The notes beneath the pieces were generated by a model. It searched no databases. It had not been told where the DNA came from and worked only from the letters and a program-made list of their open reading frames with translations. Of a stretch of DNA of 64,000 nucleotides, positions 1-64,000 are shown in pieces. Positions within the stretch are counted from its first letter, which is position 1; each line of letters opens with the position of its first letter. The position numbers and the translations under genes are program-made. Source of the stretch: an uncultured Fidelibacterota bacterium (GTDB lineage: Bacteria; Fidelibacterota; Marinisomatia; Marinisomatales; UBA1611); assembly GCA_902562835.1 (NCBI GenBank), contig CACEUX010000004.1, positions 1-64,000 on the forward strand, written 5' to 3'.

Positions 1-529
1 AGAAGAAAACGGCACTCAATACTCCAACCAGATCTGCGATCAAACCGGCTGCAAGTGCATGCCTGGTCTTTCTGACACCTACAGATCCGAAATAAACTGC
101 AAGCACATAAAATGTTGTTTCAGTTGATCCAAACATAGTGGCTCCGATCTTTGCTATCAAAGAATCCGGTCCATGTTCATTGATCAGGTCTGTCAAAAGC
201 CCAAGGGACCCACTACCAGAAAGAGGCCGCATTAGGGCTAGAGGGAGGTTCTCAGGAGGGAAACCTATGTATTGTAATAAAGGAGCCATTGTAGTTAATA
301 AAATTTCTAAGGCACCAGAAGCTCTGAACATACCAATTGCCACCAATATCGCCACCAAATATGGAATAATTCGGACTGCTATATCAAAACCATCCTTTGC
401 ACCCTCAACAAATGATTCATATACCTTTACTTTCTTAAAAACAAGACCATAAAATGGTATCATGACCAACATTAAAGGAATGATATACCTAGAAAGTTCG
501 TTTGTGAATATCACAATATTATCAATCAT
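1..529 (-). CDS. spmB: Spore maturation protein B-like (nucleoside-recognition/gate domain), partial at window start
   Basis: Reverse-strand reading from ATG at 529: MIDNIVIFTNELSRYIIPLMLVMIPFYGLVFKKVKVYESFVEGAKDGFDIAVRIIPYLVAILVAIGMFRASGA...; overlaps the end of the SpmA-like ORF; open to the window edge. Confidence 0.8.
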   Translation of the reverse strand, partial: MIDNIVIFTNELSRYIIPLMLVMIPFYGLVFKKVKVYESFVEGAKDGFDIAVRIIPYLVAILVAIGMFRASGALEILLTTMAPLLQYIGFPPENLPLALMRPLSGSGSLGLLTDLINEHGPDSLIAKIGATMFGSTETTFYVLAVYFGSVGVRKTRHALAAGLIADLVGVLSAVFF

Positions 530-1121
530 GTTCATTCCTTGTTGGCATTTCAAAACGTTTCAATTTTTCTAAAAACCTAACAGTAATAATCGCTGTAATG
601 GTTGATAAACCTGTAGCAAGGATGGTAGTAATAAATATCTGATTTGCTGCCGCACCCATAAGTGCAACAACGGTAGCGGGCAATATAAGTTGAACACTGG
701 ATGTATTGATTGCTAGGAAAGTACACATCGCATTTGTAGCAGTATCTTTCTCTGGATTCAATTCTTGCAACTCCTCCATGGCTTTAAGTCCTAAAGGTGT
801 TGCTGCATTGCCAAGGCCAAGTAAGTTTGCTGCCATATTCAATATTATCGAACCAATAGCAGGGTGGTCTTCAGGCACATCTGGGAATAGCCGGATCGTG
901 ATCGGAAGAATGGCACGTGCAATAATTCGTATCAGACCTGATTCTTCTGCGATCTTCATTGTACCAAGCCATAGAGCCATGATTCCAATAAGACCGATGG
1001 CAATTTCAACAGCTGTCTTTGCCATATCGATCGCAGCCTGAGTCACTGCATCAATATTGCCAGTTAAAATCCCCACAATAACGGCAATAAACATCATTCC
1101 GAACCAAATATAGTTTAGCAT
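522..1121 (-). CDS. spmA: Spore maturation protein A-like, nucleoside-recognition domain membrane protein
   Basis: 199 aa; MLNYIWFGMMFIAVIVGILTGNIDAV..., NMAANLLGLGNAATPLGLKAMEELQ; adjacent to SpmB-like ORF. Confidence 0.85.
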   Translation of the reverse strand: MLNYIWFGMMFIAVIVGILTGNIDAVTQAAIDMAKTAVEIAIGLIGIMALWLGTMKIAEESGLIRIIARAILPITIRLFPDVPEDHPAIGSIILNMAANLLGLGNAATPLGLKAMEELQELNPEKDTATNAMCTFLAINTSSVQLILPATVVALMGAAANQIFITTILATGLSTITAIITVRFLEKLKRFEMPTRNEHD

Positions 1122-1125
1122 TTAA

Positions 1126-2070
1126 TTATTCATCTTTGTTTACCGCAGATTCAAGAATCGTTAGATAGGGTTTATGATCATTAGCATTTAATTCAGCTGG
1201 AATAGATAAAGGTAGTGTAGCTTGGTATTTCCCATGCCCACAAGGATAGTTTGAGACGATCGGTATTTCTAATTCTCCGCAGATATCCATGATTATTTCA
1301 TCTGATGACTTACCAAAAGGGATATCTTCTTCCTTAAGATCTTTTAATTCTCCAAACACTAGTCCCACTATTTTATCAAACATGCCAGCATTTTTCATAT
1401 GTATGAGCATTCTTTCAAAAGAATATAAATATTCATTGATATCCTCAAGAAATAGGATGACGCCATCTGTGTTTATATTGTCCTTAGTCCCGAGTCGATT
1501 GATCAGTAGTGTCATATTCCCGCCCCATAATGGTCCTTTTCCAACTCCCGATTTTAGAATATGTGCAGGCGTTTCCTTTGGCGTATCAATTATCATATCT
1601 GAAGTACCACTTAGTACCTGTCGCATGATCCTCATATTGAAATCAATTGGACCATTTTTGTTACTTACCAGCATCGGACCATGGAAACTGACCATTTTGG
1701 TCTTTTGAGTAATTGAGTTCAAACATGCTGTTATATCACTAAAGCCCATAAAGATCTTTGGATTATCTTTAATGAGTTCATAATCAAGCATTGGTAATAC
1801 CTTATTACAGCCATATCCACCACGAGCGCAAAAGATAGCATCTATAGATGGGTCAGCGAACATAGCATTAATATCTTTTGCACGTTCTTCTGGGCTTCCA
1901 GCAAATGGTCCATTTTTCAATTTATTACTAGATCCAAGTTTTATTCTATAACCCATATCAGAGTAATATTTTGCGGTTTTGTTCAAGACATCCCCATTTA
2001 ACCAGTAAGACGGACTTACAATACCGATCTTTGAGTTTTGCTTTAATTGTCTTGGTTTAATCATGTGCAA
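1126..2070 (-). CDS. LD-carboxypeptidase (peptidase S66 / MccF-like)
   Basis: 314 aa; KIGIVSPSYWLNGD..., FCARGGYGCNKVLPMLDYELIKDNPKIFMGFSDITACLN, HGPMLVSN; PCGHGKYQATLPLSIPAEL. Confidence 0.85.
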   Translation of the reverse strand: MHMIKPRQLKQNSKIGIVSPSYWLNGDVLNKTAKYYSDMGYRIKLGSSNKLKNGPFAGSPEERAKDINAMFADPSIDAIFCARGGYGCNKVLPMLDYELIKDNPKIFMGFSDITACLNSITQKTKMVSFHGPMLVSNKNGPIDFNMRIMRQVLSGTSDMIIDTPKETPAHILKSGVGKGPLWGGNMTLLINRLGTKDNINTDGVILFLEDINEYLYSFERMLIHMKNAGMFDKIVGLVFGELKDLKEEDIPFGKSSDEIIMDICGELEIPIVSNYPCGHGKYQATLPLSIPAELNANDHKPYLTILESAVNKDE

Positions 2071-3457
2071 ACAATTGAACTATTTTGTTCTGAAGTTGAA
2101 TAGCTTGGTAAGAACTACCCGTATAACCACTTATCAGAATAGAGAATGCTAAGGGGCCATGTTTTGGCGAGAAGATATATCCAGACAAATTACTCACCCC
2201 TGATAGACCGCCTGTTTTTGCTCTGATAAGATTCCCTTCTTTTTCTAATCTTTTTTCCATGGTTCCATCTTTATTGCCTCCTGAAGCCAGGGTGGAGATG
2301 AAATCGTCTTTATATTTACTATTAAATGACCATTTCAAAAATCTTGTCAATTGATCTGGGCTAGTAAGGTTGTATCTAGATACACCAGAGCCGTCAACTA
2401 ATCTTATTCTAGATGTATCAATACCGGCAGAATCAGAAAGTAATGTCTTTACACTGTCAAGTCCATCTTTCCAATTTCCCTCAATTTGATTACCTCTTCC
2501 TATTATTTTTATGAGTAATTCAGCTGTAAGGTTATCACTCTCATTCATTAAGTTTGTAGCTGAAGCGATCAGTGGGTCTGAGTAATGAATCGCTATAGTT
2601 TCCGACTCGTTGACCTTGGTCCCTCTTTTTATGTGGCCTACTTGGACTCCGTATTTGGCTAGAGATTCTTTAAAAAGAGTACCCGTAAATAAAGTTGGTT
2701 CATGAATATTCCTTTGCAGTGTATCAATACTATCGCTCATTACTATCTCACCAGTTATTGAAAAATGGTTTGTTCTTCCTACCCAGTCTCGTTCGATTTT
2801 TAGTTTTTTTAACTCTGTATTGTTTTCAACCGTGGTCGTTTTATTTGATTGAGATATATACTCAGTTGTTGGAAAATGATCTATTCTAGCAGCTTCTCCT
2901 AGATTTCCTGGTTCTATATGAAAATCAATGCAATTATCATTAACAGATAATGCTCCTATTGGTGCTGCATACCACCAGGATCCTTCATCCCACATCCATC
3001 CCTTACCATAATGCATTGAGTCCAAAAGAGTCGCATCCAGATATAGTGTATCAACATCTTCAATGATCTTTGCGGTGGTATTTGCAAGAGAGTCTAGGTG
3101 CTCTATTGAAAGGTCGGGGTCTCCACCACCCTTTAAGACAAGATCATTATTGTTTTTTAGAATAGTTGTTTTGAAAATATGGTCTCTACCTAAATAATGT
3201 AAAGCAGCTGCGCATGTATAAAGTTTATTATTACTTGCTGGCATAAATAATTTATTACTATTGAGTTCATACAATGTCTTATCATCTTCAACAGAAATGA
3301 CCTTGATACCTAATGATACATCCAGATCAGATTCAGCAATAAGTTTATTTATTTTACTTTTTATAGATGGGATTCCTTTATTTGTCATTAGTGTTGAATG
3401 CGGAGCACAGGAGAAAAAGGAAATGGACGCGATTAAACCGATGTTGATGAATTTCAT
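2057..3457 (-). CDS. dacB: D-alanyl-D-alanine carboxypeptidase/endopeptidase (PBP4 / DacB, S13 family)
   Basis: 466 aa; MPASNNKLYTCAAALHYLG (SxxK), DGSGVSRYNLTSPDQL, AKTGGLSGVSNLSGYI (KTG). Confidence 0.88.
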   Translation of the reverse strand: MKFINIGLIASISFFSCAPHSTLMTNKGIPSIKSKINKLIAESDLDVSLGIKVISVEDDKTLYELNSNKLFMPASNNKLYTCAAALHYLGRDHIFKTTILKNNNDLVLKGGGDPDLSIEHLDSLANTTAKIIEDVDTLYLDATLLDSMHYGKGWMWDEGSWWYAAPIGALSVNDNCIDFHIEPGNLGEAARIDHFPTTEYISQSNKTTTVENNTELKKLKIERDWVGRTNHFSITGEIVMSDSIDTLQRNIHEPTLFTGTLFKESLAKYGVQVGHIKRGTKVNESETIAIHYSDPLIASATNLMNESDNLTAELLIKIIGRGNQIEGNWKDGLDSVKTLLSDSAGIDTSRIRLVDGSGVSRYNLTSPDQLTRFLKWSFNSKYKDDFISTLASGGNKDGTMEKRLEKEGNLIRAKTGGLSGVSNLSGYIFSPKHGPLAFSILISGYTGSSYQAIQLQNKIVQLFAHD

Positions 3458-3461
3458 TGGG

Positions 3462-4115
3462 TTAATATTTGAGATTTTTTAAAAATGATTCAAGTAATAC
3501 TGAGCTATAGGGCCTGGTTTTTTCAAAGTCCTTTGAGCTTACTCCGATCCTGGTTGCGAATGTCCTCGATGATTCAATATGAGGTTGAAAACTCCATATT
3601 GGCAATTCCTTATGGACCATACCTTCGATCTTAACCATTTCACTTGTGGCTGATACTTCAAAATCTTTTGGAGATATCGTTACTCCCTCTTGATGAGAAT
3701 AGACCAAAAAGTCATCTTGGGGTTCGACCAATAGATTATTCTCTAGAGTTTGAACCTTTCTGATCCCCCTTTTTTTTGTAGTATCCCAAAGATAGTCAAC
3801 TTTCCCGCCAAATAAATGAGCCAGGAATTGGTGCCCAAAGCAAATACCAAGTATTGGTAATTGTTTTTCAATTGCCTTAAAAATCACTTTCTCAATATCC
3901 TTCATCCATTCGTATTGGTCATTTACTGATGCAGCACTGCCCATCAGGATTATACCACGTGTATTTTTTAATTCTATATGCATAGAGTCTGGAGAGTGTA
4001 TAGCAGGCAGGTGGTAGGTCGCCTTTAAAGGCGACTTGGCAACAATCCCATTAAAAGATTCTATTTCAGGAACCTCTAATGCGGGGTCAATGACCATTAA
4101 GTTTTGAGAATCCAT
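3462..4115 (-). CDS. Class I glutamine amidotransferase
   Basis: 217 aa; LPILGICFGHQFLAHLFGGKV nucleophile elbow (GICFGHQ), WSFQPHIES. Confidence 0.8.
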   Translation of the reverse strand: MDSQNLMVIDPALEVPEIESFNGIVAKSPLKATYHLPAIHSPDSMHIELKNTRGIILMGSAASVNDQYEWMKDIEKVIFKAIEKQLPILGICFGHQFLAHLFGGKVDYLWDTTKKRGIRKVQTLENNLLVEPQDDFLVYSHQEGVTISPKDFEVSATSEMVKIEGMVHKELPIWSFQPHIESSRTFATRIGVSSKDFEKTRPYSSVLLESFLKNLKY

Positions 4116-4199
4116 GATAAAAGATAAATATTTTATATTTATTAATTTTAAAATCTTTTTGATTATAATTATATTGGTATCTATTTATAATCCATTCAA

Positions 4200-6998
4200 A
4201 TGAAAAACTTATTCATATTTTTACATCTAATTCTTTTCCTTTATGGTCAAACAGGAAAAATAACCGGTAATATCAAAGACTCTGCCTCTAATGAGCCTCT
4301 TGTCGGTGTAAGTGTCATCGTAGTTGGAAAGGGCATAGGCGCAGATACAGATCAGGATGGGAGGTATAGCATTATTAATGTTCCCATCGGCAAATATGAT
4401 ATAAAAACATCCATAATTGGTTACGCATCTGTAAAGGTCACAGGTCTTTTAGTTAGTTCCGGTAGGACAACAGAACAAAATTTTTCATTGGACCAGGAAA
4501 CATTGGAGGGTAAAGAGATCACTGTTCTTGCTGAAAGACCACTCATTTATAAAGATCTGACATCTTCACAAAAAATTACAACATCAGAAGAGATCTTAAG
4601 CATGCCAGTAGAATCCTTTCTTGGTGTCTTAACAACTCAAGCAGGAGTAAATGTTGGTGCAGGTGGCGAATTGCACATTCGTGGAGGTCGAAGTAATGAA
4701 GTGGGTTATTACATTGATGGTGTATCAGTAAGTAATCCCTTTTTCACAAATAGCCTATCTGTTAATGTTTCTAATAAAGCTCTAAGCGAGCTTAAGGTTG
4801 TAAGCGGTGGGTTTAATGCTGAATTTGGTAATGCAATGAGTGGAATAGTAAATCTGCAGATAAAGGAGGGAAGAGAGAACTACGAAAGTAGCATGTCATT
4901 CTATACTGGTGATCGTTATTCCAACGATACAGAATTGTATCCAAAGATAAACGAGTTTGAACTATTAAATAGAAAAACTATTGAAGGCTATTTTAGTGGG
5001 CCAGTTCCATTTTTTCGAAAAAAACTAACATTTAATTCCAGCTTAAGATACTCCTTACAGGATGGATATCTCTATGGTGTCAGGGAGCACGATGTACAGG
5101 ACCATGCAAATTTTTTCTCTGACGATTGGTATATTGAAATGGGAGGGGATGGTGATACTATTTCCATGAACCCAAGTAAAAACCTCAATTCACTTCTAAA
5201 GCTTACTTACAGGGCTACACCTCGATTAAAATTCTCTGCACAGTACCTTGGCTCTAATGGAGAAAGTCAGTCCTATGTACACTTTTATAAATATAACCCA
5301 GATGGACGTTCAAAGTCACTATCCAATAACCACAATATCTCAATGAAGATCAATCATGCAATTGGAAAGAAAACATTTTATGAAGCACATGTCTTCACAA
5401 ATCGAACAGATTATGGTTCATTTCAGTTCAAGCCATTAGACCTCGATAATGCCATCCCATACGCAAGTGGTAGTAGTTTTGGTAGCGATGAAGACTTACT
5501 TCTGTTCATAGATGAGCCAGGACAGTACTTGGTCGGAGATCAAACGATCAATATCTTGAATGAAGATACGTATATACTACCCAATTCAAATTATGCATCT
5601 TCTCAAAATATTCTAGGTGCTCCAAGTAGCCCTACTTTTTCTTTTGGCGGGTCTAATAGAGGACATACATATCGTTACTCTCTATCATATGGTGGAAAAT
5701 TTGACATTACATCACAGGTCAATAGTCGTCACGAGATCAAAGCAGGTATACAATATAGAATAGACAATCTGAATGAAAGGATATTCAGCATCCTATATGA
5801 TGATAATACATATAGAATTCCAACTATCGCTCCAGAGAATGCATCTCCTTCCCACAGTTATTATTCTGAAAATGCTCTATTCTTTAGCGCTTATATCCAA
5901 GACAAGCTTGAATACCAAAGTTTTATAATGAATCTGGGATTACGATATGATTCGTTCGATCCTCAGAGTACGCATATTGACAGTCTCTTAAATCCTGAAC
6001 ATGGTTTAGTAAAGAGTACAAAGAAAAATATGATATCTCCACGGATCGGTGTTGCCTATCCGATTACAGATGAAGGTATACTTCATTTTTCGTATGGTCA
6101 TTTTTACCAGATGCCAACAATGAGAAATCTTTTCTTAAAAAATATTTTTGGAGCTGGATTATCACCAACCATAGGATACAGTGACCTCAAACCACAAAAA
6201 ACAGTTATGTATGAATTTGGGTTACAGCAACAATTAAGTAGATATATAGCAATAAATGGTAGTCTTTTCTATAAAGATATTAGAGATCTGTTAGCGCTAC
6301 AGACCATTAACTATAATTCTCCTACATATGGTCCTTCATCTTATGCAGTTTATTTAAATAAAGATTATTCAATGGTGAAGGGAATTACTCTTAGCCTCAC
6401 AAAGAGACGTGACCCAAAAACAAAAACATCTGCGTTTATAGATTATTCTTTTCAGATGACAGAAGGTAATAGTGTAACAAGTGGTTCATTTTATTTTAAT
6501 GCTTTAACGGGTGATGAAGAAGAAAAGAAGATCGTGCCACTAAGTTGGGATCAAAGCCATGTTTTCAATACAACAATATCTATTACTGAGCCTGGTACAA
6601 ATGGTTGGGGCTTAAGTTTAATTGGAAAATTAAGTACTGGATGGCCTTACACACCCAATATCCCATTTGCAGGATATGTCCCATTACCTAATAGTGATCG
6701 AAAACCGTTTCAAGGATCGTTAGATATGAGACTTTATAAGAATTTATTGTTGATGAATATCGGTTTTGAATTTTTCATGAAGGTTTATAATGTATTGGAC
6801 CTGAGAAATGAAAGATATGTCTTTACTGACACAGGTCGTTCGGAATACACTTTTATTAATCGTTCTCAGCAAGAGACAGATGGTTTTAAATCTCACTATG
6901 GTGAACCTGGAGTTCATACATGGGAAGAATACTTTACACGACCTGACTATTTTTCTCCGCCTAGATTGATAACATTTGGTTTGAGTATTGATTTATGA
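4200..6998 (+). CDS. TonB-dependent receptor with N-terminal carboxypeptidase-regulatory-like domain
   Basis: 932 aa; GKITGNIKDSASNEPLVGVSVIVVGKGIGADTDQDGRY; plug domain LHIRGGRSNEVGYYIDGVSVSNPF, AEFGNAMSGIVNLQIKEG. Confidence 0.9.
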   Translation: MKNLFIFLHLILFLYGQTGKITGNIKDSASNEPLVGVSVIVVGKGIGADTDQDGRYSIINVPIGKYDIKTSIIGYASVKVTGLLVSSGRTTEQNFSLDQETLEGKEITVLAERPLIYKDLTSSQKITTSEEILSMPVESFLGVLTTQAGVNVGAGGELHIRGGRSNEVGYYIDGVSVSNPFFTNSLSVNVSNKALSELKVVSGGFNAEFGNAMSGIVNLQIKEGRENYESSMSFYTGDRYSNDTELYPKINEFELLNRKTIEGYFSGPVPFFRKKLTFNSSLRYSLQDGYLYGVREHDVQDHANFFSDDWYIEMGGDGDTISMNPSKNLNSLLKLTYRATPRLKFSAQYLGSNGESQSYVHFYKYNPDGRSKSLSNNHNISMKINHAIGKKTFYEAHVFTNRTDYGSFQFKPLDLDNAIPYASGSSFGSDEDLLLFIDEPGQYLVGDQTINILNEDTYILPNSNYASSQNILGAPSSPTFSFGGSNRGHTYRYSLSYGGKFDITSQVNSRHEIKAGIQYRIDNLNERIFSILYDDNTYRIPTIAPENASPSHSYYSENALFFSAYIQDKLEYQSFIMNLGLRYDSFDPQSTHIDSLLNPEHGLVKSTKKNMISPRIGVAYPITDEGILHFSYGHFYQMPTMRNLFLKNIFGAGLSPTIGYSDLKPQKTVMYEFGLQQQLSRYIAINGSLFYKDIRDLLALQTINYNSPTYGPSSYAVYLNKDYSMVKGITLSLTKRRDPKTKTSAFIDYSFQMTEGNSVTSGSFYFNALTGDEEEKKIVPLSWDQSHVFNTTISITEPGTNGWGLSLIGKLSTGWPYTPNIPFAGYVPLPNSDRKPFQGSLDMRLYKNLLLMNIGFEFFMKVYNVLDLRNERYVFTDTGRSEYTFINRSQQETDGFKSHYGEPGVHTWEEYFTRPDYFSPPRLITFGLSIDL

Positions 6999-9900
6999 TA
7001 AAGAATAATAGATCTTTAATAGGTATTTTGCTGCTGCATGGTCTGTTTTTTTCAGTAATTATTGCTGGTCCGTTATTGATAAAGAAAAATAAATATCCAA
7101 ATGGCCCACAAAAAGACTGGAGCCAAAGGCAGTTCACGAAATACTATAGATCGATCGAGAGATATTCAAAGAGGACTGCAGATTCAGATGGACAGATTCT
7201 CAGGAGGCAAGACGCTATAATATCAGGAAACAAGATCACGACGCAGATCTGGAATTATGGTTCTATATCTGAACCAGGAAACAGAGTAACAGATATTATT
7301 TGGGAAGGCCTAGGCTATGGATATGAATTTGGCCCATTTATCTGTGCAGAAGTTCCTTTACCTTCAAATAGCCATCCTGATGCATATGCAAAAGTTGAGA
7401 ATGGAGATACAACCTGGTATGCTAGAGTTATAAGTGATGGACTTGTTACAGATCCTGAAAGATCACCAGATGGGTCGGAATATTGGACCTGGGAACCCCT
7501 AGCTTACAGTGATGAAGGTTTATATTTTGCTGATCCTGACTACGATAAGATTCCTACTGCTAGTGATATAGATCGAGATTTCGATGGTAAGCCAGATAGC
7601 TGGTCTAATGATTGGTATAATCCTAACCTAAAAGAATTTGTGTGGCCTGGGGATCTGCGGCAAGGGGCATCGAATGCTGATGAAGAAGCATTCTTCGTAT
7701 GTGATGATAGAAATAATAAAGAATTTGAATACTATCCATTTCCTGATGATTCATCACGTAAGGGACTGGGCCTTCAGATAGAATATAGATATTACCAGTG
7801 GGCGAATCCCTTAGCAGAAGATATTATCTTTTTGATATATAAAATAACCAATAAAAGTCCTAAAGATCTAAATGATGTTATCTTTGGGATGTGGGGCGAT
7901 CCCCATATCGGTGGACCCAGTGATTGGCGCGATGATCTATCATATTTTGATCAAGATATCAATATGGTATATTGCTGGGATGAGGACGGCAGTGCCAGCG
8001 GCAGTGCCAATAATCCTGGGTATTTTGGTTATAAATTTTTGGAAAGTCCTGGAAATCCATATGATCAGATAGATAACGATGGAGATGGCATGATAGATGA
8101 AAGCAGAAGTAATGGAGTCGATGATGATAATGACTGGGACCCAGAAAAAGATGATATTGGTGTAGATGGGGTTCCGAATACAGGTGATATGGGTGAAGGA
8201 GATGGTATCCCTACTGCAGGGGATCAGTATGATATTAGACAGCCTGGCGAACCAAATTTTGAATGGACTGACCTAGATGAGTCTGATATGGTTGGATTGA
8301 CAGGGTTTACCTCGCCACCTTTTTCTGGTACTACTATTGCTGATGACCAGCGGGTCTTTGATGATTTTTTACAACCTGGTGTTTTTGATTCTGCTAATGC
8401 GACCCAGTCAGGCGACTATGTATTTATATACAGTTCAGGTCCCATCTCACTTCCAGCAGGTGAAACACGACGTTTTTCTATAGCTTTATTAATTGGTGAA
8501 GACTATGATGACCTAACGCTTAATGCTATTACTTCTCAGGATATCTATGAAAGGAATTACCAGTTTGCAAAACCCCCAGATAAGCCCACAGTCACAGCCG
8601 TCCCTGGTGATGAACGTGTTACGCTATATTGGGATAATATCGCAGAAGAGTCATTGGATCCAATCTCGGGGGAGTTTGATTTTGAAGGATATGTAATCTA
8701 TAGAAGTACCCACCCTCAGTTTTTAGACCAACAGACTATTACTGATGCAAATGGTTCAAACTTTTTATTTGAGCCATTAAAAATGTATAATGGTGCTCCT
8801 GCTCGTTTCGATTTGGATAATGATTATTATGGTATGAGTGAGATAGTATATCCAGGCCGAGGTGCCTATTATACACTAGGAAATAATACCGGTCTAGTTC
8901 ATTCATATATTGATTCCAATAATGTATTAAATGGGCAATCTTATTACTATGCGGTTGTCTCCTATGATCATGGTTCGATGGAATTAGAGATTCCTCCAAG
9001 TGAATGTTCTAAAACCATTACATTGAATCCTACAACAAATGAACTAATTACGGACATTAATACTTTGCGGATCGTTCCCAGTTCGCCAGCTATAGGAGTT
9101 GTTAATGGCACCATCCAGAATAATGAGATCATACATGAGTCTGGAGTTACAACAGCTAAGGTTTTCTTAGACATAGTTGATCCATATAGTTTACAGAATA
9201 ACAACCAATTTGAAATAACGTTTCAAGAATCCCCTACTCGGTATAGTATAAAAGATCTTATGCTTATAGAAGAATCAGTTACTATATCTATTGAGCAATA
9301 TAGGCAATTATTATATGGTAATATTGACCTTGGATCAGTTACCGTAAATGATGAAAGTGGTAATACTTATTTTATTAATGATGATTTTGAATTGCTAGAT
9401 ACAACAGGGAAAATAAAGGGAATTGATGGAGGAGGTATGATCGATGGCAACACTTATACAGTTTCGTATTTGTATTACCCAATTATCAATAGTGAGGCCA
9501 TTGACCTTGAATTAACAAATCCAATTGTAGATGGAGTAAAAATAACTGCTAAAGATGTGGTCTTAGCTTTAAATGAAGAGAATACGAAATGGTCTCCAAC
9601 TTCATCCTGCACGTGGGAACCAGAGGTAATTCCTTTTAATGGTGCAGATCAATTCATGTATCCAGGTGCCTATGAAGTACGATTTTTTAACGAGATAGTT
9701 GACACAAGTAGTACCTCGCTTCATCCTAGCTTTGGTAATTCAAGAATGAATTTTGAAGTCTGGGATGTAACACCAGGAAGAGTACCATTTAAAGAAGAGG
9801 TCACTATCATTGAGGAAGGTGATGATTCAGATAGCCTTTGGTCTCCGGGAGATAGAGCAATTATTATGGATGGTCAGCCTTTAGGCGGAAAATGGGAGTT

Positions 9901-10369
9901 TACATTTTTCTTACCTGATAGCGGTGATACGATAGCTGCGAGCGAGGGCGATATATTTTTTATAGATACTCATCGACCATTTGCAGCAAGTGATACGATG
10001 ATCTATACAACACTAGCAACGCAATATGATAAGACAGTTGCATCAACAAAGCTAGATAGTATCTATGTTGTTCCTAACCCCTATGTTGTCACAAATGTAT
10101 TAGAGCAGTTAGATCTTCAGAGTCCAATGGATCGAGGTCCCAGAAAAATCTATTTCACCAATCTTCCAAAAGAATGTACGATCACAATATATACTGTAAA
10201 TGGAGAATTGGTAGAAACCATTAAGCATAAATCAGAGATAGATAATAGTCAAGAGCATTGGGACCTGACTACAAAAGACAACTTCCCTCTAGCTTATGGT
10301 GTTTACCTTTATCATGTAGACGCACCTGGAATTGGAGAAAAATTAGGGCGATTTGCGGTGATCAAATGA
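6995..10369 (+). CDS. Giant secreted/surface protein with DxDxDG calcium-type repeats, Fn3-like domain and C-terminal sorting-like domain (TBDR partner)
   Basis: 1124 aa; QIDNDGDGMIDESRSNGVDDDNDWDPEKDD; C-terminus VVPNPYVVTN...LPKECTITIYTVNGELVETI...GVYLYHVDAPGIGEKLGRFAVIK; start overlaps TBDR stop. Confidence 0.7.
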   Translation: MIKNNRSLIGILLLHGLFFSVIIAGPLLIKKNKYPNGPQKDWSQRQFTKYYRSIERYSKRTADSDGQILRRQDAIISGNKITTQIWNYGSISEPGNRVTDIIWEGLGYGYEFGPFICAEVPLPSNSHPDAYAKVENGDTTWYARVISDGLVTDPERSPDGSEYWTWEPLAYSDEGLYFADPDYDKIPTASDIDRDFDGKPDSWSNDWYNPNLKEFVWPGDLRQGASNADEEAFFVCDDRNNKEFEYYPFPDDSSRKGLGLQIEYRYYQWANPLAEDIIFLIYKITNKSPKDLNDVIFGMWGDPHIGGPSDWRDDLSYFDQDINMVYCWDEDGSASGSANNPGYFGYKFLESPGNPYDQIDNDGDGMIDESRSNGVDDDNDWDPEKDDIGVDGVPNTGDMGEGDGIPTAGDQYDIRQPGEPNFEWTDLDESDMVGLTGFTSPPFSGTTIADDQRVFDDFLQPGVFDSANATQSGDYVFIYSSGPISLPAGETRRFSIALLIGEDYDDLTLNAITSQDIYERNYQFAKPPDKPTVTAVPGDERVTLYWDNIAEESLDPISGEFDFEGYVIYRSTHPQFLDQQTITDANGSNFLFEPLKMYNGAPARFDLDNDYYGMSEIVYPGRGAYYTLGNNTGLVHSYIDSNNVLNGQSYYYAVVSYDHGSMELEIPPSECSKTITLNPTTNELITDINTLRIVPSSPAIGVVNGTIQNNEIIHESGVTTAKVFLDIVDPYSLQNNNQFEITFQESPTRYSIKDLMLIEESVTISIEQYRQLLYGNIDLGSVTVNDESGNTYFINDDFELLDTTGKIKGIDGGGMIDGNTYTVSYLYYPIINSEAIDLELTNPIVDGVKITAKDVVLALNEENTKWSPTSSCTWEPEVIPFNGADQFMYPGAYEVRFFNEIVDTSSTSLHPSFGNSRMNFEVWDVTPGRVPFKEEVTIIEEGDDSDSLWSPGDRAIIMDGQPLGGKWEFTFFLPDSGDTIAASEGDIFFIDTHRPFAASDTMIYTTLATQYDKTVASTKLDSIYVVPNPYVVTNVLEQLDLQSPMDRGPRKIYFTNLPKECTITIYTVNGELVETIKHKSEIDNSQEHWDLTTKDNFPLAYGVYLYHVDAPGIGEKLGRFAVIK

Positions 10370-11391
10370 AATATGTCCTGATCATTTTAATCTATGCTAT
10401 CAGCATCTGCTCAGCACAATTTGGCAATAACCAATCCATGAGTAAAACGGGAACTACGGTTGCTCAGTTCTTAAAAATAGGGATGGACGCGAGAAGTTCT
10501 GGAATGGGTGGTGCTGTTGCTGGTCAAAAAGCTATTTTGAGTGGCATTTATTGGAACCCTGCTAGCATTGCAGGCCTTAAAGGCATAGGCGTCCAGTTTG
10601 GTTCATATGATTGGTTGGTTGCAATGAAATATCAATTTGCAATTGTTGGTATCAATCTAGGAGAAAAAGGTGTAATAGGTTTAAGTGTGATAAACCTCTC
10701 TTCACCAGATGATCTTGTCCGTACTGTTTCAGAACCCCATGGTACAGGTGAAAAATTTTCAACAAATGATCTCTCTGCAGGTTTTACCTATTCAAAAATG
10801 TTAACGGACCGTTTTTCTCTTGGTGGGTCCTTTAAATATATCCAACAGAATATTTGGCACTCCACTGCTAGAACATTTGCCGTTGATATAGGTACACTTT
10901 TTGAGACCCCGTTTTATGGGACAAGGCTAGGTGTTTCAATAAGTAATTATGGTGGTAAAATGAGAATGGAGGGAAGAGACCAGAAGATTAGTGTTGACCC
11001 AGATCAGGATAATCAAGGTAATGTAGAATTTGTTAATGCGGTTTATGAAACGGAATATTTTCCTCTGCCATTATTTTTTCGAGTGGGTTTATCTGGTGAA
11101 TTTATAAAAACAGAATCGCTTACATTGGCATATGGCGTAGATGCACTCCATCCAAATGATAATACAGAATACTTGAACTTTGGATTAGAATTAGATTATC
11201 GGAAATTAATTTTTATAAGAGGAGGGTTGCCGTCTTTTTACAAGCAGGATAAAATTGAAGGACCTTCTTTTGGTATAGGCATGAATTATTTAATAAATCA
11301 AACTTCTACATTAGTAACTATTGATTATTCATTATCTGATTATGGACCATTGGGTGAGATTAAGCGATTAAATATTAGTTTTAATTTTTAA
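10366..11391 (+). CDS. PorV/PorQ-like (UPF0164-type) outer-membrane beta-barrel protein
   Basis: ATG at 10366 (ATGA overlap with previous stop) gives MKYVLIILIYAISICSAQFG...; KTGTTVAQFLKIGMDARSSGMGGAVAGQKAILSGIYWNPASIAGL. Confidence 0.8.
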   Translation: MKYVLIILIYAISICSAQFGNNQSMSKTGTTVAQFLKIGMDARSSGMGGAVAGQKAILSGIYWNPASIAGLKGIGVQFGSYDWLVAMKYQFAIVGINLGEKGVIGLSVINLSSPDDLVRTVSEPHGTGEKFSTNDLSAGFTYSKMLTDRFSLGGSFKYIQQNIWHSTARTFAVDIGTLFETPFYGTRLGVSISNYGGKMRMEGRDQKISVDPDQDNQGNVEFVNAVYETEYFPLPLFFRVGLSGEFIKTESLTLAYGVDALHPNDNTEYLNFGLELDYRKLIFIRGGLPSFYKQDKIEGPSFGIGMNYLINQTSTLVTIDYSLSDYGPLGEIKRLNISFNF

Positions 11392-11396
11392 TCTCT

Positions 11397-12758
11397 ATGA
11401 TAATAAGAGCATATTCTGGTATAAATAAATTTAAATTCCTTCATTACTTCTTTCTTTTTTTAACATTATTAACTGGTCAAACAGGAACCTGGATTGAATT
11501 GCCCAATGCACCAGTAGTGACAAGATTTAATGATATTCATTTTTTAAACGAGAACCAAGGTTGGGCAGTCAATGGTTGGGGGCAAATATATCATACACCA
11601 GATGGCGGTGATAGTTGGGAATTACAATTTGAACAATCTGAAACACATTTTCGCTCTGTTGGATTTTTTGATGAGTTAAATGGTTGGGCTGGAAATGTAG
11701 GTGATGGTGAATTTGGTGCAACTGATATCATAAATCTGTATCATACTTCTGACGGAGGTTATACCTGGATGCCTTTCGATGATTTTACAGGTCCCTCTCC
11801 ACAGGGTTTATGCGGTATACAGGTCATCAACGATACGGCCATGTATGCAGTTGGGCGAGTAAGAGGTCCTGCATTTTTTACTAAAACATTGGACAGGGGT
11901 GAAACCTGGATGTCCTATGATTTTGATCAATATGTTTCAGTTGCAGGTTTAATTGATTTACATTTTTTTAATCCTGATACTGGATTTATTGTTGGGCTAA
12001 CCAATACAGATCATGAGGATTCAAGGGGAATTGTTTTAAAGACTACTGATGGTGGTGAGACCTGGATGCCCTCATTCATAACATCTAGGTCGGGTGAGTG
12101 GGCATGGAAGGTTGATTTTCCATCAGACAGCGTAGGGTATGTTTCTTTACAGCGAAATTATGAGTCTCCCATATACTTTCTAAAAACTATAGATGCTGGT
12201 GAGAGCTGGAATGAAATGCTATTTATGAATGATTATTATTTTATCCAAGGTATTGGTTTCATGAACGATACCTTAGGTTGGATGGGAGGAAATAGTAGTC
12301 TACCAACTTATGTAACATCAGATGGTGGAGAGACCTGGAATTCTGCAGGGTTTGGAAGTCGTGTAAATCGTCTTGATTTTATAGATCAAAATATTGGTTA
12401 TGCATGTGGGCAAACTATATATAAATACACTGATGCCTTAAGTACTGGAAATGAGGAGAAGGTATATTCTATTCTACCAGATAATCCTGTCATTAATTAC
12501 CCTAATCCATTTAATCCATCCACAACTATCGTAACATATATTCCAGAATCAGGTCTATTGCAGGTTTCAGTTATTGATATTCTTGGCAGAAATATTAGAA
12601 TGCTTTATGACAATATGATCTTCGAAGGAGAATCATGGAAGAAAATTGTTTGGGATGGTTTAGATAATAATAGAAGAGCAGTACCTGGGGGGGTTTATTT
12701 CTGTCAGGTCAAGAATGGACAGGCATCAATGAATCATAAAATGATTTTGCTAAAATAA
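11397..12758 (+). CDS. YCF48/BNR-repeat secreted protein with T9SS-type C-terminal sorting domain
   Basis: 453 aa; repeated TSDGGETW / TPDGGDSW; C-terminal NYPNPFNPSTTIVTYIPESGLLQVSVIDILGRNIR... Confidence 0.8.
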   Translation: MIIRAYSGINKFKFLHYFFLFLTLLTGQTGTWIELPNAPVVTRFNDIHFLNENQGWAVNGWGQIYHTPDGGDSWELQFEQSETHFRSVGFFDELNGWAGNVGDGEFGATDIINLYHTSDGGYTWMPFDDFTGPSPQGLCGIQVINDTAMYAVGRVRGPAFFTKTLDRGETWMSYDFDQYVSVAGLIDLHFFNPDTGFIVGLTNTDHEDSRGIVLKTTDGGETWMPSFITSRSGEWAWKVDFPSDSVGYVSLQRNYESPIYFLKTIDAGESWNEMLFMNDYYFIQGIGFMNDTLGWMGGNSSLPTYVTSDGGETWNSAGFGSRVNRLDFIDQNIGYACGQTIYKYTDALSTGNEEKVYSILPDNPVINYPNPFNPSTTIVTYIPESGLLQVSVIDILGRNIRMLYDNMIFEGESWKKIVWDGLDNNRRAVPGGVYFCQVKNGQASMNHKMILLK

Positions 12759-12761
12759 TTA

Positions 12762-14012
12762 TTAAAAAGCCTCACAATTCGAGAATATATCCTCAATTGA
12801 TTCACGTCTTCTTATTAAAGTTGCTTTATCACCATCCAAAAGAATTTCTGCTGCTTTAGGTCTTGTACAAAATTGGTGAGACATGGTAAAACCATAGGCG
12901 CCTACATCCATAATTGCTACAAGATCGCCTTCATCTAAATCTGTGAAGTGTCTATCAATTGCTAATCGGTCAGTGTTCTCACATATTCGTCCGGTGAAAT
13001 CAACAGTTTGAGTTGTTTCCGCTTCAGGATATCCTATTTTGTATATACGATGATGTGCATTATATAATGCAGGACGCATCAATGTTTCCATACCCGCATC
13101 GAGGCCAATGAATTTTTTATAACTATTTTTAGTTCCAGTAACTTTAGATAATAGAATACCTGTATTCCCGACCACTGATTTTCCTGGTTCTATCCAGAGC
13201 TCTGGTTTATTAGCTCCATTATAGAAAGAATGAAACACCTCGCTTACATCGTTAAACACTTTATTAAAATCCAATGATATTTCATCATCGCGATAACAAA
13301 TCCCATATCCACCGCCAAGGCTTATATGATCAAAATCTATTTTTAATTCCTTATTGATCAATTCAACTGTTTTTAGTATCTCTTTCATAAGCTTTGGAAA
13401 GTAATTGTGATCTAAAACACCTGATCCGGTCATACACTGTATTCCAAAGTTTTTAACACCGCTATCCTTTGCAATTTTATATGCATGAAGGATATCATGC
13501 TTAGGAACACCAAATTTTGAATTTTTACCACCAGTTACAATCTGTGAAAAAGCACCTTTTCCAAATCCTGGATTTAACCTAAATGAAATTTCTTTTGGTG
13601 TCCCGATCTTTTTTAAACGCATAAAAGATGTTATATCATCTAGATTGATATGTGCTTTTTGTTCAAAAGCTGTTCTTAGATCATCTTGCGATTCATAATT
13701 ACCAGTAAAAATGCAATCATTACTTGAGATACCTCCAAGTTCTGCAGCATGCAATTCTCCTGGACTTGAACAGTCTGCTCCCAGACCTGGAATCTCTGAT
13801 TTAAGAGCTTTTATAATGCTTGGATTGCTATTGGCTTTAATGGTATAACAAATATGGAAATCATCAAAATTACTCGCTAGAGCTAAATATATTTTATTTA
13901 TGTTTTCTATTAACTGGTTCTTATCATAAATATAAAGTGGGGTACCATATTTTTTAGCTAAAAAGCTGAAAAGGGTTTCATTATTGATCAGTTCTTTTAG
14001 AGGATGAGACAT
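12762..14012 (-). CDS. lysA: Diaminopimelate decarboxylase
   Basis: 416 aa; YGTPLYIYDKNQL, YTIKANSNPSI (PLP Lys), SLGGGYGICY, EPGKSVVGNTG. Confidence 0.92.
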   Translation of the reverse strand: MSHPLKELINNETLFSFLAKKYGTPLYIYDKNQLIENINKIYLALASNFDDFHICYTIKANSNPSIIKALKSEIPGLGADCSSPGELHAAELGGISSNDCIFTGNYESQDDLRTAFEQKAHINLDDITSFMRLKKIGTPKEISFRLNPGFGKGAFSQIVTGGKNSKFGVPKHDILHAYKIAKDSGVKNFGIQCMTGSGVLDHNYFPKLMKEILKTVELINKELKIDFDHISLGGGYGICYRDDEISLDFNKVFNDVSEVFHSFYNGANKPELWIEPGKSVVGNTGILLSKVTGTKNSYKKFIGLDAGMETLMRPALYNAHHRIYKIGYPEAETTQTVDFTGRICENTDRLAIDRHFTDLDEGDLVAIMDVGAYGFTMSHQFCTRPKAAEILLDGDKATLIRRRESIEDIFSNCEAF

Positions 14013-14097
14013 ATTTATAATGAAATTATATATATAAAATTTTTTATAAAAATCTTTAGTGACCTAATGATTAAATGATAACTATACTATATTATTA

Positions 14098-14979
14098 ATG
14101 TTTATAAATTTAGCCTTATCAAATGAACAAAGATTATTGTTTTATAAATTTTTCTTAGCAATTTTATCTGTTTATGGAGTTTATGCTGATCAAAGCTCCT
14201 ATAAGTGGACCGAGTCTTTACCTGATCCATGGACTATATCTAATGAACAGTTAGATCTTTACCTACCTCATTTTCATAAGATGCATCCTGATTATCATGA
14301 CCGACTTATTGCACTTAATTTATGGAGATTAGGTACACCTTATGGAATATTTTGTCTTGGTGAAGAGCAAGGCGTTGATAAAGATCCAATTATTCGTTTT
14401 GATACTTCAGATTGCACTGTACATGTATTAACTACTATAGCCTTAGCTGAAAGTTATACATTCCAGAATGCGAAAGATGCTATGATCAAAATTCATTATA
14501 AGCCAGATCAATATGGTACAATTACTCCCACTTTTAGATCAAGGTGGCACTTTACTTCAGATCGTTTATTAAATCATCCTAATACAGTTAATATTACATC
14601 TTTGATCTCATCTCAAGAAGATCTCGAAAATATCAAAATTGAATTAAATAAAAAGCAGAATGGTTCACAATTCTTAAATTTAGATTGGACATCATTTGAA
14701 TCAATAGACTACATTCCCATTCAAAAATTAAGTGATGATATTTTAATAAAGCTCCCTTCTATCTGTGGTGCAGCATTTGTTAAGAAAGATTATTTCAGAA
14801 ATGGTATAGTTATTGCTCACGAAGGTTATTTGATAAATAGTAGAGATCTAATTCATGCCTCATCAATTGAAAAAAAAACAGTCAAGGTTGATTTAATATC
14901 ATATTTAAAGGAAGACAAAAACACATTTCGTTTTGACGGAATTATGTTTTTTGATATCAAAGAAGCTCAAAAAAAATGA
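14098..14979 (+). CDS. DUF1460-like (N-acetylmuramoyl-L-alanine amidase-like) protein
   Basis: 293 aa; LIALNLWRLGTPYGIFCLGEEQGVDKDPIIRFDTSDCTVHVLTTIALAES; family call from motif memory. Confidence 0.6.
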   Translation: MFINLALSNEQRLLFYKFFLAILSVYGVYADQSSYKWTESLPDPWTISNEQLDLYLPHFHKMHPDYHDRLIALNLWRLGTPYGIFCLGEEQGVDKDPIIRFDTSDCTVHVLTTIALAESYTFQNAKDAMIKIHYKPDQYGTITPTFRSRWHFTSDRLLNHPNTVNITSLISSQEDLENIKIELNKKQNGSQFLNLDWTSFESIDYIPIQKLSDDILIKLPSICGAAFVKKDYFRNGIVIAHEGYLINSRDLIHASSIEKKTVKVDLISYLKEDKNTFRFDGIMFFDIKEAQKK

Positions 14980-17309
14980 ATACAAATTTATCAAAAGTAG
15001 AATCTGGTTTTTGCAAATCGAGTGATCTAAAACTCCAAAAAACAAATATACCATATATAAAGGTTAGTAATTATCCTGATCTGGGTTTAATTACTTCTTT
15101 ACGATTTTTGGAATGGGTCTTCGAGAATCCAAAAGGTGTTATTAGCCTTCCAACTGGAAAGACGCCTGAATACTTTATTAAATGGACGCATTTTATTTTG
15201 AATAATTGGAATCATGAAAGAGTGATATCAATACGTTCTAAGTATGGTCTTACTTCACAAAATAAACCTGATCTATCAAAATTGCATTTTATTCAAATAG
15301 ATGAGTTTTATCCCTTAGAACCATCTCAACACAATAGTTTTTCAAATTATGTAAACAAGTATTACCTAGAAGGTTTCAATATTTCTAAAAAGAATTCACT
15401 ATTGATTAATGCTGATGAAATACCAATTTATAATAATCAACACTGGAGTGAGATATTTCCTAATGGCCTAATAGATCTTGGCTTGCGTCATTCAGTTGCG
15501 TCAACGGATTTACAGAAAAAGCAACAAGAATCAATCTATCTTATTGACCAATGGTGTAATGATTATGAAAAAAAGATAAGAGAATTAGGAGGAATAGGGT
15601 TTTTCCTAGGAGGAATTGGTCCTGACGGCCATATCGCTTTCAATATAAGGGGTTCAGACCACAATTCTACCACAAGATTAATGGAGACGAATTTTGAGAC
15701 TCAGGCTGCTGCCGCTAGTGATTTGGGTGGGATTGAGATCAGTAAGAACCGATTAGTGATTACCATTGGACTTGGAACCATTACCCATAACAATCAGGCA
15801 ATAGCAATAATTATTGCCGCTGGTGAGTCTAAAGCCCCAATTGTTAAGATGTCTCTTGAAAGTGATCAGGATGTTAAATATCCAGCAACAGTACTTCAAA
15901 AGCTTGAAAATAGTAGATTTTATATTACGGAAGGTGCTTCAAAAACTCTAAATGATTCACAGAATGATTATTGGGAAAACAGTCCGTGGGACTTGGAAAA
16001 AAAACAAAGAGCTCTTTTACAGCTTGCAAAGCGAAAAAGTATATATGGTAAAAAACTTACCCTTGCTGACCTTTCAAATGATATTATTTGTAAAAATATA
16101 CCAGGTCTTGATGAACAAACTGTATCTGATATAATTAAAAGTGTAGATCAAAAAGTACAGTTAGGTATTAAAACGGAAACTGATCAGGTTTATTATCATA
16201 CAGGTCCCCATCATGATGATATCATGCTAGGGATGATGCCCCAAATAATCCATTTAATCCGTGAGCCAAGTAATAAACACTTTTTTACAAATATGACATC
16301 TGGATTCACATCTGTTACAAATGGGTTCTTAAAAGGAATAATAGAAAACACTTTGTCATTTTTTGATCGCGGGAGAATTGAGATGACAGATTATCCAGAT
16401 TTCTTTAATAGTGGATACTTATCGAAGTGGGATAAAGATGTATATCATTTTTTAGATAAGATTGCAAACAATGATTCTAATGGTCAATCAAGAGGTCTTT
16501 CCCATAGACTTGTTCGTTCGATCGTAGAAATTTACCGGATCAAGGATAAAGATCAATTGAGTAATAAATTAAACCATATTTACAGTGAGCTCGATGGCTA
16601 CTATGATGGTGAAAAGAACTCTCCTGAAATTCAAAGATTAAAAGGAATGGTCCGTGAGTTTGAAGAAGAATTGGTTTGGGCAAATTATGGAGTAAGAGTT
16701 CGTGATGTACATCATTTACGACTTGGTTTTTATAAGGGTGATATTTTCACTGAGCAGCCACAAAAAGCGAGAGATGTGACTCCAGTTTTGAATCAGTTAA
16801 GAGAGATAAATCCTACTGTTATAACCTTAGCTATGGACCCAGAGGGCAGTGGTCCAGATACACATTATAAGGTTCTCCAAACTATAGCGGAGGCGGTGCG
16901 TTTATGGAATGAAGAATCGGATCTTTCTAACTTGAAGATATGGGGATATAGAAATGTATGGTACCGATTTGATTTAGCTGAAGCGGATATAATTGTGCCA
17001 GTAACATTGAATTCAATGGCAATTTTAGATTCTACTTTTATGAATTGCTATCTTAGTCAGAAGGATGCTTCGTTCCCTAGCTATCAACATGATGGCCCTT
17101 TTTGTGAGCTTTCTCAAAAAATTTGGGTCGATCAACATCGCGATCTTCAACTACTCCTTGGTAGAGATTATTGGTATCGTAATGAAAACCCTCATTTAAG
17201 GGCTGTCCATGGAGCAGTTTATTTAAGGGAAATGAACGTAGACGATTTCTTGAGCTTTGCTAGGAGTATTGAGAACGTAATAGAGGGTTCTGAAGAATTA
17301 GGCATGTAG
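14976..17309 (+). CDS. nagB: Glucosamine-6-phosphate deaminase fused to C-terminal PIG-L/LmbE-like deacetylase domain
   Basis: 777 aa; IQIDEFYPL and GGIGPDGHIAFN (NagB active-site motifs), then HTGPHHDDIMLGMMP (PIG-L metal motif) and AMDPEGSGPDTHY. Confidence 0.85.
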   Translation: MNTNLSKVESGFCKSSDLKLQKTNIPYIKVSNYPDLGLITSLRFLEWVFENPKGVISLPTGKTPEYFIKWTHFILNNWNHERVISIRSKYGLTSQNKPDLSKLHFIQIDEFYPLEPSQHNSFSNYVNKYYLEGFNISKKNSLLINADEIPIYNNQHWSEIFPNGLIDLGLRHSVASTDLQKKQQESIYLIDQWCNDYEKKIRELGGIGFFLGGIGPDGHIAFNIRGSDHNSTTRLMETNFETQAAAASDLGGIEISKNRLVITIGLGTITHNNQAIAIIIAAGESKAPIVKMSLESDQDVKYPATVLQKLENSRFYITEGASKTLNDSQNDYWENSPWDLEKKQRALLQLAKRKSIYGKKLTLADLSNDIICKNIPGLDEQTVSDIIKSVDQKVQLGIKTETDQVYYHTGPHHDDIMLGMMPQIIHLIREPSNKHFFTNMTSGFTSVTNGFLKGIIENTLSFFDRGRIEMTDYPDFFNSGYLSKWDKDVYHFLDKIANNDSNGQSRGLSHRLVRSIVEIYRIKDKDQLSNKLNHIYSELDGYYDGEKNSPEIQRLKGMVREFEEELVWANYGVRVRDVHHLRLGFYKGDIFTEQPQKARDVTPVLNQLREINPTVITLAMDPEGSGPDTHYKVLQTIAEAVRLWNEESDLSNLKIWGYRNVWYRFDLAEADIIVPVTLNSMAILDSTFMNCYLSQKDASFPSYQHDGPFCELSQKIWVDQHRDLQLLLGRDYWYRNENPHLRAVHGAVYLREMNVDDFLSFARSIENVIEGSEELGM

Positions 17310-17310
17310 A

Positions 17311-17745
17311 TTATTTTTCTTTTTCTAGAGCTTTTTTCTCATTTGATGCTTGCACTCTTTTTCCAAGATCGAATATATAAAAAACTGATTTTCTAATTTC
17401 TTCCTCTGAACATAGATTACAAAAACCTTTTGCAGGCATTTGACCATTCTCCCCTTTTTTACCTTCCCAAACACTTTTATATAATTCATCAATTCCTTTT
17501 GATGCTGCTTTGTCCCAATATGCTTTATCATCTAGAAGTACAGCTCCATTAGTACCGTACATGTGACATCTAAAACAAGAAGTTGACCATATTGATTCTC
17601 CGACTAATAGATCTTTTCGATCGAGTGATTTATACTCTTCTGAATCGTAGATATTTACAGCTGGTGATTTTTTACTGCACCCCATAATGAGTACTAAGGC
17701 AAAAATACTGATATGTCTAGAAAACTTTTTCATTAAGAACTCCAA
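17311..17745 (-). CDS. Cytochrome c-like protein, exported/lipoprotein
   Basis: 144 aa; lipobox-like LVLIMGCSKK; heme motif CFRCH; NGQMPAKGFCNLCSEEEIRKSVFYIFDLG. Confidence 0.75.
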   Translation of the reverse strand: MEFLMKKFSRHISIFALVLIMGCSKKSPAVNIYDSEEYKSLDRKDLLVGESIWSTSCFRCHMYGTNGAVLLDDKAYWDKAASKGIDELYKSVWEGKKGENGQMPAKGFCNLCSEEEIRKSVFYIFDLGKRVQASNEKKALEKEK

Positions 17746-17770
17746 AAATTCTTATTAATTAGAGATGGCT

Positions 17771-18751
17771 TTATTGAATACCAGATCTCAGAATATCATG
17801 AATGTGTACAATACCATCAGGTTTTTTTAGATCTGAATTAGAATAAACAAATAAACTTGTTATAGAATGCTTTTCCATTAGCTCAAGCGCAGATAAGGCC
17901 AGGATATCAGAAGTGACCCACTTAGGACCTTTTGACATGATGAATGAAGCTTTTTCATTGAGAAGACTATGACCAACCTTCTCTAGCCCTCTTCTAATAT
18001 CACCATCTGTTATTATCCCAACCAATTCATCTTTTTCATTTAATACACCGGTCATCCCTAAGCCCTTATCTGAAATAGTGAATAGCGCATCTTTGATACT
18101 ATGCTCACTGGATATAAATGGGATCTTATCACCTGAGTGAACTAGTTGATCTAGCGTTAGTAAAAGACGTTTTCCCAACACCCCTCCTGGGTGAAGTTCT
18201 GCAAAATCTTCTTGGTTAAACCCTCTGAGTTCTAAAAGTGCCACTGCTAATGCATCTCCCATTGCTAGTGTTGCTGTTGTACTTGCTGTGGGGGCTAGAT
18301 CCAAAGTACATGCTTCCTTTTCAACAGATGTATCCAAATATATATCAGCGCTAGAAGCTAAGCTGGATCCTCGTCTACCTATCATCCCAACAACTTTTAC
18401 ATTTTTCTTTTTTATTGCTGGGATTATCTGAATTAATTCCATGGTTTCACCACTATTACTTACAATTAATAATACATCTTCTTCAGTTATCATCCCCAGG
18501 TCACCGTGAATAGCCTCGCCAGGGTGAACAAAATGAGAGGGTGTGCCTGTTGAGGCCATTGTAGAGGCTATCTTTTGAGATATCAAACCAGATTTACCCA
18601 TACCTGATACGATAAGGCGACCCCTGCATTGCAATATTGTATTTATTGCAGATTCAAAATTTTTGTCAATACGGTCTGCAATTAAAGAAACAGCATCAGC
18701 CTCGATCTTGATAACTCCTTTAGCTATAGTTTTAATATCCGAGTTTTTCAT
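17771..18751 (-). CDS. kdsD: D-arabinose-5-phosphate isomerase (KpsF/GutQ family; SIS + CBS domains)
   Basis: 326 aa; SGMGKSGLISQKIASTMASTGTPSHFVHPGEAIHGDLGMI, SNSGET, LAPTASTTATLAMGDALAV, LHPGGVLGKRLL, IITDGDIRRGLE. Confidence 0.93.
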   Translation of the reverse strand: MKNSDIKTIAKGVIKIEADAVSLIADRIDKNFESAINTILQCRGRLIVSGMGKSGLISQKIASTMASTGTPSHFVHPGEAIHGDLGMITEEDVLLIVSNSGETMELIQIIPAIKKKNVKVVGMIGRRGSSLASSADIYLDTSVEKEACTLDLAPTASTTATLAMGDALAVALLELRGFNQEDFAELHPGGVLGKRLLLTLDQLVHSGDKIPFISSEHSIKDALFTISDKGLGMTGVLNEKDELVGIITDGDIRRGLEKVGHSLLNEKASFIMSKGPKWVTSDILALSALELMEKHSITSLFVYSNSDLKKPDGIVHIHDILRSGIQ

Positions 18752-18817
18752 TGTATAAAATTTAATATCATTCGCATTCAGCCCTGTTTAGTTTATGTCT
18801 AGTTAAATACTAAATAA

Positions 18818-19303
18818 ATGAAAAAAATATTACCTATAATCATTCTAAAATTCTCATTATTTGGAGCGACCATAAATGTCGGTGAATCTGCGCCTAATTT
18901 TTCACTGGTAGACCAAGATGGGAACTTGCATCAACTCGATGACTACAAGGGCAATAACTTAGTTATTTATTTTTTCCCTAAGGCTGATACTCCTGGATGA
19001 ATAAGACAGGCATGCGGGTTCCGTGATGAATACAAGAATTTTGAAAAATATAATATATCGATACTTGGTATTAGTTATGATGACCAAAGCATTTTGAGAT
19101 CATTCAAAAAAAAATATGACCTTAATTTCAATTTATTATCTGATTCGAAAAGGGAAATGGGTAAGGCCTTTGGTGTTAATAAATATTATTTTTTCCCATC
19201 AAGAAAAACTTTTCTCATTAGTAAGGAAGGAGTATTAATTCATATCTTTGATGATGTTGATTTGCATACCCATCCTCAAGATATACTAAGATTTTTTAAC
19301 TAA
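18818..19303 (+). CDS. Peroxiredoxin (BCP/PrxQ-like), predicted selenoprotein with in-frame TGA (Sec61)
   Basis: ORF track splits it into 18818..19000 and 19094..19303, but both are in the same frame. Continuous reading: ...VIYFFPKADTPG-U-IRQACGFRDEYKNFEKYNISILGISYDDQSILRSFKKKYDLNFNLLSDSKREMGKAFGVNKYYFFPSRKTFLISKEGVLIHIFDDVDLHTHPQDILRFFN. TGA at 18998-19000 replaces the peroxidatic Cys of the PKADTPGC(T)xxACGFRD motif. Confidence 0.88.
19011..19028 (+). promoter_or_regulatory. Putative bacterial SECIS hairpin for the peroxiredoxin
   Basis: CATGCGG-GTT-CCGTGATG, 7 bp with one bulged G and one G-U, GU-containing apical loop 18-20 nt after the UGA. Confidence 0.55.
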
Positions 19304-19322
19304 ACACATTGGGTGAATACTT

Positions 19323-19547
19323 ATGAAAGTAATGATTGAATACTGTAGCCATTGAAACTACCTTCCTAGAGCCTCCAGTTTGGAGGCTAGCTTAAAACAG
19401 ACTTTCCAAGGAATAAATGTTTCGCTTATTTCAAGCGGTGGTGGTGTATTTGAAGTCACCCTAAATGGAGAGCTGATATTTTCAAAAAAAGCTTTAAATC
19501 GTTTTCCTGAGCAGGGTGAAATTGAGCAACTAATAGGACAGAGTTAA
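19323..19547 (+). CDS. SelW/Rdx-family protein, predicted selenoprotein with CxxU motif (Sec11); missed by the ORF track
   Basis: MKVMIEYCSH-U-NYLPRASSLEASLKQTFQGINVSLISSGGGVFEVTLNGELIFSKKALNRFPEQGEIEQLIGQS; TGA at 19353-19355; conserved Rdx features (EYCxxU, YLPRA, GGVFEV, LIFSKK, RFPE). Confidence 0.9.
19370..19388 (+). promoter_or_regulatory. Putative bacterial SECIS hairpin for the SelW/Rdx-like gene
   Basis: AGCCTCC-AGTTT-GGAGGCT: perfect 7-bp stem, loop containing GU about 23 nt after the UGA. Confidence 0.7.
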
Positions 19548-19554
19548 TTCAATA

Positions 19555-20313
19555 TTGATCACTGAAATTAAACATAACACTAATACCTATTATATTAATA
19601 CCCATGAAGGGGTGGACCTTTCAATTAGAAATGATTTCTTAGGTAGTGGTCCCATATTTTATGGTGCAGAAAAACCTCAGGTGAACGCTCTAAGAACTGG
19701 CGATTTTATTGGCGATATAAAAAAGGGGGGGAGCTGCAATGTCCCTATTGTCACTTTAGATATACACTGTACGGGAACCCATACAGAATCAATTGCACAC
19801 GTAATAGATTCAGAAGTAAAAATATCAGATGTTTGCCCCAAGGGTATGATTCCAGCATGGTTGGCTTCAGTAGAATTGCAGGAAGCAAATAGGACAAATG
19901 AATCTTATCATTGTGATATGAAGAATGACCTGGTGATCACAAAAGATGAACTACAGAAAAATACACTGGAACCTAATAATGCATTGATCATTAGAACGTT
20001 GCCGAATAATGTGTCTAAGAAAAAAAGGGATTACAATGTAGAACCTGCACCCTTCTTTACAAATGATGCCATTGATTATATTAATGCTTTAGGTGTGCAA
20101 CATCTTTTAGTGGATATTCCCTCTATTGATAAAGCAAATGATGGAGGGCAATTGGAAAATCATAAAAGATTCTTTAAACAAGGAAAGACCATTTCTGAAC
20201 TACTCTTTATTCCAGATAATGTAACAGATGGATTTGGCTTTTTGCAGATACAAATTCCAAACTGGGGTCTGGATGCAGCACCTAGTCGACCCATCTTTTA
20301 CTCAACTGCATAA
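19555..20313 (+). CDS. Cyclase family protein (kynurenine formamidase-like)
   Basis: 252 aa, TTG start 7 nt after the SelW-like stop; LDIHCTGTHTESIAHV metal-binding HxGTHx motif; LLVDIPSIDKANDGGQLENHKRFF. Confidence 0.75.
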   Translation: MITEIKHNTNTYYINTHEGVDLSIRNDFLGSGPIFYGAEKPQVNALRTGDFIGDIKKGGSCNVPIVTLDIHCTGTHTESIAHVIDSEVKISDVCPKGMIPAWLASVELQEANRTNESYHCDMKNDLVITKDELQKNTLEPNNALIIRTLPNNVSKKKRDYNVEPAPFFTNDAIDYINALGVQHLLVDIPSIDKANDGGQLENHKRFFKQGKTISELLFIPDNVTDGFGFLQIQIPNWGLDAAPSRPIFYSTA

Positions 20314-20384
20314 ACGTTTTTCAGACAGAAAATCTATTCCGTAATTTTAAGTAGTTATTTTTTTTATATAAGGATATTTATATT

Positions 20385-21668
20385 ATGAATGACCAAATGA
20401 AAAGTGTAATTACCTGCGATTTAGATGGAAAGGTTGAAACATTTAGTGATGGTGCTGAAACCCTATTTGGATACAACAGAGAAGAAGTTGTTAATAAGAT
20501 GAGGGTGAGTGATTTTAGCGATGGGCAAGTCGTCCTTGGGCATGTTATAAATTGGCTTGATGAATCTGTTAAAAAAGGGAAGTGGGAAGGTAATACTGCC
20601 TTCATCCATAAAAATGGAAGTGAATTACCTTGTCGTATCAAGATCACACCTACAAAAGGAAGTAATGGAGAGCATATCGGATATTGTGGCGTAACGACTC
20701 TTTTGAAAGATAAAACGCCAGATGAAGTAAGACCAAAGATTAGTTTTATGACACAGCTATTTACCTGGATGGTCATAATGCGTTTACCATTCTTATCTGC
20801 TACGATCGTTCCGATATTAGTTGGTGCTGCAGTTGCCAAATATGCTGGTTATCCCGTAGACTGGGGATGGTTAGGTTTGACTGTGCTTGGTGGAAGTCTT
20901 TTGCATATAGGAACCAATACATCTAATGATTATTTCGATCATATTAGTGGGACAGACGCCCTTAACTATAATTACAGCAATGTTGGATTGAATGGAGGAA
21001 GTAGGAGTATTCAAATGGGTTTGATCACCCCCAAAGGAATGCTCACTGTTGCTATTATAACATTTGCACTTAGTGCTATTGTTGGCATTCCTCTCATATT
21101 GAAAGCAGGTATGTCGGTCTTGTGGTTAGGGTTAATTGGATTTTTATCGGGTTTGTTTTATACTGCGCCACCTTTTCGTTTTTCATCTAGGAAAGGGTTG
21201 GGCGAGCTGCTCATAGGTCTGAATTTTGGTCCTCTTATGGTAGCTGGAAGCACCCTTATACAGACAGGAAAACTTCTCCCAGAAGCTTTTTTCGCAGGAA
21301 TACCAATTGGATTTCTAATAGCCGCTGTTGTTTATGTCAATGAATTCCCCGATCACGACAGTGATAAAGCTAGTGGTAAGAATACCTTAATAGTGGTCTT
21401 TGGTCCTGAGAAAGCAAGAGCTGGCTATGTTTCTTTAGTTGTAGCTGCTTTTTTAAGTGTAGTATTACTGGTCTTAAATGGAACTTTCCCTTCTTTGATT
21501 TTGATTACTCTTTTAGCTTCTTATTTTGGAGTTACCTCGATCCAGACATTATATAAATATTATAATGATAGACTTTTACAACCTGCGAATTGGGGCACCA
21601 TTACTATGCATAGTGTTGCAGGTGTGTTGCTATTTATAGGACTCTGGCTAGGTACGCCTGCTTTATGA
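20385..21668 (+). CDS. PAS domain fused to UbiA-family prenyltransferase (MenA-like)
   Basis: 427 aa; N-terminal PAS (DLDGKVETFSDGAETLFGYNREEVVNK...FIHKNGSELPCRIKITPTKGSNGEHIGY), then UbiA motifs NTSNDYFDHISGTD and NEFPDHDSDKASGKNTL with multiple TM segments. Confidence 0.85.
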   Translation: MNDQMKSVITCDLDGKVETFSDGAETLFGYNREEVVNKMRVSDFSDGQVVLGHVINWLDESVKKGKWEGNTAFIHKNGSELPCRIKITPTKGSNGEHIGYCGVTTLLKDKTPDEVRPKISFMTQLFTWMVIMRLPFLSATIVPILVGAAVAKYAGYPVDWGWLGLTVLGGSLLHIGTNTSNDYFDHISGTDALNYNYSNVGLNGGSRSIQMGLITPKGMLTVAIITFALSAIVGIPLILKAGMSVLWLGLIGFLSGLFYTAPPFRFSSRKGLGELLIGLNFGPLMVAGSTLIQTGKLLPEAFFAGIPIGFLIAAVVYVNEFPDHDSDKASGKNTLIVVFGPEKARAGYVSLVVAAFLSVVLLVLNGTFPSLILITLLASYFGVTSIQTLYKYYNDRLLQPANWGTITMHSVAGVLLFIGLWLGTPAL

Positions 21669-21696
21669 CCTAAAGTCCTATTACAGCTATTTTTAT

Positions 21697-21725
21697 AAAA
21701 AGCCCCTTAGAAAGGGGCTTTTTAT
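21697..21725 (+). terminator. Rho-independent terminator after PAS-UbiA gene
   Basis: AAAAAGCCCCTT-AGA-AAGGGGCTTTTT hairpin with T tract, about 30 nt after the stop. Confidence 0.9.
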
Positions 21726-21776
21726 TTGCACAAAACCAGAAATAATTGTAATATACTTACGAGTAACTTACGAGTA
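21726..21776 (+). promoter_or_regulatory. Promoter plus putative LexA/SOS operator of the mutagenesis cassette
   Basis: TTGCAC (21726-21731) - 17 nt - TAATAT (21749-21754), followed at once by tandem ACTTACGAGTA x2 (21755-21765, 21766-21776). Confidence 0.65.
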
Positions 21777-21796
21777 AAATATTAATAGGTCTAAAA

Positions 21797-21952
21797 ATGA
21801 AGAAAAATAAATTTTATAAACAAGATAAGAAACAAGCTTCTATATCAGTGATCCGTGCTATGACAAGGATCAATGATCATACAAATAGACAGGCATCTCG
21901 TTCTATTGTATGGGATAGGAGATCGATCTTGCACCCATCTATTACCTCATGA
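21797..21952 (+). CDS. Small basic protein (51 aa) heading the lexA operon, hypothetical
   Basis: ATG at 21797: MKKNKFYKQDKKQASISVIRAMTRINDHTNRQASRSIVWDRRSILHPSITS; its TGA overlaps the lexA ATG (ATGA). Confidence 0.5.
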   Translation: MKKNKFYKQDKKQASISVIRAMTRINDHTNRQASRSIVWDRRSILHPSITS

Positions 21953-22569
21953 ACAAACCTCTGTCCCCAAAATTGAAAAAATTCTTGGATTGTGTTCAGC
22001 GATTTACATTGATCCATGATCAATCTCCATCATATGAAGAGATAATGGTCAGTCTAGGATTTGAATCACTGGGAACAGTAAACTGGTATGTAAAGACCTT
22101 GGAAGACCAAGGTTACCTATCACGTATAAAAGGTCCCAACGGCAAGCGGGCGCTCACTTTAATCCATAGAGAGCACGCCACAACTACAACGGCTCGTTTG
22201 CCGCTTCTGGGACTCATTGCCGCAGGTGAACCGATTGAAGCATTAGAAAATCCTGAAATGGTAGATGTACCCGTATCTTTATTGCACCCAGATCATTATG
22301 TTCTACAGGTTAAGGGAAACTCTATGATTGATGAACAGATCCATGATAAAGATTATATTGTTGCTAGGAAGACCAATACTGCGCGTTCCGGACAGATAGT
22401 AGTGGCGTTGATCAATGGCGAGGCTACTCTTAAGTATTACGTTCAAGGCCCTGGTGGTGTGGAACTGCACCCCAGAAATCCAGATTTTCCAATTATAAAA
22501 GTTGACCCCAAAGACGATTTTCATATTAATGGTGTGCTACTCTATTCCTTTCGGAATTATTTGAATTAG
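21949..22569 (+). CDS. lexA: LexA-like SOS repressor (S24 autopeptidase)
   Basis: 206 aa; N-terminal wHTH; cleavage site LIAAGEP; catalytic Ser in VKGNSMIDEQIHDKD and Lys in GEATLKYY. Confidence 0.92.
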   Translation: MNKPLSPKLKKFLDCVQRFTLIHDQSPSYEEIMVSLGFESLGTVNWYVKTLEDQGYLSRIKGPNGKRALTLIHREHATTTTARLPLLGLIAAGEPIEALENPEMVDVPVSLLHPDHYVLQVKGNSMIDEQIHDKDYIVARKTNTARSGQIVVALINGEATLKYYVQGPGGVELHPRNPDFPIIKVDPKDDFHINGVLLYSFRNYLN

Positions 22570-22580
22570 GTACACTATGC

Positions 22581-23753
22581 ATGACCAAGAAAGACGTTCT
22601 TCATATACGTCTTAAGAATATAGAACTCCAGATGGAGCGTATGATGGATCCTGATCTAAAAACACGACCGGTCGCCATCATATCTTCACCTCATCATAAT
22701 GGTAGTATTATTTTTTTATCTCCTGAAGCAGAAGAAGAAGGACTATCACGAGGGATGAAGGTTTCTGTGATACGAAAAATGAGTAATTGTACGCAACTCT
22801 TACCTTATAATCGTTCCCTTTATGATCGCATACACAGTTATATATATCGAGCCTTATCATCATTCACACCGATTGTAGAACCTCAGGATATAGGTGAGTT
22901 CTTTTTAGACATGCATGGTATGCGTGCTATTAATGGACATATAAAGAATACAGGGCTATCTGTTATCAACCATATTAAATATCAGACCAATCTTTCCAGT
23001 ATAGTTGGTATCAGTGTGAATAAGTTGGTAAGCCGTATTGTAACAGCTGTTATTCAAGAGCCAATTCATCAGGTGAAGAGTGGTGAGGAAGCTCAATTTC
23101 TTTCACCTTTGAAGCCATTGGTCTTACCTACAGTAAGGGAAAAATCAGTCCACCGTTTACTAAGATTCTTACTAGTTAAACACATTAGTCAGATCCAATC
23201 AATGACAACTGTGCCAGATGATTTTCGAACATTATTCGGAGTCCATGCTTCTGCGCTTTATAAGGAATGTCAGGGTCATGATACATCATTGGTCAGGCCA
23301 TTTCACCTTAGAGACCATATCCTTGAACAGACCATTCTTCCAGAGGATACTAATGATGAGAACACGCTATATGCTGTCATCAAAGATCTATCAGAGCGAG
23401 TGGCTTTTAAACTTCGACAACGTAAGCAGATAGCAGATAAAATTCGATTGGAAGTACACTATACAGATGGATATAAGAAGCAGAGGATAGGAAAGATCAA
23501 AGGTGCCGATGATCTATCTGCCATCACTGAATGTAAAAAATTATTTAAAAAGGCCAATGAACGGCGAAATCGCGTCCGCACGATACTTGTAGATGTTTGG
23601 GATTTTCAGCCTTATGTAGTTCAAGAAGATCTATTCTCTCATATAGAACAACAAAATTTATCTCTATCTATAGCAATCGATAAGATCCGTTCAAAATACG
23701 GGGTCCATAGTTTACAAACTGCTAATGTATATCAAGCTTTAAGGCCGGCCTAA
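22581..23753 (+). CDS. imuB: ImuB-like Y-family DNA polymerase homologue, probably catalytically inactive
   Basis: 390 aa; VLHIRLKNIELQMERMMDP in place of HIDMDxFFAxVE, and DIGEFFLD in place of SIDEAYLD; C-terminal QEDLF resembles a beta-clamp motif; overlaps dnaE2 start. Confidence 0.75.
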   Translation: MTKKDVLHIRLKNIELQMERMMDPDLKTRPVAIISSPHHNGSIIFLSPEAEEEGLSRGMKVSVIRKMSNCTQLLPYNRSLYDRIHSYIYRALSSFTPIVEPQDIGEFFLDMHGMRAINGHIKNTGLSVINHIKYQTNLSSIVGISVNKLVSRIVTAVIQEPIHQVKSGEEAQFLSPLKPLVLPTVREKSVHRLLRFLLVKHISQIQSMTTVPDDFRTLFGVHASALYKECQGHDTSLVRPFHLRDHILEQTILPEDTNDENTLYAVIKDLSERVAFKLRQRKQIADKIRLEVHYTDGYKKQRIGKIKGADDLSAITECKKLFKKANERRNRVRTILVDVWDFQPYVVQEDLFSHIEQQNLSLSIAIDKIRSKYGVHSLQTANVYQALRPA

Positions 23754-26700
23754 TGTTTGTTCATTTGAATATTCATTCTGTGTATTCTGCTATGAAAGGT
23801 CTTTTATCACTAACAGATATGATAGGTCTTGCTAGATCGCACTCAATGAACACATTGGCCCTAACAGATGTAAATGGAATATGGGGTTTTATTCGTTTTG
23901 TTCAACAATGTAATAGTTCAGATATACAGCCCATTGCTGGGGTCAATCTGATAACAGACAAACAAGAAGTGGTAATATTAGTTGAGAATCAATCTGGCTA
24001 TGAGAACCTATGTCGGATCATATCTCATATTCATGATGACCATACACAGAAAATTTCTGATATTATAAGAAAATATTCTTCAGGTCTTTTTGTTTTATCA
24101 TATGATGCTTTGACCTTGAAAGAATTACAGCGTTCTATACCTAACACGCATCTTTTTATTGAACTCCGACCAGGTATGGAAGAATCAGTCATACAAAAAT
24201 TAGCAAAGGATTTAAAATTAGAAATTGTAGCGACAGGAGATGTTTATTTCAAAAGTAAAAGGGATCATATATCTCATAAGATCCTTTATGCTATCGATCA
24301 TAATCTTACTCTTGAAAAGGTAGGCCCATTGGGGTACAAGTCAGACCAGCACTGGTTTCGAAATGAAGAAGAAATGGTAAAACTTTTTCCTAATAGTTTA
24401 GGCGCACTTAATAATAGTCGATATCTATCAGACCGTTGTAAGACAGATTGGTCATTTATTAATACCATTTTTCCAGGCCTTTCTCTTAAAGATACATATC
24501 GTTCTAATAGAAAATTAAAAAACAAGGTGTTCGAAGGTGCTAAAAAACGTTATGGTAATATCAATGGAGACGTACGTTCCCGAATTGAGTATGAACTTAA
24601 TATCATAACCCAAAAAGGATTTGCACCTTACTTTCTTATCGTTCAGGATATTGTAAACCAGACCCGTGCTACTATTGGTCGAGGTTCTGCAGCGGCATCA
24701 ATAGTGAGCTATTGTCTTTTTATTACTCAGGTCGATCCTTTAAAGTATACACTTCAGTTTGAAAGATTCATTCATCCAGAACGGAAGGACATGCCAGATA
24801 TCGATGTTGACTTCCCCTGGGATGAACGAGATGATATTCTGGATTATGTTTTCAGAAAGTATGGGAAAGAACGTACGGCCATGGTATCTAGTCAAGTGTT
24901 TCTAAAACCTCGTTCAGCAATCCGGGAAGTGGGGAAGGTCTATGGACTGTCAAATGAAGAGATCAAAAGTATCACCAATCGTATTGGATGGTATACTTCT
25001 CGTAGAGATCTCAAGAACTGGATATCTAATGATCAACGTTTTAGTAATGTGAATCTGGATGATATGGTCCTCAAGGTTTTAAAAGAAAGTGAGAAGGTTG
25101 TGGGTGCTTTCCGTCATTCATCGGTCCACCCAGGAGGTGTGGTCATTGTACCTGATGAGATCAGGAGATATATCCCCGTACTGCAAGCACCAAAAGGCGT
25201 GCAGATCGTTGAATGGGAAAAAGATCAAGTAGAGGATTCAGGACTTTTAAAAATAGACCTTCTGGGTAATCGTAGTCTATCAGTCGTCCGTGATGCGATT
25301 CGCCGCATAAACTTAAACTATGGAGATGGTGCATCTCAGAATAAATATTTGGATTATCATCAGATACATGCTGTTGGTGATCATAAGACTGAAAAAATTA
25401 TGAAAGCAGGTAAGACAATGGGAGTTTTTTACATTGAGAGTCCAGCTACTCGTCAACTTTTAGCTAAAGCAGGTGTGGTGGACTTTGAACATGTGGTGAT
25501 CTATTCATCCATTATTCGTCCTGCAGCAAATCGATATACTAATTTGATGCTTTCTAGGATCCATGGTGAAAAATGGGATGTTATTCACCCAGACATGGGT
25601 TTTTTAAAGGAGAGCTATGGTATTATGGTATATGAGGAGCAGGTATCTATGGCAGCTATGACGATGGCAGGATTAGGCTATGCAGAAGCAGAAACACTGA
25701 GAAAGACTATGAGTAGAGATTCTATGAAACATCTTATCCCTACTTGGAAACAGAAATTCACTAATGGAGCCCACCGCCGTGGTTATTCTTTAGATATGAT
25801 CCATAATATATGGGATATGATTGTCTCTTTTGTGGGCTATTCTTTCTGTAAACCACATTCTGCATCCTATGCCATGCTTTCATTTACCTGTGCATATCTT
25901 AAAGCGCATTTTCCTGCTGAATTCTTAGCAGCTGTCATATCTAATCAGGGTGGATATTATTCATCGTATGCCTACATGAGCGAAGCACGGAGATTTGGAA
26001 TCAAGATATTACATCCAGATATTAATGATAGTGTTTACAACTGGTATGGTAAAAATAATGAGATCCAAGTAGGCTTCATGAGTATCAAGAGACTACGGCA
26101 GAAAGCGATCGGTCTAATACTAGATGAACGGAAAGCAGGAGCGTTTGATTCTCTAGATGATTTTTTATTCCGTGTTGAACTAGATCTGGCTGATGCAATG
26201 GCCTTAACGAATGCTGGCTGTTTTAAATCAATAGCACCAGACCTGACTCACCAAGATATTGCATACAAAGTAGCTGGGTTTTACCTTCAAAATGAGTCTC
26301 GAAGATCATTTGATTCGACCCCTCTAAAACGGAGCCCAATATCACATGATACATATCGATTAGAATTAGATACTTTTGGTTTTCCTATTTCTATTCATCC
26401 TTTGGCAAGATATAGACCGATACTAAGCAAGAGGATTATATATGCTAAAGATATTCCACACTTTTTTGGCCAATCTATTTATCTGATAGGGTTATATATC
26501 ACTCGAAAGGAATCAATGACACGTAGATCAGATCCTATGGAGTTCTTAACACTTGAAGATGAGACCGATATATATGAGTGTGTCCTATTCCCGAATGTTT
26601 TCAAGGAATTTGGTGATCTTCTTCATTGGGAAACGCTATTCATTATACGTGGTACAGTGGAAGAATCTTTTGGGGTATATAGTGTGACCATTGAAAAAAT

Positions 26701-26785
26701 GGGAAGCCTACAACAGTGGTTGCACAAATTGGATCAAGATAGATCTCAGTCTAGCTATGCACTCAACTCTAAAATGGCATTGTAG
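23753..26785 (+). CDS. dnaE2: Error-prone DNA polymerase III alpha (DnaE2-like)
   Basis: 1010 aa; PHP domain FVHLNIHSVYSAMKG; GRGSAAASIVSYCL; PDIDVDFPWDERDD; SVHPGGVVI; located in lexA-imuB-dnaE2 order. Confidence 0.88.
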   Translation: MFVHLNIHSVYSAMKGLLSLTDMIGLARSHSMNTLALTDVNGIWGFIRFVQQCNSSDIQPIAGVNLITDKQEVVILVENQSGYENLCRIISHIHDDHTQKISDIIRKYSSGLFVLSYDALTLKELQRSIPNTHLFIELRPGMEESVIQKLAKDLKLEIVATGDVYFKSKRDHISHKILYAIDHNLTLEKVGPLGYKSDQHWFRNEEEMVKLFPNSLGALNNSRYLSDRCKTDWSFINTIFPGLSLKDTYRSNRKLKNKVFEGAKKRYGNINGDVRSRIEYELNIITQKGFAPYFLIVQDIVNQTRATIGRGSAAASIVSYCLFITQVDPLKYTLQFERFIHPERKDMPDIDVDFPWDERDDILDYVFRKYGKERTAMVSSQVFLKPRSAIREVGKVYGLSNEEIKSITNRIGWYTSRRDLKNWISNDQRFSNVNLDDMVLKVLKESEKVVGAFRHSSVHPGGVVIVPDEIRRYIPVLQAPKGVQIVEWEKDQVEDSGLLKIDLLGNRSLSVVRDAIRRINLNYGDGASQNKYLDYHQIHAVGDHKTEKIMKAGKTMGVFYIESPATRQLLAKAGVVDFEHVVIYSSIIRPAANRYTNLMLSRIHGEKWDVIHPDMGFLKESYGIMVYEEQVSMAAMTMAGLGYAEAETLRKTMSRDSMKHLIPTWKQKFTNGAHRRGYSLDMIHNIWDMIVSFVGYSFCKPHSASYAMLSFTCAYLKAHFPAEFLAAVISNQGGYYSSYAYMSEARRFGIKILHPDINDSVYNWYGKNNEIQVGFMSIKRLRQKAIGLILDERKAGAFDSLDDFLFRVELDLADAMALTNAGCFKSIAPDLTHQDIAYKVAGFYLQNESRRSFDSTPLKRSPISHDTYRLELDTFGFPISIHPLARYRPILSKRIIYAKDIPHFFGQSIYLIGLYITRKESMTRRSDPMEFLTLEDETDIYECVLFPNVFKEFGDLLHWETLFIIRGTVEESFGVYSVTIEKMGSLQQWLHKLDQDRSQSSYALNSKMAL

Positions 26786-26928
26786 GGTTGCCTACACATA
26801 TTGTTGAACTTACAGGCATTCCGTTTCAGAATCGTGTCAGTACTTATTAACTCAATTAGACATTTATATACAAAAAAGCCTCACATACTACGGTATTCTT
26901 GTTTATAGGATAATGGTTATATTCTAAT

Positions 26929-27753
26929 ATGAGAAGAATATCAATATATTTCTTAATTATTTTTTGTACAATCATCAAAGCACAGGATAATCTGGTTCTT
27001 GTCAAATTGCAAAATGGAAAAAATGTTAAAGGAATCATTGTCCAGGGGGGAGGACCTGGTGACCATTATGTCAGGATAAAAAAAAGAAATCAAAAAACAG
27101 TTGATATATATATGGATGAAGTAGAGCATATATATAAAGGCACTGGTTCGGTCACCTTACAAATCAAAGATAAAAAGGGAATACCGATCGATGCACCATT
27201 GATCAAAGTACAAGATGCTGGTGACAGGAACGGGGAATCTATAGAACTGCAAGAAACATCATATGATGATTTCCCAATAGGAAATTATTACATTACAGTT
27301 TCAAAGGAAGGTTATTTTACAGAATCTAAAAAGCTCAAGGTTGCTCTTGGTAAAGAGACATCGATTGATTTTAAGCTTTCATTTCAATGCAATATATGCG
27401 GACACCCATCATCAAGTCTAGGTGAACCTTGTCAGAATTGTATCAGAGATGGTAAAACACCCGAAATGATGATAGATAAATACCGCAGATTCAATACCTT
27501 CAAAAAAATGACTGTTGCAGGTACCTCCGTTCTAGGTATAACAAGTGCATATTTAGCGTATTCATCTTCAAAAAATTATGACCTTTATAAAACAGCAGAA
27601 AGTGATGCCGATAATTACAGGAGAAAGGTTGAATTCGCTGATACCCATAAGGTTACTTCATTAGTGACCTCATCACTACTGTTGGCGTTAACAGGCTATT
27701 TCCAATGGCAAGAAAAAAAAATACAAAAGCAGTTAAGATCATTTGAGCAATAG
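26929..27753 (+). CDS. Exported PEGA-like domain protein with a CxxC...CxxC zinc-ribbon-like segment
   Basis: 274 aa; signal peptide; LIKVQDAGDRNGESIELQETSYDDFPIGNYYITVSKEGYFTESKKL; CNICGHPSSSLGEPCQNC. Confidence 0.5.
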   Translation: MRRISIYFLIIFCTIIKAQDNLVLVKLQNGKNVKGIIVQGGGPGDHYVRIKKRNQKTVDIYMDEVEHIYKGTGSVTLQIKDKKGIPIDAPLIKVQDAGDRNGESIELQETSYDDFPIGNYYITVSKEGYFTESKKLKVALGKETSIDFKLSFQCNICGHPSSSLGEPCQNCIRDGKTPEMMIDKYRRFNTFKKMTVAGTSVLGITSAYLAYSSSKNYDLYKTAESDADNYRRKVEFADTHKVTSLVTSSLLLALTGYFQWQEKKIQKQLRSFEQ

Positions 27754-30700
27754 TTGAAGAATTATCTCATAACATTACTAGGGTTATTGATATTTCTTTC
27801 ATGTGAAGAACGGGTATTTGACAACCCTAATGATTCAAATACAGAACTAGAACCAAATGCATGGAGCCCAACTGAGCTTGTGATTAGTCGCACTGGCTCA
27901 AATTCATTAGATATTTCCTGGAAGCATGAATTTGAAACCATTGAAGGTTTTAAGATAGATCGAAAAATAAATAATGGAGATTGGACAATCGCTTTTGTTA
28001 CATTAAATAAAGCTCAGAGAGAATGGACTGACAGTACGGCAGTTGCGGACAATAATAAAGTTTATTATTATAGATTATATGCTTATAGTGGGAAAAATGA
28101 GTCATCTAAGATCACAGTTCAATTTCAAGATGTTGCCCCTGCCAATGTGAACGTCACAAGCGTGGATTATGATTTAACTGAAATGGTCGTTACATGGCAA
28201 CGTTATACTGATGCTGACTTTGTTTCATACAAATTGTTTTATTCTACTTCTTTAAATGGTACACAAACAGTAATGGACACAATAACAAATATTAATAGTA
28301 ATACTTATACTATTAATGCATTTGACCCAACAATCGAAAATTGGTTTTGGGTCAAGGTTATCAATGAATTCGGCTTGGTATCGGTTGGTGGTAGTGGGAG
28401 GAGTAATCCCATTGACAATCCGCCTTACCCGGTAGATGTACTCATGGTAGATTATGATTTTGATCAGATGACCGTAATGTGGGAACTGTCAACCGATATA
28501 GATTTTAAATCATATCTACTTCAAAGATCGGACGAGGAGGCAGGTCCTTATTGGAATGTTGAACTCATAGACGATAAAACAACAACCTTTTTTTCTACAA
28601 CAGATTATGATCCTACGGTGGAAAACTGGTACTGGATAAAGGTTACAGATTTCTGGGACCAGGAAACTATAGGTTACCCATTATCAAACAATTCAGATCC
28701 ACCGCCTAATTCTGTTGATGTTATTTCTGTGACCTATGATACCTTGGAGATGGTAATTGAATGGGAAGAATATGTGCCAAATACACAAAGAATATATGCT
28801 ATGAGTATAAGTCATGCAGAGGTCATGGTTAGTAGTTCAACGGTACCAGATAATGACTTTGTATCATATGAATTGCTGCGATCTGATACAGAAGATGGAC
28901 AATATGAATCCATCTCTGTGATAGAGGATATTTCCACCACATCACATTCCATAACAGAGTATGACCCAACGATAGAGAACTGGTTTAAAATAAGGGTGAC
29001 GGACTATTGGGAGTTGACCTCTATAGGGAGTCCAATGACCAATCAGATCCATGTTGCTCCTGATCCTATAGATATTACTTCAGTAACCTATGATATTGAA
29101 CAGATGATCGTGAATTGGGAACAATCTATATCAACTCATTTTAGCTCTTATGAATTATTCAGATTTGATACTCTAGAAAATGATTATACATCTGTGACGT
29201 TGATTGAAGAAATTTCATCCACATTCTTTTCATTAACTGAATTCAATCCCACAGTTGTCAATTTGTTTATGATAAGGGTCACTGATTATTGGGGATTAAG
29301 TTCTGATGGTCTCCCTATGTCAAATCAGATTGATTCCCCCCCTACTCAAAGCGATATCGTATCTGTAACCTATTATGATACATCTGAGCTTATGACAATT
29401 AATTGGGAAGTGAATTTAGATAGTGATTTTGATTATTATATGTTGTTAAGTGCTTCATCACAGTTTGATATTTACACACCTGTGACTGTGATCTTTGAAC
29501 AGTTCACAACTAGTTATTTAAGCGGTGATTATGATCCAACAGAAGAAATCTGGTTTAAACTCAGGGTCACGGATTACTGGGGATTATTAACTGATAGTGA
29601 GGAATTGCAATATGAGCCACCGGTCGTATACACATTTTTAGAGACCTATGGTGGTGACGACAATGAACGTGCGCATTCGTTGCTGCAGACTGATGACAAT
29701 GGATATTTAATGATTGGACATTCAGGATCTAATGATGTTTGGATGATCAAGACAAATGAACTAGGGATACAAGAGTGGTATCAGACCTTCGGTGGGGAGA
29801 GTGTAGATGATGGTTGGTCAATACAACAGACTAGTGACGGCGGATATGCAATTATCGGATACACATATTCTTATGATATTGGTAATAGCGATGTCTGGCT
29901 GATCAAGACTGATTACAACGGTAACGAAGAATGGACTCAAACCTTTGGCGGGTCTAATGTAGATCGGGGAAGGTCAATACAACAGACTAGTGACGGCGGA
30001 TATGCAATTTGCGGTTATACAAGCTCTTATGGTTCTGGAGTCTATGATGGGTATTTGATCAAGGCAAACTCCTATGGTGATGAACAATGGGATCAAACCT
30101 TTGGTGGTAGTGATTATGATTATTTCATGGAAATATTACAGACTATTGATGGTGGATATATAATGGTTGGGGCCACATATTCTTACGGCAGTGGTGGTTC
30201 AGATATCTGGTTGGTCTCGACCGATCAAAATGGTAATGAAGAATGGAGTCGGACTATTGGTGGTGTGAACAATGATTGGGGAAATTCTATTAAAGAGACT
30301 ACTGATGGTGGATATATTATTTGTGGTAGAAAGAATTATACTATGTGTTTGATCAAGACCGATGAATTTGGCAATGAACAATGGGATCAAACCTTTGGTC
30401 CCACTGGCCAGGGTTCTGCCTATGATGTCAGGCAGACCAATGATGGTGGATATATCTTTGTTGGATCAGCAGGAAGTTATGGTTATTATGATTGCTGGTT
30501 GGTCAAGACCGATGCCAATGGTAATCAAGAGTGGATTCAGGTCTTTGGCGGGGAAGCAGATGATTGGGGATGGTCTGTTAAAGAGACTACTGATGGTGGA
30601 TATGTGATTACTGGTTTTACTACTTCTTACGGAAATGGAGGAGAAGATGTCTGGCTGATCAAGACAGACTCTGAGGGCAATCTAGAAACAATGGATAATC

Positions 30701-30807
30701 TACAAGAAATACCCAATAAAACCCATACAAGACAAAATTCCATGCGTGAACGATCAGTATTTACCAATCCCGAGGGAATCAATATGTATCCACATGTTGT
30801 AGAATAA
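27754..30807 (+). CDS. Lipoprotein with tandem Fn3-like modules and C-terminal TFGG...TSDGGY repeats
   Basis: 1017 aa, TTG start; lipobox LIFLSCEE; about 5 DITSVTYD...W repeats then about 6-7 repeats of roughly 50 aa (QTFGGSNVDRGRSIQQTSDGGYAI). Confidence 0.65.
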   Translation: MKNYLITLLGLLIFLSCEERVFDNPNDSNTELEPNAWSPTELVISRTGSNSLDISWKHEFETIEGFKIDRKINNGDWTIAFVTLNKAQREWTDSTAVADNNKVYYYRLYAYSGKNESSKITVQFQDVAPANVNVTSVDYDLTEMVVTWQRYTDADFVSYKLFYSTSLNGTQTVMDTITNINSNTYTINAFDPTIENWFWVKVINEFGLVSVGGSGRSNPIDNPPYPVDVLMVDYDFDQMTVMWELSTDIDFKSYLLQRSDEEAGPYWNVELIDDKTTTFFSTTDYDPTVENWYWIKVTDFWDQETIGYPLSNNSDPPPNSVDVISVTYDTLEMVIEWEEYVPNTQRIYAMSISHAEVMVSSSTVPDNDFVSYELLRSDTEDGQYESISVIEDISTTSHSITEYDPTIENWFKIRVTDYWELTSIGSPMTNQIHVAPDPIDITSVTYDIEQMIVNWEQSISTHFSSYELFRFDTLENDYTSVTLIEEISSTFFSLTEFNPTVVNLFMIRVTDYWGLSSDGLPMSNQIDSPPTQSDIVSVTYYDTSELMTINWEVNLDSDFDYYMLLSASSQFDIYTPVTVIFEQFTTSYLSGDYDPTEEIWFKLRVTDYWGLLTDSEELQYEPPVVYTFLETYGGDDNERAHSLLQTDDNGYLMIGHSGSNDVWMIKTNELGIQEWYQTFGGESVDDGWSIQQTSDGGYAIIGYTYSYDIGNSDVWLIKTDYNGNEEWTQTFGGSNVDRGRSIQQTSDGGYAICGYTSSYGSGVYDGYLIKANSYGDEQWDQTFGGSDYDYFMEILQTIDGGYIMVGATYSYGSGGSDIWLVSTDQNGNEEWSRTIGGVNNDWGNSIKETTDGGYIICGRKNYTMCLIKTDEFGNEQWDQTFGPTGQGSAYDVRQTNDGGYIFVGSAGSYGYYDCWLVKTDANGNQEWIQVFGGEADDWGWSVKETTDGGYVITGFTTSYGNGGEDVWLIKTDSEGNLETMDNLQEIPNKTHTRQNSMRERSVFTNPEGINMYPHVVE
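29816..30009 (+). repeat. Perfect 38-nt direct repeat, 156-bp period, inside the TFGG repeat region
   Basis: GGTCAATACAACAGACTAGTGACGGCGGATATGCAATT at 29816 and 29972. Confidence 0.85.
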
Positions 30808-30825
30808 ATATAGAATTAGGTTAAA

Positions 30826-32547
30826 CTATTTTAATATAACCCAGTCAAAATCAGCGTATTCTTTGATATTTTTTCCATTGGTGGTGGAGTATAGGCCACA
30901 ATAAGCTCCAGTGTACCCCTTACTTAAGATCTTATCAGAGCCTATTTCTGTTAGAAAATTGAAATTATTTTGGTTATCAAGCGAGTAATAGAACTTATAT
31001 AACCAATCATTTGATACTACTTTGAAAATGATCGACCCATTGTAAGAATTCAATATTTCATCTTTAAGGATCTCTGGCTCATTGCTCCGCTCATTGAATA
31101 AAACTTTAATTAGGTATTCTCCGTTATATCTTTCTACGGTAACAGTGAAATAATTATCATCTTTTTGAAAAAGACTAATGCCTGATTGAACCTCTGTTTT
31201 ATCTGTATCAAAGATCATTTTTGTTAAAAACTCAAAGTCACTTTCTTTCTGCCTAATACCCAAAAGGCTACAGTTTTTTCGATCTTCAATAATATCTTTA
31301 TCTGAAAACAACCGTAAATGACCATTGTCTAAGTCTATTTCATATGTCCCTTTATTTGGGACACGACGAAAGTTCCATTCCAAATTCAAGCTAACGTTAT
31401 CAAATTCATCTTTAAATGAATTATCTGAAAATTGAGGAGAATCTGGGAAAGGTAGGGGATAAGATCTTTCAACCCTACCTGTAATAGGCGAGCAGACGGG
31501 CCACTCATAATTCACATGCCTTAGTTTTTCAAATCTCTGACGTTTCGGTAATTCTGACCACTTTTCTTGGATCTTATCATATTTCCATTCAAATGGTTCT
31601 TTTTCCCATACCACAGGAATAAGGTGTGTCTCTCGTCCCATATTTGAATAAGTGTCTATCTCTGAGCGGATACCAAGGGCTACCATATACCACCTACCAT
31701 CTTTTAATTCAATTAGATCACCATGTCCTGTACTATTTACCCAATGATCATAAGAAAGGTGGCGAGTGGTCAAAATAGGGTTTCTATCATTTGGAACATA
31801 TGGTCCTTTTATATCATCGCTTACTGCAACCATAACAGCATGATTAAGGCCCGTACCGCCTTCGGCTATGAGAAGATAATAATAGTTATTCATTTTATAG
31901 ATATGAGGACCTTCTGCCCATGTCCCATAGTATAGCGCTCCTCGCCACAAGAAATATCGTTCTCCGATCAATGACCAATTATTACTATCCAGTTCTTGTA
32001 GCCAGATCTCGCCTTCACCATTAAAATTCGGGTCTTCAGGGACATGGGTTCCAACATACCATATCTTTCCGTTATCAAATATAATATCAGGATCTATACC
32101 GGGTGCATTTTCGATTATATATGGGTCTGACCATGGTCCTTCTATTTTTTCTGATGTAATAATAAAATTGATCATCTTAGACGGTTTACCTGTGCCTGGA
32201 CTGTAAACATTAGTGGTGATGATATAGAATAATCCATTATGATGTCTTATTGAAGGTGCATGAATACCTCCATCAGATTGAACATCAGTAAGATTCATCT
32301 TACCAGTGCATTGTTCAGGTCGATGCAAACCGTAGCCTATCAGGTTCCAGTTTACAAGATCTTTACTATGGTGGATTGGTAGTCCTGGAAAATATTCAAA
32401 GGAAGAATTAACAATGTAAAAATCATCACCAACCCGACAAATAGAGGGATCGGGATAACTTCCTTTTATAATGGGGTTAGTATAATGTGAATCTTGAGCC
32501 GAAATATTTATAATAAGAAAAAGAAGAAATATGCATGAATTTTTCAT
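30826..32547 (-). CDS. Glycoside hydrolase family 43 (beta-xylosidase/arabinosidase-like)
   Basis: 573 aa; signal peptide; YTNPIIKGSYPDPSICRVGDDFYIVNSSFEYFPGLPIHHSKDLVNW; GIDPDIIFDNG; AEGPHIYK. Confidence 0.88.
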   Translation of the reverse strand: MKNSCIFLLFLIINISAQDSHYTNPIIKGSYPDPSICRVGDDFYIVNSSFEYFPGLPIHHSKDLVNWNLIGYGLHRPEQCTGKMNLTDVQSDGGIHAPSIRHHNGLFYIITTNVYSPGTGKPSKMINFIITSEKIEGPWSDPYIIENAPGIDPDIIFDNGKIWYVGTHVPEDPNFNGEGEIWLQELDSNNWSLIGERYFLWRGALYYGTWAEGPHIYKMNNYYYLLIAEGGTGLNHAVMVAVSDDIKGPYVPNDRNPILTTRHLSYDHWVNSTGHGDLIELKDGRWYMVALGIRSEIDTYSNMGRETHLIPVVWEKEPFEWKYDKIQEKWSELPKRQRFEKLRHVNYEWPVCSPITGRVERSYPLPFPDSPQFSDNSFKDEFDNVSLNLEWNFRRVPNKGTYEIDLDNGHLRLFSDKDIIEDRKNCSLLGIRQKESDFEFLTKMIFDTDKTEVQSGISLFQKDDNYFTVTVERYNGEYLIKVLFNERSNEPEILKDEILNSYNGSIIFKVVSNDWLYKFYYSLDNQNNFNFLTEIGSDKILSKGYTGAYCGLYSTTNGKNIKEYADFDWVILK

Positions 32548-32563
32548 AAAATATAATTCCAGT

Positions 32564-32591
32564 AAAAAAAGGCTCGTTAGAGCCTTTTTTT
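32564..32591 (-). terminator. Rho-independent terminator of the minus-strand CBM-like protein gene
   Basis: AAAAAAAGGCTC-GTTA-GAGCCTTTTTTT between 32612 and 32547. Confidence 0.85.
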
Positions 32592-32611
32592 ACAATCTAT
32601 ATTATGCAGAG

Positions 32612-34825
32612 TTATTTAAGTAACGTCATCTTTTTGATATCTCGAAAATCATTTTCTACTTCCATTTCATAAAAGTAGATACCCGTTGTGACTTGCTCAC
32701 CATTCTGGTTTACTCCATTCCAATTGAATTCATAGGTACCTGCATCTAGTTCCCCTTTATTAAATGCAAATATCTTCTGACCTAGAATATTATAGATATT
32801 TATATTCACTTCACTGCTAGAAGAGATACCAAAAGTAAAAGAAGTAGCAGGATTAAATGGATTAGGATAGTTATCACTCAAGAAATATTCATCAGGTATG
32901 ATGTCATCACCTAGCCCAGCAAGTGGAATACAGATCGAATCAGGGTTGAATTCTTCAACCGGTAAGGGTGGATCCTCAACCTGGAATGTGTCTTGGGGAA
33001 AATTATAGTCTCTCCACCAACAATCATTATTTGCATTTGCATGATGATAGCGCGCTCGAAATCGGCCAAAACCAAAACCTCCACCTTCCTCGATGTATGC
33101 TACTTCAGAAACATCATAAAAACCCCAAGTGTAGGTCATATGCCATGGGAAAGGACCCACAAAAGAAGCGTCTAGAGAATAAGTGCCATCTCCATTTGAA
33201 GTAGCGTAGACCTTGTAATCATCACCAAGGCCTTGTAAATATTTTAGCCATCTATCTTTGAAAGAAATGTAAACTGAATCTTCAGATGCATCAAAGCCTT
33301 CTTCAACTGCATCTACCATATCAACATTAAAGGTTAATGTGACTGTTCTGCAGCAGGGGACTACACCACCTGTAGGAAGATCGTAATATCCCGACAAAGG
33401 AAGTTCAAGAAGTCCTGTTCCATCATCTGACCCAAGATAAAAGAATCTATTTCCACCTCCAAATTGCGGAGAATCTTCCCAACCAATGTCATTATAAATA
33501 TCACCATATATCTGACTTAGGTGGTCTACGGATGAAGAGTCTAATTCCATAAAATATTTAAATTCTGTCGCAGAACTAGGATACCCCGTCACGCTTGTTG
33601 CAAGGCTAAAAATATTTGTGCCTGGAGTACGGGTCATTTCACAATCTGCTGGGTCATCACAATTCCAACCATTAAATGCACCTCTAACTTGCATTTGATC
33701 ACCCCTTGCAACGCTAAATACTGGCATTCCTGTGGATCCTTCTTCATCTAGCCACTCGGTCATATCCACCGAGAATATAACGGTTTTTGTTATTTCATCT
33801 CCTAGGTAGGGAATCGTGATATTCGTTGAACCTGAAATCGACCCATCGTCTTCAATTGTAAATTCTTGGTTAGGTTCACCGATAAGGTCCAAGATCCACG
33901 TGCCACCTTCATTATCATTTCCTATGCCATCGTAACAGGTACTGTCACATTCTACAGCACCCCATTCATAAGAGTTTGGCCCTACCACGCTATCAATTAC
34001 AGCTGTCCAAACGCCATCATTTGCAGTCTCATCTCCATTGGTTCCATCATCATAACCTTGAACAAGATTCCAATTTGAGAACTGTCCTTTAAATTGTATA
34101 TCTTCAAAAACAAATGCTTCGTCTACCACTGTTAGAGTAACACTATTATATACTGCCTCCAAATCACTGGGAGGAATGTTATCAAAGTATACCCATCCAA
34201 GAGTGGTATCACTGGAAACAGTTACTGTTCTATTATTTACACTTTCCCAACCACCAAGTTGATGCTGAAATTTATATGCTACTAGTTCACCTTCAGGGTC
34301 AAAAGAATATTGCCTCGACCAAAACTCTGAATCACCCTCTTGGGTTAGCGGTTCTCCATTCCAGCTATTCATATAGCCTGCTACATACATAGTATCACCA
34401 TCATAACCTACAATGCCAGCAGTACTTACTCTGAACCATACATCAACACTATCAGTTTCCATGTAAGGAGGTGTAGTGCCATTTTCCCAAAAGTCTTGTG
34501 GGAGATCTGTATCACCAGAAACGGTCAAAGCTCTGTTATCTGTTGACTCCCAAGATTCTGTTCCCAAATCATCGATGACAACATATTTATATTCATATTC
34601 ACCGTCACTTAGAGTATCATTAGTGTAGGTCCAATAATCACCTCCAATATTTGTCATCTCCCAATCATTCCCAGCCCAGCCATTCATTGAACCACGCACA
34701 ACTAATGTTGAAGAAGTATCTGTGAATCCAGGTGCGGTAGAAGTGTTTAAGTTAAATGTAACACTTGCACTCAGTGAGGATAGTGCTAACAAAATAGTTA
34801 TTAAAGTAGTTTGGCAAAGTTTCAT
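32612..34825 (-). CDS. Secreted multi-module carbohydrate-binding-like (CBM20/48-type) protein with T9SS C-terminal sorting domain
   Basis: 737 aa; repeated VVRGSMNGWAGNDWEMTNIGGDYWTYTNDTLSDGEYEYKY; C-terminus LSDNYPNPFNPATSFTFGIS. Confidence 0.7.
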   Translation of the reverse strand: MKLCQTTLITILLALSSLSASVTFNLNTSTAPGFTDTSSTLVVRGSMNGWAGNDWEMTNIGGDYWTYTNDTLSDGEYEYKYVVIDDLGTESWESTDNRALTVSGDTDLPQDFWENGTTPPYMETDSVDVWFRVSTAGIVGYDGDTMYVAGYMNSWNGEPLTQEGDSEFWSRQYSFDPEGELVAYKFQHQLGGWESVNNRTVTVSSDTTLGWVYFDNIPPSDLEAVYNSVTLTVVDEAFVFEDIQFKGQFSNWNLVQGYDDGTNGDETANDGVWTAVIDSVVGPNSYEWGAVECDSTCYDGIGNDNEGGTWILDLIGEPNQEFTIEDDGSISGSTNITIPYLGDEITKTVIFSVDMTEWLDEEGSTGMPVFSVARGDQMQVRGAFNGWNCDDPADCEMTRTPGTNIFSLATSVTGYPSSATEFKYFMELDSSSVDHLSQIYGDIYNDIGWEDSPQFGGGNRFFYLGSDDGTGLLELPLSGYYDLPTGGVVPCCRTVTLTFNVDMVDAVEEGFDASEDSVYISFKDRWLKYLQGLGDDYKVYATSNGDGTYSLDASFVGPFPWHMTYTWGFYDVSEVAYIEEGGGFGFGRFRARYHHANANNDCWWRDYNFPQDTFQVEDPPLPVEEFNPDSICIPLAGLGDDIIPDEYFLSDNYPNPFNPATSFTFGISSSSEVNINIYNILGQKIFAFNKGELDAGTYEFNWNGVNQNGEQVTTGIYFYEMEVENDFRDIKKMTLLK

Positions 34826-34885
34826 ATAACGCTCCTTCTTTAGACTTTTAATTTATCAATCACCTTTAATTTCTGAACAAATAAT

Positions 34886-35890
34886 TTAATATGAAATTCC
34901 TATACTCATTTGGTGAGTATCACCAAGGTGTTTTAGTACCTCGAAACAATAATTTATATAAAGTTCTTGTCTGAAAAATGAAGGGGACTTGATTCCAACT
35001 CCATAAGAGAACTCACGTTCTCTATTCTCAAGAAAAAGAGAGTTCACACCGCTCCTTAAGACCAAAATATCATTCATTAGTCCAACTTCTAATCCCATAT
35101 TGATATAGCTTCTATTATCATTAGGACTATTTGAATCTACCGCCCATGTGATACGATTGTTTTCCCCTATGAATACATCATTAGAAATACCAACTCTTAA
35201 AACAAGTGGAAGATCGAACTCATCGGTTGATAAATACCCTGTCACACTCTCATTATTTCCATAGATCGTTTCATCTATATCCACTGGTATCAGAAGATCA
35301 TCTCCTGTCATCTTCATTTTTGGACCAAAGTTGCTTATTGAAGTGCCAAGTCTAAATCCATAAGGTGTCTTGAAAAGTGTACCTAGGTCAAGAGCAAAAC
35401 CGTTGGCATAGTTATTTGCAATTTTTTCTTGAATAAGTTTTCCATTGAATCCAATTGAAAAACGGTCAGTAAGGTTTAAGGCATAGGTTAAGCCAAATGC
35501 ATGGTCTGAAGCAGAGAACGTTTCTCCAGTATCTTCATTACCATAGCGAGTCACTTCCATTTCGCCCATAGATACAGATGTTATATTGATACCGAGGTAT
35601 CGGTTTTGTGCTATGGGAATTGATATACTGAAATAATCAAATGCTATATCGGCTATCCAGTTTGAGTGATTAACATAAAAATTTCTCAAACTATTGAATC
35701 CAATGCCTGCAGGGTTCCAATACATCGAGGAACCATCATTAGTGATCGCTGTAAATGCACCCCCCATACCAATCGCTCTGGATCCAATATCTGTTGATAG
35801 GAACTTAGCTGCCATTGTACCTGTTTTATCAACAGCGCTAGTTGTCGAACAAAGGAAAATAGCAAATAAAATTGAGCGAAGACTTTTCAT
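34886..35890 (-). CDS. PorV/PorQ-like (UPF0164-type) outer-membrane protein
   Basis: 334 aa; DKTGTMAAKFLSTDIGSRAIGMGGAFTAITNDGSSMYWNPAGIGF; paralogue of 10366..11391. Confidence 0.8.
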   Translation of the reverse strand: MKSLRSILFAIFLCSTTSAVDKTGTMAAKFLSTDIGSRAIGMGGAFTAITNDGSSMYWNPAGIGFNSLRNFYVNHSNWIADIAFDYFSISIPIAQNRYLGINITSVSMGEMEVTRYGNEDTGETFSASDHAFGLTYALNLTDRFSIGFNGKLIQEKIANNYANGFALDLGTLFKTPYGFRLGTSISNFGPKMKMTGDDLLIPVDIDETIYGNNESVTGYLSTDEFDLPLVLRVGISNDVFIGENNRITWAVDSNSPNDNRSYINMGLEVGLMNDILVLRSGVNSLFLENREREFSYGVGIKSPSFFRQELYINYCFEVLKHLGDTHQMSIGISY

Positions 35891-38800
35891 TTAATTATAG
35901 CCAGTTTTCCTATCTTTTCACCAATTCCTTCTGCTTCAATATGATATACATAAACACCATACGAAATTGTGAGATTGTCTTTTGTAAGCAGATCCCATGA
36001 TCCAGTCCCATAGTTTATTGGGGATGAATGACGAATAGTCCTTACTAATTCTCCTGAAATGGTAAAAATGCGTATAGTACATTCCTGTGGTAAATGTCTA
36101 AACTGTATTTCTCGTGGACCTCTACCAGAAGTAAATGTATTCTGCCCTTCAAAGGCGTTTGCGGCGTAGTACGGGTTCGGAACTACTTTTATTTTGTTCA
36201 GGTCCTCTTTTGCTTTGTAGGTATCGATATAAGGTGAAACAGTAACAAACTCGTAGATGTCCTCAGTTAAGAATGGTTTCTCAACAATGATGAATGCTGT
36301 ATCTCCTGGTAGAGCATCACTATAGACAAGTGAGGAATCATTTGGATGAAGGTTAAAATAGAATGCCCAGGATGGCGCTGGGTTATTTTCATCATCTCTA
36401 TAGTCCATAAAGACAATCCAATCACTCTCTCTTTCACCATCTGCATTAAAATACCCATCAGGTTCTCCTGATGGTATAACGTCTATGAATCCGATTGGTA
36501 TTTTCACCCAGTCAACAGCCTCATCACCAGTAAGTGATTCTCTGCGCTCAACATAAAAGTTGGTAGTCCTTCCCTCGTAAAGGTAATTTGTGTCTGGGAA
36601 ACAAGTAGTTGTGTTAGGAAGATAACGCAAACAAAGGTCAATAGTTGAATCAGATTGTTCCTCAGTAAAGATGATTCTGTAATCATAGGGTAGTTGGGTA
36701 CCAACCACATTAAATGTAGCGTATCTTAAAAAACTGAATGTCCAAAGGCTATCTCTGGACCAATAAGAACGTTCTTCATTAAATCTAAGTTCTTCAATAT
36801 TTTTAAATGAGAGTCTAAATCCATCAATCACAGCACCATCACTTTCTTTTAACTGATGATCATCATATACTAAGGTATCAGGTTGATCAGGGTCTGTTAT
36901 ATCTACTAAAAAGTAAGATTTTGTAGTAATAGTGTCGTAGCCAGCTGGTCCTTGTTGATTAGCTAAAATAGTATCTGCAAATGATATACGATATCTATGT
37001 TCATTTCTTATCTGCATTGGGTCCACTATCTCATAATAAACCTTGCCACTAGAGGTCCCACTTACATGCTGTATAGTATCGCCAGAGAACTGAGCTTCAT
37101 TATACCCAGCAGAAGGAGGTGAGGGGGTTACTTCAACGACATTAGGACCAAGCTCTATTTCACCTGTCAATGAATTGACCCTTAGTCTCATAGGTGAATC
37201 GCTTGGAATAATATCATTTGAAAGATCGCCGCCATAGTCATATGACACAACTGCATAATAATAGCGTTGACCATTAACAGCATTTTCATCTACAAAAGAG
37301 TGCTGTAGTCCGGTATCATCTCCAAGGTAAAACTTTACACCATTGAGATCAATTGGATGCCATCCGGTCTTACCATTTACAAGATCCCATTGTGATTTGA
37401 CACCATTTTGTATGTAGGGTTCTAAGAATGTTGGATTCCCCTCCCCATCAGTAATAGAATAGGCATCATTAAACTCAAAATCTGTTGATCTATAGATCTT
37501 GTAACCCTCGAAATCATATAGGTCAACGTTATTAGTGATTTCGCCCATGTAACGGTCTTTTGACTGTTCGGCCACATTATCCCAGTATAAGGTGACCATC
37601 CCATCATCAGAAACTGCTGTCACATTGGGTGGGTCAGGGGCCTTAGCAAATTGATAGTCAAAATCGTAAGTGGTCTGCGCAACCGATTTATTTCTCAAAG
37701 CGTCTGCGACATCATTACCCAATGCAACAGACATTGCGATCCTTTCTGTTTGGCCAGATTTCAAAGGGAAAAAACCTGATGTGACAAACAGGTCATAATC
37801 TCCAGGTGGTTGTCCACCTGCGGGTGGCTGCCAATAACTTCCTGGGGTCATATAGAATAACCATAGATAACCATCGCTTGATATAGGAATAGAGCCAGCT
37901 GGATCATATCCAACTGCAGTAAGTCCCATCTGGTCTGATTCTGCTACATCTGTCTTATCTATATTTGGTTCTCCAGGGAAGCCAGTGCCAGATCCGGACG
38001 TAGGCATTTGATCTCCTGCTCCTGCATCAATTCCTCCTGACTCATCACCATTAATGCCAACATCATCTGAGATCTCCCAATCATTATCGTTATCAATAAA
38101 GTCATCGCGTGACTCATCGATCATTTCATCAATGCCTTCATCTATACCTTCATCTATGGCGCCATCTCCATCATTATCAATTCCATCAGCATAAGGTTTA
38201 CCTATGTCCTCTACTTTTACATCGTAGAGGATAATATTTGTATTCGGTACATGATATCTATTCCAAATATCTTCAGAAGCAGCAAGTACCATACTAGAAT
38301 CAACTAATGGTCCATCTACATCAGAACCTAAACCTATGGGATATTCTAATAGATAGGGGTCTTCTGGATCAGCATTATTATCTATTCCATCAGCAAAGGG
38401 GAGGCCTAAGTCACTATTATCCAAACCAACAATATGTATGATAGAGTCCTGAATGGCATCATCCAATTGAGGCCAGATACCCCATAATGTAGCTGCTCCA
38501 TTGATCATTTCTTGACTAACCAATGGGCTATTTAGTTCGCCATCACCATCATTATCAATTTTGTCAGCGTAGGTAACACCAACCTGGTCGCCAAATGGAA
38601 CATGAGTAAGATTTTCATCAATGATACCATTGCCGTTATCATCAATTGCATTTCCTAGTATCTCCTCCATGATGAACCCATCATTGATGATCGGTCCATT
38701 TTCCTCTCCATCACCATCATTATCTATACGGTCAACATTATTCCCAGGGGTCTCAATAAATGATGTTGCTGCTACTCCAACTGGATCAGATCCAAAGGCA

Positions 38801-39612
38801 GAATTTCCTATCCCATCGCTATCCATTGACCATGCGACATCATAGATCAGATCAAAATCTGGTGTGTCATCACCAGAGTCACCGTCTCCACCCACAAGAT
38901 CTGCAAGCCACATTGAAAATGATACTTTATCATAGTCATATGAACCATCATTTGTTATTTCATGCAGGATGAAAACAACGTCTTCAATTAAAATCTGTTT
39001 CCATTCAAGTACTCTTACGCCGGCGAGTAATCCAGCGCCCTGACGATTCAGGTCTGTTGTATCGGGAGAATATGGATTCCCAAGAATATAGTTTTTATCA
39101 TCAGAAACTTTATAATAGATCTCTTGTTGAGCATTGAACTGATTCCTGCCAAAGAAACCGTTCCAAGATCCTGACCAGCCAGGGTCATTTATATCATCCA
39201 TCTTATCTGGCCAGCTTGAAGGCCATGAACTTGGATCATCGCTGATAGCGATCTTTTGTGAATTAGGATTTAAATAACCTGGTACCGGTTCCCAGGCCAT
39301 TGAATTACCAGACTGATCTGAGCGGAAAGGAATGGTGACTAGTGGTCTAATTTCACCTTCATCAGTCGTTACTTCGGCACCAACAGCTAAAGCAGCCAGC
39401 GCAATATACATTTGCCCTGAATTAACAGGCCATTCATATGGGATATGAGCTGGTATGCCGCCTGCTCTTCCTGATATCCCCCAATTCAATATGGATGTTC
39501 TGACTTTATTCACGTCTATATTGGTCCAGCGCCTGAAATCTGGGTTACCCCTTTCTTCAGATTGTCCCAACAATAAGGAACATAAAATCAAAACAAAGGA
39601 TGATCTTACCAT
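35887..39612 (-). CDS. Giant secreted/surface protein with DxDxDG calcium-type repeats and Fn3-like domain (TBDR partner), paralogue of 6995..10369
   Basis: 1241 aa; multiple IDNDGDGE/DDNGNGIIDE repeats; C-terminus VVPNPYYAANAFEGQ...LPQECTIRIFTISGELVRTI...GVYVYHIEAEGIGEKIGKLAIIK. Confidence 0.7.
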   Translation of the reverse strand: MVRSSFVLILCSLLLGQSEERGNPDFRRWTNIDVNKVRTSILNWGISGRAGGIPAHIPYEWPVNSGQMYIALAALAVGAEVTTDEGEIRPLVTIPFRSDQSGNSMAWEPVPGYLNPNSQKIAISDDPSSWPSSWPDKMDDINDPGWSGSWNGFFGRNQFNAQQEIYYKVSDDKNYILGNPYSPDTTDLNRQGAGLLAGVRVLEWKQILIEDVVFILHEITNDGSYDYDKVSFSMWLADLVGGDGDSGDDTPDFDLIYDVAWSMDSDGIGNSAFGSDPVGVAATSFIETPGNNVDRIDNDGDGEENGPIINDGFIMEEILGNAIDDNGNGIIDENLTHVPFGDQVGVTYADKIDNDGDGELNSPLVSQEMINGAATLWGIWPQLDDAIQDSIIHIVGLDNSDLGLPFADGIDNNADPEDPYLLEYPIGLGSDVDGPLVDSSMVLAASEDIWNRYHVPNTNIILYDVKVEDIGKPYADGIDNDGDGAIDEGIDEGIDEMIDESRDDFIDNDNDWEISDDVGINGDESGGIDAGAGDQMPTSGSGTGFPGEPNIDKTDVAESDQMGLTAVGYDPAGSIPISSDGYLWLFYMTPGSYWQPPAGGQPPGDYDLFVTSGFFPLKSGQTERIAMSVALGNDVADALRNKSVAQTTYDFDYQFAKAPDPPNVTAVSDDGMVTLYWDNVAEQSKDRYMGEITNNVDLYDFEGYKIYRSTDFEFNDAYSITDGEGNPTFLEPYIQNGVKSQWDLVNGKTGWHPIDLNGVKFYLGDDTGLQHSFVDENAVNGQRYYYAVVSYDYGGDLSNDIIPSDSPMRLRVNSLTGEIELGPNVVEVTPSPPSAGYNEAQFSGDTIQHVSGTSSGKVYYEIVDPMQIRNEHRYRISFADTILANQQGPAGYDTITTKSYFLVDITDPDQPDTLVYDDHQLKESDGAVIDGFRLSFKNIEELRFNEERSYWSRDSLWTFSFLRYATFNVVGTQLPYDYRIIFTEEQSDSTIDLCLRYLPNTTTCFPDTNYLYEGRTTNFYVERRESLTGDEAVDWVKIPIGFIDVIPSGEPDGYFNADGERESDWIVFMDYRDDENNPAPSWAFYFNLHPNDSSLVYSDALPGDTAFIIVEKPFLTEDIYEFVTVSPYIDTYKAKEDLNKIKVVPNPYYAANAFEGQNTFTSGRGPREIQFRHLPQECTIRIFTISGELVRTIRHSSPINYGTGSWDLLTKDNLTISYGVYVYHIEAEGIGEKIGKLAIIK

Positions 39613-42467
39613 GAGAATTGCAATCCTAATTGAATTTCTCTTGGCTCATCATACCAATCTGGTCGAACAAAGAAATCATCCAGTGTATTTGGTCTTAATG
39701 GTTCAAAAGGTGAAATGATCCTGGCTCTATTTTCTTCAATTGTTTCATCAGAGGTTCCTGAATCAGCATAGACATAATTCTCATTTCTTCTATCTAAAAG
39801 ATTATAAATATTGATGTAGACCTTGCCATTTAATCTGCCAATCTGAATATTCTTGAATAGTTTGGTATCGATCCTAAAAGTGCTGGATTTTCTTCTACTA
39901 TTTCTTAGTAATACATTTGAAAGGATCTCACCCTGTTGTTCATAATTTGTGATATAAGGTGTGTAGGGATAACCACTTCCGTATTGAAAGATCGTATTCA
40001 TTCCCCATCCTTTATATGCAGTTGTGATCGACCCATTTAGATTATGACTCTGGTCCCAATCAAGAGGGATAATAGAGCGAGTTGGTTCTTTTCCAGCTAG
40101 CACTGCTCCAAACTCTTCGTTTGGATTTGAGTTTGATCCTTCAGCGATCTGGAAGGTGTAATCAAATTGCCATCCAATAAAATTGCTGAATTGTTTGAAA
40201 AGAGTAATTATAAGTCCTCGAGAATTGCTATAGTCTTTATTCACATATGTATAGTATGATTTACCATCTCCTAGATCGATGGGTATACCACTGGTCACAT
40301 AGTTTCTTGCATCTCTATAAAAGCCTTTAGCTTCGATCTTTGTTCTGTATCCTATCTCTTGTCTAAGACCCAGTTCATAGCTTATAGTTGTTTCTGGTTC
40401 TAGTTCGGGATTTCCAAATATCCCGAAATTTGTACCTGTCTCAGTCAATTTATATTTAGTATTATTATATAATAGAGAAAAATCAGGCATCTTAAAGAAA
40501 TATCCATAAGCAAAATGGATCACGCCTTTATCAGATATTGGATAAGCGACAGCAAGCCTAGGACTGAGCTGTGATTTGATCGTAGTGTTCTTCCACCAGC
40601 CACGCTTGTTAATAAGGTCTGGCTGGTCATTGAACCGGTCATAGAATTCAGAATATGTATGGTCAATACTATTTCCTGAACTATCTATTTCAGTATACCA
40701 AATATCGCCCCAATCGATTTCCTCTAATTCTTCCAAGGACAAGGAGTCAAGTGCTGGGTTTCTTGGATTATTTATATATGGCTCATGAATATTATTAGGA
40801 GTTTTAGATCGTGGGTCAAATGATTCGTATCTGAGTCCTGCATTGATGATCATATCACCATATTCAATCTTGTCTTGAAAATAAACAGACCACTCTTTTG
40901 GATTAAACTCATAGTTTGATCGGTTAAAACTTCCAATATCTGGAATAATAGGGGAGAACTGTTGATCTGCTTGGGATGAATCCAACAATGCATAAGTATC
41001 AAGTTTAAGTGTGTGGAGTGTGATATCAGCTCCCACTTTTATCTGGCTATAGTTATTGATCTGATTAGTATAATCTATTTTAAACCCTTGGGTCTTGGTC
41101 TCTCTCATGAATCTGTCGGTTTCTACTCCCCAGCGGCTAAAAGTATACTGTGGAAAGTAATTCACTCCATCGCCATATTCATTTTCAATATGCTCAGGCA
41201 CCTCTCCTATAATATGAGCCCAAAAAAGACTGTCTGGTGTGATGTAGCGTTGATCCAATGGGTCTTCATAGAGATATGATTCATTCTTATGAACATATTG
41301 CGATAGGTTGATCTCAATAAATGACATGGGGGTAAATGAGTGAGATAGGCTTAGACCGGTGAATTGACCATTGTTAAAATATTTCTTTCTTCCCTCTTGG
41401 GCCATTTGACGATTATGATCATATCCCTGACTGACACCAGAATTAAATATGGTATTTAGCCTAAGTTTTGTTGAGGAAGTTATTCTAAGAGTTAATTTAT
41501 TTTGCGTAGACCAGGAATTATTCCAGTTCATAGCTCTATACTGTAAATCATTATTGTTTACAGTATCACCGTACATTGTGAATGTTTGCCTGCCATAAAG
41601 CCAGCCCTTGGAACCATTGGTTCTGGCAGAGGAATAGAAGGTCAATTTTTTTGGTATGATCGGCCCATTCAAATTGAATGAGATACTGTGATCGTTAAAA
41701 GGAGAATATGTACTAAGGTTTTTATATATAGGGTCTGCGGTTGTATGGTCGCCACTGTATGTATTTACCGAACCTTCAAATCTATCGCCGCCATCCTTTG
41801 TGACCATATTTATAACACCCGTCAGAGCCTTTCCATATTCTGCATTGAAAGTACCGCTGATAACCTGTAGTTCTTGAAGATTATCATTTTCTATCTGTAC
41901 GGAGATTCCTCCATCGTATGCATCTGTCATTGGAATACCATCAACCATATATGATATCTCACTGCTTCTTCCACCTCGCATATGCAGTCCACCTCCAGCA
42001 TCCTGTGTGATCCCCCCCTGAAGTCTTAAAACATCTTTTACTTCCGTAACAGGCATAACATCTAATTCATCTGCAGTGATCCTTGCTTCAGACTGGGTCA
42101 CATCAAATTGGATCAATTTTCTTTCTGCGGTGACCACCACCTCAGATCCTTCAATGACCGTAGTGCCTATAGATGTATTTATTCTAGTGGTTTTATCGAT
42201 GGATATTTTAACCTGTTCAATAACATATGATTCATATCCTATCATTGAGAATTTGATAGAATATTTTCCCGGTGGAATATTCAAGAGAAAATATTTTCCA
42301 GACTCATTTGATGCTGTTCCCAAATCAGTATCTAATATTATGACATTGCACCCTATCAAGGGCTCCCCCGTTTCTTTATCAGTTATTAGTCCTGTGATCT
42401 TTCCAGTGGTGCCAGCAAATAAGAATTTTGTGAAAAGGATAACCAGAAAGAGATATTTATATTTCAT
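39606..42467 (-). CDS. TonB-dependent receptor with carboxypeptidase-regulatory-like domain
   Basis: 953 aa; GKITGLITDKETGEPLIGCNVIILDTDLGTASNESGKYF; LHMRGGRSSEISYMVDGIPMTDAYDG; AEYGKALTGVINMVTKDGG. Confidence 0.9.
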   Translation of the reverse strand: MKYKYLFLVILFTKFLFAGTTGKITGLITDKETGEPLIGCNVIILDTDLGTASNESGKYFLLNIPPGKYSIKFSMIGYESYVIEQVKISIDKTTRINTSIGTTVIEGSEVVVTAERKLIQFDVTQSEARITADELDVMPVTEVKDVLRLQGGITQDAGGGLHMRGGRSSEISYMVDGIPMTDAYDGGISVQIENDNLQELQVISGTFNAEYGKALTGVINMVTKDGGDRFEGSVNTYSGDHTTADPIYKNLSTYSPFNDHSISFNLNGPIIPKKLTFYSSARTNGSKGWLYGRQTFTMYGDTVNNNDLQYRAMNWNNSWSTQNKLTLRITSSTKLRLNTIFNSGVSQGYDHNRQMAQEGRKKYFNNGQFTGLSLSHSFTPMSFIEINLSQYVHKNESYLYEDPLDQRYITPDSLFWAHIIGEVPEHIENEYGDGVNYFPQYTFSRWGVETDRFMRETKTQGFKIDYTNQINNYSQIKVGADITLHTLKLDTYALLDSSQADQQFSPIIPDIGSFNRSNYEFNPKEWSVYFQDKIEYGDMIINAGLRYESFDPRSKTPNNIHEPYINNPRNPALDSLSLEELEEIDWGDIWYTEIDSSGNSIDHTYSEFYDRFNDQPDLINKRGWWKNTTIKSQLSPRLAVAYPISDKGVIHFAYGYFFKMPDFSLLYNNTKYKLTETGTNFGIFGNPELEPETTISYELGLRQEIGYRTKIEAKGFYRDARNYVTSGIPIDLGDGKSYYTYVNKDYSNSRGLIITLFKQFSNFIGWQFDYTFQIAEGSNSNPNEEFGAVLAGKEPTRSIIPLDWDQSHNLNGSITTAYKGWGMNTIFQYGSGYPYTPYITNYEQQGEILSNVLLRNSRRKSSTFRIDTKLFKNIQIGRLNGKVYINIYNLLDRRNENYVYADSGTSDETIEENRARIISPFEPLRPNTLDDFFVRPDWYDEPREIQLGLQFSW

Positions 42468-43744
42468 TATATATTGGCGTTTATTACCATTGGAAAAGAT
42501 CTAACATTTACACTGTCGATCACAATATTATTATTAAGAGCTATTTTGTCACGGAATTGAAAATATTCTTCCTGCCAATTAACACCTGTTGGTCGTTCGG
42601 TCTTGCCCACAGTTTCTCTAAGTATAAGAGAGGTATATTCTTGTTTAAAAGTATCTCTAAAATATTTTGATCTATCAAGATTTAGATCTTTAGCATCAGC
42701 TAATATTTCATTTCGTACAAAAATACCTGATAAAATACTTTTCAGGGTTTCAGTAGACCTGATCCGTTTGAACTGTCTATCAGAAAGTTTTGAGATATTT
42801 ATCATGCAATCATCTACTGATAATTGCTTTTTATTTTTTAGTTTGAGAACCTTAGCACCACTACGTAATGCTAAATTTTCTTTACTATTACTTAGCCCCT
42901 CCAGTAGATCACTCAGACCATTTTCGTCGAATTGGATATCAAGATCTTTTAGAATATCATCTGTGAATTTTCTTAGGAATGGTAATCTCTTGTACCTCAC
43001 TGCCATTTGCTTTAGCCAATCTTTGTTTAGCTGATAATCCTCCTCTGTGAGGAGCACATCCTTTTCGCGTTCTAATACTTGGATCAAGCTAAACCCATCT
43101 CTAGTTTTGGTCGGTTCAGATATTTCACCATCAGATAGTTCATATGCAGTGATTTCAAAAGCGGGATCGAGTTCACCCATTTTATACCATCCTATATCAC
43201 CACCATTGTTTTTTAAAATAGAATCTTCAAAACATGTTTTTGCTAGATATTCCCATGAGATTCCGGAATCGATCTTGTTAGAGATATCCTGTATTGTTTC
43301 AAGGTCAGGAGCGTATAAATGACGAACATGAAGTCTGGTCTTGTAATATTTAAAAAGCTGTCTCATCTCATTATCTGTTATATGAATCCCATTGATGATC
43401 TTTCTATCATAATATTCATTCAATAATAATTGATCATGAATTTGTGCTTTTTTATGAATTATGTCTGGAGAATTATTAAATCCAGATCTATTAGCATGCT
43501 CAAGAATAATGCTTTCATCGATCATGGAATTCAAAAAAGCATAGCGATTTGATAGGTTGTCGTTCTGATGTGTCTTAGAAAGAAAGATTCTATACTTTGG
43601 CAGAAAATCATTCAATCCTATTTCAAGACCATTGACCATTGCCAGTTCCTCTTGTTTATGATCTCCACAAGACATCATGCATATGATAAAAAATATCATA
43701 AGTGTAGAATACAACGGTGTTTTATCTAATATATTCTTTTTCAT
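42467..43744 (-). CDS. Parvulin-type peptidyl-prolyl isomerase lipoprotein (SurA/PpiC-like)
   Basis: 425 aa; lipobox-like CMMSCGDH; RHLYAPDLETIQDISNKIDSGISWEYLAKT...NNGGDIGWYKMGELDPAFEITAYELSDGEISEPTKTRDGFSLIQV. Confidence 0.8.
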   Translation of the reverse strand: MKKNILDKTPLYSTLMIFFIICMMSCGDHKQEELAMVNGLEIGLNDFLPKYRIFLSKTHQNDNLSNRYAFLNSMIDESIILEHANRSGFNNSPDIIHKKAQIHDQLLLNEYYDRKIINGIHITDNEMRQLFKYYKTRLHVRHLYAPDLETIQDISNKIDSGISWEYLAKTCFEDSILKNNGGDIGWYKMGELDPAFEITAYELSDGEISEPTKTRDGFSLIQVLEREKDVLLTEEDYQLNKDWLKQMAVRYKRLPFLRKFTDDILKDLDIQFDENGLSDLLEGLSNSKENLALRSGAKVLKLKNKKQLSVDDCMINISKLSDRQFKRIRSTETLKSILSGIFVRNEILADAKDLNLDRSKYFRDTFKQEYTSLILRETVGKTERPTGVNWQEEYFQFRDKIALNNNIVIDSVNVRSFPMVINANI

Positions 43745-45591
43745 TCAATATCTAGTATCATGGCGGTCTTACCAGGAACGCGCATTGGTTTGGAAAGTTT
43801 ATAGGCTTTATTATTAATAATGTTAATTGCTCTTTCTCTTTTAAATAAAATTTCACTAAATCGTTTGAGATCAATATTCTTTGAACTTTGATTATTGTTC
43901 ATAATAACCATAACAAGATCATTTTCATATGATCTAAAATAAACATATAACCCATCTTTAACGGGATAATGTAACAGTTTGCCCTTGCCAATAGCTGAAC
44001 TTGTTTTTCGCCAATTGAGTAATGTTCTCAAAAAATTTTGAGCGTCTCTTTCTTCACGTTTTAATCCTTTCCCACTAAATGCATCAACCTTATCACTCTG
44101 CCAGCCCCCTGGGAAGTCTTTCCTTAGTTCACCATGGTCTCCTGTACTTTTCATTGCTATTTCTGTACCATAATATATTTGCGGTATACCTCTCGTAGTT
44201 AAGATAAATGACATGGCCATTTTATAAAGATCCATATCCTCATTTAGCTGAGAGAAGATCCTTTGCATATCGTGGTTATCACCAAAGATCACAAGGTTAT
44301 ACGGGTCGCCATATTGAAAATCATTTGCTAAAACTCTGTATATATCACCAATTCCGGTATTCCATCTGTCATCGCTGGTTAGACCATCATAAAGTGCTTT
44401 TTGAAGTGGGAAATCTTTCATGCTTGGAATAAAAGATATATAATCATCGAAAGGTCTACTTCCTTTCTGCCAGTAGGAGACCATTGCAGGGTTATAAAGC
44501 CACGCTTCACCAAAGAAATTAAAATTTGGATATTCTTTTGCTATCGTTTTGCTCCAATCTGTTAAAAATGCTCTATCTACATAGGGGTATGTATCTATTC
44601 TAAATCCAGAAAGATCCGCATATTCGATCCACCAAATGGATAATTGGATGAGATATTTTGCAAGGAACGGATTCGCTTGATTTAGATCTGGCATAGTTTC
44701 AACGAACCATCCACTTGTAAAAAGATCTTTTTCTGACTGCGGAGTGTGGGGGTCATATACGGTATGGTGAGTATGGTTAGTTTGAACAAACTTACCATCG
44801 TGATTGATCCAGTCAGATGATGGAAGGTCATACATCCACCAGTGTTCTGAACCGATATGGTTCAAGATAAGGTCCATTATTATTCCGACACCATTTTTTT
44901 GGGCAATTTTTGATAACGATCTATAAAGTTCATTTGAACCAAACCTTGGATCAATTTTGTAATAATCTGTAGTTGAGTATCCATGATAAGAATACCATTC
45001 CTGATCATTTTCCAATAAGGGGTTTATCCATAGCTGGGTAAATCCCATATCTTCGATATAATCCAGATGATCTATGATCCCTTGTATATCACCACCATGC
45101 CTTCCACCGTTTTTACTACGATCGACTCCTTCTTTTAAGCCGTCGATTATATCATTGTTTGGATCACCATTCGCATATCGATCTGGTGTGATCAGATAGA
45201 TCACATCGCTGGGGTCGAATCCTTTTCTTTCCATGGAGCCAGGCATCCGTTCCAGAAGATCATAATTATACTCTGATTCTACTTTGCCAGACCTTTTAAA
45301 TAATATGTCAAAACTGCCGGGGTTTGCATTGTTTAATAAAAGATCAATAAACAAATAATTTTTGTTTTCTAATCTATGAATCTTCTCTATTTCAACACCC
45401 TTATGATCTATCTCAGGGTTTAAGTCAGAGATATTTTCTCCATGTATCATTAATTGGAGTTTTTTATCTTCCATACCTATCCACCAGAAGGGAGGTTCTA
45501 CATGCTGAATATCATATGCAATGATTCTTGATGATAAACAGGCAAAGGTTATCAATGATCTTATAAAAAGGTATTGAATAAAATTGTTCAT
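43741..45591 (-). CDS. Alpha-amylase family GH13 (neopullulanase/cyclomaltodextrinase, SusA-like)
   Basis: 616 aa; GDIQGIIDHLDYIEDMGFTQLWINPLLEN, GIIMDLILNHIGSEH, GFRIDTYPYVD, FGEAWLYNP, FGDNHDMQR. Confidence 0.9.
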   Translation of the reverse strand: MNNFIQYLFIRSLITFACLSSRIIAYDIQHVEPPFWWIGMEDKKLQLMIHGENISDLNPEIDHKGVEIEKIHRLENKNYLFIDLLLNNANPGSFDILFKRSGKVESEYNYDLLERMPGSMERKGFDPSDVIYLITPDRYANGDPNNDIIDGLKEGVDRSKNGGRHGGDIQGIIDHLDYIEDMGFTQLWINPLLENDQEWYSYHGYSTTDYYKIDPRFGSNELYRSLSKIAQKNGVGIIMDLILNHIGSEHWWMYDLPSSDWINHDGKFVQTNHTHHTVYDPHTPQSEKDLFTSGWFVETMPDLNQANPFLAKYLIQLSIWWIEYADLSGFRIDTYPYVDRAFLTDWSKTIAKEYPNFNFFGEAWLYNPAMVSYWQKGSRPFDDYISFIPSMKDFPLQKALYDGLTSDDRWNTGIGDIYRVLANDFQYGDPYNLVIFGDNHDMQRIFSQLNEDMDLYKMAMSFILTTRGIPQIYYGTEIAMKSTGDHGELRKDFPGGWQSDKVDAFSGKGLKREERDAQNFLRTLLNWRKTSSAIGKGKLLHYPVKDGLYVYFRSYENDLVMVIMNNNQSSKNIDLKRFSEILFKRERAINIINNKAYKLSKPMRVPGKTAMILDIE

Positions 45592-45815
45592 TTACATCTT
45601 TTATCTATTCTTAGGTTAGATTTTACAAATTACTGGTCTTAAATGGCTATAAACAAAAAATCAACGACTATGTTTATCTCTTCATTAAATTCATTTTAAG
45701 TAATTACTATTTATTTAAAGTTAATTGATAATAAAATAGGTCTCTGCTTATCATTTTTGTTTATTTAGTTCAAATCATTGTTTTTCAAGCTCCAATAAAA
45801 AAGGAATCAAATTTC

Positions 45816-47960
45816 ATGAAAATAAAGTTTAACGATTTAATTAAGTCTCTTTTATTTATTACTGTTCTAACAATTTTTAATTCATGCAATGTAGGCAGGT
45901 TTCAAGGATTTAGCTCCCATGATGGGTCTTTAATGCTGACTGTTGAGAATCATAATGGGATGCTCACTTACTCACTTTCTAAGAATGAAAAAGTGATTAT
46001 TGAAAATTCAAGGCTTGGCATAAAAGCAGATAAATTTGATCTTTCAGATGGTCTTAAAGCTATAACCTGGGATTCAAAAGACCACGAGGGAAAGTGGACT
46101 CAGGTATGGGGTGAGCAAAAAGAGGTTGAGGATAATTATGGGGAAATGCTTGTAAGCCTCAAATCAAATAAAAATGCCTTCAAAATGAATGTCCGGTTTA
46201 GATTATTTGATGATGGGCTCGGGTTTAGATATGAGATACCTGAACAGGATGGCATCGACAGTTATAATATCCTTGATGAAATAACGGAATTTAATTTTGC
46301 TGAAGATTCTCCATCATGGTGGATACCAGCCTATGCCTACAGGCGTTATGAGTTTTTGTATGCCAACACATTGATAAGTGAGATCTCTAGAGATAAATTT
46401 TCTGAATTAGTTGAAGACCTGACAGGTCCAAGGATTGGTCCTGAGGCAGTTCATACGCCTTTTACAACCCAAAGAGAAGATGGTATAGCTATAGCTATAC
46501 ATGAGGCGAACCTTGCTAACTATTCAAGTATGACGCTTAAAGCAAATGGAACCAAGAATATGGAATGCGATCTGATGCCTTGGTCAGATGGAACTAAAGT
46601 AAAAGCAAAAGGGGCATTAAATACGCCATGGAGAACAATTATTGTTGGGGAAACAGCTGCTGATCTTCCGCTTTCGACTCTTACTCTTAATTTAAATGAA
46701 CCAAATAAATTGGAAAATACTGATTGGATCAAGCCAGGAAAGTATATTGGTCTCTGGTGGGAAATGATAGGGACAAATCAATCAACATGGGGCTCTGGAC
46801 CACATCATGGTGCACAAACTGAACGCGTAAAAGAGTACATTGATTTTGGGTCAAAGTATGGATTTGATGGAGTATTGGTCGAAGGGTGGAATACTGGCTG
46901 GGATGAGAATTGGTGTTGTACTGGAGATGGAGAGAATTTTGGATTTTATGAACCACATCCAGAATTTGATAATGAAGAAATCGCAGAATATGCATGGAAA
47001 AATGGAATACGAATTGTTGGACACCATGAGACAGGCACGCAGATCGCTAATTATGAATCACAGCTGGATAGTGCGTTTGCCTATTGTAGAAAAAACGGGA
47101 TCCGTGTGGTAAAGACCGGATATGTGAATGATGGCAGCAAGAATATCAAACGTATTGATGAAGATGGTAATGTCCAAAAAGAATGGCATCATGGTCAATA
47201 TATGGTAGAACACTTTAGAAAGGTATTAGAGACAGCTGCAAAATATGAGGTAAGTATAGTTGTGCATGAGCCTATCAAGGATACTGGACTTAGGCGTACT
47301 TATCCAAACATGGTTTCCAGAGAGGGAGCTAGGGGACAAGAGTTCAATGGGTTTATGCCTATCGATGTTCATAATAAACCAGACCATACCACAATTCTTC
47401 CTTTTACCAGGTTAATATGTGCTCCTATGGATTACACATCTGGGATTTTTGATCTTAAGGATTACCGATACAATAGCCCTGATGATAGAACCATTAATAC
47501 GAACCATCATATTCCCAGTACCATTTCAAAAGAGCTAGCTCATTATGTAGTTATATATGCCCCCATTCAAATGGCAGCCGATCTGCCAGAAAATTATAAG
47601 GGGAATCCTGCGTTTCAGTTCATATTAGATGTTCCAACTGATTGGGAAGAAACCAAAATATTGAACGGGGAGATCGGTAAGTATATAACAACAGTACGAA
47701 AAGATCGTAATAGTGATGACTGGTACCTTGGTAGCATTACAAATGAAAATGCAAGAAGGTTGGATGTCCAAATGTCATTTCTAGAATCAGGGAAAGAATA
47801 TAATGCAACGATCTATAAAGATCCTATTGACGGAGGTTGGGAGGCTAAGCCCGAAGAGGTTATCATTAGTAATGTCCAATTTAAACAGGACGATCAATAT
47901 ACAGTTGAATTACCACCTGGAGGCGGGCAGGCGATCCGATTCACTCCTAAGAGTCAGTAG
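45816..47960 (+). CDS. Glycoside hydrolase family 97 (SusB-like alpha-glucosidase)
   Basis: 714 aa; lipobox-like NSCNVG; KPGKYIGLWWEMIGTNQSTWGSGPHHGAQTERVKEYIDFGSKYGFDGVLVEGWNTGW; GGGQAIRFTPK end. Confidence 0.9.
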   Translation: MKIKFNDLIKSLLFITVLTIFNSCNVGRFQGFSSHDGSLMLTVENHNGMLTYSLSKNEKVIIENSRLGIKADKFDLSDGLKAITWDSKDHEGKWTQVWGEQKEVEDNYGEMLVSLKSNKNAFKMNVRFRLFDDGLGFRYEIPEQDGIDSYNILDEITEFNFAEDSPSWWIPAYAYRRYEFLYANTLISEISRDKFSELVEDLTGPRIGPEAVHTPFTTQREDGIAIAIHEANLANYSSMTLKANGTKNMECDLMPWSDGTKVKAKGALNTPWRTIIVGETAADLPLSTLTLNLNEPNKLENTDWIKPGKYIGLWWEMIGTNQSTWGSGPHHGAQTERVKEYIDFGSKYGFDGVLVEGWNTGWDENWCCTGDGENFGFYEPHPEFDNEEIAEYAWKNGIRIVGHHETGTQIANYESQLDSAFAYCRKNGIRVVKTGYVNDGSKNIKRIDEDGNVQKEWHHGQYMVEHFRKVLETAAKYEVSIVVHEPIKDTGLRRTYPNMVSREGARGQEFNGFMPIDVHNKPDHTTILPFTRLICAPMDYTSGIFDLKDYRYNSPDDRTINTNHHIPSTISKELAHYVVIYAPIQMAADLPENYKGNPAFQFILDVPTDWEETKILNGEIGKYITTVRKDRNSDDWYLGSITNENARRLDVQMSFLESGKEYNATIYKDPIDGGWEAKPEEVIISNVQFKQDDQYTVELPPGGGQAIRFTPKSQ

Positions 47961-47983
47961 ACAAAAAGTATTAATTGTTTCTA

Positions 47984-50698
47984 ATGAGAAAATATCTATT
48001 TCTCTTTTTTATATTGCAGCAGTCATTTGCTCTAGATGTCACTTTCAGGTACGTGGAGACACCAAGTGATGATTTTGTCAGGGTATTTGTTCCCGGTACT
48101 ATGCCTGCTGGTACTGATAATGATTGGGGGCCAAATTCAAATAGTATGATCAGCCCTAGTGCTCCATCTTTGATGAATTATAATGAGTATACTGATTGTT
48201 ATGAGAAGACGTATGACCTGGATATTGGTGAGGAGCATTTTTACAAGTTACATTTTCATTATAATAATTCTGGTACCAATTATGCTTGGGTGCCAGACCC
48301 TTTAAACCCAAATATGACCGATGATGGCTGGGACAATTCAATTTTAAATATCACAGACCCATTATTCTTTCAGCCAACTAGGCATTTAAATAACAATAAT
48401 GAGGTTACCGGTTTTAGCACTGGTATATTTACAGATGGGACAATTGACCTTATTCGATACTCAACAGGTGGTGATACCCTAGATGGTTTAGATCATTTTA
48501 GTGATAACGGAGTATTTTACATTCCTTTCGATCCCGTAATGACACTATATGATCCTATTTGGGTGGAAGTATCAATTGATGGAGAGTTGTTTACTGTTTA
48601 CGAGTTTGGTGCAATAGATATTATTGAAGAACCTTTGCCAGTAGATGTTACCATGGGACCAAATTGGATAAATGAGACCATGTATCTAGCTGTTTATGCT
48701 CCAGCACAACCTGTAATGAAAGTGATAGTTACGTCGCCTGGAGTATCCGGAGATGATGCTGATGCTTTAACCCTGAAAAAAGACCCGAATATGGAAGATA
48801 CTTGGTGGATAGAAATAGATCTTCCTCAAGGACAATATGAATATGAATATCTATTAATAAATGGTAGTAGGATAGCAGATCCGTTCTCGAGAAGATTGAC
48901 AAATGGTCGTACACGGATCGAGATCGGGCCCGGTGGTATATCTACTGCTGATAATTATCAGTGGCAATCAGTGGATTATGTTAGACCAAGTCTAGATACA
49001 CTGATCATATATGAATTACATGTGGATGATTTTGCAGCTCAAGGTAATGGACAAGGTAGGTTTGATGATATTAGAGCTAGGTTGGGACATCTTCATTCTA
49101 CAGGCATCAATGCTATTGAACTATTGCCTATCACCGATTTTCCTGGTAACCATTCATGGGGGTATGACCCAAATCTTATGTCTGCAGTAGAATCTAGGTA
49201 TGGAACACCCGAAGATCTCAAAGGATTGGTCGATGAGGCACACTCGATGGGTATCGCAGTTATAATGGATGTGGTTTGGAATCATATTAGGTCGTCTAGT
49301 CCTATATGGGAAATTCAACCTAATTATAATTTGAATCCGTACATAAAGCAACACGACCAGTTGAACCCCAATGAAACAGAAGGTTCTTGGGGTATGCTTG
49401 ACTGGGATCATTTCAACCCAAAAACTATAGAATATATAAACTCAGTAAGTAAAATATGGATCGATGAATATAAGATCGATGGCTTTCGTTTTGATGCTAC
49501 ACGTATGATAGGATGGCAAATGAGCCAACCACAATATGGGATCCTTGGTTGGACCTCTTTTCTTCAAGAGTTGGACCCCACTATAATCCAGATAGCAGAG
49601 CATTTGCCTTCGGACCCTTGGCTGGTTGATAACAGTGCTCTCACTTCAGCATGGCATGATAGTTTTCATGATGTCCTACTAAGTGATGCACATGGTCAAT
49701 ATAATTCAGCGACCACTTTTATGAACCAGGTAGTACGTCTTCATGAATATTCGAATGTGAACAATTCATATTCAGATAGAACACAAGCAGTAAAGTATAT
49801 GATCAGCCATGATGAACAATCTATTTTGCAGGAGATGGTTGTTTTTAATAATTATTCTATAGAAGAAGCGAGAGAGCGTGATAGGTTTTACGCCAATATT
49901 CTTTTTACATCACTTGGAGTACCCATGCTATTTCAAGGACAAGAGTTTGGACTCCAAACAGGATGGAATGATGACAATAACAATGGCGACTATGAAGAGA
50001 AGCTCCAGTACCGTCCTATCGACTGGTCTCTTTTAGATACTGAAATGGGGCAATCTCATTTAGAACACTATTCAAAGCTCATTAAGTTTCGGAAGGACAA
50101 TCCAGCATTTTATAAAGGAACATTTCACGATCTTTGGAGATATGAGGCGGAAAGGGTGATCGTTTATGGTTATAAAGATGAGTCAGAAGGAAATAATAAT
50201 GATCAGGTGGTAGTCATAGCCAATTTTTCAGAATATGATAGAACGGTCAATGACGTACCCTTCTTATCATCTGGGACATGGTATAATGTGTTGGAAGCAG
50301 GAAATGATCTTGTAACCAATGATGGAAATTATGGTGAATATTTTATTAATGGAAAAACAGCGATCATCTATGCAAATCAACAATGGGATCTCGGCATCAA
50401 AGATGCAAATAATGTTCCCGATCAATTTCAAATGATCAAAGCATATCCCAACCCTTTTAATGCGCAGGTGAATATCAAATTGGATATCGACAGATCAACA
50501 TCAGGGATTTTACAAATATTTGATATCAAAGGTCAGTTAGTCAGATCCTTTTCGCAATCTGATTTTCAGCAAGGTGAACATTTGTTTGTTTGGGATTCTA
50601 TTTCAGATGATGGTAATACTCAAGCTTCTGGGGTGTATATAACATCATTTACTTCGCCGCTTGGTTCAATAAATACTAAGTTGCTTCTAATTAAATAG
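47984..50698 (+). CDS. Secreted GH13 alpha-glucan-active enzyme with E-set modules and T9SS sorting domain
   Basis: ATG at 47984; IYELHVDDFAAQGNGQGRFDDIRARLGHLHSTGINAIELLPITDFPGNHSWGYDP, GIAVIMDVVWNHI, GFRFDATRMI, ISHDEQS; C-terminal YPNPFNAQVNIKL. Confidence 0.88.
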   Translation: MRKYLFLFFILQQSFALDVTFRYVETPSDDFVRVFVPGTMPAGTDNDWGPNSNSMISPSAPSLMNYNEYTDCYEKTYDLDIGEEHFYKLHFHYNNSGTNYAWVPDPLNPNMTDDGWDNSILNITDPLFFQPTRHLNNNNEVTGFSTGIFTDGTIDLIRYSTGGDTLDGLDHFSDNGVFYIPFDPVMTLYDPIWVEVSIDGELFTVYEFGAIDIIEEPLPVDVTMGPNWINETMYLAVYAPAQPVMKVIVTSPGVSGDDADALTLKKDPNMEDTWWIEIDLPQGQYEYEYLLINGSRIADPFSRRLTNGRTRIEIGPGGISTADNYQWQSVDYVRPSLDTLIIYELHVDDFAAQGNGQGRFDDIRARLGHLHSTGINAIELLPITDFPGNHSWGYDPNLMSAVESRYGTPEDLKGLVDEAHSMGIAVIMDVVWNHIRSSSPIWEIQPNYNLNPYIKQHDQLNPNETEGSWGMLDWDHFNPKTIEYINSVSKIWIDEYKIDGFRFDATRMIGWQMSQPQYGILGWTSFLQELDPTIIQIAEHLPSDPWLVDNSALTSAWHDSFHDVLLSDAHGQYNSATTFMNQVVRLHEYSNVNNSYSDRTQAVKYMISHDEQSILQEMVVFNNYSIEEARERDRFYANILFTSLGVPMLFQGQEFGLQTGWNDDNNNGDYEEKLQYRPIDWSLLDTEMGQSHLEHYSKLIKFRKDNPAFYKGTFHDLWRYEAERVIVYGYKDESEGNNNDQVVVIANFSEYDRTVNDVPFLSSGTWYNVLEAGNDLVTNDGNYGEYFINGKTAIIYANQQWDLGIKDANNVPDQFQMIKAYPNPFNAQVNIKLDIDRSTSGILQIFDIKGQLVRSFSQSDFQQGEHLFVWDSISDDGNTQASGVYITSFTSPLGSINTKLLLIK

Positions 50699-50717
50699 AT
50701 TTAATTACTGCTAAGGT

Positions 50718-53033
50718 ATGGAAGGTTTTATAAAAAATATCATTAAATACTTTTTGTTTACAGGACTTTTATTCCCGAATAATTCTTGGAAGGTATATGA
50801 TGATTCTGAATTAGCTATTATTAACATAACCGTCGATTCAGATGCTATTAGTTGGATGTATGACTGGGATAATATAGAAAGTGATTCTCTTCACATCGGT
50901 ACAATACACTTTCAAAATGCTTATATCGATGAGAGCATCGATTCAATAGGTTTTAGACTTCGAGGGAATACATCACGTTCATCAGCAAAAAAATCATTTA
51001 AGGTTGATTTTAATCATTTTGTCTCTGGACGTGATTTTTATGGTCTTGAAAAACTAAACCTTAATGGTGAGCATAATGATCCTTCTGTTGTTCGAGCTAA
51101 GTTAAGTTGGGACCTTTATCAGGATATGGGAATGGTTAGCACTCGAGCAGCACATGCAAAACTCTATATAAATGGAGAGTATTATGGTCTATATATTTCT
51201 GTAGAACATATTGATGATAGTTTTATATCTAAAAATTTTCAAAATGATAATGGAAACCTTTGGAAGTGTCTTTGGCCTGCTGACCTAACCTATAGAGGAG
51301 ACCAAGCCGAGGATTATTATCCTTATTGGGATGACAGAAGACCTTATGAACTAAAGACCAATACAAATGAGTATGATTATTCGAAACTTGCACGTTTGAT
51401 CCGGATCATACATCAAAGTCCAGACTCTCTTGATATGGTCTTAGATATCAAAAAGACCATGCAATACCTGACCATGAATATTCTTACTGGTAGTTGGGAT
51501 GACTATCGGTTCTTGAGAAATAATTTTTATCTTTATCATAATCCTTCTGATGATCTATTCCATTTCATTCCTTATGACTATGACAATACTTTCAGTATTG
51601 ATTGGTTCGATATCGATTGGTCAACCATAGACCCTTATGATTATTCTGTTATTGATAGTGATGGTAGACCTTTGACCGACCTTCTATTTTCTGAACAAAA
51701 GTATAGAGATCTCTTTTCTCACTTTTTAGAATTTTACACTGAGAAGATATTTATTATTGACAGTATATCAATGGGTTTGGATCACTGGTTAGATCAACTA
51801 TATCAAGCTGCTGAGGAAGATAATTATAGAACAATGGATTATGGATTTACAATTGATGACTTTGTTAATAGCTATGGCAATAATTTCCAGTTAGATCATG
51901 TAAAACAGGGCCTATTGGAATACATAACCAATAGAAAAACAGCTCTAGATCAACAGATCATGTTCGAAGGTAATATTCCAATGATCTATGAATCAGATAA
52001 GCAGCCTGATATTGTTATAGTTGGAGACACTGTTAATATTGAGGCTGCGATGTTTGGATCTCCATTAAGTTTTTATTTGTTTTATCTTAGGGAAGGACAA
52101 GAGTATTGGAGTTCAACAAGTTTTTCCTTTCAACCTGATACTCTTAGCTATTTGATAGAAGATCATGATAGATGGGTAGCAAATTTTATTCCTGATGGTC
52201 CAGGGGAATATCATTGGTATCTTTTTGCAAACAGTGACGACGGGAGCTATCGTTATCCTCTTTATGATTTTAATTCTTTTGAGGTCATTGAGCCTGTCGC
52301 TAACCAACCAGTAGCGATAAATGAATTACTTGCTAAGAATGAGACGGTAAATAGCGATGAAGAAGGGGAATTTGATGATTGGATTGAGCTGTTCAATTAT
52401 TCTGATATTACTGTAGATCTCTCATACCATTTTTTGACAGATAAGGTAGATGACTTAACGAAATGGCAGTTCCCGGATTCAGGAGCCGGACTTGAATCTG
52501 GCCAATATATGTTGGTCTGGTGCGATGAGGATCAGGAACAAGGTATATTGCATACCAATTTTAAATTATCATCGAGTGGTGAATTTATTGCACTGGTTGC
52601 ACCTGATGGTACAACCATATTGGATTCAGTCACATTTCCTCCTCAGACAGAGGATGTTTCATATGGAATATCTGATTTATATGATGATGAATGGGCCTAT
52701 ATGGTTCCTTCACCTGGTTCATACAATGAATCTCTATCTTACGATGACAAAACTTTACCTCCTGGTCATTTTCAATTGAAAAATATTTATCCTAATCCAT
52801 TTAACTCTTCATTTAATATTGATCTTAACATGGACAGAGACCCTAGAGATGTTACTATAAAGTTATTTTCATTAACTGGCGCTGAGGTTACATCGAAGAC
52901 AATTAGGGGTTTGAATAAAGGTTCTCATATCATCTCAATGGAAATGAAAGGGCTTTTATCATCGGGTAGTTATATTTTAAGGGTCAACAGTGAAGGACAC
53001 TCCCTTAATAGGAAGGTCATTTATCTAAAATGA
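50718..53033 (+). CDS. CotH kinase-family protein with lamin-tail-like domain and T9SS sorting domain
   Basis: 771 aa; FRLRGNTSRSSAKKSFKVDFNHFVSGRDFYGLEKLNLNGEHNDPSVVRAKLSWDLYQDMG; INELLAKNETVNSDEEGEFDDWIELFNYSD; IYPNPFNSSFNIDLN. Confidence 0.88.
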   Translation: MEGFIKNIIKYFLFTGLLFPNNSWKVYDDSELAIINITVDSDAISWMYDWDNIESDSLHIGTIHFQNAYIDESIDSIGFRLRGNTSRSSAKKSFKVDFNHFVSGRDFYGLEKLNLNGEHNDPSVVRAKLSWDLYQDMGMVSTRAAHAKLYINGEYYGLYISVEHIDDSFISKNFQNDNGNLWKCLWPADLTYRGDQAEDYYPYWDDRRPYELKTNTNEYDYSKLARLIRIIHQSPDSLDMVLDIKKTMQYLTMNILTGSWDDYRFLRNNFYLYHNPSDDLFHFIPYDYDNTFSIDWFDIDWSTIDPYDYSVIDSDGRPLTDLLFSEQKYRDLFSHFLEFYTEKIFIIDSISMGLDHWLDQLYQAAEEDNYRTMDYGFTIDDFVNSYGNNFQLDHVKQGLLEYITNRKTALDQQIMFEGNIPMIYESDKQPDIVIVGDTVNIEAAMFGSPLSFYLFYLREGQEYWSSTSFSFQPDTLSYLIEDHDRWVANFIPDGPGEYHWYLFANSDDGSYRYPLYDFNSFEVIEPVANQPVAINELLAKNETVNSDEEGEFDDWIELFNYSDITVDLSYHFLTDKVDDLTKWQFPDSGAGLESGQYMLVWCDEDQEQGILHTNFKLSSSGEFIALVAPDGTTILDSVTFPPQTEDVSYGISDLYDDEWAYMVPSPGSYNESLSYDDKTLPPGHFQLKNIYPNPFNSSFNIDLNMDRDPRDVTIKLFSLTGAEVTSKTIRGLNKGSHIISMEMKGLLSSGSYILRVNSEGHSLNRKVIYLK

Positions 53034-53062
53034 TAATAAAAAATTCCTTCTATTATCTATGA

Positions 53063-53521
53063 TCACTCGATGATCTTTATGACATGATCTAATCGTAGCT
53101 CTTCTAAAAGGTCATCATAAGTAACGCACCGTCCTTTTAAACTTACGCTATCTCCAATTTCGGGCCTTATCATCTGTTCATTATGAAGTTGACATATGAC
53201 TTTATGATCGAGTATCAACAATAATGAGTCATAACCAGTAACTTTTCCTTTGACCTGCACGACCTTATTAAGCAACTCAGATCCTTCATTCATTTGAAAT
53301 TGCCAGGTTAGTTCATGGGAGTCAGTACTGACCACTGGTTCTTCTTTAGTATAATCTGTTTTAAGTGATGTAGTATAATAAGCGAACGCTACTAGTGCTA
53401 TCAGCGGTAGTACAGAACGAAATATCTTCCAATTCATCTCAGCTCTTGTCATGGTAGATACTAATTTTAGCCTATGGTATAATGCAAAACGTTTTATTTT
53501 CCCTAATCTCACAAAAGACAA
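53063..53521 (-). CDS. Membrane-anchored OB-fold (tRNA_anti-like) protein; true start may be an internal Met
   Basis: FRSVLPLIALVAFAYYTTSL TM helix; VVQVKGKVTGYDSLLLILDHKVICQL...IGDSVSLKGRCVTYDDLLEELRLDHVIKI. Confidence 0.6.
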   Translation of the reverse strand: MSFVRLGKIKRFALYHRLKLVSTMTRAEMNWKIFRSVLPLIALVAFAYYTTSLKTDYTKEEPVVSTDSHELTWQFQMNEGSELLNKVVQVKGKVTGYDSLLLILDHKVICQLHNEQMIRPEIGDSVSLKGRCVTYDDLLEELRLDHVIKIIE

Positions 53522-53561
53522 ATATTCAAAGCATAAAATAAGAATTATAATCCAGAGAAAA

Positions 53562-55652
53562 ATGAGACCCTATAAAATTTTATTTTACCCTATAATGATG
53601 ATATCCTTTATATTAAGTGAAGGGTTCATCCCATCTGATAATGAAACCTTACGTTCTACACATATAAGATTTAAATGGCCCCAAGTTCCAGATACCTATT
53701 ATTATAACTTAATAGCCACTAGTGGTACCACAGCATCAGGCCTTAATATCATTGATAGCACAACCTCTTACATTGATAAAAGTAGCTTTGGATGGAATGA
53801 ATTTATTTATTGGTATGTAGATACCTATGATACCTTGGGTGAGTTTAATAGCAGGTCCGACACCTTAACATTTTTTACCGGTGACCAGAAGTATCCTGGC
53901 TCAGAATTGATCAGTGTAGACACAACTATTGCTGAGGGGGGTATAACAATATTTGGAACCTGGTGGGATTATATATCTGGTGCGGTGGATGAGAATGGTG
54001 TGGAGATCTGGAATGATGGTGATCTGAATGTCATGCTTAATTTTGTTGATCAGTATGGTCAGATGTTCGGTTCACAGGTATTTCCTGATGATAATGTTTG
54101 GATGAGGGGTATTCAATTTGATACTCATCATAATGTGGTCCATAGTGAACCATGGAATACAGGCTTTGATCCCCACGATCTTAGACGTCTTCCTAATGGA
54201 GATTTGTTAGGTCTTAAACATACGACCCAAATGGGTCCTATCCCGCCTGGTCCCTGGACCGAACACTACCAAGACCTCGGTTATATTGTCGATGGAGAAA
54301 CAGAAGAGATCCTCTGGGGAGGGCAAAAGATCAGAGTTGTTGATCATCTTACGGATGAAATATTGTGGGACTGGAACCCCTTTGATCATTATTCAATGGA
54401 TGATGTTGACCTTGACCAAGGTACATGGTGGTGGGCTGTTTGGAATAATACTTATGACTGGCTTCATTCAAATTCTATCTTTTTTGATGAATTAGACAGC
54501 TCATTCTATTATTCAAATCGACATATTTCCCGTATCTCAAAAATAAATTATCCAAGTGGTGAAATTCAATGGATGATGGGATTGCCAACCCCCTATATGC
54601 CAAGTGGAGATGAACATATATGCAGCGAACTATTATTTAGCTTTCAACATGAGGTAGATATTTTACCAAATGGAAACATCCTAATTTATGATAATGGAGT
54701 AATGAGCGATCAGTTAATGAATCTTGATGAAAGAATATCCAGAATATTGGAAGTTGCAATTCATGATGATGGTTCATGTGAATTGGTATGGGAGTATGTG
54801 TTTCCAGATGAATTATTTGCGATTGGAATGGGTAGCGTCGAATTATTAGATAATGGAAATTTAAATGTTACATCTGGAAATCAATGTGGCACTTTATTTG
54901 AGATCACCAGACAAGGCAATATTGTCTGGCAAACGAGCCTTGGACTCGAAAATTGTGATAATGCTCTTTACAGGTCATATCGGGTGAAAACATTATACCC
55001 AAGAGCGGTAAGTGTCATGCTAAATAATTACACGTATTTAGACCTAGCTCAAACGATCAAAGGTGTCAACACGGATAGCGAGGGTGTATTTTCATTTTCT
55101 CTACATAATGATGCAGGCAAGGATCTTAATTTCATTTACCAGATACATAAAATATTTAACAATGGTCAAGAAGAGATGATCTACAACAACCAAGATATCT
55201 TTGTTGTCTCTAGTGATAGTAAAGAAACGGTAGATGTAAATCTAGGGCAGCTATCTAATGGGCTTCATAAATTGAAGCTTAGTGTAGGTGTAGAACCATT
55301 TTATAGAGAAAAAGAAGTAATCATTTTTGATGTTATTAATAATTCTCAATTAAATGTTGATAATGAGAAAATAATGCCCAAAATAATGAGCAGTAATTAT
55401 CCAAATCCATTCAACCCAGTTACCACAATTGAATTCTATTTACCTCTAAACGGATTTGTGAATGTGACTATTTACGACATCTATGGAAATAAGATCGATC
55501 AGTTGGTAAACGGATATAATGATTCAGGATACAGATCTGTTCAATGGGATGCAACCAATAGCCAAGGAAAGTTAGTTTCTGCTGGTGTCTACCTCTATTC
55601 AATCACAGGAGATGGTTTTAAACAGACGAAAAAAATGCTTTTGGTCAAATAG
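53562..55652 (+). CDS. Arylsulfotransferase (ASST)-like secreted protein with T9SS sorting domain
   Basis: ATG at 53562; HHNVVHSEPWNTGFDPHDLRRLPNGDLLGLKHT, HEVDILPNGNILIYDNG; C-terminal NYPNPFNPVTTIEFYLP. Confidence 0.75.
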   Translation: MRPYKILFYPIMMISFILSEGFIPSDNETLRSTHIRFKWPQVPDTYYYNLIATSGTTASGLNIIDSTTSYIDKSSFGWNEFIYWYVDTYDTLGEFNSRSDTLTFFTGDQKYPGSELISVDTTIAEGGITIFGTWWDYISGAVDENGVEIWNDGDLNVMLNFVDQYGQMFGSQVFPDDNVWMRGIQFDTHHNVVHSEPWNTGFDPHDLRRLPNGDLLGLKHTTQMGPIPPGPWTEHYQDLGYIVDGETEEILWGGQKIRVVDHLTDEILWDWNPFDHYSMDDVDLDQGTWWWAVWNNTYDWLHSNSIFFDELDSSFYYSNRHISRISKINYPSGEIQWMMGLPTPYMPSGDEHICSELLFSFQHEVDILPNGNILIYDNGVMSDQLMNLDERISRILEVAIHDDGSCELVWEYVFPDELFAIGMGSVELLDNGNLNVTSGNQCGTLFEITRQGNIVWQTSLGLENCDNALYRSYRVKTLYPRAVSVMLNNYTYLDLAQTIKGVNTDSEGVFSFSLHNDAGKDLNFIYQIHKIFNNGQEEMIYNNQDIFVVSSDSKETVDVNLGQLSNGLHKLKLSVGVEPFYREKEVIIFDVINNSQLNVDNEKIMPKIMSSNYPNPFNPVTTIEFYLPLNGFVNVTIYDIYGNKIDQLVNGYNDSGYRSVQWDATNSQGKLVSAGVYLYSITGDGFKQTKKMLLVK

Positions 55653-55670
55653 TATTATCTTTTTTGGTCT

Positions 55671-56846
55671 TTAATATTTTTCCCACCACCTATTGAATGT
55701 TCTATTGATACTTTCATCTGAGATTACCTCACCTATTTCAGGGGTAAAGTGGTTTAAGCCGATTTTATCTGCTAACCTTATTGATTCTTTGACAGGTTCA
55801 TCCCAAGGATGCATTGCAAGGGTAAAACCTCCCCAGTGAATAGGCATAAAAAATTCTGTTTTGAGATCTTTTGCAGCTAATACGGCTTCATTAGGGAACA
55901 TATGTGAATGTTTCCATGCTGAATTGTACTGCCCGCAATCGATCAATGATATATCAAATGGTCCATGCTCATCACCGATTTTTTTGAGGTGCTTACCGTA
56001 GCCACTGTCACCACTAAAATAAATATTTACCATTGGTGACTTTATTGCCCAGGAGCTCCAGAGTGTACTATTTCTGTTCAATGGGCCTCTACCAGAAAAA
56101 TGTCGTGAGGGCAGGCAAATAATTTCTACCTCATTTATTATAAAGTTTTGATTCCAATTCAATTCAATTATCTTTTTTTCTGATACATTCCACCTTCTTA
56201 AGTGGTTACCAACACCATGAGGTACTAGAAATAGCTTAACATTATCCTTTATCTTCTTTATAGTAGAATGATCCAAATGGTCATAATGATCATGTGATAT
56301 CATTACTATATCAATATTGGTCAATGAATCAAGTTCAAGAGGCAGTGTTTTATTATACCTTTTAAGGCTTGGTAGTGGAATTGGAGCTGCATGAGTTCCA
56401 AGCATCGGGTCCAATAGAATGATATTTCCTGCTATATTTATTATAAATGCTGAGTGTCCTAACCACGATATTTTATATCCGTGATGAGAAACATCACTGA
56501 AATTAGAGTAGTCTAAATGCTTAGGTACTATATCTTCATCAGGTCGTCTATTCTCCTGACTTGTAAAGAAATCCCAGGTTGAAACCTCTCCTGTCATCAT
56601 AGGAGTTTCCTCTAAGCTCTCAAAGCCGCCATCTTTAAAGTTTTTAAAAGTTTCATATGTCTTTATCTGCTGCTTTGTTGGATTGGCGCCAAATTGAGGT
56701 GCGAGATTCAAAAAGGTGACAATGATCGCTGTAAGCGCCAGTATGGCATAGGTTATATATAACAGAAAAGATTGTAGCATATAAAAGTTATAAAATATTA
56801 CAAAAAAGTGGTTCAATAGTTTAGGACAGCTACCTTGGAATTTCAA
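55671..56846 (-). CDS. Metallo-beta-lactamase-fold hydrolase (NAPE-PLD/UlaG-like)
   Basis: 391 aa; SWLGHSAFIINIAGNIILLDPMLGTHAAP, MISHDHYDHLD, YFSGDSGYG, PIHWGGFTLAMHPW; start codon uncertain. Confidence 0.85.
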   Translation of the reverse strand: MKFQGSCPKLLNHFFVIFYNFYMLQSFLLYITYAILALTAIIVTFLNLAPQFGANPTKQQIKTYETFKNFKDGGFESLEETPMMTGEVSTWDFFTSQENRRPDEDIVPKHLDYSNFSDVSHHGYKISWLGHSAFIINIAGNIILLDPMLGTHAAPIPLPSLKRYNKTLPLELDSLTNIDIVMISHDHYDHLDHSTIKKIKDNVKLFLVPHGVGNHLRRWNVSEKKIIELNWNQNFIINEVEIICLPSRHFSGRGPLNRNSTLWSSWAIKSPMVNIYFSGDSGYGKHLKKIGDEHGPFDISLIDCGQYNSAWKHSHMFPNEAVLAAKDLKTEFFMPIHWGGFTLAMHPWDEPVKESIRLADKIGLNHFTPEIGEVISDESINRTFNRWWEKY

Positions 56847-56894
56847 ACCAACTTACACTTTGTGTATGCATAAATTTGTTTAAATTTCCGCCCA

Positions 56895-57218
56895 GTGAAA
56901 ATCCTGAATACATTTATTACATATGGTCTATCGATCCTGTTTCTAACAGTGACGGTGCATAATCATGTGCATACGCATGAACATGTGGATGGTTACAACA
57001 TGTGCGATATTGACTGTGATGATAGCCATCATACCTCCAATTCTCATGAATGTGAAAAATGCGTTAACAATAACACCAGAGTTTTAAATCAGGTTTTTAA
57101 TGATGACATACTTTTTCAAGTAACACCATTATTAGACTTTACGGATGAAAGTTTTAAATCAAATAATTTATGTTTTAGTTTATTTAGCCGTCCACCCCCT
57201 ATAGCCTCCCGTAGTTAA
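56895..57218 (+). CDS. Small His/Cys-rich exported protein, probably metal-associated
   Basis: 107 aa, GTG start; TVHNHVHTHEHVDGYNMCDIDCDDSHHTSNSHECEKC and C-terminal FSRPPP. Confidence 0.6.
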   Translation: MKILNTFITYGLSILFLTVTVHNHVHTHEHVDGYNMCDIDCDDSHHTSNSHECEKCVNNNTRVLNQVFNDDILFQVTPLLDFTDESFKSNNLCFSLFSRPPPIASRS

Positions 57219-57236
57219 GAAGTATCAATTCAATCA

Positions 57237-57262
57237 GGTCATTAACTCAATTGTTAATGACC
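57237..57262. promoter_or_regulatory. Perfect 10-bp inverted repeat upstream of the His-rich lipoprotein (operator or weak terminator)
   Basis: GGTCATTAAC-TCAATT-GTTAATGACC, 28 nt before the ATG at 57291. Confidence 0.6.
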
Positions 57263-57290
57263 ATAAAAAGTATTTTAAAGGGAGTTTATA

Positions 57291-57821
57291 ATGCAGTTTT
57301 TATTTTTACGTTCAATCAAGCCATACGTGGTTTTACTACTAACCAGTATGCTTTTATTTACAACAGGTTGTGAAGATGATGATCACGACGATCACGATCA
57401 CGAAGAAGGTCATACTGATGCAGATGGCTTCAAATTAGAAGATGCAGCTGGAAACGAAATGTACAGAGAACTTGAAGGTGCCATTACCGGTTCGGTTACT
57501 CTTGCAGTTGGAGATACTCTTGAACTTTCAGTTCATTTTCTAGATGATGAAGGTAATGAGATCGAACACTCAGAAGAAGAAGAAGAAGGTGAAGAACATG
57601 AAGATGGACTTGAAGTTTCTGGGAATGATCCAAGCATCGCAATTGTAGAAGTTGAAGGCCACGAAGAAGAAGAAGGTGAAGAACATGATGAAGAACATCA
57701 TGGATCTGCACTTCATGTTATTGGGGTAAGTGCTGGATCAACTAGTTTCACGCTTCAATTGATGCACGATGGTCATGCAGACTACACTTCAACAAATCCT
57801 GTACCTGTAACTGTAAATTAA
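57291..57821 (+). CDS. His/Glu/Asp-rich metal-binding lipoprotein
   Basis: 176 aa; lipobox LLFTTGCEDDDHDDHDHEEGHTD; HSEEEEEGEEHED and HEEEEGEEHDEEHH segments. Confidence 0.75.
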   Translation: MQFLFLRSIKPYVVLLLTSMLLFTTGCEDDDHDDHDHEEGHTDADGFKLEDAAGNEMYRELEGAITGSVTLAVGDTLELSVHFLDDEGNEIEHSEEEEEGEEHEDGLEVSGNDPSIAIVEVEGHEEEEGEEHDEEHHGSALHVIGVSAGSTSFTLQLMHDGHADYTSTNPVPVTVN

Positions 57822-57883
57822 GAAATAATCTTCTCATTTTACCTATTAGAGCAATCGAGTTCTAAATAGGTTATTTAAAATCT

Positions 57884-57953
57884 GTGGGCGGGTGCTTGTA
57901 ATATTTACTGCAAACTAATTTGATTAGTTCGCTTCATGGCACCCACCATCCAC
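57884..57953 (+). ncRNA. Putative structured leader upstream of the TonB receptor
   Basis: Outer stem GGcGGGTGC (57887-57895) / GCACCCaCC (57939-57947); inner perfect hairpin AACTAAT-TTG-ATTAGTT (57913-57929). Confidence 0.4.
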
Positions 57954-58007
57954 TAAAAGACTATTGAAGGCCTTTTGAATAAGCACTCAATAGATCGTTA
58001 AATAAAA

Positions 58008-60257
58008 ATGAAGACCGACAGAAAAAAGCTTATTTCAATTTATAAGCCTATTATATGTGCGTGTCTTTTGTGCCCGCTATCGGCTCAAAAGGCATCCATA
58101 AAGGGGCAAATCGTTTATGGTGAAGATCAAAAACCTATTCATGGTGCTGATGTCTATCTAGAAAAACTCTCATTGGGCGCAACATCTCAGGTTGATGGTT
58201 ACTTCACCATTAATGATATCCCTTCTGGTGAGGTAATTATCAGAGTCTCAATGATAGGATTTAAAGATGTAGATAGATCATTTAACCTGGAAAAAGGAAT
58301 CCATGATCTAGGAAAGATTTCCATGTTGCGAGATACATTAAAAATTGACGAGGTAGTTGTTGATGCTGACCATGAACTTCAACCGAAAAGTTTCTTATCT
58401 AATATTGACGTGGCTGGTAATAAGTACCATAAGGTTCTAAAATCAACCTTGGCATTAACCCTTCAAGAGCAAACCGGTTTATCCATTCGATCAATGGGGC
58501 AAGGAAGCGCTCAACCTGTTTTAAGAGGTTATAAGGGACATAGGTTTTTACTTACTGATGATGGAATAGCCACAGGAGATCTCTCCAGTACTTCCATCGA
58601 TCATGCCGTTAGTACAGACATGGGTGCATATAGTGGAGTAGAAATAATCCGAGGTCCAGAAGCTCTATTGTATGGATCTAACACCATTGGTGGTGTTATT
58701 GATTTATCTAGAGATATAAATAATCAAAACCGATTTAAAAAGTTAATGGTGCAAACCTTATTGGGCACAGAGTCTGCAAACAAAGGTCACTTTCAGAGTG
58801 TAACAGTTAAAGCTCCATTTAAAAGAAACCATCAATTGCGATTTTCCTTTTTAAATCGAGATTTGGGTAACCAAATCTCGCCAAAACCATATGGAACCCT
58901 AAAAAACACACAATCTATTAATCAAGAGTTACATGGCAGTTACATGTATTTTGGAAATGATTTTTATTCATCCCTTTCTCTGGAACAATTCAACACAGAC
59001 TATGGTATCCCAGGAAGCCCTGAGGGACATATTAATGGTGTAGATATCTCTATGTATAGGAAGACTCAAAAGTTTAATTTTCATAAGGATGTTTCAATAG
59101 CTGGTTTCCAAGCGTTTGATTTTGACCAGCGGTATATAGATTACAGACACTCTGAGTCAGTTGCAGGATCTTCCTTTAAATCAGTGATTTTAGCTCATCA
59201 AATTTTATCTCTGAATGCAAAACTTTCAGGAAATAAAAAATCTATTGGCTCACTATTAAAAATAAGAGATTTCCAAGCTTATGAATATTATTGGACACCT
59301 GACGCTCAAGAAGTTTCGATTTCTTTATATGGACTATATGAGAAAGAAATTAATCATTATACATTACAAAGTTCTTTTCGGCTAGAAAACAACTCCATTA
59401 TTCCAGATATAACTACTGAATATTTCTACGCAAATTTGGATATAAACCAAATTACCGATAGAAACTTTTTGTTGTTTTCAGCTGCGACTGCAATCATGAC
59501 TGAACGAAAAAATTGGGAGTTGTCATTAGGCTCTATGTTTACGAGCCGTGCTCCTAGTATTGAAGATTTATATTCTGATGGCCCCCATCTTGGTGTTTAC
59601 AATTATGAAATTGGATTACCAGAATTAGGTGCCGAGCATACATATGGGTTAGAGGGTAGCCTGGGTTATATGGCGGATAGAGCAGAATTAAAATTTACAA
59701 GTTACCAAAATTACAGCCCCAACTACCACTTAAGTAAAGTAATGGGAGCAGGGTATGAGCCAGGTGCCGATTGGATAGAGTGGGGTAGTGGTTCAGCGGG
59801 TTGGTTGTACATATATCAAATGAGCGGTTTGGAAGTATATATACATGGTTATGAATCTGAATTTCGTTATGATCTTAACGAGATAATCGGTTTTGACGGC
59901 AGTTTTTCAGCAACAAGGGGCAAAAACCTAACTGATAATTCTCCACTTTATTATATACCCCCAGATAGAATTGTTTTATCTACAGAAGTTAACCTGAATC
60001 TGTTTTCAATTAATTTAATGCATAAAAAAGTATTTAGTCAAAATAGAGTTGGTTTGTACGAGCAGGCAACACCGGGATACGGAACTTATAATTTGATCGG
60101 GACATATACTATCAGAGATTCGTGGGCTGTTCATAAATTTATTCTTCAAATTGATAATGTTCTTGATCGTAAATACTACAATCATTTATCTAAAATAAAG
60201 TCAATTATGCCTGAAAAAGGAAGAAGTTTAAATATCCAATACAGAATAGTATTTTAA
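58008..60257 (+). CDS. TonB-dependent receptor, ZnuD-like (metal)
   Basis: 749 aa; ASIKGQIVYGEDQKPIHGADVYLEKL; QPVLRGYKGHRFLLTDDGIATGDLSSTSIDHAVSTD, VEIIRGPEALLYGSNTIGGVIDL. Confidence 0.85.
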   Translation: MKTDRKKLISIYKPIICACLLCPLSAQKASIKGQIVYGEDQKPIHGADVYLEKLSLGATSQVDGYFTINDIPSGEVIIRVSMIGFKDVDRSFNLEKGIHDLGKISMLRDTLKIDEVVVDADHELQPKSFLSNIDVAGNKYHKVLKSTLALTLQEQTGLSIRSMGQGSAQPVLRGYKGHRFLLTDDGIATGDLSSTSIDHAVSTDMGAYSGVEIIRGPEALLYGSNTIGGVIDLSRDINNQNRFKKLMVQTLLGTESANKGHFQSVTVKAPFKRNHQLRFSFLNRDLGNQISPKPYGTLKNTQSINQELHGSYMYFGNDFYSSLSLEQFNTDYGIPGSPEGHINGVDISMYRKTQKFNFHKDVSIAGFQAFDFDQRYIDYRHSESVAGSSFKSVILAHQILSLNAKLSGNKKSIGSLLKIRDFQAYEYYWTPDAQEVSISLYGLYEKEINHYTLQSSFRLENNSIIPDITTEYFYANLDINQITDRNFLLFSAATAIMTERKNWELSLGSMFTSRAPSIEDLYSDGPHLGVYNYEIGLPELGAEHTYGLEGSLGYMADRAELKFTSYQNYSPNYHLSKVMGAGYEPGADWIEWGSGSAGWLYIYQMSGLEVYIHGYESEFRYDLNEIIGFDGSFSATRGKNLTDNSPLYYIPPDRIVLSTEVNLNLFSINLMHKKVFSQNRVGLYEQATPGYGTYNLIGTYTIRDSWAVHKFILQIDNVLDRKYYNHLSKIKSIMPEKGRSLNIQYRIVF

Positions 60258-60274
60258 TTTTAAAAGGAAAAAAT

Positions 60275-60976
60275 ATGATCAGCGTTCAAAAGATAACCAA
60301 GTCCTTTAAAGACCTAAAAGCAATTAAAAGTTTAACTTTGGAAATAGATGAGGGGGAGATCTATGGTCTACTTGGTTCTAATGGTGCTGGAAAATCAACT
60401 ACAATAAACATTCTGCTAGGGTTTTTAAAGCCGGATTCAGGAAATGCCTCAATAAAGGGCATAGATACCAGTTCAAATTATCATGAGGCAAGAAAATACA
60501 TAGGGTACATACCAGAAAATGTTAATCTTTATCCTTATCTAACAGGGCTTGAGAACCTTGATTATTTCTGTAAGCTTACTGGAAAAAACTATGGTCATAA
60601 TAAACTTGAAGAATTTTTAAATAAATGTGGTTTAGATAACGATTCCCATCATAGAAGGACTGAAAACTATTCAAAGGGAATGCGACAAAAAGTAGGCATT
60701 GCCATAGCACTTGCAAAAGAGGCCAAGGTATATTTGTTAGATGAGCCGGCTAGTGGTTTAGATCCTCTGGCCAGCAATGAACTCTCTGGCCTTCTTAGAC
60801 AACTATCTTCAGAGGGTGCAGCTATCTTGATGGCTTCACATGATATCTTTAGAGTTCGAGAAACGTGCAATCGAATTGGAATTATAAACAATGGTGAATT
60901 GGTAAAGGAAATGGACACATCTGAAGTATCGACCAAAGAATTAGAGAATATCTACATTGAATACATGCAAAATTAA
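60275..60976 (+). CDS. ABC transporter ATP-binding protein
   Basis: 233 aa; GLLGSNGAGKSTTINILLGFL (Walker A), NYSKGMRQKVGIAIALAKEAKVYLLDEPASGLDP. Confidence 0.95.
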   Translation: MISVQKITKSFKDLKAIKSLTLEIDEGEIYGLLGSNGAGKSTTINILLGFLKPDSGNASIKGIDTSSNYHEARKYIGYIPENVNLYPYLTGLENLDYFCKLTGKNYGHNKLEEFLNKCGLDNDSHHRRTENYSKGMRQKVGIAIALAKEAKVYLLDEPASGLDPLASNELSGLLRQLSSEGAAILMASHDIFRVRETCNRIGIINNGELVKEMDTSEVSTKELENIYIEYMQN

Positions 60977-60988
60977 TTTTCAAGCTTC

Positions 60989-62392
60989 ATGATCAATATC
61001 ATATTAAATGAATGGAAAATGCTCGTCCGCAACCGAGTATTTATTTACTTAACGATATTTTTTGTGTTGAGCTTATCACTAGTTGTTTGGATGGGTATAA
61101 ACCAAAATAGTGCTCAACAAGAATATCGAAATAAAGCTCAAAGACATGTCCGTACACAATGGGATAATCTAGAAGCCATGAATCCTCACAGAGCAGCTCA
61201 TTATGGCTCTTATGCTTTTAAACCCAATAACCTTTTAAATAGTATGGATGGTGGAATTAACGATATTACTGGCAACGTAATTCAGCTTGAAGGTCATGTT
61301 CAAAATGAGATCGTATATTCTGAGGCATCACAATCTTTATCAATCTCTAAATTTGGAAAACTGAAATCTTCCCTGCTCTTACAATATGTGATACCATTAT
61401 TTCTTATATTTTTAGCCTATGGCTCTATAAGCAATGAAAAAGAAACTCAGAGATTAAAACTATTAATATTTCAGGGTATCCCAATGACCCGCCTGGTCTT
61501 TGCAAAATCATTAAGTATTTGGATATACGGATCATCTCTACTCCTGGCAACTGTATTTATTCAAAGTATGCTTATAAGGTCCGATTCAGAGGTCTTTCGA
61601 AGGTTGACCCTTCTGGTATTTTCATATGGTTCTTATTATTACATTATCACTTCCTTAGCTACATATTTCTCAGCTAGGTTAAAAAATAATACTTCAGCTT
61701 TATCTGCGATATTGGCCACATGGATCCTTTGGACAATTTTTCTTCCTAAAATATGGGGTAATGCGGTTGAAAAAATTCATCCTTTACCAAGTAGAATGGC
61801 TTTTAAAGCTGCCATGAAAGAAGAACGCTCAAAGGGTATAGATGGTCACAACCCTTCTGATAAAAGGAGGGAAGAATTAAAAAATAAATATTTAACCGAG
61901 TATAAAGTTGATAGCCTTCAACAGCTTCCCATTAACTTTGACGGAATTGTAATGCAAGAGGATGAAGAGTACGGGAACCTTGTCTGGGATAAACACTTTG
62001 GAAGTAATTACACCATTCTCCAAAAACAAAAAGGTCTCTATCAAGTTTCAGGATTATTAAATCCATTTGCATCATTACAAAGTGCAAGCATGGGCTTTTG
62101 CGGCACTGATATGATACACCATCTTGATTTTTTAAAAAAAGCTGAAGACTATCGAAGAATTCTCATAAAAGCCTTGAATGATAAACATGCATATGGGGGA
62201 TCAAAAACCGGAGATTGGGGATGGACAGTAGATAGTACCTTTTTTAGGTCTGTTCAGGGTTTTTCTTATGAATCTCCAAAAATAAATGATCAGATGAATT
62301 ACTATTTGATCGATATACTTTGTCTATTGTGGTGGGGTCTATTGGTAACGTTTATGATCAAACTAAATACAAATAAAAAAATTATTCTATGA
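60989..62392 (+). CDS. ABC-2-type permease with large ectodomain (DUF3526-like)
   Basis: 467 aa; N-terminal TM, extracytoplasmic region, FLIFLAYGSISNEKETQRLKLLIFQGIPMTRLVFAKSL. Confidence 0.8.
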   Translation: MINIILNEWKMLVRNRVFIYLTIFFVLSLSLVVWMGINQNSAQQEYRNKAQRHVRTQWDNLEAMNPHRAAHYGSYAFKPNNLLNSMDGGINDITGNVIQLEGHVQNEIVYSEASQSLSISKFGKLKSSLLLQYVIPLFLIFLAYGSISNEKETQRLKLLIFQGIPMTRLVFAKSLSIWIYGSSLLLATVFIQSMLIRSDSEVFRRLTLLVFSYGSYYYIITSLATYFSARLKNNTSALSAILATWILWTIFLPKIWGNAVEKIHPLPSRMAFKAAMKEERSKGIDGHNPSDKRREELKNKYLTEYKVDSLQQLPINFDGIVMQEDEEYGNLVWDKHFGSNYTILQKQKGLYQVSGLLNPFASLQSASMGFCGTDMIHHLDFLKKAEDYRRILIKALNDKHAYGGSKTGDWGWTVDSTFFRSVQGFSYESPKINDQMNYYLIDILCLLWWGLLVTFMIKLNTNKKIIL

Positions 62393-63711
62393 CACGATAC
62401 ATTGAAATAGCTCAAAGTGAATTTGTTCATTTAGTCAGATCTCCATTTAAAACTATTTCACTTATACTGTTTGGAGCAGCGGTTATATACGGTTGTCAAA
62501 ATGGTTATGATCTATTTAAAACTCACAGCAATGAAATAATATCCATCCAAGCTAATAATGATAAGTCTATTGCAAATATGATTCTTCAATATGAAGAAAT
62601 AGAGCAAGGCACTATAGATAAACCAAGGAGAGACCCAACAATTCCATATTGGGCAGTCTGGAGTACGCCGTCACATGCTTTTAAATATCCATCCCCAATG
62701 ATGGTTTTTAGCTTAGGTCAGTCTGAGCAATATGGGTATTATAAACGGGTAACAAACTGGAGTACTATTTTTGATAGCGATCTTGCTGAAGAAATTGCAA
62801 ACCCAGAGCGAATGGCAATAGGTACATTGGATTTTAATTTTGTTTTAATATATCTCACTCCTATACTAATAATTATACTGCTATTTAATATTGGTGGATT
62901 AGAAAAAGATCTTAGGTTTGATAACCTAATATATCTAAATAATCTCTCCAAAGAAAGATGGCTGCTAGCACGTTTTTCATTTTACTACTTACTTACGGTT
63001 CTCTTACTTTTAATGTTGATAACGCCTTATGCGTTATTTTCAGGAGTTTTACAAAGTGCCAGTCTAGAATTTTTTAAGTTATTACTTATTATATCACTTT
63101 ACCTGTTAATATGGTACACTGCTTTTTTCTTTATCAATGTTTCTGGAAACGGAAGCTCGGATCAGGCTGTAAAAATGATATCCGTATGGCTGGTCTTTTG
63201 TATTATTATTCCAGGCGCGATACATCAGATCTCGTCGTTAAAGTATCCAACGAATTATATGACAGATTATCTTGATGTGAGTCGAGACCAAAGTAATAAG
63301 ATCTTTGAATTACCATCAGAAACTCTGCGCGAGGAATTATTAAAAGCTTTCCCAATTTTACAAACCACTTTATATGCCTCTGATACAAGTGTGAACAAAG
63401 CAATAATAAACAGAAGCTTATCTGGCCTTGTGAATATGCTCAATAAGGATGTTGCTCGCACAATTGAATGGTCAAGCGAGAAAAAAAATAAATTTATAAA
63501 AAGCTTTTCCCTGTTAAACCCTGTTATCTATTTTCAAAATGAAATAAATGCTTTAACTGATACGGATTATTACGCTTACAAAAGGTACAGAAGTGATATT
63601 CAAGAAATGATTGATATAAAAATCAATTTGATTTTGGAGGACACTTGGAATAAGGTTACTGTTGATAAAGAAAAATATATTCAATATGTTGAAAGTTTTA
63701 AAAAAATATAA
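62389..63711 (+). CDS. ABC-2-type permease with large ectodomain (DUF3526-like), second subunit
   Basis: 440 aa; overlaps previous stop; LIYLTPILIIILLFNIGGLEKDLRFDNLIYLNNLSKERWLLARFSFYYLLTVLLLLML. Confidence 0.8.
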   Translation: MTRYIEIAQSEFVHLVRSPFKTISLILFGAAVIYGCQNGYDLFKTHSNEIISIQANNDKSIANMILQYEEIEQGTIDKPRRDPTIPYWAVWSTPSHAFKYPSPMMVFSLGQSEQYGYYKRVTNWSTIFDSDLAEEIANPERMAIGTLDFNFVLIYLTPILIIILLFNIGGLEKDLRFDNLIYLNNLSKERWLLARFSFYYLLTVLLLLMLITPYALFSGVLQSASLEFFKLLLIISLYLLIWYTAFFFINVSGNGSSDQAVKMISVWLVFCIIIPGAIHQISSLKYPTNYMTDYLDVSRDQSNKIFELPSETLREELLKAFPILQTTLYASDTSVNKAIINRSLSGLVNMLNKDVARTIEWSSEKKNKFIKSFSLLNPVIYFQNEINALTDTDYYAYKRYRSDIQEMIDIKINLILEDTWNKVTVDKEKYIQYVESFKKI

Positions 63712-63785
63712 TGGTGGGTGCTATTTCTAATCAAAAACTATTGTCAGTAACCCAAGATATTGACGGTCTATTAGCGCCCACCAAT
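63711..63785 (+). ncRNA. Putative structured leader upstream of the MerC-like gene, related to the one at 57884
   Basis: TGGTGGGTGCT (63712-63722) pairs with AGCGCCCACCA (63773-63783), 11 pairs including one G-U; inner stem TTGTCA/TGACGG. Confidence 0.4.
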
Positions 63786-63808
63786 CATTTTAAGGAGCAA
63801 TATTTATA

Positions 63809-64000
63809 ATGATGAGATCTATAATGATATCACTAAAAAATCCGTCTCTAGGATTATTTGATATAAAATTTGATGCGATTGGTGCTTTCGCAAGCGGATT
63901 GTGTATGATGCACTGTATTGCAACACCATTTTTTTTCATAGCATCCGCCTGTTCAGCGAGTTGCTGTAGTTCAGCGCCTCTGTGGTGGAAATGGCTAGAT
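63809..64000 (+). CDS. MerC-domain membrane protein, partial at window end
   Basis: MMRSIMISLKNPSLGLFDIKFDAIGAFASGLCMMHCIATPFFFIASACSASCCSSAPLWWKWLD; open to window edge. Confidence 0.7.
   Translation, partial: MMRSIMISLKNPSLGLFDIKFDAIGAFASGLCMMHCIATPFFFIASACSASCCSSAPLWWKWLD

Follow-up and report, generated by a model that had tools for sequence, protein, structure and literature searches.

Small SelW-like selenoproteins were recognised in 2005 as the most abundant family of the Sargasso Sea selenoproteome, and glutathione binding has been noted for the family (PMC1088965). A GOS survey of 2008 found ten reads, from closely related organisms, with neighbouring peroxiredoxin and SelW selenoprotein genes, and asked that a functional link between the two be analysed further (PMC2398784). 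Known bacterial SelW-like proteins (PF10262; NF041051 SelTWH_Campy; SELENOW-like, PMC9312934, PMC13188914) belong to the same family as the one described here and share its CxxU motif, its one Sec and its downstream SECIS element; we see no essential difference, and the present case adds a new Neomarinimicrobiota sequence. The adjacent peroxiredoxin shares with known Sec PrxQ/BCP proteins (COG1225/PF00578, TxxU; PMC1088965) the peroxidatic Sec and a Cys five residues on, but differs in a hydrophobic leader that suggests export. The GOS pair likewise consists of a TxxU peroxiredoxin beside a CxxU SelW in a small related marine group (PMC2398784). Its reads had no assigned organism, whereas here the pair sits in a Neomarinimicrobiota family; the two were matched by description, the reads themselves not being compared.

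A SelW-like selenoprotein and its pairing with a Sec peroxiredoxin in marine bacteria are thus already known in kind and arrangement. The novelty implied by an earlier, sequence-only reading of this DNA does not survive these publications of 2005 and 2008, and the advance is modest because genes of this type, and this arrangement of them, had been described. What we add is a probable host for the pair at family level, its distribution among genomes, SECIS covariation and the peroxiredoxin leader. Two selenoproteins encoded side by side in an abundant, uncultured marine phylum escape ordinary gene calling, the GOS pair gains a likely host family, and the peroxiredoxin becomes a concrete partner candidate for the function of bacterial SelW-like proteins.

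Within the window (the whole stretch of 64,000 nucleotides analysed), we put at about 95% the probability that Table 1 describes a genuine Neomarinimicrobiota gene for a SelW-like (Rdx-family) selenoprotein, directly downstream of a probably cotranscribed Sec PrxQ-type peroxiredoxin and with its UGA read as Sec.

Table 1. Features of the SelW-like locus, in window coordinates.
Feature	Position	Strand	Basis or detail
PrxQ/BCP-type peroxiredoxin, 161 aa, UGA at codon 61, hydrophobic N-terminal leader	18818..19303	+	AhpC-TSA match, relatives; TAA stop at 19301-19303
Peroxiredoxin Sec codon TGA	18998..19000	+	Ordinary ORF ends at 19000
Probable SECIS hairpin of peroxiredoxin (CATGCGG GTT CCGTGATG region)	19012..19030	+	Sec forms fold; Cys forms without it
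SelW-like/Rdx selenoprotein gene, CxxU	19323..19547	+	TGA=U translation, Pfam Rdx and NF041051 matches, UGA kept in relatives; ATG at 19323, TAA at 19545-19547
SelW-like Sec codon TGA, codon 11, second CxxU active-site residue	19353..19355	+	Aligns with TGA or Cys codons of homologues
Bacterial SECIS hairpin of SelW-like gene, AGCCTCC-AGTTT-GGAGGCT	19370..19388	+	Fold, covariation, synonymous-codon control
Cyclase-family (PF04199) gene downstream	19555..20313	+	Starts 8 nt after SelW-like stop

The sequence-only reading had proposed a 74-aa Rdx/SelW protein obtained by reading through the TGA at codon 11 in EYCSHU, missed by the ORF list and 19 nt past the peroxiredoxin stop, and each of these points held. 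Table-11 calling returned no ordinary ORF of at least 60 aa across the gene, and the spacer from the peroxiredoxin TAA to the SelW-like ATG is 19 nt. Translated with TGA as U, the 74-aa product (MKVMIEYCSHUNYLPRASSLEASLKQTFQGINVSLISSGGGVFEVTLNGELIFSKKALNRFPEQGEIEQLIGQS) matched Pfam Rdx PF10262 (E=1.7e-23, 83.1 bits, cut-off 22.6), the NCBIfam model NF041051 'SelT/SelW/SelH family (seleno)protein' (E=3.9e-30, 103.9 bits, cut-off 88) and TIGR02174 (69.4 bits, cut-off 34.2). Its N-terminal motif is C8-S-H-U11, with Cys8 and U/C11 conserved in homologues, and the solved structures among its sequence relatives are bacterial Rdx proteins and mammalian SelW (2fa8, 2obk, 2npb). Proteins of this CxxU type are small thiol/selenol oxidoreductases whose substrate is unsettled. 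The order of the SelW-like and PF04199 genes is kept in a congener (L041), and the two are possibly cotranscribed.

The peroxiredoxin is hidden in a similar way, table-11 calling splitting it into ORFs at 18818-19000 and 19094-19303. It matched AhpC-TSA PF00578 at 2.5e-35 and the PRK09437 family below the model cut-off, and its nearest solved structures in the PDB are BCP-type peroxiredoxins. In its motif TPGUIRQAC the U takes the peroxidatic position and a Cys follows five residues on; Sec61 is expected to be the attacking residue and Cys66 the resolving one. Codon 61 is TGA in all linked relatives and Cys in others. With TPGU in one gene and CxxU in the other, the claim that both neighbours place a TGA at a redox residue proved correct. 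A hydrophobic signal-like leader begins the peroxiredoxin in all family members inspected (MKKILPIIILKFSLFGA... in the window), from which we infer that the protein is exported and acts in the envelope; the SelW-like protein has no such leader.

Homologues support the reading of codon 11 as a redox residue. The SelW-like protein was found in 70 of 101 genomes (the source genome and its relatives), each match that covers codon 11 containing exactly one TGA, and the one-TGA pattern also holds across 245 genomes of the phylum, codon 11 being TGA in every relative there whose match reaches it. An apparent double-Sec SelW in genome G225 was rejected, its second TGA being the terminal stop. Among 74 loci from named genomes of many phyla (Desulfobacterota, KSB1, Calditrichota, Gemmatimonadetes, Chloroflexi, Firmicutes and others), codon 11 is TGA in nearly all, and four homologues (L085, L097, L101, L109) have Cys there, so that the proposed search for Cys or U at this position returned both. 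We weighed whether the TGA could be a true stop or a sequencing error, the gene being a pseudogene or a 10-residue ORF. Such a reading would accommodate the lack of an ORF under the ordinary genetic code and the missing SelA and SelB of the draft, but the same TGA recurs in more than 100 independent genomes with the downstream frame intact, Cys replaces it in distant homologues, and the hairpin behind it is under selection. The comparative data refute this reading, and we consider it highly improbable.

Two SelW-like genes in this wider set have TGA at both CxxU positions, giving UxxU: one in a Desulfobulbaceae MAG (L087:3001-3222, CALZHP010000031.1; Y-U-VQ-U-N) and one in PAHQ01000031.1 (L092:3001-3228; Y-U-GV-U-N). 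In both, one hairpin of the usual kind follows the second TGA. Two reviews, of 2022 and 2026, list no SelW-like form other than CxxU, with its one Sec. Sequencing error is less likely here because the form was seen in two unrelated MAGs, and these genes may represent a new double-Sec variant.

The first base of the SelW-like hairpin lies 15 nt past the TGA, and its loop AGTTT carries G in second place (position 19378). The hairpin had been called SECIS-like from the sequence; as a fold of the window sequence alone it is not significant (z -1.1; 25 of 200 shuffles equally good), and it is the comparison across relatives, by covariation and a synonymous-codon control, that upholds it. Of 89 distinct Sec sequences, 69 have every one of the five inner stem positions paired and 86 keep the loop G; in 300 synonymous-codon shuffles the number with a complete inner stem averaged 12.3 and never exceeded 22. 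In an alignment of 19 sequences picked to spread over phyla, the covariation score was 0.498 (0.212 when shuffled; 0 of 500 shuffles reached it), 95.5% of cells were paired, and four pairs showed two-sided changes; the signal was lost on sliding the partner by 1-3 columns. Minimum free energies (MFE) were lower than those of synonymous shuffles in Sec forms (mean z -1.57 for 88 Rdx and -1.55 for 24 peroxiredoxins) but not in the small sets of Cys forms (-0.34 for 4 Rdx, 0.02 for 6 peroxiredoxins). The hairpin itself is weak or absent in Cys homologues, the Rdx contrast being with four Cys forms. Taken across relatives, this pattern indicates selection on the hairpin. A scan of 18700-19700 against Rfam gave no match, as would be expected from the diversity of bacterial SECIS elements.

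The Sec machinery, which the sequence-only reading had proposed to check, was found in part in the organism's draft genome, and the selA and selB genes missing there were found in close relatives. The draft genome (1.83 Mb, 97 contigs, 77.7% complete) carries a tRNA-Sec (64.6 bits, anticodon TCA (UCA)), and its SelD is itself a selenoprotein, with an in-frame TGA in SHGSGUACK (G000:C5:72141-73067, minus strand, locus L152). Searches of the 78%-complete draft gave neither SelA nor SelB; its SelB candidates scored under the family cut-off and are consistent with other GTPases of translation. Among the 101 relatives, SelA occurs in 75 and SelB in 72, the closest congener included. In G001, a congener with a 96% complete genome whose SelW-like protein and peroxiredoxin are 96% and 98% identical to those of the window, selB and selA sit side by side between mutS and an MFS gene, in a block that, with names other than selA and selB as we read them from the sequences, presumably runs mutS-selB-selA-MFS-rplS-trmD-rimM-rpsP-ffh. 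The draft has no counterpart of this 13-kb block except a 42-base GTPase match. The organism must possess the ribosomal protein and SRP genes of the block, so their absence marks an assembly gap in the draft. Across the 101 genomes, Rdx and SelA occur together in 62, Rdx only in 8, SelA only in 13 and neither in 18 (Fisher p 2e-6, a test that ignores relatedness and completeness). In the reduced-genome family f15 (about 0.7-1.0 Mb), the three genes are all absent among the members listed.

These results also bear on whether UGA has been reassigned in this lineage to an ordinary amino acid such as Trp or Gly. In-frame UGA in at least three genes (peroxiredoxin, SelW-like and SelD) would agree with reassignment, but the in-frame TGAs fall at redox-active positions only, the neighbouring genes of the window are long ordinary ORFs under table 11, a tRNA-Sec with anticodon TCA is present, and close relatives have SelA and SelB. 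We rate reassignment as even less probable than a true stop. On the sequence evidence, insertion of Sec would be the only reading that fits the UGA: SelB and tRNA-Sec would decode codon 11, aided by the hairpin 15-33 nt downstream. At locus L005 the tRNA-Sec gene (L005:1501-1596) lies directly beside a nickel superoxide dismutase gene (L005:1631-2101, minus strand; Sod_Ni 4.7e-30, HCQVPCGIYDD).

The pair is narrower in distribution than the SelW-like gene. A Sec peroxiredoxin lies directly upstream in 19 of the 26 genomes of the window's family with a full SelW-like gene, usually at a spacing of about 20-50 nt (368 nt in G013), and most of the family's genera have the pair. The same-family loci L042-L045, L047 and L048 are assigned to Candidatus Neomarinimicrobiota / Marinimicrobia. 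Seven family genomes lack the pair, among them the five genus g10 genomes that carry a full SelW-like gene; in G022 the cytochrome and SelW-like neighbours are retained and the peroxiredoxin is gone. Elsewhere in the order, the best peroxiredoxin match was never on the contig of the SelW-like gene, which occurs much more widely than the pair and elsewhere is found on its own.

The two genes of the window probably share one mRNA. The SelW-like product would be a small thioredoxin-fold oxidoreductase forming a Cys8-Sec11 selenenylsulfide in thiol/peroxide chemistry, and the neighbouring peroxiredoxin probably contributes to the same defence against oxidants in the envelope, without being its direct partner. 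A closer tie can be imagined, in which the pair forms a two-Sec peroxide defence module and the CxxU site of the SelW-like protein reduces the oxidised, exported seleno-peroxiredoxin, directly or via a carrier across the membrane. Adjacency with a short spacer in most family genera and in the GOS reads would suit such a dedicated Sec-Sec relay, as would the expected thioredoxin fold of both redox proteins, and with it the bacterial SelW family would gain a defined partner for the first time. Against it stand the many SelW-like genes without a pair, including G022 and genus g10, which keep Rdx with no linked peroxiredoxin. Direct electron transfer is doubtful because the leader is on the peroxiredoxin only, and we regard the relay as unlikely. 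A shared operon for oxidative stress or selenium status, serving two compartments, is a more careful reading than recycling.

Some minor features of these genomes were also observed. Further upstream in the window, a 777-aa ORF (14976-17309) has a sub-threshold glucosamine-6-phosphate isomerase match in its N-terminal half (5.3e-5) and an HHD/DPEGSGPDTHYK-like stretch with no Pfam match in its C-terminal half. Two relatives have a second, N-terminally truncated SelW-like copy corresponding to the C-terminal half (G013:C39:116531-116620 and G022:C28:126435-126524). These copies are 80% identical over 30 residues, lie some 3 kb downstream from the full gene and seem to result from a partial duplication that flanks an 820-aa gene.
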